From positions 1-35,990 of the forward strand of contig QHWJ01000226.1 of assembly GCA_003222535.1 (NCBI GenBank): DNA of 35,990 nucleotides. Reading direction: 5' to 3'. This DNA comes from Acidobacteriota bacterium. GTDB taxonomy: Bacteria > Acidobacteriota > Vicinamibacteria > Vicinamibacterales > CAVVIG01. The notes under the pieces were generated by a model that saw only the letters and a list, made by a program, of their open reading frames with translations, searched no databases and was not told the DNA's origin. The position numbers and the translations under genes were made by a program. Shown here in pieces: positions 1-35,990 of this stretch; position 1 is the first letter of the stretch, and each line of letters begins with the position of its first letter.

Positions 1-66
1 GAAGTCGCGGAAGTTCATCGCCGGATGGCGGAGCCCTGCGTGCGTGCGCCGGTCGTGCCATGGTGC

Positions 67-72
67 TAGACT
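67..72 (+). promoter_or_regulatory. Possible -10 box for a leaderless transcript
   Basis: TAGACT lies seven bases before the ATG at 80 and no Shine-Dalgarno sequence separates them. A similar spacing occurs before the M24 peptidase at 3970. No convincing -35 box is visible. This supports ATG 80 over the upstream GTG at 44. Confidence 0.3.
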
Positions 73-79
73 TCACCAT

Positions 80-538
80 ATGCCACGCAAGGCAGTCGTC
101 AAATCGCGATGCGCGCTCTGCGGCGCGAAAGAGGTTTCGGAGCCGCGGGGCGAGGAGAAGTATTGCCGCGACTGCTGGGACAAGAAAATCGCCGTCGAGG
201 AGATCGTCGCGCGCGAGTTCGCGCTGAAGCGTTACATCCGCGCGCACAGCGCGGAGAAGTACCTGATCTATCACTCGACGCAGAAGCGCCCCTGCGGACA
301 GCTCATCGTCGTGGACGACGGGTACGACTTGTTTCTGACGCTGATGCTCTACCCGAATTTCGGCTGGGACGAGCCGGCCTACCACCTCGAAGGCGATCCG
401 GAAGGCCGCCTGTTCTCCGAGATCCTGGTCGACGTCGTCGCGGCCGAGGTGATCGAGCCGTGGGGCGGCGGCAAATGGCATATGGAGATTTTCCGTGCGG
501 TCAACCCTGAACCCGAGGACTGGAACGGCGAAATGTAA
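80..538 (+). CDS. Small zinc-ribbon protein of unknown function
   Basis: A 152-residue soluble protein when started at ATG 80. An in-frame GTG at 44 would add 12 residues, but those look like upstream DNA. Two CxxC pairs (Cys11/Cys14 in CALC and Cys29/Cys32 in CRDC) form a short treble-clef or zinc-ribbon-like knuckle. The rest is a mixed alpha/beta domain rich in aromatic residues, with no signal peptide or membrane segment. I do not recognise the family. Zinc binding is inferred from the four cysteines only. The gene stands alone, followed by a 13-bp palindrome at 544-556 and the promoter of the next gene. Confidence 0.7.
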   Translation: MPRKAVVKSRCALCGAKEVSEPRGEEKYCRDCWDKKIAVEEIVAREFALKRYIRAHSAEKYLIYHSTQKRPCGQLIVVDDGYDLFLTLMLYPNFGWDEPAYHLEGDPEGRLFSEILVDVVAAEVIEPWGGGKWHMEIFRAVNPEPEDWNGEM

Positions 539-579
539 TCCGACGGGTTTAACCCGCGCCGTGACGGGCCCTTAGCTGA

Positions 580-585
580 TATAAT
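580..585 (+). promoter_or_regulatory. Consensus -10 box for the 633 gene
   Basis: A perfect TATAAT lies about 48 bases before ATG 633. The -35 region is weak. A 13-bp palindrome, CGGGTTTAACCCG (544-556), sits just upstream at roughly the -35 to -50 position and could be an operator, or a remnant terminator of the preceding gene. The leader carries GGGAGGA at 622-628. Confidence 0.5.
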
Positions 586-632
586 TCCGGCCCGTTTCCA
601 CCTTTCAGCTCGTCTGCTTCCGGGAGGACTTT

Positions 633-1145
633 ATGAATCGCGCGCGTCTGACTCTCGCCGCGACGCTCGTCGGCGCCAGCTTCGTCGCGGCCGCGGTCTT
701 CGCTCAACCCCCTCAGGCCCCGCCGATGAAGTCGATCCTGGCGGGCAAGAAGTTCGCGCCGGCCTTCAAGGGGCAGGCCGACGTCGAGTTCACGAAGCCG
801 TCGACGAAGCGTGAGAAGGAGATGGTCGTCACGACACTCCAGGTGAAGAACATTTCGAACGCCCCCATCCTGCGCCTCGCGATCGACGAGACCTGGTACG
901 ACAAGGGCGGCGGCCTCGTCACCGGAGGCAAGGGCGTCGTGAATCGGCTGGAGCCGGGAGAAGTCCAGACCGTCAAGATCGAAACGCCCTACAACGCGAA
1001 GATGCAGGCGAACCAGTACATGTTCTCGCACGCCAACGGTACGGTGAAGACGCACCCGGTGAAGTCGTTCGACGCGCCGAAGGAGTCGGTGGTGAATACG
1101 TCAGGGTCCAAGGCCCCGGCGAAGAAGGCGGCTCCGAAGAAGTAA
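633..1145 (+). CDS. Secreted FxLYD-like protein with Lys/Ala-rich tail
   Basis: A 170-residue exported protein. Residues 1-24 form a signal peptide ending AVFAQ. Residues about 60-120 have the pattern of a small beta-sandwich (VKNISNAPILRLAIDETWYD, then a Gly-rich turn, then LEPGEVQTVKIETP). This resembles FxLYD-type extracellular domains, which typically describe secondary gene products of unknown role. The C-terminus is low complexity with repeated Lys-Ala-Pro (about 158-170), possibly binding wall or nucleic acid. Shine-Dalgarno GGGAGGA lies four bases before ATG. It converges on the minus-strand PrcB-like gene with only eight bases between. The function is unknown. Confidence 0.75.
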   Translation: MNRARLTLAATLVGASFVAAAVFAQPPQAPPMKSILAGKKFAPAFKGQADVEFTKPSTKREKEMVVTTLQVKNISNAPILRLAIDETWYDKGGGLVTGGKGVVNRLEPGEVQTVKIETPYNAKMQANQYMFSHANGTVKTHPVKSFDAPKESVVNTSGSKAPAKKAAPKK

Positions 1146-1153
1146 GAAGTCGT

Positions 1154-1633
1154 TTACTGCACCTTCTCGAACTTCACATCCTTCACGTCCGTCTTCGCGA
1201 TCGCGACCAGGTGATACGGGAACGTGAGGATCTGCGCGCTGACGGTGCCGGGCTTCGGCAGGGTTTCCGTGTAGCGCACGATCAGCGCGCCGTTCGCCGC
1301 CGTGGTGCTGACGATGGCGGTGCTGAAGCCGGCGTGCGGCCGGCTCCCCATGAAGACGCCGACGACCATCTCCTTCGAGAAATCGACCGCCGGCCGCGGC
1401 CGCTCGGGCGAGTGCTGCTGCCAGAGGCGCGTCCATTCCCCGTCGGTGCGGACGAGGACCTGCTTCGCGTCGTCGACGTTGCTCTGATCGCCCTTTTCGA
1501 TGGTCCTTGTGTTCGGCGCTTCCAACATCATGAAGTCCGGAGGCCTGCCACGAGCCGGTGGCTGCCCCAGGATTCCCGCGAGCGCCAGCACCTGCGTCAT
1601 CAGGACAACCGCCGGCGCGCCGGCGGCGCTCAT
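1154..1633 (-). CDS. PrcB C-terminal domain protein
   Basis: A 159-residue protein with an N-terminal hydrophobic segment (about 8-24), probably a signal peptide or anchor. The C-terminal half matches the PrcB_C pattern: an acidic DFSKEMVVGVFMG strand, then GSRPHAGFSTAIV, then VRYTETLPKPG and a final PYHLVAI. In Treponema denticola PrcB is a lipoprotein that activates the dentilisin protease complex. Elsewhere the domain is common but uncharacterised. Its ATG overlaps the stop of the VWFA gene (ATGA at 1630-1633), so the two are translationally coupled and probably act together at the cell envelope. Confidence 0.8.
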   Translation of the reverse strand: MSAAGAPAVVLMTQVLALAGILGQPPARGRPPDFMMLEAPNTRTIEKGDQSNVDDAKQVLVRTDGEWTRLWQQHSPERPRPAVDFSKEMVVGVFMGSRPHAGFSTAIVSTTAANGALIVRYTETLPKPGTVSAQILTFPYHLVAIAKTDVKDVKFEKVQ

Positions 1634-3702
1634 CGTCCAGCCACCGGCGGCGTCACTTCAATGCGCAATTCGCGCCCGGCGACCGGCGAGTTCCCCAGGC
1701 GCGATTTCGCTTCGACCTTCAGCACGTAGAGGCCGGGCGCGAGATCCTTCATCGGAATCTTCGCCGTGTAGCCGTACCCGCCGCGCGCCCCGCCGAGATC
1801 GGTCGAGTCCCTCACTTCGTCGGTCTTGAACAGCACTTTGCCCTCGTCGGTCGTCACCGTCGCGGTGATGTCGACTTTGTGCGGAGTGCCGCCCGCGTTG
1901 TCGTACACCTCGGCGAACAGGACGATCTCGTCGTTCTGCGGGAAGCTGCGCAGGGCGATCGGCGGACCCGGCAGCATCGGCTTGAGCTGCTCGTCGGCCC
2001 GCGCCGTCGGCAGCGCAGAGCCGGCGGCAGACGTCAGGACGAGCCCGCTGATACTGAACGGCGCCTTCACGAAGTCGGGCACCGTCAAGTCGTACTGAAT
2101 CGACCCGACGTTGCCGCCGCTCGAGTCGTGCGCGGCGACGCGCAGCTGGTATCGCCCGGGCGGCAGGTCGAGGCGGTTGAGGGTGCGCAGACCCGTCTGC
2201 TCGATGCGCGACCTGGTCTCGGGCCGCAAGTTGGTCATCGTGAGCGAGTCGGTGTTGCCCCCCTTGAACTTGCCGTTCGCATCGATCGCGACATACGAGA
2301 GCAGCACTTTCGTGTTCTGGGTCAGTTGAATGTCGCGTCCCCGCAGCTCCACGCCGAGCAGCACCGACGCGTTGGGCGCGGCGCCCTTGAACGGCGCGGC
2401 GAACACGTGCATCGCCAGACCGCTGATCGGCAACGGGCTGTCGAGCGCCTCCCGCAGCTCCGGCGTCGACGGGCTCTTGCCGGCCGTCGGGACGGCGTCG
2501 GCTTTCTTCGGCGCGACGTACGCTTTCCTCGCGCGGACGGTCAGTCCCGGACGCGTCACGCGGACATCGATTTTGTGGAACCGTCCCGGCCTGGCGTCCG
2601 GCGGGTAATAGGCCAGCACATAGTACGAGCTGTTGTCCTCGACGATGCGCTGGTAGGCGGTCGAGAAGTCGTTCTTGTTCACGACGGCGAACCCGCCGGT
2701 CTCCTCGGAGAGCGTCCGCAGACTGTCCTGCGCGAGCCGGAGCTCGTTCATGAGCGAGCCCGTGCCGATGCCGAGAGACGTGTCGTCCGGGAACGAGCCG
2801 ATCTCGATCGACTCGTCGCCGAGGTCGGTCAGCCCGCGCGGGTCGATGCCATAAATCGCCACGTTCGACCGCGTCGCCGCGGCGATGGCGTCGCGCGTCG
2901 AGTCCAGGACCATGGATGCGCTGGTGTGGTTGGACCCGCTCGCCGGAATCATGTCGTGGATGTCGTAGTCGATCCCCTCGCTGACGAAGAGGATCGACTT
3001 GCGACGGCCGCGTATCGAGCCGAACCAGTCGGCGACGTTCCGCAGCGTGTCGAGCGTCGATCGCGCGTTGAACCCGCGCTCCGCGTCGTTCGGATCGTTC
3101 ACCGGGTCGCCCGACTGGCGCAGGTCCCTCGTGCGGTTGAACTCGTCGGTCCTGCCCGCGGTCGCCGAATCCAGCTTGCGTCCGCTGGTCTTGTCCACGG
3201 CGGCCAGCAGCAGCCTCCTGTTGTTCGTGAATTCCTGGTTGCCGTCGGTGGGACCCGCCGTGTGCACCACCGCCATCAGGTCGTTCGCGCCGAGACGGCG
3301 CTCGATGAACTGCCTCGCCGCGCCCCTCACGCGCTGCGTTCGCCCGAAGCGCGTATGGAGGTCGTCGATGACCATCACGTACACACGGCCGTCGAACGGC
3401 TTCTCGTTCGTTTTGACGTCCGGTTCGATCGGCGCGCTGGCAAACAGCGGGCGGTCGGCCCGTTCGACCGGAATATCGACCAGGGTGAAGGTGGTGACGA
3501 CCTGCGATTTCCCGTCCTCGAGGACCTGAAAGTCTTCCTTCTTCAGATCGCGGACGAGCTGGCCCTGCCGATCGGTCACGACGACATCGACCTCGACGTA
3601 GTCGACGCGGACCTTGAAAGTGGGGGGCTGCGGCGGCGGCGACGGCGCCGGAGCCTGGCCGGCGGTCAGGATGGTACCGGCCAGCAACACGATCGACGCC
3701 AC
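1630..3702 (-). CDS. Secreted acidobacterial VWFA-related domain protein
   Basis: Started at GTG 3702 it is 690 residues with a compact signal peptide (ASIVLLAGTILTAGQAPAP) followed by a Pro-rich spacer. AGAAGG at 3709-3714 lies six bases upstream. An ATG at 3927 would add 75 residues before the signal peptide, which is implausible. The domain order is a beta-rich N-terminal segment (VDVVVTDRQGQLVRDLKKED), then a VWFA-like fold beginning VMVIDDLHTRFG. The fold keeps the family form of the metal site rather than DxSxS. Further landmarks are SILFVSEGIDYD and the SYYVLAYYPPDAR strand. About 270 C-terminal residues form probable beta-sandwiches. The role is unknown; surface protein-protein interaction is inferred. 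It is cotranscribed with the PrcB-like gene. Confidence 0.85.
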   Translation of the reverse strand: MASIVLLAGTILTAGQAPAPSPPPQPPTFKVRVDYVEVDVVVTDRQGQLVRDLKKEDFQVLEDGKSQVVTTFTLVDIPVERADRPLFASAPIEPDVKTNEKPFDGRVYVMVIDDLHTRFGRTQRVRGAARQFIERRLGANDLMAVVHTAGPTDGNQEFTNNRRLLLAAVDKTSGRKLDSATAGRTDEFNRTRDLRQSGDPVNDPNDAERGFNARSTLDTLRNVADWFGSIRGRRKSILFVSEGIDYDIHDMIPASGSNHTSASMVLDSTRDAIAAATRSNVAIYGIDPRGLTDLGDESIEIGSFPDDTSLGIGTGSLMNELRLAQDSLRTLSEETGGFAVVNKNDFSTAYQRIVEDNSSYYVLAYYPPDARPGRFHKIDVRVTRPGLTVRARKAYVAPKKADAVPTAGKSPSTPELREALDSPLPISGLAMHVFAAPFKGAAPNASVLLGVELRGRDIQLTQNTKVLLSYVAIDANGKFKGGNTDSLTMTNLRPETRSRIEQTGLRTLNRLDLPPGRYQLRVAAHDSSGGNVGSIQYDLTVPDFVKAPFSISGLVLTSAAGSALPTARADEQLKPMLPGPPIALRSFPQNDEIVLFAEVYDNAGGTPHKVDITATVTTDEGKVLFKTDEVRDSTDLGGARGGYGYTAKIPMKDLAPGLYVLKVEAKSRLGNSPVAGRELRIEVTPPVAGR

Positions 3703-3715
3703 CAGACACCTTCTA

Positions 3716-3858
3716 AAGCCGCGTTCCGGCGAAATGACGCATGTATTTGCCGGTGAGGCTTCAGCTGTCTCGGCGGCCGCACAGCGGGCGCCTGGTAACG
3801 AAGACTCACGAACCGACGGCTCGGTATCACCCGGCGTTTTGAGTCGACGCTTCGTTAC
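3716..3858 (-). promoter_or_regulatory. Candidate structured 5' leader of the VWFA gene
   Basis: Read on the minus strand, the stretch before GTG 3702 folds strongly. 3851-3858 pairs with 3795-3802 (8 bp) and 3840-3845 with 3803-3808 (6 bp). Small hairpins lie at 3812-3825 and 3772-3792. The segment 3749-3756 can pair either with 3827-3835 upstream or, through 3749-3753, with 3726-3730 downstream. The latter, extended by 3757-3761 with 3716-3720, gives a hairpin ending one base before the Shine-Dalgarno. Two exclusive pairings next to a ribosome binding site resemble a riboregulator, but no known class was recognised. Confidence 0.4.
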
Positions 3859-3941
3859 GCGGATACGTGCGTTCATGGTCATCACTCTCGTTCGCGTCGC
3901 CGATGCGACGCCGACTGGCGCTGGCATTCAGGCGTGAAGCA

Positions 3942-3947
3942 ATTATA
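3942..3947 (-). promoter_or_regulatory. -10 box for the VWFA operon
   Basis: On the minus strand this reads TATAAT. Transcription would start near 3935 and give a leader of about 230 bases if translation begins at GTG 3702. It is arranged back to back with the plus-strand -10 at 3958-3963, so the two promoters share the intergenic space and may interfere with each other. Confidence 0.45.
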
Positions 3948-3957
3948 GCGTCCCGGC

Positions 3958-3963
3958 TATACT
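3958..3963 (+). promoter_or_regulatory. -10 box for the M24 peptidase, likely leaderless
   Basis: TATACT ends six bases before ATG 3970. The expected start point therefore coincides with the A of the start codon, and no Shine-Dalgarno sequence is present. This predicts a leaderless transcript. Confidence 0.45.
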
Positions 3964-3969
3964 TATCGA

Positions 3970-5175
3970 ATGTCCCTTTCGCAGGCTGCGGTCGGGCTCG
4001 ACATCGGTGCGGTGCAGGCGGCGCTCAGGGCCGACGGCATCGACGCGTGGCTGTTGTACGACTTCCGTGGACTGAACCCGCTCGCCGCCGACGTGACGGG
4101 CGTCAACCGCCAGGGCGGACATCTCGCCACCCGGCGCTGGTATTACCTGATTCCGGCAGACGGTGAGCCCCGCGGCCTGGTCCACGCCATCGAAAAGAAT
4201 TCGCTCGCGCATCTGCCCGGCACGACCACGCGATACGCCGGCCGTGATCAGCTCGAAGCTGGCCTCCGGATGCTGCTGACCGGCGTGCGGCGCGTGGCGA
4301 TGGAATACTCCCCCGGCTGCGCCATCCCCTACATCGCACGCGTGGACGCCGGCACCGTCGAACTGGTCCGGCAGGCAGGCGTCGACGTCGTGTCGTCGGG
4401 CGATCTCGTCCAGCGGTTCTCGACGATCTGGGACGCGGACGCCATCGCCACCCACCGGCAGGCCTCCGAAAAACTCTACCGCGTGAAGGACCGCGCCTTC
4501 GAAGCGGTCGCCGAACGTATTCGGGACGGCATCGCCACGACCGAGTACGCCATCCAGCAGCTCATGGCCGGCTGGTTTCGCGACGAGGGGCTCGTCAGCG
4601 ACTCCGATCCGATCGTCTCGGCCGCCGAACATTCAGGCAACCCTCACTATCTCCCGACGGCACGCGAACACCGCGCGATTCACGCCGGCGAGATCGTGTT
4701 GCTGGACCTCTGGGGCAAGCTCGATCGGCCAGGCGCGGTGTTTGCGGACATCACCTGGATCGGATTCACCGGCCGCCGCGTCCCCGATCGCTGTGCACAG
4801 GCGTTCGGAGCCGTCTCGGACGCCCGCGACGCCGCCGTGCGCCTCGTGCAGGATGCGATACGCGCCGGCCGCGAGCTCCGTGGCTGGGAGGTCGATCGCG
4901 CGGCGTCCTCGGTCCTGCGCGACGCCGGCTACGGAGAGCGGATCCTGCATCGCACCGGCCACAGCCTGGGCGAATCGGTGCACGGCAACGGCGCCAACAT
5001 GGACGATTACGAGACCCATGACGACCGCCGGCTGCTCGCCGGCAGCGGATTCACGATCGAGCCCGGGGTGTACTTCGACGACTTCGGCGTCCGGACGGAA
5101 ATCAATATGATAGTCGCGCCGCGCGACGCGGCGGTGACCGGACCGTTGCAGACCGGGATTCTGACACTTAGTTAG
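3970..5175 (+). CDS. M24 family metallopeptidase (Xaa-Pro peptidase-like)
   Basis: A 401-residue cytosolic protein with the two-domain 'pita-bread' architecture. Residues 1-150 form a creatinase/prolidase-type N-terminal domain; about 165-395 form the catalytic domain. The five metal ligands are visible: Asp246 (LLDLWG), Asp260 (FADITW), His331 (HRTGHSLGES), Glu364 (TIEPGVYF) and Glu377 (RTEINM). His338 in SVHGNG is an additional active-site-type histidine. Families with this layout remove N-terminal residues, often before proline, using Mn or Co. Substrate preference cannot be read from sequence. It is transcribed divergently from the VWFA gene and followed 36 bases later by the HtrA gene. 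Confidence 0.88.
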   Translation: MSLSQAAVGLDIGAVQAALRADGIDAWLLYDFRGLNPLAADVTGVNRQGGHLATRRWYYLIPADGEPRGLVHAIEKNSLAHLPGTTTRYAGRDQLEAGLRMLLTGVRRVAMEYSPGCAIPYIARVDAGTVELVRQAGVDVVSSGDLVQRFSTIWDADAIATHRQASEKLYRVKDRAFEAVAERIRDGIATTEYAIQQLMAGWFRDEGLVSDSDPIVSAAEHSGNPHYLPTAREHRAIHAGEIVLLDLWGKLDRPGAVFADITWIGFTGRRVPDRCAQAFGAVSDARDAAVRLVQDAIRAGRELRGWEVDRAASSVLRDAGYGERILHRTGHSLGESVHGNGANMDDYETHDDRRLLAGSGFTIEPGVYFDDFGVRTEINMIVAPRDAAVTGPLQTGILTLS

Positions 5176-5211
5176 GGCGGGTCCAGTCGGGCCCGCCGGA
5201 GGTTCGTAACA

Positions 5212-6810
5212 ATGTCAACGCGCAAGACCACGGCTTTCTACGGAGTGCTCCTCGTCGTCGCGTCGCTGTTTGTCGGGATGGTGATCGCCTCGCGTTTCGA
5301 TCTCACGCCCGCGTCCTCGGCGCAGACCATCGCGGTCCCGCCGATGAACAGCGCGCCGATCAACGGCCCGCTCGACGCACAGACGTTCCGGAATGTCGCC
5401 AAGATGGCGACGCCGATCGTCGTGAACATCCGGACCGAGATGAAGGCGAAGGGGCAGGACCTCACCGATTTCTTCGGCGGCGGAGGCGGCACGCCCGACG
5501 ATCTGTTCCACCGCTTCTTCGGCGGCCCGGGTGGCGGCGCCGGCGGCGATCAGGACCAGCAGGATAACCAGGGCGGGCGTGGCAACGGGCGCCGGCGACA
5601 GCGCGAGCAGACGACGCGCGCGGCGGGCACCGGCTTCATCATCAGCAAGGACGGCTACATCCTCACCAACAATCACGTGGTCGAGGACGCGACGAAGATC
5701 GAGGTGGCGTTGTACGCGGACGAATCGGACGTCAGCTACAAGGCCAAGGTGATCGGCCGCGATCCGCTGACCGACAGCGCGCTGATTCAGCTCGTGGAGA
5801 AGCCGACTCATCCGCTGCCGGAGGCGAAATTCGGCGACTCGTCGCAGGTGGAGGCCGGCGACTGGGTGATGGCCATCGGCAACCCGTTTGGCTATGCGCA
5901 CACCGTGACGGTGGGCGTCATCAGCGCGACGTCGCGCGCGTTTCCCGTGACCAACGGCCGATTTAACGACATGATGCAGACCGACGCCGCGATCAACCCC
6001 GGCAATTCCGGCGGGCCGCTGCTGAACCTGCGCGGCGAGGTGATCGGCGTCAACACCGCGATCATCACCAACGCGCGCAACGAAGGAAATATCGGCATCG
6101 GGTTCGCGGTGCCGAGCAACACGGTGCGAGAGCTGCTGCCGCAACTGCACCAGGGCAAGGTCATCCGCGGGCGCATCGGTGTGCAGGTGCTGCCGGTCCC
6201 GCGTGAAGGCTTCGAGGACTTCGGGCTGAAGTCGCGCGCGGGCGCCGTGGTGGCGCAAATCATCGCGGGCGGCGCGGCGGCGAAAGCCGGCATGGAGCCG
6301 GGCGACGTGATCGTGCAGTTCAACGGCCGGCCCGTCACGAACAGCGACGGGCTGGTGAAGATGGTCGTCTCGACCAAGCCGGGCACCAGCGTGTCGGTGA
6401 AGGTGCTGCGCAACAAGCAGGAAAAGACCCTCAACGTCGTCGTCGACGAGCTCGACCTGGAAGCCGAGCAGACTGTCGCACGTCGTCCGCAGGGGAATGA
6501 TCAGGCGGCGCCGCAGGAACAGGCGGCCGGCAGCTTCGGGCTGACCCTCGAGAACGTCACCGCGCAGATGGCGCGGCGGCTGCGGCTGCCGTCGGGGCAG
6601 TCGGGCGCGGTCGTCACCGACGTCGATCCGGACGGGCCGTCGGCCGGCGCGCTGCGGCAGGGCGACGTGATCCTGTCGGTCAATTCGAAGGCCGTGTCGA
6701 GCGCGGTCGAAGCGGCCCGGGAGCTCCAGAAGGTCCCATCGGGACGTCTCGCGCAGCTGCGGGTCTGGCGCGGCGATGGCGAAGTCTTCGTCCCCATCAA
6801 GAAAGACTGA
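5212..6810 (+). CDS. htrA: Do/HtrA-type periplasmic serine protease with two PDZ domains
   Basis: A 532-residue envelope quality-control protease and chaperone. An N-terminal hydrophobic segment (about 9-27) serves as membrane anchor or signal. A Gly/Asp/Gln/Arg-rich insert (88-135) precedes the trypsin-like domain and is longer than usual for the loop region. The catalytic triad is His155 (NNHVV), Asp188 (LTDSAL) and Ser266 (NPGNSGGPL). PDZ1 spans about 310-405 (GRIGVQVL to the carboxylate-binding loop); PDZ2 spans about 440-530. GGAGG lies nine bases before ATG. It may be cotranscribed with the M24 peptidase, suggesting a protein-turnover module. Confidence 0.93.
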   Translation: MSTRKTTAFYGVLLVVASLFVGMVIASRFDLTPASSAQTIAVPPMNSAPINGPLDAQTFRNVAKMATPIVVNIRTEMKAKGQDLTDFFGGGGGTPDDLFHRFFGGPGGGAGGDQDQQDNQGGRGNGRRRQREQTTRAAGTGFIISKDGYILTNNHVVEDATKIEVALYADESDVSYKAKVIGRDPLTDSALIQLVEKPTHPLPEAKFGDSSQVEAGDWVMAIGNPFGYAHTVTVGVISATSRAFPVTNGRFNDMMQTDAAINPGNSGGPLLNLRGEVIGVNTAIITNARNEGNIGIGFAVPSNTVRELLPQLHQGKVIRGRIGVQVLPVPREGFEDFGLKSRAGAVVAQIIAGGAAAKAGMEPGDVIVQFNGRPVTNSDGLVKMVVSTKPGTSVSVKVLRNKQEKTLNVVVDELDLEAEQTVARRPQGNDQAAPQEQAAGSFGLTLENVTAQMARRLRLPSGQSGAVVTDVDPDGPSAGALRQGDVILSVNSKAVSSAVEAARELQKVPSGRLAQLRVWRGDGEVFVPIKKD

Positions 6811-7975
6811 ACATCGCCGATCGTCGATCGCCGATGTCGTCCGTGAACGCGGCCCGATGACGGTGGCCGCGTTCATGGATCTGGCGCTCTACGACGCCGA
6901 CTTCGGCTACTACGCCCGTGCGGCCCAGCGATCCGGCCGCGCGGGCGATTTTTTTACCAGCGTCGACGTCGGGCCCCTCTTCGGCGAGCTGCTGGAAATC
7001 CAGCTCGCTGAAATGAGCACCCTGACCGCGGAGGCCGCGGCGCACGCGCAGAAAGTCGAGTGCTCTGCTCCCTCTGCGGTCAGGAGCTTCGATCTCGTCG
7101 AAGCCGGCGCCGGCAATGGCCGTTTGTCCGCCGACATCCTGCGTGCGGCACGAGACCGCGATCCGGCTTTCTACGACTCGCTCCGCCTGCACCTCGTGGA
7201 GACCAGCGATGAAGCGCGGCGCGCGCAGGCCGACACGCTCGGCGACGTCGCCGGGCGCCTCGCGTCCTCGACCGATTCGCTTCCCGCGATGTTCCAGGGC
7301 GTCCTGGTCGCGAACGAGCTGCTCGACGCGCTCCCGGTCCACCAGGTTGTCATGCGCGCCGACGGGTTGAGGGAGGTGTACGTCGATTCCGCCCTACACC
7401 TGATCGAGGGACCGCTGTCAACACCGGCGCTCGGCGAGTACCTCGACCGGCTGGGCGTGTCCCTCGAGGCGGGGTGGCGCGTGGAAATCAACCTGCGTGC
7501 GGTTGACTGGATCCGTGACGCGGCGCGGCGACTCGAGCGCGGGTTCATCATCCTGATCGATTACGGCCACGAGGCGCGCGAGCTCTATTCGGCGGCGCAC
7601 GCGGACGGCACGCTGACGACGTTTTCGCGGCATCGCAGCAGGGGACCGGAGTCGGCGCCGGAGACGCCGGCGTGGCTGCGGCAGCCCGGCGACCAGGACC
7701 TCACCGCGCACGTCGACTTCACGAGCGTCAGAGCGGGCGCGGAGGCCGAGGGCCTGGCCACACTCGGATTCCTCGATCAGACGTACTTCCTCCTGGGACT
7801 CCTCCCGTCAGTCCTCAATCCGCAATCCGCCCGCAATCCGCAGTCCGCAATCCGCAATGTGAAGACGCTGGTGATGCCAGGGGGCCTCGGAAGCACCCAC
7901 AAAGTGTTGATTCTCGGCAAAGGCGTCGGCACGCCGGCGCTCCGCGGCTGCTCGTTCCGAGTGCGTGTCACTTGA
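6776..7975 (+). CDS. MidA-like SAM-dependent methyltransferase
   Basis: A 399-residue protein of the MidA/NDUFAF7 (DUF185) family, which methylates arginine in complex I subunits in mitochondria; bacterial substrates are unknown. The family start GPMTVAAFMDLALYDADFGYY (split here as residues 26-46) precedes the SAM loop VEAGAGNGRL (108-117). ANELLDALPV and IDYGHEA are further family landmarks. It overlaps the end of htrA by 35 bases in another frame. ATG 6857 is an alternative start but would cut into the domain. Near the C-terminus, about 13 residues encoded by a heptamer repeat (7815-7853) interrupt the variable region before KTLVMPGGLG. The last ~15 residues look non-homologous. Confidence 0.85.
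   Translation: MAKSSSPSRKTEHRRSSIADVVRERGPMTVAAFMDLALYDADFGYYARAAQRSGRAGDFFTSVDVGPLFGELLEIQLAEMSTLTAEAAAHAQKVECSAPSAVRSFDLVEAGAGNGRLSADILRAARDRDPAFYDSLRLHLVETSDEARRAQADTLGDVAGRLASSTDSLPAMFQGVLVANELLDALPVHQVVMRADGLREVYVDSALHLIEGPLSTPALGEYLDRLGVSLEAGWRVEINLRAVDWIRDAARRLERGFIILIDYGHEARELYSAAHADGTLTTFSRHRSRGPESAPETPAWLRQPGDQDLTAHVDFTSVRAGAEAEGLATLGFLDQTYFLLGLLPSVLNPQSARNPQSAIRNVKTLVMPGGLGSTHKVLILGKGVGTPALRGCSFRVRVT
7815..7853 (+). repeat. CAATCCG heptamer array inside the MidA-like gene
   Basis: Five heptamers (four CAATCCG, one CAGTCCG) with a CCCG interruption. The array is translated in frame as Asn-Pro-Gln-Ser and Arg-Asn units in a loop before the conserved C-terminal strand. It appears to be an insertion tolerated by the protein. 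Confidence 0.75.
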
Positions 7976-7979
7976 AAAA

Positions 7980-8015
7980 GACACAAAGGACACAAAGGGG
8001 ACAAAGGACACAAAG
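7980..8015 (+). repeat. 9-bp tandem repeat GACACAAAG
   Basis: Four consecutive 9-bp units, three identical and the third GGGACAAAG. It lies between the methyltransferase stop (7975) and the probable ATG of the next gene (8040). If translation began at GTG 7965 it would encode a Lys-Asp-Thr run, which is taken as evidence against that start. Confidence 0.75.
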
Positions 8016-8039
8016 GAAACCCGAAAAGGCCTTACGTTT

Positions 8040-8927
8040 ATGTCGATGGTGTTGAAGGGAGAGGCGGTCTGGATCGGCCTCGCGATCATGGTCGTATCCG
8101 AGGCGGCCACGCTCGCGAAGATCGAGCCGTTCTGGTCGTGGAACACCCCGATTGCGTGGACCGGATTCATCATCTTCGCCGACGCGATCGTGTTTCGTGC
8201 CCGTGGCCACTCGTGGATGCAGTCGGCGCCGCTCGAGCTCGCCTTGCTGGCGCTCGCGTCGATTCCGCTGTGGCTGGTGTTCGAAGGCTACAACCGGGTC
8301 CTCAGGAACTGGTACTACGTCGGCCTGCCCGAGGATCCGGCGTTGCGGACCTTCGGGTACGCCTGGTCGTTCGCCACGATCTGGCCCGCCATTTTCGAGG
8401 GAGCGGACCTGATGAGCGTAGCCCGTGCGTCGCGCAGGTCGAGTGCGGTCTCGCTACCTCACCTCCCCAACCTGCCTGACCTGCGCGACCTGCCCGACCC
8501 ACGCGACCGACCTGGCCTGTTGAGCGCCGCCATCGGCGCGGCGATGCTCATCGCGCCGTTTCTCGTCTCAGCAGCCAGTGCGCGGTACCTGGCGGCGCCG
8601 GTGTGGCTCGGCTTCATCTTCCTGCTCGACCCGATCAACGCGTGGCTCGGCGGCGAGTCGCTTTGGGACGACTGGCGCGCCAAACGCCGCGATCGGCTCA
8701 CCAACCTGTCGCTGAGCGGCCTCCTCTGCGGCGTGCTCTGGGAATTCTGGAACTACTGGTCACGCGCCAAATGGCACTACAGCGTGCCCATCATGGAGCA
8801 CCTGAAGCTCTTCGAGATGCCGCTGCCCGGCTACTTCGGCTTCCCCGCCTTCGCCATCGAATGCTTCACCATGTACGTGTTCCTGCGCCGCGCGTTCACA
8901 CGCGCCGGCCGCACGATTGCCTTGTAA
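8040..8927 (+). CDS. Polytopic membrane protein of unknown family
   Basis: A 295-residue integral membrane protein when begun at ATG 8040. An in-frame GTG at 7965 would prepend 25 residues made of repeat DNA. Hydrophobic segments occur at about residues 8-24, 34-50, 63-80, 105-120, 165-185 and 190-210, with shorter ones later. Conserved-looking motifs are rich in Trp and aromatics: VFEGYNRVLRNWYY, WEFWNYWSRAKWHY and FEMPLPGYFGFPAF. I do not recognise the family. A central charged loop (about 138-157) is built from GACCTG repeats, an in-frame insertion. It sits between the methyltransferase and a nucleotidyltransferase on the same strand; no functional link is evident. Confidence 0.75.
   Translation: MSMVLKGEAVWIGLAIMVVSEAATLAKIEPFWSWNTPIAWTGFIIFADAIVFRARGHSWMQSAPLELALLALASIPLWLVFEGYNRVLRNWYYVGLPEDPALRTFGYAWSFATIWPAIFEGADLMSVARASRRSSAVSLPHLPNLPDLRDLPDPRDRPGLLSAAIGAAMLIAPFLVSAASARYLAAPVWLGFIFLLDPINAWLGGESLWDDWRAKRRDRLTNLSLSGLLCGVLWEFWNYWSRAKWHYSVPIMEHLKLFEMPLPGYFGFPAFAIECFTMYVFLRRAFTRAGRTIAL
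8457..8515 (+). repeat. GACCTGCNC-type 9-bp repeat inside the membrane protein gene
   Basis: Degenerate 9-bp units of the form (G/C)ACCTGCSC encode alternating Leu-Pro and Asp-Leu/Arg residues. A 17-bp core, GACCTGCGCGACCTGCC (8478-8494), is identical to one inside truB at 30786-30802. Confidence 0.6.
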
Positions 8928-8935
8928 GCCCTGTT

Positions 8936-9925
8936 ATGACGAAGGCGCCGATTCGCCAGGCAGTCGTGCTCGCGGCCGGTCTCGGCACGCGGCTCCTGCC
9001 ACTCACCGAGGTCCGCGCGAAGCCCGCGATGCCGGTCGCCGGCGAGCCGATGATCCGACGCATCATCAGGTGGCTCGCCTCGCAAGGCGCCGACGATCTG
9101 GTGCTCAATCTCCATCACCGTCCCGAGACGATCACGGCGGTCGTCGGCGACGGCCGCGATCTCGGTGCCCGCGTCCGCTATTCGTGGGAGTACCCGCGGA
9201 TCCTCGGCAGCGCGGGCGGCCCGCGGCTGGCGCGGCCGATCATCGGAGATGGTGACGCCGGCACGTTCCTGATCATCAACGGCGACACGTTGACGGATCT
9301 GGACCTGGCGCAACTCGCCGACGCTCATGCGGCGTTCGGCGCGCTCGTGACGCTCGCGCTCGTTCCCAATCGCGCGTTCACCCGTTACGGCGGCGTGCGG
9401 CTGGACGACGAAGGGCGGGTCGTCGGCTTTGCGCGGCGTGGTCCTTCGTCGGCGGGGACGTATCACTTCATCGGCGTGCAGATCGCCGACGCCAGGGCGT
9501 TCGATGCGGTGGCACCCGGCGAAGCGGCCAGCTCGATCGGCGGAGTGTATGACGCGCTCGTCAGATCGCGGCCCGGCGCCGTTCGGGGCTTCGTGTGCGG
9601 GGCCGAGTTCTGGGATGTCGGCACCCCAACCGACTACTGGCAGACATCGCAGGCGTTCATGACGAGAGCCGGCACGTCCAGCTCAGGTATGACGCAATCC
9701 GCCCGCATCGACGCCTCCGCGCGCGTCACAGGGTCGATTCTGTGGGACGATGTGCAGGTTGGCGCGGACGCTGTGATCGACGAGTGCATCATTACCGACC
9801 GCGTACGGGTGCCCGCCGGCACCGCCTGTCGGCGCGCGATCCTCATCCGTGGGAAAGGCGACGATCTGGTTGAGACACCGCTGGACGTCGGCCCGGTCGA
9901 GGGAGTGACCGGGGCGGACGGATAG
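8936..9925 (+). CDS. Sugar-1-phosphate nucleotidyltransferase, MurU-like
   Basis: A 329-residue enzyme from ATG 8936. The N-terminal nucleotidyltransferase signature is AAGLGTRLLPLTEVRAKPAMP (residues about 12-32, given here only as key motif GxGTRxxPxT..KP). Then come the INGDTLTDLDL metal/substrate motif and EFWDVGTPTDYW near 225. The last ~75 residues contain hexapeptide-like repeats (IDASARVTGSILWDDVQVG), a left-handed beta-helix cap longer than classical MurU. It would couple a sugar 1-phosphate to a nucleoside triphosphate. The AmgK-type kinase 28 bases downstream suggests UDP-MurNAc or UDP-GlcNAc salvage; GDP-mannose-type chemistry remains possible. Confidence 0.85.
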   Translation: MTKAPIRQAVVLAAGLGTRLLPLTEVRAKPAMPVAGEPMIRRIIRWLASQGADDLVLNLHHRPETITAVVGDGRDLGARVRYSWEYPRILGSAGGPRLARPIIGDGDAGTFLIINGDTLTDLDLAQLADAHAAFGALVTLALVPNRAFTRYGGVRLDDEGRVVGFARRGPSSAGTYHFIGVQIADARAFDAVAPGEAASSIGGVYDALVRSRPGAVRGFVCGAEFWDVGTPTDYWQTSQAFMTRAGTSSSGMTQSARIDASARVTGSILWDDVQVGADAVIDECIITDRVRVPAGTACRRAILIRGKGDDLVETPLDVGPVEGVTGADG

Positions 9926-9953
9926 ATCAACTGCCAGTCTCGTCCAGGCGCCC

Positions 9954-10988
9954 ATGAACGAACAGCACACCGCCGACGGCGCCCAACTTCGCGAACGGAT
10001 CGACGGCTATCTGCGCGAAAGTGGACTCGCTGGGCGCGACGCGCGCGTGGTGCCGCTGACCGGCGACGCGTCGGACCGCCGGTACTTCCGGATCATCCCG
10101 GCCGACGGCCCGTCGATCGTGCTGGCACTGCACGCCGGGCCGATTGACTTCGCGTCGCTGCCGTTTGCGAGCGTGGGCGAATTGCTCCAGCAGGTCCCGC
10201 TGCCTGTGCCGGGGGTGCTCGGTCACTCGGACGAGCTCGGCATTCTGGCGTTGCAGGATCTCGGAGACGTGACGCTGCAGGCGCACCTGGGCGCCGCATC
10301 GGCCGAGGAGCATGCGGCGCTGTATCGGCAGGCCGTGGCCCTGATCGAGCTGCTGCAGCGGCGCGGGTCGGAATTGCGATCGGACCGCTATCCGCCGTAT
10401 CGGGTTGCGTTCGACATCGAGAAGTTGACGTGGGAGCTCCAGTTCTTCGCGAAGCACTTCGTCGAGGGCTATCGGGGTGTTGCGCTGGACGAAGCGGAGC
10501 GAGCGGCGCTCGCCGGGGAGTGGGCGGCGATCGTCGACGAGCTGTCGGGCGAGCCTCGCGTCCTGTGCCATCGCGACTATCACAGCCGCAACCTGATGCT
10601 GCGCGAAGGCAGCCTCTACATCATCGACTTTCAGGACGCGCGCATGGGACCCGACACCTACGATCTCGTGTCGCTGCTGCGTGATTCCTATGTCGACATC
10701 GCCGACCGCGAGCTCGACGAGCTCATCGCGTACTTCCTCGCGCTGAAACAAGGCAACGGCGCGGCGTTCTCCGCCGACGAATTCCGGCGCCGTTTCGATC
10801 TGATGGCCCTGCAGCGGAACCTGAAGGCGCTGGGCACGTTCGGCTACCAGACCATGACCCGCCGCAACCCGGTGTACATCCAGTACATGCCGCGCACGCT
10901 GCGGTACACGCGCACGAACCTCGAGAAGTACCCGCGCTTCGCGCGGCTCCGGGAGATCCTCGCGACACACGTCGAAGAGCTCTCGTAG
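9954..10988 (+). CDS. amgK: AmgK-like anomeric amino-sugar kinase
   Basis: A 344-residue aminoglycoside phosphotransferase-fold kinase. Landmarks are GDASDRRYFRI (P-loop-like N-lobe, about 41-52), ILALQDLGDVTLQAHL (hinge), the catalytic loop CHRDYHSRNLML with Asp near 206, and the metal motif IIDFQDARMGP followed by TYDLVSLLRDSY. The C-terminal ALQRNLKALGTF and IQYMPRTLRY segments match the AmgK family, which phosphorylates MurNAc and GlcNAc at the anomeric position, bypassing de novo UDP-sugar synthesis. The adjacent nucleotidyltransferase supplies the next step. The gene ends 10 bases before the 26-bp repeat array, which separates it from the convergent permease gene. Confidence 0.8.
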   Translation: MNEQHTADGAQLRERIDGYLRESGLAGRDARVVPLTGDASDRRYFRIIPADGPSIVLALHAGPIDFASLPFASVGELLQQVPLPVPGVLGHSDELGILALQDLGDVTLQAHLGAASAEEHAALYRQAVALIELLQRRGSELRSDRYPPYRVAFDIEKLTWELQFFAKHFVEGYRGVALDEAERAALAGEWAAIVDELSGEPRVLCHRDYHSRNLMLREGSLYIIDFQDARMGPDTYDLVSLLRDSYVDIADRELDELIAYFLALKQGNGAAFSADEFRRRFDLMALQRNLKALGTFGYQTMTRRNPVYIQYMPRTLRYTRTNLEKYPRFARLREILATHVEELS

Positions 10989-10998
10989 AGCCACGCAA

Positions 10999-11313
10999 TC
11001 GCTGGGTGTGAAAAGCACTCCACCGTGCTCGGCGTGAAAAGCCCTTCACCGTGCTGGGTGTGAACAGCACTCCACCGTGCTCGGCGTGAACAGCACTTCA
11101 CCGTGCTCGGTGTGAAAAGCACTCCACCGTGCTGGGCGTGACAAGCCCTTCACCGTGCTCGGCGTGAAAAGCACTCCACCGTGCTCGGCGTGAAAAGCAC
11201 TCCAACGTGCTGGGCGTGAAAAAGCTCCTTCACCGTGCTCGGTGTGAAAAAGCACCGCAACGTGCTGGGCGTGAACAGCACTTCACCCTGCTCGGCGTGG
11301 AAAAGCGCTCAAG
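10999..11313 (+). repeat. Left 26-bp tandem repeat array, 12 units
   Basis: Twelve head-to-tail units start at 10999, 11025, 11051, 11077, 11103, 11129, 11155, 11181, 11207, 11235, 11262 and 11288. The period is 26 bp, with one 28-bp and one 27-bp unit. The consensus begins GTGCTSGGYGTGAA and ends KCACC. AGCAC near the end of a unit can pair with GTGCT at the start of the next, so the array could fold into serial hairpins. It fills the whole gap between amgK and the convergent permease gene, with no unique spacers. The same unit recurs, mostly inverted, at 19938-20057. Confidence 0.9.
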
Positions 11314-11317
11314 CTCG

Positions 11318-11839
11318 TTACTCGGTTCCCAAGGCGAGCATCGGATCAATTGAAGCGGCGCGGTGTGCCGGCAGATACGTCGCCAGCCATGCCGCGGCGA
11401 CCATCACCGATACCGCGCACAGCAGAAGAAGCGGGTTTCCACCATCCACCCCGAACAACATTCCGCCGATGATTCGGCGTGCGGCGATCGATCCCGCGAG
11501 GCCAATGATCAAACCTGCGCCGACCAAGATCGCCGCCCGGCGCAGCACCATGGACAGTACTGCTGGTCGGCTCGCGCCGAGCGCGATGCGAATACCGATT
11601 TCGCGCGTCCGCTTGACGACGGCGTAGCTGAGGACGCCGTACAAACCGATCGACGTCAGCAGGAGGCCAATCGCCGCGAAGCTGACCATCAGCACTGTCA
11701 GGAATGTCACCGGCGTCACTCCAAGTGACAGAATCTGATCCCCCGTACGGACATCGAAGAGTGGCAGTTGGCGGTCGATCGACGAGACCACCGATCGGAC
11801 CGAGGACTCGAGCGAGGCTGGGGAGCCCGCAGCGCGCAC
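11318..11839 (-). pseudogene. ADOP permease 1, C-terminal fragment after frameshift
   Basis: This frame holds the end of the second periplasmic domain (RAAGSPASL, SIDRQLPLFDVRT) and the second FtsX-type membrane block. That block has three hydrophobic segments and the signature GVLSYAVVKRTREIGIRIALGA, ending AHRAASIDPMLALGTE. The frame stays open upstream of the nominal GTG 11839 and encodes YFPYRQLPWCCPSLIVRAAG, which is normal ADOP sequence. Translation cannot reach it from the N-terminal part, which stops at 11842. It is therefore best read as the separated 3' part of one broken gene. The stop codon is five bases from the left repeat array. Confidence 0.85.
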
Positions 11840-11841
11840 GA

Positions 11842-13875
11842 TCAGGGATGGACAGCACCACGGAAGCTGACGGTACGGGAAGTAGCGTCCGAAAGCGCGC
11901 CGGATCGAATCCTCTTTCCGACGGCGTTCTCGCCGGGAAAGAACTTGTCCGCGAAAGCGCGATTGACGGCCAGAACGGGGGGACCGGCGGAGTCGTCCTG
12001 ATCCGTGAATCCGCGGCCCTGCAACAGTGGAATGCCCGCCGTCTGAAAAAAGCCAGGGCTCACGATCGCGATGTTCGAACTCGGCCGCGCGGACCGCGGC
12101 GCCGGCCGGTCAGCGATGTCGAACCCCACCGTCATGCTGCTTCCGGTGAGCGGCAGCGGCATCGCGAGGGCAGCGGATCTCGCGCCGGGAAGTGTCCCAA
12201 GCCGTTCGAGCAGTTGACTGTAGAACGCGAGTTGGCGAGTCCTGGGATATTGCGCGCCCGGCACGCCAATGTTGAACGTCAGCAGTTTCTCCGGCCGGAA
12301 TCCGGGATCTCGGCGCGTCACGTGGACGAACCCTGCCATGAGGAGGCTGGCACCGCTGAGGAGCATCAAGCCAAGGGCAACCTGGACAACGACGAGCGCG
12401 CTTCCAACGCGACTGGCGCCATGGACGTTCCCGTAGGCACTTTCCTTCAAGGGATCGTTCAGCCGATCGTAGAGCAGCCGCGACGCAGGCGCGACACTGA
12501 AGAGCACAGACGTCACCAGCGTCACCGCCAGCGCAAATACCAGCACGCGCCCGTCGAGGCGCGTCTGCTCTATTCGTGGAATCGTCGTCCCGACCAGCGG
12601 AACGGCCAGTTCGACGAGTAGCCCCGCCATCGCCACGCCAGCGATGCCCCCGATCAAGGCCAGCGTCAAGCCTTCCGTCATCACCTGTCGGACAATCCGG
12701 GACCGCGCCGCACCGATCGCCAAGCGGAGTGCGAATTCCCGTTCGCGCTCGGCGGTGCGGCTCAATAGGAGGTTGGCCAGATTGGCGCAGGCCAGGAGGA
12801 GCACCAGGCCCACGGCGCCGAGCAGGAACAGCAGCGGACCTCGCGCGAGGCCCGACACGTCGCCCAGCGCGGACTGTAGAAATACGCCCGGATACCGCCG
12901 ATTCTCGTCGGGGTACCGCTGCGCGAGCGACGACGCGATGCGGTCCATCTGGGTCTGCGCTTGCTGAATCGACACGCCCTCGCGCAGCCGACCCATGACG
13001 CTCAACATGCGCGCACCACGCTGCTGGGTTACCGGCTGCACAGTGTCGGACCGGGCGTCGATGGCCAGCGTCGTCCAGACCTGAACCTGTTCACCGCCCA
13101 CGGGGAAATTGAATCCGGCCGGGGCGACGCCCACCACCAGGTACGGCTCGCGATCGAGGTTGATGGTCCGGCCGATGATTCCAACATCTCCGCCAAGCCT
13201 CGTTTTCCAGAGCGAATGACTGATGATGACTATCCGCGCACCAGGATCTTCGTCCTCGGGCCGAAACCCACGCCCAAGAGTCGGCTGAACCTTGAGCAGC
13301 GGAAAGAGATCCCAGGACACGATCTCGCCGCGCAACTGAACGGGCTCTCCGGACCCGGTGAGCGAGATCGGCGTGGCGCGATACGACACCAGGTGATCGA
13401 AAACGGTGTTCTCGTTTCGAAAGTCGAACAGGTTCGGATACGAGATGTCGTAAGGGCCCGCGGGGCCGGCATCACCCCGAGGCCATACCGACAGGAGCGT
13501 GTCTGGCGCAGGAAACGGAAGCGGCCGGAGCACGACGGCGTTCACCACGCTGAAGACGGCCGTGTTCGCGCCAATCCCAAGCGCCACCGTCAGTGCGCCC
13601 GCCGCGGCAAACGCCGGCGACTTTCGGAGCTGTCGAAGCGCGAAGCGCACGTCTGCCGACAAGTCTTCGATCCAGCGCCACTTCCAGACGTCACGTGCCT
13701 GTTCTTCGATCAACGTCACGTTCCCGAATTCACGGCGCGCTTGACGGACGGCATCCGCGGGCGCCACGCCGCGTGAGACGAGTTCTTCGATCCGTTCGTC
13801 CAGGTGGCCGCGAATCTCCTCCGACAGATCCGATTCGATTCGCCGCCGCGAGAACAATCGCTGGATCCAGGTCAT
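11842..13875 (-). pseudogene. ADOP permease 1, N-terminal part, truncated by a deletion/frameshift
   Basis: ATG 13875 begins MTWIQRLFSRRRIESDLSEE, the cytosolic helical head typical of PadR-linked ADOP permeases. ATGs at 13914 and 14001 are less likely starts. About 677 residues follow: TM1 (AAGALTVALGIGANTAVF), the first MacB-type periplasmic domain, an FtsX block with LLLACANLANLLLSR, a second TM, and most of the second periplasmic domain to VGKRIRSG. Normal ADOP sequence then needs about 25-30 more residues before PYRQLPW. Here they are missing and the frame shifts, giving a non-homologous tail and a stop. It follows intact ADOP 2 by 62 bases on the same strand and lacks its own PadR gene. 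Confidence 0.85.
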
Positions 13876-13937
13876 GGCTTCACCGGTGCCGGCAATTCCG
13901 ATCAACGTCTCCATGCTGACATGTCGATTCACTCCAT

Positions 13938-16628
13938 CTACTCGTACCGGAGAGCCTCCATCGCGTCGATCCGTGTCGCTCGTCGGATTGGCACGTAGCA
14001 CGCCGCCACACCGATCGCCACAAACAGCAATGTCGTCCCCGTGAAGGTGAGCGGGTCGATTGGCGGAATCCCGAACAGGAAGGCCGCAAGTACGTGGCTG
14101 GTGGCACCAGCGAGCGTCAAGCCCACACCGGCGCCGATGAGGGTGAGCGACAGACCTTCCTGCAAGACCATGCGCACGACATCGGTTCGTCGCGCGCCCA
14201 GTGCGATCCGGATGCCGATCTCACGTGTGCGACGCGCGACGGCATACGCCGTCACGCCATAGACGCCGATAGCGGCCAGCAAGAGCGCGACGATGCCGAG
14301 GCCGCCCGCTACGGATGCGACGACGCGCTGAGGCGCCAGGCCGAGGGCGATGGAGTCTTCGAGCGTCTGCGACGTCATGATGGGCACGTTCGGATTCATC
14401 GATGCCAGCAGCGCTCGGAGCTGGTCAGTGATGCGCCGTCCGGAGGTCGTCCGCGCGACAATCGTCAGGCTCGACACATACTGCTGCTGTAATGGCACAT
14501 ACGCGGACGCACGCGCTACGCCGTCAACGAGGCTGCTGGACTGCACGTCGCGCGCCACGCCGATGACGAGCAGCGGCTGCATCGGGTTTGTCGGCCCCTG
14601 CGGACCGTGCGTCGGCTGCGACAGGTACTTGCCGACCGCGTCCTGGCCTGGCCAGAACTGCCGCGCGGCCGACTCACTGACAACGACGACCGGCTGCGTT
14701 CCGGCGCGATCGTCGGGAGTGAAGTCTCGTCCGGCGCTGATCGGAGTCCGCAGTGTCGCAAAGAAGCCCGGCTCGACGACATTCCAATCCACCGTGAAAA
14801 AGCGTCCGTTCGGCGGCTGGACCCCTGGAACCGCCAGGGCTTCACGCCTGACTTCGAAGCCTCCGGGCACGCTGGTGGCCACCGTCACGCTCTGCACGTC
14901 CGACAGCTCGCGCACGCGATCGACCAGTTCGCGAGCGAAGAGCGGTCCCGTCGTCTTGGTGTATCCGGCCTGTGCCAGATCGAGCGACGCGAGCTCGACA
15001 CCGCGCGGATCGAAGCCCGGATCGATTGACGCAGCCCGCTGCAACGCGCGCAGAAACAAGCCGGCGCTGATGATGAGCACGATACTGATCGCCACCTGGC
15101 CGATGACGAATGCGTGGCGAAGGCGTAGCCGGCCGGCGAGCCCTGGATCATTTCGTAGCCCAGACAGGACATCCGCTTTCGACGCCTGAAGCGCGGGTGC
15201 GAGTCCGGACAGGAGCGCAGCCAGCAGCGAGAGACCGACGGTATATGCGATCACGCGACCATCGAGGGTGAGCGACAGATCCACGGGAAACGGCAGCGTC
15301 GGTAGCAACGAGACGAGAACAGACACCATCCCCCTGGCGAGCAACAGACCCACCGTTCCCCCAAGCACGAACAGGAGCACCGTTTCCGTGAGCAACTGTC
15401 GAACGAGCCGTGCGCGTCCGGCGCCAATTGCGAGGCGCAACGCCATCTCCTGTCGCCGGGCAGCCCCGCGCGCAAGCAGTACGCCGGCGACGTTCGCGCA
15501 CGCGACGATCAGCACCAAAGACACGATGACGATGAGTAGCGCGAGGAACGCGACCATCGGTCCGCCATTTCCGGGTACGGGCGACGAGGCCATCAACCGC
15601 AACCCCGTGCCTCGATTCTGTTCGGGATACGCGCGCTCGAGGGTCCGACCGATCACGTCCATCTCGGCGGCAGCCTGCGACACCGACAGATCCGGTTTCA
15701 AACGGCCGCCGATCAACAACCAGTGAGCCGCGCGGTCCGTAAGCGTCGCCGCCGCTTGGGCCGTGACGGCCGCCGCCATGTTCATCGGCACCCACACATC
15801 CACCGCACGCACGCCCGTCCCATGGAATCCCTCAGAGGCCACGCCGACCACCGTGAATGGATGGCCGTTGAGCATCACCGCCCGGCCAAGGAGGGTGGGA
15901 TCGGTGTTGAAATGTCGAGTCCAGAACCGGTGACTCAACACCACCACTGGACTCGCCCCAGGGTGGTCGCTATCGGCCCTTCCGAACAGGCGTCCGGCGG
16001 CTGGTATTGCGCCGAGCACGGTGAAGTAGTTAATCGTGACAACACTGCCGAATACGCTTTCCGTCCCGACATCGGTGCCCACGCCTCCGAGACTCATCGC
16101 CTGAGGAAACCGCGAATACGCGTATACCCCGTCGAGGCTCGTGGTCCGCTCGCGGATATCGAGATAATTCGGATACGAGCTGGGGCCGAAGCCACCACGA
16201 AGCCCGCTGGTGCCGATGTCAACGAGACGGTCCGGTTCGACCACGCCCGCCGGAGGTTGGAAGAGCAGCGCGTTCGCCACCGTGAAGATCGTGGTGTTGG
16301 CGCTGATGCCAAGGGCGAGCGAGAGCGCGGCAGTCGCGGTAAAGAGGCGATCACGTCGAAGCAGCCGCCCGGCGTGTCGGAGATCCCGCCTCGCATCGTC
16401 GAGCCAGCGGAACGACCTCGCGTCCCGGTGCAACTCCTTGGTTTGTTCGACACCGTTGAACGCGCGCGTTGCGGCCAGCCTGGCTTCTTCTGGCGACATA
16501 CCGCGCCGCCGGAAGTCATCTTCCAAGAGGGTCAGGTGCGACGTCAGCTCACGCGCGAGGTCCGGTTCTGCGCGACCAGGACGGAGCGCATTCGCCAGCC
16601 TGAGGAAGAACCGCCTCAGAGATGCCAC
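13938..16628 (-). CDS. ADOP-type MacB/FtsX-like ABC permease, intact
   Basis: An 896-residue duplicated permease. Residues 1-90 form a charged helical cytosolic head (PDLARELTSHL, MSPEEARLAATRAFNGVE). TM1 lies at about 96-118. A MacB-type periplasmic domain runs to about 345. An FtsX block contains VACANVAGVLLARGAARRQE. A second TM and periplasmic domain follow, then a final FtsX block with GVTAYAVARRTREIGIRIALGARR, ending RIDAMEALRYE. ADOP proteins lack an encoded ATPase partner nearby; their substrate is unknown, and mechanotransmission or efflux is inferred from MacB. The GTG start lies one base after the PadR stop, so the two are coupled. It is the only complete permease of the three here. 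Confidence 0.9.
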   Translation of the reverse strand: MASLRRFFLRLANALRPGRAEPDLARELTSHLTLLEDDFRRRGMSPEEARLAATRAFNGVEQTKELHRDARSFRWLDDARRDLRHAGRLLRRDRLFTATAALSLALGISANTTIFTVANALLFQPPAGVVEPDRLVDIGTSGLRGGFGPSSYPNYLDIRERTTSLDGVYAYSRFPQAMSLGGVGTDVGTESVFGSVVTINYFTVLGAIPAAGRLFGRADSDHPGASPVVVLSHRFWTRHFNTDPTLLGRAVMLNGHPFTVVGVASEGFHGTGVRAVDVWVPMNMAAAVTAQAAATLTDRAAHWLLIGGRLKPDLSVSQAAAEMDVIGRTLERAYPEQNRGTGLRLMASSPVPGNGGPMVAFLALLIVIVSLVLIVACANVAGVLLARGAARRQEMALRLAIGAGRARLVRQLLTETVLLFVLGGTVGLLLARGMVSVLVSLLPTLPFPVDLSLTLDGRVIAYTVGLSLLAALLSGLAPALQASKADVLSGLRNDPGLAGRLRLRHAFVIGQVAISIVLIISAGLFLRALQRAASIDPGFDPRGVELASLDLAQAGYTKTTGPLFARELVDRVRELSDVQSVTVATSVPGGFEVRREALAVPGVQPPNGRFFTVDWNVVEPGFFATLRTPISAGRDFTPDDRAGTQPVVVVSESAARQFWPGQDAVGKYLSQPTHGPQGPTNPMQPLLVIGVARDVQSSSLVDGVARASAYVPLQQQYVSSLTIVARTTSGRRITDQLRALLASMNPNVPIMTSQTLEDSIALGLAPQRVVASVAGGLGIVALLLAAIGVYGVTAYAVARRTREIGIRIALGARRTDVVRMVLQEGLSLTLIGAGVGLTLAGATSHVLAAFLFGIPPIDPLTFTGTTLLFVAIGVAACYVPIRRATRIDAMEALRYE

Positions 16629-16629
16629 G

Positions 16630-16977
16630 TCAGCCCTCGTTCAACAAGAGCTTGTCCACCAGGCCGGCAAGCCGCCGCCAGCGCTCGGTTTGCTTTTCGA
16701 GGCCGCGCACGCCGGCTTTGGTCACGCTGTAGTACTTGGCCTCGCGGTTCGTTTCGGTTCGCTGCCAAGCACCCTTGATCCAGCCCTTCTGCTCCAGGCG
16801 GACGAGCGCCGGATACAGCGTCCCTTGATTCAGCCTGAGCGAGGGTTCGGCGACCTGCTCCAGGCGTGCCGCGAGGCCGTAGGCGTGTTGGGGTCCCATC
16901 GTGTCCAACGCCCGCAGGACGATGAGATCCAGCGTTCCCTGCAGCAGCTCGACACGATCTGTCGATTCACTTGCCAT
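16630..16977 (-). CDS. PadR family transcriptional regulator
   Basis: A 115-residue winged-helix repressor from ATG 16977; a start at 17016 would add 13 unsupported residues. The family core is visible: LLQGTLDLIVLRALDTMGPQHAYGLA (helices 1-2), LNQGTLYPALVRLEQKGWI (recognition helix and wing), then EAKYYSVTKAG and a C-terminal dimerisation helix. The next gene, ADOP permease 2, begins one base after the stop, so this is a regulator-permease operon and the likely target is its own promoter. Paired TTGACA elements lie about 45-60 bases upstream. Confidence 0.9.
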   Translation of the reverse strand: MASESTDRVELLQGTLDLIVLRALDTMGPQHAYGLAARLEQVAEPSLRLNQGTLYPALVRLEQKGWIKGAWQRTETNREAKYYSVTKAGVRGLEKQTERWRRLAGLVDKLLLNEG

Positions 16978-17021
16978 CCCAGTGGTCTCCAGGCGCGAGG
17001 CTACTCGCCGTTGCACTGGCT

Positions 17022-17038
17022 TGTCAAGTGAATGTCAA
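17022..17038 (-). promoter_or_regulatory. Paired TTGACA elements upstream of the PadR-ADOP operon
   Basis: On the minus strand two perfect TTGACA hexamers (17033-17038 and 17022-17027) lie 11 bp apart, start to start. The nearer one is spaced 18 bp from TAGCCT, a weak -10. The duplication could give a promoter plus an overlapping operator half-site pair on one helical face. Confidence 0.4.
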
Positions 17039-17151
17039 CCGTTGCGTTTGGGGTTCTTCCAAATCGGCAGCAAGCGCTCACCGTAAATCAGGAGTCCCTC
17101 GTCTATGTGCATTCGGTCGCGTGGTCGAATTCTGTTGCTGGGATGCGGCGG

Positions 17152-18942
17152 CTATTCGAACCTGAGCGCCTCCATCGCGTCGATTTGTGTCGCGCGTCGA
17201 GCAGGCACGAAACACGGAGACCCGTGAGTGGGAGGTGCAAACGACAGCGATCGCCAGAATTCTCGCCGCGTCGCTTGGAGAGTTGTGATGGCGTGGTTCA
17301 ACCGCATGGCTGGCGGGCTGCGCGCGCTGTTCCACAGACGCAGCGCCAAGGACGAGCTCGAGAACGAGCTGCGCGCGTACCTGTATGCCGTGCGTTGAGC
17401 AGCGGTGTAGGCGGTGACACCGTAGATGCCGATCGCCGCCAGTAAGAGGCCAACGAGCCCAACGCTTCCGGCGACGGAGGCGGCGATCCGAAGCTGCACG
17501 TACACCGGACCTGTTGCGGAGTCGAGCGGCTGCGGCGTCAACATTGGGAGGTTTGGATCCATCGATCGAACCAAGTTGCGAATCGCCGACGCGATCTGCT
17601 GGTCGCCGCGAGTTCGCGCAAGGAGCGTAAAGCGGGGCGTGTACCGCTGTTGAATGGGCACGTACATCATCAAGGTTGACGGTGGGATGGCGATTATCTG
17701 CTGGCCATCGGCACGGACGTGCGTCACGCGATCGGGGGCACCTCCCGCGGCGGCGCCGGTCGGCGGTCGCAGGTCGCGAGCCACGCCGATCACCTGCAAT
17801 CGGGTCGTCGCGTCTTCGCCGCTCGGGCGCAGATCATGCCAGTCAATGATCTTGCCGATTGGATCTCGTCCCGGCCAGAAATACCGTGCCGCAGTTTCAT
17901 TCAGGATGACGACGGGCTTCGCGTCCAGCCGGTCAGCGGCGCTGAAACCGCGTCCAGCCAGAAGGGGGATCCGCAGTGTTCTGAAGTAATCGGCGTCCAC
18001 AGCGCTCCACGTGCCAATGAAATACGGATCTCCGTTCGCGGGGAAGGTGCCCGGGACGGTAACGTTGACATCTCTTCCCCCGCGGCCGGGCATAAACTCC
18101 GCTAGCGTGGCCGCTTCTACTCCGGGCATGGCCCGAGTGCGCTCGACGAGATCGCGCGCGAAGCTGGCGCCGGCCGCGGGTGGGTATCCGGCGCTGGACA
18201 GGTCAAGCGACGCGGTTTCGACCTGACGCGGATCGAAGCCGAGATCGATTGTGCTGATTCGCGTGAGCGCCTTCACAAGCAGGCCAGCGACGATCACCAG
18301 CACGATGCTAAATGCCACCTGCGCCACCACGAACGTACTGCGGGCGCGCGCCCGTCCAGAGAACCCCTGCGACTCGTCCTTCAGACCCGACACCACGTCA
18401 GCCTTCGACACGTGCACCGCCGGCGCGAGGCCCGATAGCAAGGCGGCAACGAGAGAGAGTCCGGTCGTGAACGCGATCACTCGCCCATCCAGCGGAAGCG
18501 ACACGTCGATCGGAAGCGTAAAGGCTGGCAGAGCGGAAAGGAGGAGCGATGTCATCCAGCGTGCCAACATCAGTCCAGCCGCACCTCCGAGAAGAAACAA
18601 CAGCATCGTCTCGGTGAGGAGCTGTCGAATGACCCGCGCGCGTCCCGCACCAATCGCCATTCGTACGGCAATCTCGCGACGCCGCGCGACCGCGCGCGCG
18701 AGCAGGACGCCCGCGACGTTCGCGGACGCAATGACCAGGACGACCAAAACCAGCGCCAGGAGCAGCGCGAAAAAACCAGCCGCGACAGTCGCCAGGGCCC
18801 CCGGCACGGAAGAGAGAGCCGCCACCCGCAGTCGTGCCCCGCGATCGGCCTGGGGATGCTCACGCTCGAGTTCCCGCGCGATAACGTCGAGCTCTGCCCC
18901 TGCCTGATCAATCGACGCGCCCGGCTTCAGCTGACCTCCCAT
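17152..18942 (-). pseudogene. ADOP permease 3, C-terminal part, disrupted twice
   Basis: This open frame carries the end of the first periplasmic domain (GGQLKPGASIDQAGAELDVI), the first FtsX block (ASANVAGVLLARAVARRREIAVRMAIGAG), the second TM, the second periplasmic domain (PVVILNETAARYFWPG) and the start of the last FtsX block (GIYGVTAYTAAQRTA). After that, the expected REIGIRIALGA segment and its two membrane helices are replaced by about 60 unrelated residues encoded by inverted DNA (about 17215-17390). The correct ending VPARRATQIDAMEALRFE then resumes in frame. Its 5' end is cut off from the N-terminal fragment at 18908-19450 by a deletion and frame change. Confidence 0.85.
17215..17390 (+). 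pseudogene. Inverted remnant of another PadR-ADOP gene pair
   Basis: Read on the plus strand, 17217-17288 encodes ETREWEVQTTAIARILAASL and stops. This matches the C-terminus of PadR regulators paired with ADOP genes (compare ETSEWNRIALAMARALEAS in the PadR at 19472). An ATG overlaps that stop by one base (17286-17290) and opens MAWFNRMAGGLRALFHRR, then ELENELRAYL, the typical ADOP head. Homology ends near 17390. The fragment is therefore the join of a PadR 3' end and an ADOP 5' end, in opposite orientation to the host gene, with sequence unlike either resident pair. Confidence 0.7.
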
Positions 18943-19450
18943 TCCAACGCCGGCGGGCCTCCGGCTCGTCAGACGCGACGTAGGGGTACGACGTGGTGAA
19001 GTTGTAAGGAAACGCCTTGCCCTCTTCCGCTCGGGAGATGTCGACGAGGCGGTCCGGCTGGCTCACGCCCGCTGGTGCGCGGAACAGCAGGGCATTGGCG
19101 ATGGTGAAGATCGTCGTGTTTGCGGCGATGCCGATCGCGAGTGAGAGGGTTGCCGTGACCGCAAAGACCGGATTTCGTTGAAGCAGGCGCGCTCCGTACC
19201 GCAAGTCTTTCAGCACGGTGTCCGCGAAGGCACCGGCTCGTATATCGCGAACCTGTTCCTTCACCACCTCGACTCGCCCCATTTCCAGCGTCACGACACG
19301 ACGCGCATCGTCAGGTTGCATGCCTGCGGCGATCTTTTCATCGACGACCAGAGCGAACGTGGCACGGACCTCTTCGTCGAGGTCGCGGTCAATGCGATCC
19401 CGGTGGACGAGGTTGCGCCAAAGGCTGAACACGCGATGCATCAGCGGCAT
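18908..19450 (-). pseudogene. ADOP permease 3, N-terminal fragment
   Basis: ATG 19450 starts MPLMHRVFSLWRNLVHRDRIDRD (written here only as the usual charged head), followed by MQPDDARRVVTLEMG, TM1 (AVTATLSLAIGIAANTTIFTIANALLF) and APAGVSQPDRLVDIS. After TTSYPYVASD the expected ~170-200 residues of the first periplasmic domain are absent. The frame leaves homology and stops at 18908, overlapping the start of the downstream frame by 35 bases. It lies 21 bases after the PadR gene at 19472-19804, as in other PadR-ADOP operons. Confidence 0.85.
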
Positions 19451-19471
19451 GGATGATCCCCCATATCGCGG

Positions 19472-19804
19472 CTACGACGCCTCAAGTGCCCGAGCCATCG
19501 CGAGGGCGATTCGATTCCACTCCGAGGTCTCGTCGCTCAGCCGTTTCCGACCCGCTCTGGTAAGCGCGTAGTACTTCGCACGACGATTGTTCTCGGACGG
19601 CTGCCACGTCGAGGCGAGCCAGCCGGCTTCTTCGAGGCGATGTAACGCGGGGAATAACGATCCAGGTCGAACAACGAACGTACCCCTCGTGATCTGCTCG
19701 ATTCGGCGAGAGACGCCGAGACCGTGCAGTTCGCCGGTGGCGAGCGCCTTGAGGATCAACAGGTCGAGGGTCCCTTGAAGCAATGCTGTGCCGCGTTTGG
19801 CCAT
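19472..19804 (-). CDS. PadR family transcriptional regulator
   Basis: A 110-residue winged-helix protein. LLQGTLDLLILKALATGELHG opens the DNA-binding domain (motif split at 20). PGSLFPALHRLEEAGWL is the recognition helix and wing, and RRAKYYALTRAGRKRL plus the final helix form the dimer interface. It is intact although the permease it precedes is broken, so any regulatory function may now be orphaned or directed elsewhere. Two near-identical 18-bp sequences upstream (19817-19834 and 19856-19873) are good operator candidates. ATG 19804 is the only convincing start. Confidence 0.9.
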   Translation of the reverse strand: MAKRGTALLQGTLDLLILKALATGELHGLGVSRRIEQITRGTFVVRPGSLFPALHRLEEAGWLASTWQPSENNRRAKYYALTRAGRKRLSDETSEWNRIALAMARALEAS

Positions 19805-19816
19805 CGCGTCTCTTCT

Positions 19817-19873
19817 ATCGAATGTCTATACGAGCGGGAGTTTGGATTGGTTCACATCGAAAGTCAATACGAG
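19817..19873. promoter_or_regulatory. 18-bp direct repeat upstream of the PadR gene
   Basis: ATCGAATGTCTATACGAG (19817-19834) and ATCGAAAGTCAATACGAG (19856-19873) differ at two positions and are 39 bp apart, start to start. They lie 13-69 bases upstream of the PadR ATG. Their position suits autorepression by the encoded PadR protein, which is inference. Confidence 0.5.
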
Positions 19874-19937
19874 CGAAGGTGGGAGGAAGCTGGGATCAAA
19901 GCGAGTAGCAGGAACCACCGTTTCGCTTGGACTTCAC

Positions 19938-20057
19938 TGTGAAAAGCACTTCACCGTGCTCGGCGTGGTGATGCGCGCCAAGCACCCTGGAGTGCTGTTC
20001 ACACCGAGCACCCTGGAGTGTTGTTCACACCAAGCACCCTGGAGTGCTGTTCATGCC
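19938..20057 (-). repeat. Right 26-bp repeat array, mostly inverted relative to the left array
   Basis: One unit in the same orientation as the left array occupies about 19938-19967. It is followed by three units in the opposite orientation at 19980-20005, 20006-20031 and 20032-20057, each starting RAGCACCCTGGAGTG and ending TTCACACC or close to it, plus a partial unit to 20064. Reverse-complemented, these match the left consensus with CCAGGGTG in place of CCACCGTG. The array lies between divergent genes, in contrast to the left array between convergent genes. Confidence 0.85.
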
Positions 20058-20090
20058 CAAGCACAGTCGTGGGTCGCTACAGTAGAATAG

Positions 20091-20978
20091 GTGTTTCGGC
20101 TTGTGGCCAAGCGACAGTACGGAGTGTCAACGCACCTCTATCACCATCAGCGTCTGTGCTGCGATCACCTGCTGGAGATCGCGGCGCACGGATTCGAGGT
20201 GGTCGAGATTTTCGCCACGCGGACGCACTTCGACTATCACAACCCCGCATCGGTGGCGGACCTGCAGCAGTGGCTCGCGGAAGCGGGTCTCGATCTGCGG
20301 AGCATCCACGCCCCGATCGCCGAGAGTTATGCCCGCGGGCGCTGGAGCGGGACGCTCTCCATTGCGAGCGCGGACCCCGACGAGCGCGCGCACGCGGTGG
20401 GCGAAGCCGAGCGCGCGCTGCACATCGCGCGACGGATTCCGGTCCCCGTGCTGGTGGCGCATCTCGGGCTGCCTCGATCGCAACGAGGCGAGACACAGGC
20501 CGGCGGCGACACGCGCGCGGCAGCGCGGCGCAGCATCGAAGAGCTGCAGCGGATCGCCGGGCCGCTCGGCGTGCGAATCGCCGTGGAAGTGATTCCGAAC
20601 GAGCTGTCGCGGGCCGGTTCGCTCGTGCACTTCGTCGAGGAGGACCTGGCGCTGGCCGAGGACATGGACGGCGCCGGGGTCGGCATCTGCCTCGACTTCG
20701 GCCACGCCCATCTCGACGGCGACGTTGTCGACGCGATCGAAACCGTCTCGGAGCATCTCATCGCGACCGACGTCCACGACAATCGAGGCCGCACCGACGA
20801 TCACCTGATGCCGTTCGACGGCACGATCGACTGGGCGGCGGCGCTGACGGCCGTGCAGAAGGTCGGATTCGAGGGTCCGCTCGTGCTGGAGATCGTCGGG
20901 CAGGGATCAGCGAAAGAGACGCTGGCGCGCGCGAAACAGACACGGCAGCGGATGGAACGTTTGATGGCTGATGGCTGA
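20091..20978 (+). CDS. Sugar phosphate isomerase/epimerase (TIM barrel)
   Basis: A 295-residue xylose-isomerase-like TIM barrel (AP endonuclease family 2 fold). Family strands are clear: YGVSTHLYHHQRL, FEVVEIFATRTHFDYH, LDLRSIHAPIAESY, VLVAHLG, IAVEVIPNE, GICLDFGHAHLDGD, ATDVHDNRGRTDDHLMPFDG and LVLEIVG. The Glu in VEVIPNE, Asp/His in LDFGHAH, His in DVHDN and final Glu in LEIVG are the usual metal ligands. The start is uncertain: GTG 20091, 20103 or 20124. TAGAAT at 20083-20088 argues for a very short leader or none. The stop codon falls inside the TGATGGC repeat, so the last residues (MADG) are repeat-derived. The substrate is unknown. Confidence 0.85.
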   Translation: MFRLVAKRQYGVSTHLYHHQRLCCDHLLEIAAHGFEVVEIFATRTHFDYHNPASVADLQQWLAEAGLDLRSIHAPIAESYARGRWSGTLSIASADPDERAHAVGEAERALHIARRIPVPVLVAHLGLPRSQRGETQAGGDTRAAARRSIEELQRIAGPLGVRIAVEVIPNELSRAGSLVHFVEEDLALAEDMDGAGVGICLDFGHAHLDGDVVDAIETVSEHLIATDVHDNRGRTDDHLMPFDGTIDWAAALTAVQKVGFEGPLVLEIVGQGSAKETLARAKQTRQRMERLMADG

Positions 20979-21017
20979 TGGCTGATGGCTGATGGCTGAT
21001 GGCTCAGGGCTGATGGC
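20962..21017 (+). repeat. TGATGGC heptamer array before asnS
   Basis: Eight consecutive 7-bp units: six exact TGATGGC, one TCAGGGC, then TGATGGC. It supplies the stop codon of the isomerase gene and ends eight bases before the asnS ATG. No Shine-Dalgarno stronger than GAGGGT (21019-21024) lies between. Confidence 0.85.
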
Positions 21018-21025
21018 CGAGGGTA

Positions 21026-22321
21026 ATGGCTCACGTTTACATTGAAGACATCGGCGCGCACGAAGGCGAGGACGTCACCATCAAAGGGTGGCTCCACAAC
21101 CGGCGCTCGAGCGGCAAGATCCATTTCCTGATCCTCCGAGACGGCAGCGGTTTCATCCAGGCCGTGATGTCGAAGGCAGCGGTAGGCGAGGAGATCTTCA
21201 AGGCGGCCGACCATCTGTCGCAGGAAACGTCCGTCGTCGTCACCGGCACGGCCCGCGCCGACAAGCGGGCGCCGAGCGGATACGAGATCGACGTCAACAG
21301 CCTCGAGGTCGTCGGCGAGTCGCGCGATTACCCCATCACGCCGAAAGAGCACGGTGTCGACTTTCTGCTCGATCGCCGGCATTTGTGGATTCGAAGCGAG
21401 CGGCAGCAGGCGATCCTCCGGATCCGTCACGAGATCATCAACGCCGTCCGCGACTTCTTCAACAATCGCGGGTTCATCCTCGCCGACACCCCGATCTTCA
21501 CGCCCGCGGCCTGCGAGGGTACGACCACGTTGTTTCCGGCGCAGTATTTCGAGGACCAGACCGCGTATCTGACGCAAAGCGGCCAGCTCTACAACGAAGC
21601 GGACGCGATGGCGCTCGGCCGCGTGTACTGTTTCGGCCCGACGTTCCGCGCCGAGAAGTCGAAGACGCGGCGTCACCTCACTGAATTCTGGATGGTCGAG
21701 CCGGAAGTGGCGTACGCCGACCTGAACGACGTGATGGCCCTCGCCGAAGACCTCGTCGTCTCCGTCGTGGGCCGCGTTCTCGACAAGCGCCGCCGCGAGC
21801 TGACGATCATCGAGCGAGACGCCTCGAAGCTCGAGGCCATTCAGAAACCGTTCCCGCGCATCTCGTACGACGATGCGGTGAAGGCGCTGCAGGCGAAGGG
21901 GCTCCCGATCGAGTGGGGCGGCGATTTCGGCGGACCGGACGAAACGACTCTGTCGGAAGAGTACGACAGGCCCGTCCTGGTGCACCGGTATCCCTCGGCG
22001 ATCAAGGCGTTCTACATGAAGCCGGATCCCGACCGCGCGGAGCTCGCCCTCGGCGCCGACATGCTTGCGCCCGAAGGGTACGGCGAGATTATCGGCGGCG
22101 GCGAGCGCCTCGCGGATCTCGATCTGCTGCTGCAGCGCATCAAGGAGCACAACCTCCCGCAGGAGGCGTTCGAGTGGTACCTCGACCTGCGCCGCTACGG
22201 CACGGTGCCACACGGCGGCTTCGGCATGGGCATCGAGCGCGTGGTGTCCTGGATCTGCAAGCTCGACCACGTCCGGGAAACGATTCCGTATCCTCGCATG
22301 CTTTATCGGTTATATCCGTAG
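21026..22321 (+). CDS. asnS: Asparaginyl-tRNA synthetase
   Basis: A 431-residue cytosolic class II synthetase that charges tRNA-Asn. Residues 1-105 form the OB-fold anticodon domain ([20 protein letters not shown]). The catalytic core carries motif 2 as [19 protein letters not shown] and motif 3 as [11 protein letters not shown]. The [14 protein letters not shown] form separates AsnRS from AspRS, which has FRDE..RADRQPEF. The presence of a dedicated AsnRS implies that Asn-tRNA need not be formed by transamidation. The gene follows a heptamer repeat array and is separated from rimO by a repeat hairpin; the three genes may be cotranscribed. Confidence 0.94.
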
Positions 22322-22380
22322 GGGACATGGGGACATGGGGACTCGTTGCCCCAGTCCCCAGCCCCCAGCCCCCAGTCCCC
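22321..22380. repeat. Inverted pair of GGGGACA and CCCCAGT arrays forming a long hairpin
   Basis: The left arm has three GGGGACW units of period 8 (22321-22343). The right arm has four perfect heptamers (CCCCAGT, CCCCAGC, CCCCAGC, CCCCAGT) and a final CCCC at 22349-22380. The arms can pair (GGGGACT with AGTCCCC) over a short loop. The first base is the last base of the asnS stop. CCCCAGT is the STRR1 heptamer described from filamentous cyanobacteria. The hairpin lacks a U tract, so it is not a standard terminator. Confidence 0.8.
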
Positions 22381-22390
22381 TCGAGGTTCT

Positions 22391-23794
22391 ATGAAGGTAG
22401 GTCTGATCTCTCTCGGGTGTCCGAAAAATCTGGTCGATTCCGAGGTGATGCTGGGGCTCGCGCGGCAGGCGGGGCACGAGCTCACGCAGGATGCGGCGAG
22501 CGCCGACGTTCTCGTCGTGAACACGTGCGCGTTCATCGACTCGGCGAAGCAGGAGTCCATCGACACGATCCTCGAGATGGCGCAGCACAAGAAGGGCGGC
22601 GCCTGCCGCCGGCTGATCGTCACCGGCTGCATGGCGGAGCGTTATCGCGACGAGTTGAAGAAGGAAATCCCGGAGATCGACGCGGTTCTCGGCACTGGCG
22701 AAGTCCCCGCCATCGTCAGCGCGATCGCCGGCATGGCGTCGGCGAGGACCGCGCCGCTCGCGTTCTACCCCACTCGTGATTCGACAAGCTCACCACGAGC
22801 GGACACGCTCGCCGTGAGCCCGTCGAGGGGCGAGCTCCCGACCTACATTTACGACGCCGACACACCGCGCCTGACGGCGACGCCGAAGCACTACGCGTAC
22901 GTGAAGATCGCGGAAGGCTGCGACTACAAGTGCGCGTTCTGCATCATCCCGACGCTGCGCGGGCACTACCGGAGCCGCCCGCGCGACTCGATCGTCCGCG
23001 AAGCGCGCGCGCTCGCCGCGCGCGGCGTGAAGGAACTGCTCCTCATCTCGCAGGACACGACGTTCTACGGCGTCGACCGCCAGGCGCGCGGCGCACTCGC
23101 GCGTCTGCTTCGTGAGCTGAACGCCGTCGACGGCATCGAGTGGATCCGGCTGCTCTATCTGTATCCGACGACGATTGACGAGGACACGCTGGCGGCGATG
23201 GCGGAGTGCGAGAAGATCTGCAAGTACATCGACCTGCCGCTGCAGCACGCGTCGAATGCCGTGCTCAAGCGCATGAAGCGCCCGGGCAGCCACCAGTCCT
23301 ACGACCGCCTGCTCTCGCGGATTCGCGCGCGCGTTCCGGACGTCGCCCTTCGCACGACGTTCATCGTCGGTTTCCCGGGCGAGACCGACGCCGACGTCGA
23401 CGGGTTGTGCGCGTTTGTCGGCGACCACGCGTTCGACCACGTCGGCGTGTTCACCTACTCGCACGAGGAAGGCACGCCGGCCTATCAGCTGGCAGACGAC
23501 GTCCCCGCGAGGACCAAGGGCGCGCGGCGGGCCCGGGTCATGGGGCTGCAGAAGCGGCTGGTGCAGACGCGCCAGCGGGGGCGGATCGGCCAGCGCGCAC
23601 GGGTCCTGGTCGATGGGCCCTCGGCCGACCACGATCTGGTGCTGAAAGCCCGGCTCGCGACCCAGGCGCCGGACATCGATGCGTCTGTGTTTCTGACCGA
23701 GTGCGACCCTTCGAGGGTTCACGCCGGCGATTTTGTCGAGGTCGACATCGTCGGAGCGCGCGAATACGACCTGATCGGTCGGCCCGTGCTATAA
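22391..23794 (+). CDS. rimO: Ribosomal protein S12 methylthiotransferase RimO
   Basis: A 467-residue radical-SAM enzyme that adds a methylthio group to an aspartate of ribosomal protein S12. ATG 22391 gives the family start KVGLISLGCPKNLVDSE. The N-terminal UPF0004 domain has its three cluster cysteines (Cys10, Cys46, Cys80). The radical-SAM motif is CDYKCAFC (Cys177, Cys181, Cys184), followed by IIPTLRGHYRSR, and a TRAM domain ends the protein. Residues 130-147 are encoded by a REP-like palindrome and are absent from typical RimO, lengthening the linker between the domains without disrupting the frame. The promoter of the rimP operon overlaps the stop codon. Confidence 0.93.
   Translation: MKVGLISLGCPKNLVDSEVMLGLARQAGHELTQDAASADVLVVNTCAFIDSAKQESIDTILEMAQHKKGGACRRLIVTGCMAERYRDELKKEIPEIDAVLGTGEVPAIVSAIAGMASARTAPLAFYPTRDSTSSPRADTLAVSPSRGELPTYIYDADTPRLTATPKHYAYVKIAEGCDYKCAFCIIPTLRGHYRSRPRDSIVREARALAARGVKELLLISQDTTFYGVDRQARGALARLLRELNAVDGIEWIRLLYLYPTTIDEDTLAAMAECEKICKYIDLPLQHASNAVLKRMKRPGSHQSYDRLLSRIRARVPDVALRTTFIVGFPGETDADVDGLCAFVGDHAFDHVGVFTYSHEEGTPAYQLADDVPARTKGARRARVMGLQKRLVQTRQRGRIGQRARVLVDGPSADHDLVLKARLATQAPDIDASVFLTECDPSRVHAGDFVEVDIVGAREYDLIGRPVL
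22780..22829. repeat. REP-like palindrome inserted in frame within rimO
   Basis: The left arm TTCGACAAGCTCACCACGAG (22780-22799) and right arm CTCGCCGTGAGCCCGTCGAG (22808-22827) are inverted repeats matching at 15 of 20 positions around an eight-base loop. The TTCGACnnGCTCA core is shared with elements at 26284, 26392 and 35603. Confidence 0.75.
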
Positions 23795-23795
23795 T
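23790..23795 (+). promoter_or_regulatory. -10 box of the rimP operon
   Basis: TATAAT overlaps the rimO stop codon (TAA at 23792-23794). The predicted start near 23802 gives a leader of about 70 bases that contains the terminator hairpin at 23825-23848. The -35 region is weak. Confidence 0.5.
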
Positions 23796-23824
23796 TTTCG
23801 ATTTGAAGACTGGCTGTAGGGCCT

Positions 23825-23848
23825 AGTGGGCGAGTGCCCACTTTTTTT
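23825..23848 (+). terminator. Intrinsic terminator, possible attenuator before rimP
   Basis: A perfect 7-bp stem AGTGGGC/GCCCACT with a GAGT loop is followed by seven T residues. It ends 23 bases before the rimP ATG and lies downstream of a candidate promoter. It may act as an attenuator of the rimP-nusA-infB operon as well as a terminator for rimO transcripts. Confidence 0.8.
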
Positions 23849-23871
23849 GTTTACAGACCTGAATCTGGTCA

Positions 23872-24360
23872 ATGCGAGGCGAGGCGTCTGTTGTTGAGCA
23901 GGTCCGGAGCGTAGCGACCCGCGTGGCGGCCGGCTACGGGCTGGAGATCTTCGACGTCCAGTTCCGGCGCGAGGCGCCCGGCATGATCCTGCGCGTGCAG
24001 ATCGACCGCCCCGGGCCCGCCGCGAGCGCGGAGGAAAGCGTCAGCGTCGAAGATTGTGCCAGGGTCAGCCGTGACCTGAGCGCCGTCCTCGATGTCGAGG
24101 ACGTCGTGCCGACCGCCTACACGCTGGAAGTATCGTCGCCCGGGCTGGATCGACCGCTGCGCCGGCCCGACGACTACCGCCGCTTCGCGGGCCGTCGCGC
24201 CAAGGTGGTGATGCGCGAGCGGGTGGACGGTCAGGGGTTTTTCAAGGGGCGGCTCGGCGGCGTGGACGGCGCGGAGGTGGTTATCGACGCCGACGATGGA
24301 CGGACGCACCGGGTGCCGCTGAATCTGATTGCACGCGCGAACCTGGAAGTGGAGTTCTAG
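23872..24360 (+). CDS. rimP: Ribosome maturation factor RimP
   Basis: A 162-residue cytosolic assembly factor for the 30S subunit. Family landmarks are GLEIFDVQFRRE, LRVQIDRPG, the DCARVSRDLSAVLDVED helix and YTLEVSSPGLDRPLRRPDDY, ending in a C-terminal SH3-like domain (FFKGRLGGVDGAEVVID). It starts the conserved operon rimP-nusA-infB. The 37 bases to nusA contain no terminator. Expression is probably limited by the hairpin just upstream; NusA, encoded next, is a plausible modulator of that hairpin. Confidence 0.93.
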   Translation: MRGEASVVEQVRSVATRVAAGYGLEIFDVQFRREAPGMILRVQIDRPGPAASAEESVSVEDCARVSRDLSAVLDVEDVVPTAYTLEVSSPGLDRPLRRPDDYRRFAGRRAKVVMRERVDGQGFFKGRLGGVDGAEVVIDADDGRTHRVPLNLIARANLEVEF

Positions 24361-24396
24361 CTGAACGCCGCGAGCCGACAGCTGAAAACAGAAGAC

Positions 24397-25794
24397 ATGT
24401 CGAATCCGTTACAACAGACCATCGAGGCGCTTGCGAAAGAAAAAGGCATCGAGCCCGATGTCGTCATCAGCGCCATCGAGGAAGCCGTCGCGACCGCGTC
24501 GCGCAAGTACTACAAGACCGGAGAAAACCTGAAAACGCGGTTCAACACCGAGACCGGTCAGGTGGACCTGTTCGCGCTCAAGACCGTCGTCGAGGACGTC
24601 ACCACTCCGGCGACCGAGATTGCCATCGCCGAGGCGCGCGAGATGTACCGGCCGCTCTACGGCGACGAGGTGGCCAACAGCATCGAGCTCGGCGACGAGA
24701 TGGAGTTCCCGAAGCCGACCGAAGTGCTGGGGCGCATCGCCGCCCAGACAGCCAAGCAGGTGATCTTCCAGAAGGTGCGCGAGGCCGAGCGCGAGCACGT
24801 GTTCGCCGAGTTCAACGAACGGATCGGCGAGGTCGTGAACGGCACGGTGAAACGCTTCGAGAACGGCGACATCATCCTCGAAGTCGGCCGCATCGAGGCC
24901 GTGCTGCCCCGCAAGGAACAGTCGCGCGCCGAGAGCTACACACCCGGCGACCGGGTACGGACCGTCATCAAGGGGGTCAACCGCAGCGCGAAGGGCCCGC
25001 AAATCGTCCTGTCGCGCACCGACCCGGCGCTGCTCATCAAGCTGTTCGAGCAGGAAGTGCCGGAGATCTACGACGGCACCGTCATGATCCGCGGCGCCGT
25101 GCGCGAGGCGGGCGACCGCGCGAAAGTCGCGGTGTTCTCGCGCGAGCGCGACGTCGATCCGGTCGGCGCCTGCGTCGGCATGAAGGGCACACGAGTCCAG
25201 TCGATCATCCGCGAGCTCCGCGGCGAGAAGATCGATATCGTCGAGTGGTCGGAGGATCCGATCGCGTTCGTCACCAACGCGCTGAGCCCCGCCAAGGTGC
25301 AGCGCGTATCGATCGTCGACGACCGCGAGCGCGTGATGGAGGTCGTCGTCGAAGACAAGCAGCTCTCGCTCGCTATCGGCAAGAAAGGCCAGAACGTCCG
25401 ACTCGCGGCGAAGCTCACCGGCTGGCGCATCGACATCAAGAGCGAAGAAGAGAAGCGGCGCGAGGTCGAGGCCCAGTTCGCCGGGCTCGAGGCCGCACTC
25501 GATGCCCCCGGTGCCACGTCCGAAACCGCGTCGAACACCGCGCCCGAAGGCGAGGCCGATGCGGCGCCGCCCGACGACTCCGCCAGCCCGGCGCCTTACA
25601 TGCTGGCGGGCATCGGCGAGAAAACCGTCCGCAGGCTCGCGGAGGGCGGCTTCGCGACTCTCGAAGCGCTCGCGGCCGCCACCGCCCGGCAGCTGTCGGA
25701 GATCCCCGGCATCGGCGAGAAGACCGCGGAAAAAATCCTGGCTGCCGCACGCGGTGACGCGGCGGCCCCCGGCGATGGCAGCGCGGACGTTTAG
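24397..25794 (+). CDS. nusA: Transcription termination/antitermination factor NusA
   Basis: A 465-residue RNA polymerase-associated factor controlling pausing, termination and antitermination. The domains are: N-terminal RNAP-binding domain (1-130, [14 protein letters not shown]), S1 (about 135-200, [20 protein letters not shown]), KH1 ([18 protein letters not shown]), KH2 ([19 protein letters not shown]), then an acidic/Ala linker (about 355-400). A C-terminal helix-hairpin-helix region ([31 protein letters not shown]) replaces the acidic repeats of E. coli NusA. The YlxR and L7Ae-like genes often found between nusA and infB are absent; a REP-like element fills that gap. Confidence 0.95.
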
Positions 25795-25809
25795 GTCCCG
25801 CACTCGCGC

Positions 25810-25874
25810 AGGCCTGACCAGCCTCCGCCAAGGCTTCGGCGGTCCGCCGCGGCTTCAGCGAAGGCGGAAGGCCT
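25810..25874. repeat. REP-like palindromic element between nusA and infB
   Basis: The outer arms AGGCCT (25810-25815 and 25869-25874) enclose TCCGCC (25824-25829) pairing with GGCGGA (25863-25868). Internal GGCTTCGGCGG and CCGCCGCGGC blocks add further pairing. No U tract follows, so it is not a simple terminator. Confidence 0.65.
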
Positions 25875-25899
25875 GTGCCCCATAGACAGAGGTAATCGT

Positions 25900-28785
25900 T
25901 TGGCAACTGTCCGGATTTACAAGGTCGCGGAACTGCTCAACACCACGAGCCAGGAAGTGACGGCGCTGCTCAAGCGCGATCACGGCATCGAGGCGAAGAG
26001 TGCCTCGAGCACGCTCGAGGAGGTCGTCGCGCGCCAGTTCGTCGAGCGATTGGCGCGCCAGCGCAACATCTCGCTGCCCGGCGGCGACATGTTCGCCGAA
26101 ACGCCGGTCGTCAAGGGCAGGAAAGGGGGGCCCGCGAAGAAAGCCCCCGAGCCGGCCAAGCCCGCGGCGCCCGCCCTCCCACCGCCCCGCCTGGTGAAAG
26201 CCGCGAAGCCTGCCGCCGCACCGGTGGCGGAGCCGGAACCGGTCGACGAGCCGGAGCGTGTCGTCGCCGAACCGATCGCCGACCTTCGACGCGCTCAGAT
26301 TCCCCCGATCCCGCCAAAGGGGGAAACGCCACCGGCGCCTGTCGAAAAACCTGCAGTCGTCGAAGCGCCGGCGGCCGAAGCGCGCGCCGATCTTCGACCC
26401 GCTCAGGCCGCTCCGAGCTCGTTGAAGGGCGAGGCGGCTCCGCCTCCCCCGGTGGCCGAAGCGCCCCGCGCGCCGGAATCACCGGTGGCCGCAGCGCCGC
26501 CGCCGCCGCCCGCGCCACCTGCGCCGAAGCTGCCGACACCGGGTCGTATCGTGCCGCCGACGCTGCGCTTGCGCATCGAGCAACAGCGCCCGACCGCGCC
26601 CACACCGCCGCTGCCCACGTCGGCCCCGCGTGCCGTCCCACGCCCGGCCGCGCCAAGAACCGATCGGCCTCCGATGCCAGCGCCCGCACGTCCGGCCGCG
26701 GCCTCGGGACCGGCTGGCGCAACGGCCGTGCGTCCTCCGGCGTCCGGGTTGCCGCGTCCCGGAGGCGCGCCCGGGCCGCGTCCGCAGTATCCGAGCTCGC
26801 GGCCGCAAGGTCCGGTCGGCGGACCGCGTCCGCTCCCGTCGCAGCCCATCCGCACGCAACAGCCGGGCATGCCGCCGCGGCCCGGGCCGTACCCGCAGCG
26901 GCCGGGTATGCCGTCGCGCCCGCAGTACCAACAGCGGCCGGGCGGGTCGGGCCGGCCCGCCGCGGCGCAGCGCCGCGAACACTCGCGCCCCGCGCCGCCG
27001 CAGATGCCCGCGGCGCCGCCGCCGGTCACGCGCAGCATCACGCTGGCCGAAGGCATGACGGTAAAGGACCTCGCGGACAAGCTCGATCTCCGCGTGAAGG
27101 ACGTCCTCGCCAAGCTGCTGATGAAGCGGCTGATGCTGACCATCAACTCGGCGCTCGACACCGAAACGGCGACGATGATCGCGCGCGAGTTCGGAGCCGA
27201 CGTGCAGCTGCGCAGCTTCGAAGAAGAGCTGCTGCGGGTCGACGAGGGCGAATCGCGCGCCGAGGACGTCGTCATGCGCGCGCCCGTCGTCACCGTGATG
27301 GGCCACGTCGACCACGGCAAGACCAGCCTGCTCGATGCCATCCGCGAGACGCGCGTCGCCGAGCGTGAAGCCGGGGGCATCACCCAGCACATCGGCGCGT
27401 ATCACGTCACGATCGACGGGCGCGACATCGTGTTCCTCGACACGCCGGGCCACGAGGCGTTCACGCTGATGCGCGCACGCGGCGCGAAAGTCACCGACAT
27501 CGTCGTGCTCGTGGTGGCGGCCGACGACGGCGTGATGCCGCAGACGCGGGAAGCGATCGATCACGCCAAGGCGGCGAACGTGCCGATTGTCGTGGCGATC
27601 AACAAGATCGACAAGGCGAACGCCCAGCCCGAGCGCGTGAAGCGCGAGCTCACGGACCTCGGGTTGATGCCCGAAGAATGGGGCGGCCAGACCGTCACCG
27701 TCGAGGTGTCGGCGAGACAGAAACTGAACATCGACTCGCTGCTCGAGATGATTCTGCTCGTCAGCGACATCGGCGAGCTCAGGGCCAATCCGAAGCGCAG
27801 CGCGTCGGGCACGGTGCTCGAAGCCAAGCTGGACAAAGGCCGCGGACCCGTGGCGACGGTGCTCGTACAGGACGGCACGCTCCGCGTCGGCGACACGTTC
27901 ATCGCCGGACCGATCGTCGGCCGCGTACGGGCGCTGATCGACGACCGCGGGAAGCCGACGAAATCGGCCGGGCCGTCCACGCCGGTCGAAGTGCTCGGCC
28001 TTTCCGGGCTGCCACAGCCGGGCGACGTGTTCCAGGTGGCCGACGCGGCCAGGGCGCGGCACATCGCGACGTTCCGCGAGGAGCAGTCGAAGTCGCGGGC
28101 GCTCGGCGCGAAGGGCTCGCGTCTGACGCTCGAGTCGCTGCAGGCGCAGATCGCGGAAGGCGGCATGAAAGAGCTGCCCATCATCATCAAGGCCGACGTG
28201 CAGGGCTCGGCCGAGGTGCTCGCCGACACGCTCGCCAAGCTCAGCGACGAGAAGGTGAAGATCCGCATCATCCACGCCGGCGTCGGCGCCGTGAACGAGT
28301 CCGACGTGCTGCTCGCGTCCGCGTCGAACGCGATCATCATCGCGTTCAACGTGCGGCCCGACCGGAATGCCGAAGAGATCGCGGCGCGTGAGCGGGTCGA
28401 CATCCGCCAGCATTCCGTCATCTACAACGTGACCGACGAGATGAAGAAGGCGATGACGGGGCTCCTCGATCCGACGTTCAAGGAAGTCCGCATCGGCGTC
28501 GCCAACGTGCGCGAAACGTTCAAGGTGCCGAAGTTCGGCACCATCGCCGGCTGCATGGTGACCGAAGGCCGCATCACGCGCGCCGGCGATACGCAGGCAC
28601 GCCTGCTCCGCGACAACGTCGTCGTCTACACCGGCAAGATCGGCTCGCTGCGCCGCTTCAAAGACGATGTGAGCGAGGTCAAGACAGGCTTCGAGTGCGG
28701 TATCGGCTTCGATAAGTTCAACGACCTGAAAGTCGGGGACGTGATCGAAGTCTTCGCCATGGAACGCGTGGCTATAACTGCGTAA
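25900..28785 (+). CDS. infB: Translation initiation factor IF-2
   Basis: A 961-residue GTPase that brings initiator tRNA to the 30S subunit. The start is TTG 25900 ([16 protein letters not shown]) with AGAGGT at 25888-25893. The IF2 N-domain is followed by a very Pro/Ala/Arg-rich linker (about 70-375), typical of GC-rich genomes. A second IF2_N segment ([21 protein letters not shown]) precedes the G domain: GHVDHGKTS at about 468, DTPGHEAF and NKIDKAN. Domains II-IV follow, ending [18 protein letters not shown]. Two stretches in the linker repeat as ADLRxAQ...KGE and are encoded by REP-like DNA. A rare TTG start may lower expression. Confidence 0.95.
26284..26427. repeat. Two REP-like copies in the infB linker
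   Basis: CTTCGACGCGCTCAG (26284-26298) and CTTCGACCCGCTCAG (26392-26406) differ at one base. The second is followed by GAGCTCGTTGAAG (26415-26427), its imperfect inverted complement. Both are read in the same frame as DLRxAQ and end in KGE, so the linker contains two copies of a palindrome-derived peptide. Confidence 0.6.
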
Positions 28786-28793
28786 AGCCGCAT

Positions 28794-28888
28794 AAGTCTG
28801 AAGTCTGAAGTCTGGTCGCCGGTTCAGGCGTCGTACTTCATGCATCATGCTTCATATTTTGGACTTTCAGACTTCCGACTTCAGACTT
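28794..28888. repeat. Inverted pair of AAGTCTG heptamer triplets before rbfA
   Basis: The left arm is three exact AAGTCTG units (28794-28814). The right arm is CAGACTT, CCGACTT, CAGACTT (28868-28888), its reverse complement with one mismatch. The 21-bp arms enclose a 53-base loop and occupy nearly all of the infB-rbfA gap. Confidence 0.8.
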
Positions 28889-28900
28889 CGAACTTTCTTG

Positions 28901-29302
28901 ATGTCACAAGGGTCCCGTCCCGATCGCGTCGGCGACCAAATCCGCAGTGAGCTCGCCATGCTGCTGGCGCGGGAGGTGCACGATCCCGGCATCGGCTTCG
29001 TGACGATGACCCGCGTCCAGCTGACGCCGGATTTGCAGCAGGCGCGCGTGTACTACACCGCGCTCGGCGACGAAACGGTCCGCCGGAGCACGGCGCGCGC
29101 GCTCGAGCGCGCGGTGCCGTTTCTGCGGCGGCGGATTGGATCGCGGCTGCGGCTGAAGCGCGTCCCGGAGCTCCGGTTCGTCTACGACGAATCGATTGCC
29201 GGCCAGGACCGGATCGAGCAGCTCCTCAACGAGATCCGCGCCGCCGATGAGCCGACCAGCGGCGCAGCCTCCCGAATGGAGGATGATGACGACCAGTCCT
29301 GA
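28901..29302 (+). CDS. rbfA: Ribosome-binding factor A
   Basis: A 133-residue 30S maturation factor with a KH-like fold, from ATG 28901. An in-frame upstream ATG at 28847 lies within repeat DNA and is rejected. Landmarks are RPDRVGDQIRSELAMLLARE, DPGIGFVTMTRVQLTPDLQQ (motif split), ARVYYTALG and LRLKRVPELRFVYDES. A short acidic tail (MEDDDDQS) overlaps the start of the next gene. There is little Shine-Dalgarno sequence, so translation probably depends on the preceding hairpin region or on coupling. Confidence 0.92.
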   Translation: MSQGSRPDRVGDQIRSELAMLLAREVHDPGIGFVTMTRVQLTPDLQQARVYYTALGDETVRRSTARALERAVPFLRRRIGSRLRLKRVPELRFVYDESIAGQDRIEQLLNEIRAADEPTSGAASRMEDDDDQS

Positions 29303-30299
29303 GATCCGGCAGATCGTCGAGGCGATTCACGCGCGGCAGCGGTTCGTGCTCTCCTCGCATTCCCGGCCCGACGGCGACTCCATCGGCTCCCAGCTCGCGA
29401 TGGCCTACGCGCTTCGGGCGCTGGGCAAAGACGTGGAGGTGATCAACGCCGATCCGGCGCCGCCGCCGCTGATGGCGTTTCCCGGGGTGCCCGACGTCCG
29501 GATCGCCCCGCACGCCGACGGCGAGTTCGACGCGGCCATCATCATGGAGTGCGGCGACCTGGCACGCACCGGCGTCGCCGGCCTCGAGCGGTTCTTCGTC
29601 GTGAACATCGACCACCACCCGGGCAACAGCCGCTTCGGGCAGATCAACTGGTTCGACCCGGGCGCCGCCGCGTGCGGGGAGATGGTGTTCGACCTCGTGT
29701 GCGCGCTCGGCGTGTCGCTGACAGTCGAGATGGCCACGCACATCTACCTGGCGATCCTGACCGACACCGGGTCGTTCCACTACTCCGGCATCTCACCGCG
29801 GACGTTCGACATCTGCCGCGAGGCGCTCCTGGCCGGGGTCGATCCGGTGCTCGTCGCACGCAACGTGTACGACAGCAATAACCTGGGGCGGCTCAAGCTG
29901 TTCGGCGCTGTGCTGAGCGCCATGCAGATCGATCCGGCGGGCCGCATCGCGACCGTCTACGTCAATCACGAGATGGCGCGCGCCGCCGGCGGCACCTACG
30001 ACGACACCGAGGGTCTCGTCAACCTGCCGCTGACGGTAAAGGAGATCCAGGCGGTCGTGTTCTTCAAACAGGCCGAAGGCGACCAGTACCGCGTCAGCAT
30101 GCGGTCGAAGGGGTTGATCGATGTCGGCGCCGTGGCCAAGGAGTTCGGCGGTGGCGGACACAGGAACGCGGCCGGCTGCACCGTGACCGGCGCGATCGAA
30201 ACGTTCGGGAAGCTCTTCGTCGAAAAAATCGGGGGCGCGATCGAATCGGAGGACGGCAGGAGCGCGGAATTGCGGCGGTGGGCGGAGCAGGAGCCCTGA
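29286..30299 (+). CDS. nrnA: DHH-family oligoribonuclease/pAp phosphatase NrnA
   Basis: A 337-residue Mn-dependent phosphodiesterase that degrades nanoRNAs and often 3'-phosphoadenosine 5'-phosphate. ATG 29283 or 29286 follows GGAGG at 29278-29282 and overlaps rbfA by 17-20 bases, indicating coupling. Motifs are SSHSRPDGDSIGS (motif I), IIMECGD, the diagnostic NIDHHPGN, ILTDTGSFHYS, and the DHHA1 signature EFGGGGHRNAAG. Placement between rbfA and truB is the usual arrangement in many phyla and joins RNA recycling to the ribosome maturation operon. Confidence 0.92.
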   Translation: MTTSPEIRQIVEAIHARQRFVLSSHSRPDGDSIGSQLAMAYALRALGKDVEVINADPAPPPLMAFPGVPDVRIAPHADGEFDAAIIMECGDLARTGVAGLERFFVVNIDHHPGNSRFGQINWFDPGAAACGEMVFDLVCALGVSLTVEMATHIYLAILTDTGSFHYSGISPRTFDICREALLAGVDPVLVARNVYDSNNLGRLKLFGAVLSAMQIDPAGRIATVYVNHEMARAAGGTYDDTEGLVNLPLTVKEIQAVVFFKQAEGDQYRVSMRSKGLIDVGAVAKEFGGGGHRNAAGCTVTGAIETFGKLFVEKIGGAIESEDGRSAELRRWAEQEP

Positions 30300-30317
30300 G
30301 GGCGATCCCGCAGTCCC

Positions 30318-31301
30318 ATGGACGGCCTCTTAATCATCGACAAGCCTTCCGGGCCGACCTCGCATGACGTTGTCGCGCGTGTGCGGCGGGCGCTCCGCGA
30401 ACCCCGGGTGGGACACACCGGCACGCTCGATCCCGCCGCGACCGGAGTGCTGCTGCTCGTGCTGGGCCGGGCCACACGGCTTGCCCGGTTCCTGAGCGCG
30501 GGGGATAAGTCCTACGAAGCGGTCGTCCGCCTCGGCTTTTCCACCGACACTGCGGACGGTCAAGGCCGTGTGATCGGTCCGGTGCTCCAGGGTTCACTGC
30601 CGTCGCGCGACGCCATCGACGCCTCGCTCGACGCGTTCCGCGGGACGTTCCGGCAGCAGCCACCGGCCTTTTCCGCGAAGAAGATTGACGGGAAGCGCAG
30701 CCATACGCTCGCCCGCGCCCGTGCAGTGGCGGGCGCCCGGCTGGAGCCTTCGCGCTCCGGCGAGCCCGATCCACTCGACTCACCCGACCTGCGCGACCTG
30801 CCAGCCCTTCCCGCCCCCGCCAGCGTCACGGTTCATCGCCTCGACCTCGTGGGCGTCGAAGCGGACCGCGTGACGCTCAGCCTGGATTGTTCCGCCGGAT
30901 TCTACGTGCGCTCGCTCGCGCACGATCTCGGCAACCTGCTCGGCGTTGGGGCTCATCTTGCGGCGCTTCGCCGCACCCGCACTGCCGGCTTCACTGTCGA
31001 TCAGACGATCGATCTCGAAACGGCCGAACGCGATCCCGAGCGCGCAGCCGCGGCGGTCATCCCTCTGGCCGACATGCTGCCAAGGCTGGGGTCGGTGGTG
31101 CTCTCGGCCCGAGGTGTCCGGCGGGCCCTGAACGGATGCGAACTGAGCCCCGCCGACACCGAGAAGGGATTTGGGATCGGGGATGTTGGATTGGTGTTTT
31201 CCGGATTCGTCCGGCTGCTCGATCCGCGTGGCGAGCTCGTCGGCCTTGCGCGCCCGGCGGCCACTCCGGGGCTTTTGCATCCCTCGGTTGTTCTGAAGTA
31301 A
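30318..31301 (+). CDS. truB: tRNA pseudouridine(55) synthase TruB
   Basis: A 327-residue enzyme making pseudouridine 55 in the T loop of tRNAs. Start MDGLLIIDKPSGPTSHDVV; the catalytic Asp38 is in GHTGTLDPAATG. Then come KSYEAVVRLG, the PPAFSAKKIDGKR substrate loop, YVRSLAHDLG and a C-terminal PUA-like extension. Between ARLEPSRSGEPD and SVTVHRLDL, about 15 residues (PLDSPDLRDLPALPAPA) are encoded by a 9-bp repeat also seen in the membrane protein at 8478. The insertion falls in a variable loop and keeps the frame. The gene follows nrnA by 18 bases. Confidence 0.93.
   Translation: MDGLLIIDKPSGPTSHDVVARVRRALREPRVGHTGTLDPAATGVLLLVLGRATRLARFLSAGDKSYEAVVRLGFSTDTADGQGRVIGPVLQGSLPSRDAIDASLDAFRGTFRQQPPAFSAKKIDGKRSHTLARARAVAGARLEPSRSGEPDPLDSPDLRDLPALPAPASVTVHRLDLVGVEADRVTLSLDCSAGFYVRSLAHDLGNLLGVGAHLAALRRTRTAGFTVDQTIDLETAERDPERAAAAVIPLADMLPRLGSVVLSARGVRRALNGCELSPADTEKGFGIGDVGLVFSGFVRLLDPRGELVGLARPAATPGLLHPSVVLK
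30775..30820 (+). repeat. GACCTGCNC repeat inserted in truB
   Basis: Contains GACCTGCGCGACCTGCC (30786-30802), identical over 17 bp to 8478-8494. It encodes Asp-Leu-Arg-Asp-Leu-Pro in both places, in an otherwise variable protein loop. Confidence 0.55.
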
Positions 31302-31408
31302 CATGTTGAGCTTGTTGGACTAAGAAATTTCTGAGGATACGGCGCGACCGGTTTCGCCGCGGGGGAAGTCCGAGGCAGGTTCTGGAGCGTTCGTGGAGGA
31401 CACGCCAG
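31302..31408 (+). other. rpsO 5' leader with a GC hairpin
   Basis: A 107-base gap before rpsO. CGGCG (31340-31344) can pair with CGCCG (31355-31359), followed by a G-rich stretch. rpsO leaders in several phyla bind S15 for autoregulation through unrelated structures. This one is a positional candidate only. GGAGGA at 31395-31400 serves the GTG start. Confidence 0.3.
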
Positions 31409-31678
31409 GTGACGCTAAGCAGAGACCGCAAGACCGAGCTGATTGGCAGTTACAAGACTCACGAGGCCGACACAGGATCACCGGAAGTTCAGGTCGCGAT
31501 TCTCAGCGAGCGCATCAATTACCTGACGGAGCACTTCAAGTCCCACGCGAAGGACCACCACTCGCGTCGCGGTCTCCTGATGCTGGTCGGCAAACGACGC
31601 CGGCTGCTCGACTACCTGAAATCCAAGGACTCGCAGCGCTACTCGGATCTGATCAAGCGGTTGAATATCCGCAAATAG
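31409..31678 (+). CDS. rpsO: 30S ribosomal protein S15
   Basis: An 89-residue ribosomal protein binding the central domain of 16S rRNA. The GTG start at 31409 is preceded by GGAGGA with an eight-base gap. The sequence is typical: [59 protein letters not shown] and LLDYLK...RY..LI..L.IRK. The length equals the family norm. Its position just before pnp is the widely conserved arrangement. Confidence 0.96.
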
Positions 31679-31686
31679 CTGTCTAC

Positions 31687-31705
31687 GACTCAGGCAGTCT
31701 GAGTC
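31687..31705 (+). terminator. Hairpin between rpsO and pnp
   Basis: A perfect 7-bp stem GACTCAG/CTGAGTC with a five-base loop lies nine bases after the rpsO stop. Only a pyrimidine-rich tract (CTCATTTCCTACTTTC) follows, not a U run. It may be a weak terminator or a processing site, as found between these genes in E. coli. Confidence 0.5.
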
Positions 31706-31732
31706 CTCATTTCCTACTTTCAAGTTCGACTT

Positions 31733-33841
<2,109 letters not shown>

Positions 33842-33850
33842 CAGCCGTCC

Positions 33851-34279
33851 ATGCCGCGACTCCTCCGGCCACTGCTGCTCTTTTTCGTCCTCTCGGCGGC
33901 CGCAGCCGGGCAGGATCAGGTTTCCACCGCGAAGCCGTTCACCGTCAGCGCCCGCCGGTACTCCTTCGATCCGCCGAGGATCGAGGTGATCCAGGATGAT
34001 CTCGTCAAGATCGAGCTGCACAGCGAGGACATCGCCCACAGCCTGACCATCGACGCGTACCGGATTGCGAAGCGCGTCGGTCCTGGCAAGCCGGTCACCT
34101 TCGAGTTCCGCGCCGACCACGCAGGGACGTTCCCCTACTACTGCAACCTGCAGATCGATGATGGCTGCCGGCAGATGCGCGGCGAGCTCGTCGTCAAGCC
34201 GCGTCGACAGCCCCAAAGGGGCGGTAGCGATGTGGCACCGAGATCGCGGCCCGGCTCGGCGGTTCGCGTCAGGCCTTGA
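33851..34279 (+). CDS. Secreted cupredoxin-like protein
   Basis: A 142-residue exported protein. The signal peptide is about residues 1-20 (LLRPLLLFFVLSAAAAGQ). The body is a cupredoxin-type beta barrel like the copper domain of cytochrome oxidase subunit II: FTVSARRYSFDPPRIEV, LVKIELHSEDIAHSLTID, FEFRADHAGTFPYYCN and a final GELVV strand. His (AHSL), Cys (YYCN), a second Cys (DDGC) and Met (RQM) could bind copper, but the usual His between the cysteines and Met is missing, so the site is atypical. The C-terminal ~25 residues are Arg-rich and overlap the end of the convergent M48 gene by 11 bases. Confidence 0.75.
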   Translation: MPRLLRPLLLFFVLSAAAAGQDQVSTAKPFTVSARRYSFDPPRIEVIQDDLVKIELHSEDIAHSLTIDAYRIAKRVGPGKPVTFEFRADHAGTFPYYCNLQIDDGCRQMRGELVVKPRRQPQRGGSDVAPRSRPGSAVRVRP

Positions 34280-35390
34280 AGGCTTGCGCCGCTGCGATCC
34301 GATCGCCGATGGGCGGATGGCTATAGAACAGCCACCGTACGATCCGCGACGGGTTCTCCTCGGCGAGGATCTGTGCAGCGAGGCGGCGCATCGCCGAAAT
34401 GAAGGCGACGGGGTTGCGGGTGAGATCGAGCGCGAAGCGGTCGGCGCTGCGCTCGAAGGCGCGCGACATGGCGTGCGCGACGGGCCCCATCGCGACCGAC
34501 ACGGCACCCGCCGCGAGCAGCAGCAGCGGAAGGCCGGCGACGTCGCCCACGCCGCGAAGTCTCGCGGGTCCGGTCAGGGCGTGCAGCACCCGCGACGCGA
34601 GATAAAAGCCCGCCAGGATCAGGGCACTCTCGAACAGCATCCCCTTCCAGATGTCGCCGTGCACGTGATGCGCGATCTCGTGCGCGAGCACGACCTCGAT
34701 CTCGTCGTCTGAATAATCGGCCAGCATCGTGTCCGAGACGAGGATGCGCCGCGTCCCGCCGAGCCCTGCGAGCGCCGCGTTCGCTTTCCTGGTCTTGCTG
34801 CCGAGCCCCCACTCGTAGGCGCCCAGCACGCGCGCGCCGGCGCGATCGGCGAGCGCAAGCAACCGTGTTCGCAGGGCGTCGCGATCGAGCGGCTTGAACG
34901 AGTAGAACAATGGCAGGAGGACCACCGGCGCGATATTCGTGACGCCGACGATCAGCAGCGCGAGCGCCATCCCGGCCGCCAGCCACCAGCGGTCCGGCGA
35001 CAGCCGGATGCACCAGTAGATCAGCTCGGCGGCCCCGCCGCCCAGCACGAGGCCGATGCCGAAGGCCTTCGCCTGGTCCGCGAGCCATCCGCCCGCTGTC
35101 TGGTTCGACAATTCGTAGCGCCGCTCGAGAAAAAAGCCGCTGTAGAAACCAAGCGACAGGCCGGCGATTTCGTTGAGGAGCGAGAGCAGGAGGACGTAGC
35201 AGAAGACCGTCGCACCGGGCTGCCAGGACACCGGAGCGACGCGGCCGGCCATCCGTTCGGCAGCGTCCCTGAGCGTCGCACTCCATCCGGTCCCGACCAG
35301 GCCGCCAAGCAGCAGGGCGCTCCATAGCAGGGAGACGAGGCTCGTCTGGCGTTTCAGACGCTGATACCTGGTGGCCTTGTCCTCATTCAC
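34269..35390 (-). CDS. M48 family membrane metallopeptidase (Ste24-like)
   Basis: A 373-residue integral membrane zinc protease when started at GTG 35390 (MNEDKATRYQRLKRQTS). Upstream in-frame residues to 35543 derive from GACACA repeat DNA and are rejected. Hydrophobic segments occupy about 17-35, 60-80, 108-128 and 137-160, and two follow the active site. The metal motif is VVLAHEIAHHVHGD (HExxH), and the distal Glu is in AFERSADRFALDL. GSKTRKANAALAGLG is the typical Ste24/CAAX-protease substrate strand. Such proteases process or degrade membrane proteins; the bacterial substrates are unknown. Confidence 0.88.
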   Translation of the reverse strand: MNEDKATRYQRLKRQTSLVSLLWSALLLGGLVGTGWSATLRDAAERMAGRVAPVSWQPGATVFCYVLLLSLLNEIAGLSLGFYSGFFLERRYELSNQTAGGWLADQAKAFGIGLVLGGGAAELIYWCIRLSPDRWWLAAGMALALLIVGVTNIAPVVLLPLFYSFKPLDRDALRTRLLALADRAGARVLGAYEWGLGSKTRKANAALAGLGGTRRILVSDTMLADYSDDEIEVVLAHEIAHHVHGDIWKGMLFESALILAGFYLASRVLHALTGPARLRGVGDVAGLPLLLLAAGAVSVAMGPVAHAMSRAFERSADRFALDLTRNPVAFISAMRRLAAQILAEENPSRIVRWLFYSHPPIGDRIAAAQAFKA

Positions 35391-35436
35391 TGTCCATGCC
35401 CCGTCCCCGTGAGTCGTTGCATAAGTCCCTATGTGG

Positions 35437-35529
35437 CCACAGAGACACAAAGACACAGAGAAGAAACACGTAGCGCCCGACGCGGCGCCGCCGGGCGGCG
35501 GCGAGGCGTGCCTCTGTGTCTCTCCGTGG
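35437..35529. repeat. Inverted repeat pair of CACAGAGACACA type
   Basis: The left arm runs 35437-35460 (CCACAGAGACACAAAGACAC, then AGAG). The right arm CCTCTGTGTCTCTCCGTGG (35511-35529) is its imperfect reverse complement, across a 50-base GC-rich loop. It fills much of the 250-base gap upstream of the M48 gene. Confidence 0.7.
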
Positions 35530-35602
35530 CTCGTCCAAATCAATACGTCGGCGTCATTACGAAATGCTGTACTCAGCTATCACGGCCATCGGCGCAGGCT
35601 GG

Positions 35603-35632
35603 CTCGACGCGCTCATCCCGAGCCTGTCGAAG
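35603..35632. repeat. REP-like palindrome, TTCGACnnGCTCA family
   Basis: CTCGACGCGCTC (35603-35614) and GAGCCTGTCGAAG (35620-35632) are inverted arms around a short loop. The core is shared with the copies inside rimO and infB. It ends eight bases before the stop of the DUF4097-like gene. Confidence 0.6.
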
Positions 35633-35640
35633 ATGCGGTC

Positions 35641-35990
35641 TCAACGGCTCTTGAGTCTTTCGGGGGTGTCGGTCTCGGTGGAGGTGTTCGCCACGTCTCT
35701 CGATCGGACGCGGATGCCACCGTTGGTCGTCTCGACCTCGACCTGTGTGCCCCCTCCGTTCAGGCGACCTTCGAAATGACGGCGCGACTTCTCGGACACC
35801 TCGAGCCCGTCGAGCGCGGAAACGTTGATGCCTCCGTTGGTGCAGGAGGCGGAGAGATCCGCCTTCGCGTTCTGCGGCAGCGCCAGCGTGACGCCCCCGT
35901 TGGTCGTGTGCACGGTGATTCTCTCCGGGCCCACAGCCGCCACATCGATGGAGACGCCGCCGTTGGTGGATCGCGCGTCAACCCCGCCGG
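35641..35990 (-). CDS. DUF4097-like beta-strand repeat protein (5' end outside window)
   Basis: The last 116 residues of a protein that starts beyond the window edge. The repeated signature TNGG occurs at a spacing of about 20-45 residues (STNGGVSID, TTNGGVTLALP, CTNGGINVSAL, TTNGGIRVRS), with LNGGGTQVEVE between. Each repeat is a beta-strand turn of the right-handed beta-helix or 'adhesin' type found in DUF4097/DUF4098 proteins. These are probably extracytoplasmic and of unknown role, and are often downstream of anti-sigma or membrane stress genes. The C-terminal tail is polar. Only the partial sequence is visible, so localisation and length cannot be judged. Confidence 0.8.
   Translation of the reverse strand, partial: GGVDARSTNGGVSIDVAAVGPERITVHTTNGGVTLALPQNAKADLSASCTNGGINVSALDGLEVSEKSRRHFEGRLNGGGTQVEVETTNGGIRVRSRDVANTSTETDTPERLKSR

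Follow-up and report, generated by a model that had tools for sequence, protein, structure and literature searches.

A captured, inverted fragment of another PadR-ADOP gene pair in a decaying ADOP permease gene of an acidobacterium

Near its 3' end, the minus-strand gene ADOP 3 of an Acidobacteriota genome carries a short stretch in which PadR and ADOP sequence is read on the opposite strand. What is this stretch, what did it take the place of, and how did it come to be there? We addressed these questions in a window of 35,990 nucleotides (the whole stretch of DNA that was analysed; contig QHWJ01000226.1 of assembly GCA_003222535.1), which holds a cluster of three ADOP genes. ADOP 2 (13938-16628, minus strand) is an intact neighbour with 817 bits to the ADOP family TIGR03434, and it serves as a reference for the stretch missing from ADOP 3. 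Its partner, PadR 2, lies at 16630-17016 on the minus strand (116 bits to TIGR03433, padR_acidobact). The partner of ADOP 3, PadR 3 (19472-19804, minus strand), has an intact frame and scores 133.6 bits against TIGR03433, which is over the cut-off.

The plus strand at 17217-17388 reads as the end of a PadR gene, an overlapping TGATG and then the first 34 or so codons of an ADOP permease gene, in inverted orientation relative to ADOP 3. The last 23 PadR codons and the stop (17217-17288) encode ETREWEVQTTAIARILAASLGEL, and this reading overlaps through TGATG with MAWFNRMAGGLRALFHRRSAKDELENELRAYLYAVR. The ADOP start (17288-17388, beginning MAWFNRMAGGLRALFHRRSAKDELENELRAYL) falls in the permease prefix region. 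Both blastn and tblastn align the piece to PadR-ADOP junctions in four genomes. In a DNA search of 162 genomes of the order, the matching junctions were those of the MAG Luteitalea sp. Dino_bin50 (G160; 76% over 167 bp, E 8.9e-28), Acidobacteria gp6 AA36 (G068; 70% over 174 bp, E 7.2e-16) and G146 (69% over 161 bp, E 8.0e-10). These best three alignments have a common start at 17217 and ends at 17377-17390. In all three genomes, and in G049, which gave a weaker match, the next gene after an open PadR frame is an ADOP of about 900 residues. The real insert scores 120 bits against the Luteitalea locus, and no shuffled insert exceeds 30 bits.

At the protein level the PadR tail is 88% identical to that of the Luteitalea pair, a figure obtained with a 24-residue query to which one leading Arg had been added. 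The 25-residue PadR tail does not match TIGR03433, for which it is probably too short, and its homology comes from the DNA instead. Similarly, the ADOP start has a weak match to NCBIfam perm_prefix_1 (E 0.006, under the cut-off) along with DNA homology throughout its length. When the ADOP and PadR proteins were used in tblastn, exactly one opposite-strand block, 17217-17389, was found in the whole ADOP stretch of the window. Thus, the strong plus-strand similarity bears out the original prediction that a PadR end, TGATG and an ADOP start lie here on the opposite strand. Its size of about 176 bases is corrected to 172-174 bp.

The host gene continues on both sides of the fragment, as had been predicted. 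On the minus strand, homology between ADOP 3 and intact ADOPs extends as far as base 17389 and resumes at base 17216. The C-terminal part up to the right junction (17389-18942) matches TIGR03434 over profile positions 219-708 with 462 bits, and the 3' end (17152-17216), which encodes CFVPARRATQIDAMEALRFE and a stop, matches the end of ADOP 2 with 80% DNA identity and aligns as protein to intact ADOPs. The open frame at 17152-18942 takes in the insert read backwards: the C-terminal part ends in GVTAYTAAQRT, which is followed by 58 residues with no ADOP similarity and then by the 3' end. Between the conserved RT and C[YF]xP there are 75 codons in intact ADOPs (ADOP 2 among them) and 58 in ADOP 3, and none of the 58 is homologous to the 75 of the relatives. 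The sequence that the insert gives to ADOP 3 is absent from the intact homologues, which have REIGxR... there instead.

If the borders are placed at 17216/17217 and 17388/17389, 172 bases have taken the place of about 223 in the host gene, the ancestral ADOP 3 being taken from homologues at approximately 50-59% protein identity. The net change is -51 bases and the local frame is kept. A host segment is thus missing and another segment is in its place. This agrees with the claim that DNA was replaced rather than simply inserted; the claimed loss of about 70 host residues is confirmed as a loss, and amounts to about 75 codons. The event left ADOP 3 without most of the C-terminal (second) FtsX membrane domain, and in P0001 a single FtsX domain is found by Pfam. 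The 462 bits fall short of the TIGR03434 cut-off of 622.3 for the gene read as one protein. ADOP 3 is an ADOP-derived pseudogene and not an intact member of the family. Though host gene and fragment both derive from PadR-ADOP pairs of the kind described by TIGR03434 and TIGR03433, here the host is a pseudogene and the fragment is a mere junction of another pair.

The original prediction had proposed that the junctions be defined for microhomology, and this could be done to the extent that relatives allow. At the left border, the base before GAGACC (17216) is C, T or G in donor relatives and host relatives have C at 17217, leaving 0-1 nucleotide shared. At the right border, the host sequence CGTGCG resumes at 17389, the bases that precede it are unlike those of host relatives, and the donor may share at most about 4 nucleotides. 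Judged in this way, through donor relatives at about 76% identity and through host relatives, the junctions look blunt or nearly so. No extended microhomology with the donor is seen at both borders when the donor relatives are used, and by the same comparison the junctions have no long homology. Terminal inverted repeats and mobile element ends were looked for at the fragment borders and none was found. A mobile element or site-specific recombination was considered and set aside, the borders being free of repeats.

ADOP 3 is also broken elsewhere. Blastp to intact homologues and frame analysis place its N-terminal part in a different frame (18908-19450, minus strand). An out-of-frame deletion of about 0.4 kb lies at about 18.94-18.98 kb, and homologue residues of approximately 172-306 are absent from ADOP 3. 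This second, independent lesion, on which the original prediction is silent, shows that ADOP 3 was free to decay. Weight had been placed on the frame staying open across the insert. This is of little meaning in a gene that has a break at another place, and at 64% GC an antisense frame is often open. We also rejected the open frame as evidence of selection: when the insert is shuffled, any one frame has no stop in 25% of the shuffles, and a frameshift lies upstream in ADOP 3.

Where the fragment came from can be narrowed down. The assembly (8.06 Mb, 95.5% complete, 450 contigs) has 27 PadR and 71 ADOP matches. None of these is a donor copy, nor did searches by DNA, by protein and at all PadR loci yield one. 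Outside this genome, the donor PadR tail motif occurs in 14 genomes of the order; the 26 genomes of the same family that were searched (G001-G026) lack it. The original prediction had suggested a search for the donor pair in this or in sister genomes; the own genome has none, and the clade of the pair is found elsewhere in the order. In the class and phylum samples, no donor closer than the Luteitalea and gp6 AA36 pairs was found, and one exact degenerate pattern run against a collection of 84,980 genomes recovered only these same two pairs. No donor was found on plasmids, and none was found in viral contigs with one exact degenerate pattern. The fragment is probably foreign, with its source in a different lineage of the order, or it stems from a pair that has since been lost. 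A foreign or long-lost donor is favoured, weakly, because the clade is absent from the assembly and from the 26 genomes of the same family. The absence from these relatives is itself weak evidence, since, even elsewhere in the order, only about 10% of genomes have the clade.

We consider it rather probable that the locus is a mutational scar in a decaying gene, in which host DNA was lost and a piece of another PadR-ADOP pair was captured through break repair. A break or gap would have arisen in ADOP 3, and in its healing the host segment would have been lost and the piece of a different pair captured. The piece would have been joined backwards with little or no matching of ends, in the manner of Ku-type end joining or of double illegitimate recombination. 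With these processes, joins are blunt or nearly so, host bases are lost and the orientation is random. Two Ku genes, both over the cut-off, are present in the genome, and end joining is therefore possible. Against this reading, no LigD was found beside either gene among the ORFs scanned in the Ku neighbourhoods. The captured fragment presumably has no function of its own. The neighbourhood of the second Ku gene, L093 (G000:C448:13500-23000), also encodes a Y2-type transposase whose N-terminal domain is of the phage-integrase type (6834-8015).

We file the event as a known kind, segment replacement by illegitimate recombination. Replacement of short segments in this way has been reported to be common in bacterial genomes and to account for much of their short variable segments, as a main source of these (PMC2884548). 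As in those microdiversity loci, a short unrelated segment here replaces a host segment without a mobile element or long end homology, and the permease host fits the report that such replacements are particularly abundant in membrane-protein genes. In contrast to those loci, the incoming piece is traceable to one particular gene junction, has an inverted orientation and sits in a pseudogene, and the present case comes from a single genome. Double illegitimate recombination has been described in transformable bacteria (Hulter and Wackernagel 2008, as cited in PMC13344027). It likewise joins a foreign fragment at both ends without long homology, but in the present case there is no evidence of transformation.

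What also speaks against capture by break repair is the kinship of the two parts. By an estimate from the ADOP matches, ADOP genes make up about 2% of the genome, and a random fragment would rarely be of the same family as its host, unless a reader notices only familiar fragments. That donor and recipient share a family is striking, yet it cannot be weighed, because readers do notice familiar fragments. The kinship would follow from switching of the template during replication, either mediated by microhomology or through short-patch pairing of single-stranded DNA. In such an event, the piece would have been copied from an ADOP pair of the own genome that has since been lost or was not assembled. 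ADOPs are numerous in this genome, so that donor and recipient would come from the same gene family, and at its level of completeness the donor could be missing from the assembly. The assembly as it stands has no donor, however, the borders share 0-1 and at most about 4 bases, and the donor clade is carried by none of the family relatives. We regard template switching as unlikely, though it deserves some weight. Natural transformation with homology-facilitated illegitimate recombination, in which one end is anchored in ADOP sequence and the other joined without homology, appears less likely again and is at best doubtful. A ComEC-type competence protein is encoded in the genome, and such events are described in transformable bacteria (PMC2884548 and PMC3240628). 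ComEC-like genes are, however, present in 10 of 14 control genomes. Furthermore, the tail at 17152-17216 and the upstream part both resemble the homologue L059_11795, and no foreign anchor segment is seen.

Events in more than one step are also conceivable. A larger inverted PadR-ADOP segment might have been inserted into ADOP 3, with later deletions trimming both segment and host down to the present 172 bp. The second deletion in ADOP 3 shows that deletions do occur there. This scheme needs several events where a single replacement accounts for the borders, and no further donor remnant is found in the region, which makes it very unlikely. We give even less credence to a chimera in the assembly of a metagenome-assembled or draft genome. 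Though the genome is in 450 contigs and the insert has no other copy in the assembly, the host flanks on both sides are unique and host DNA is replaced at both borders, unlike in a simple chimeric join; the donor sequence is also nowhere else in the assembly to be mis-joined. The preferred reading remains capture of the fragment during repair of a break.

We also asked whether the event recurs. A scan covered 14 other ADOP/PadR regions of the genome, most of them picked because their ADOP matches are partial or atypical. It recovers 17217-17389 in ADOP 3 but, in the 14 regions, detects no ADOP gene that contains a strong PadR/ADOP block on the opposite strand. One stronger match, L110:81-502 (56 bits), lies around and in front of the PadR of its locus and looks like a neighbouring ADOP end. 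There is only a slim chance that the present inverted replacement is one product of a recurrent, family-biased and non-homologous process by which acidobacterial ADOP families exchange short segments between divergent paralogues. The locus is a compact and well-bounded case of non-homologous segment replacement, and a gene-to-gene junction reveals what the inserted piece derives from. It shows that this large paralogous permease family can decay via gross rearrangement, besides point changes. It would gain greater importance only if such exchanges prove frequent.

Other parts of the cluster show changes as well. ADOP 1 (11321-14001) is broken too, with its C-terminal part in another frame (11321-12109) and a short stretch apparently missing at about 11.9 kb. 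Damage is therefore present in two of the three ADOPs of the window; in the rest of the genome, the open frame is complete for most ADOP matches. At 10975-11303 and at 19916-20059 there are tandem repeats of a 26-base unit (AGCACTCCACCGTGCTCGGCGTGAAA), which contains a short palindrome. In its exact degenerate form the unit is absent from the other loci searched. At least 8 copies lie on one side of the three-ADOP cluster, and the other side has a shorter and mostly inverted set.
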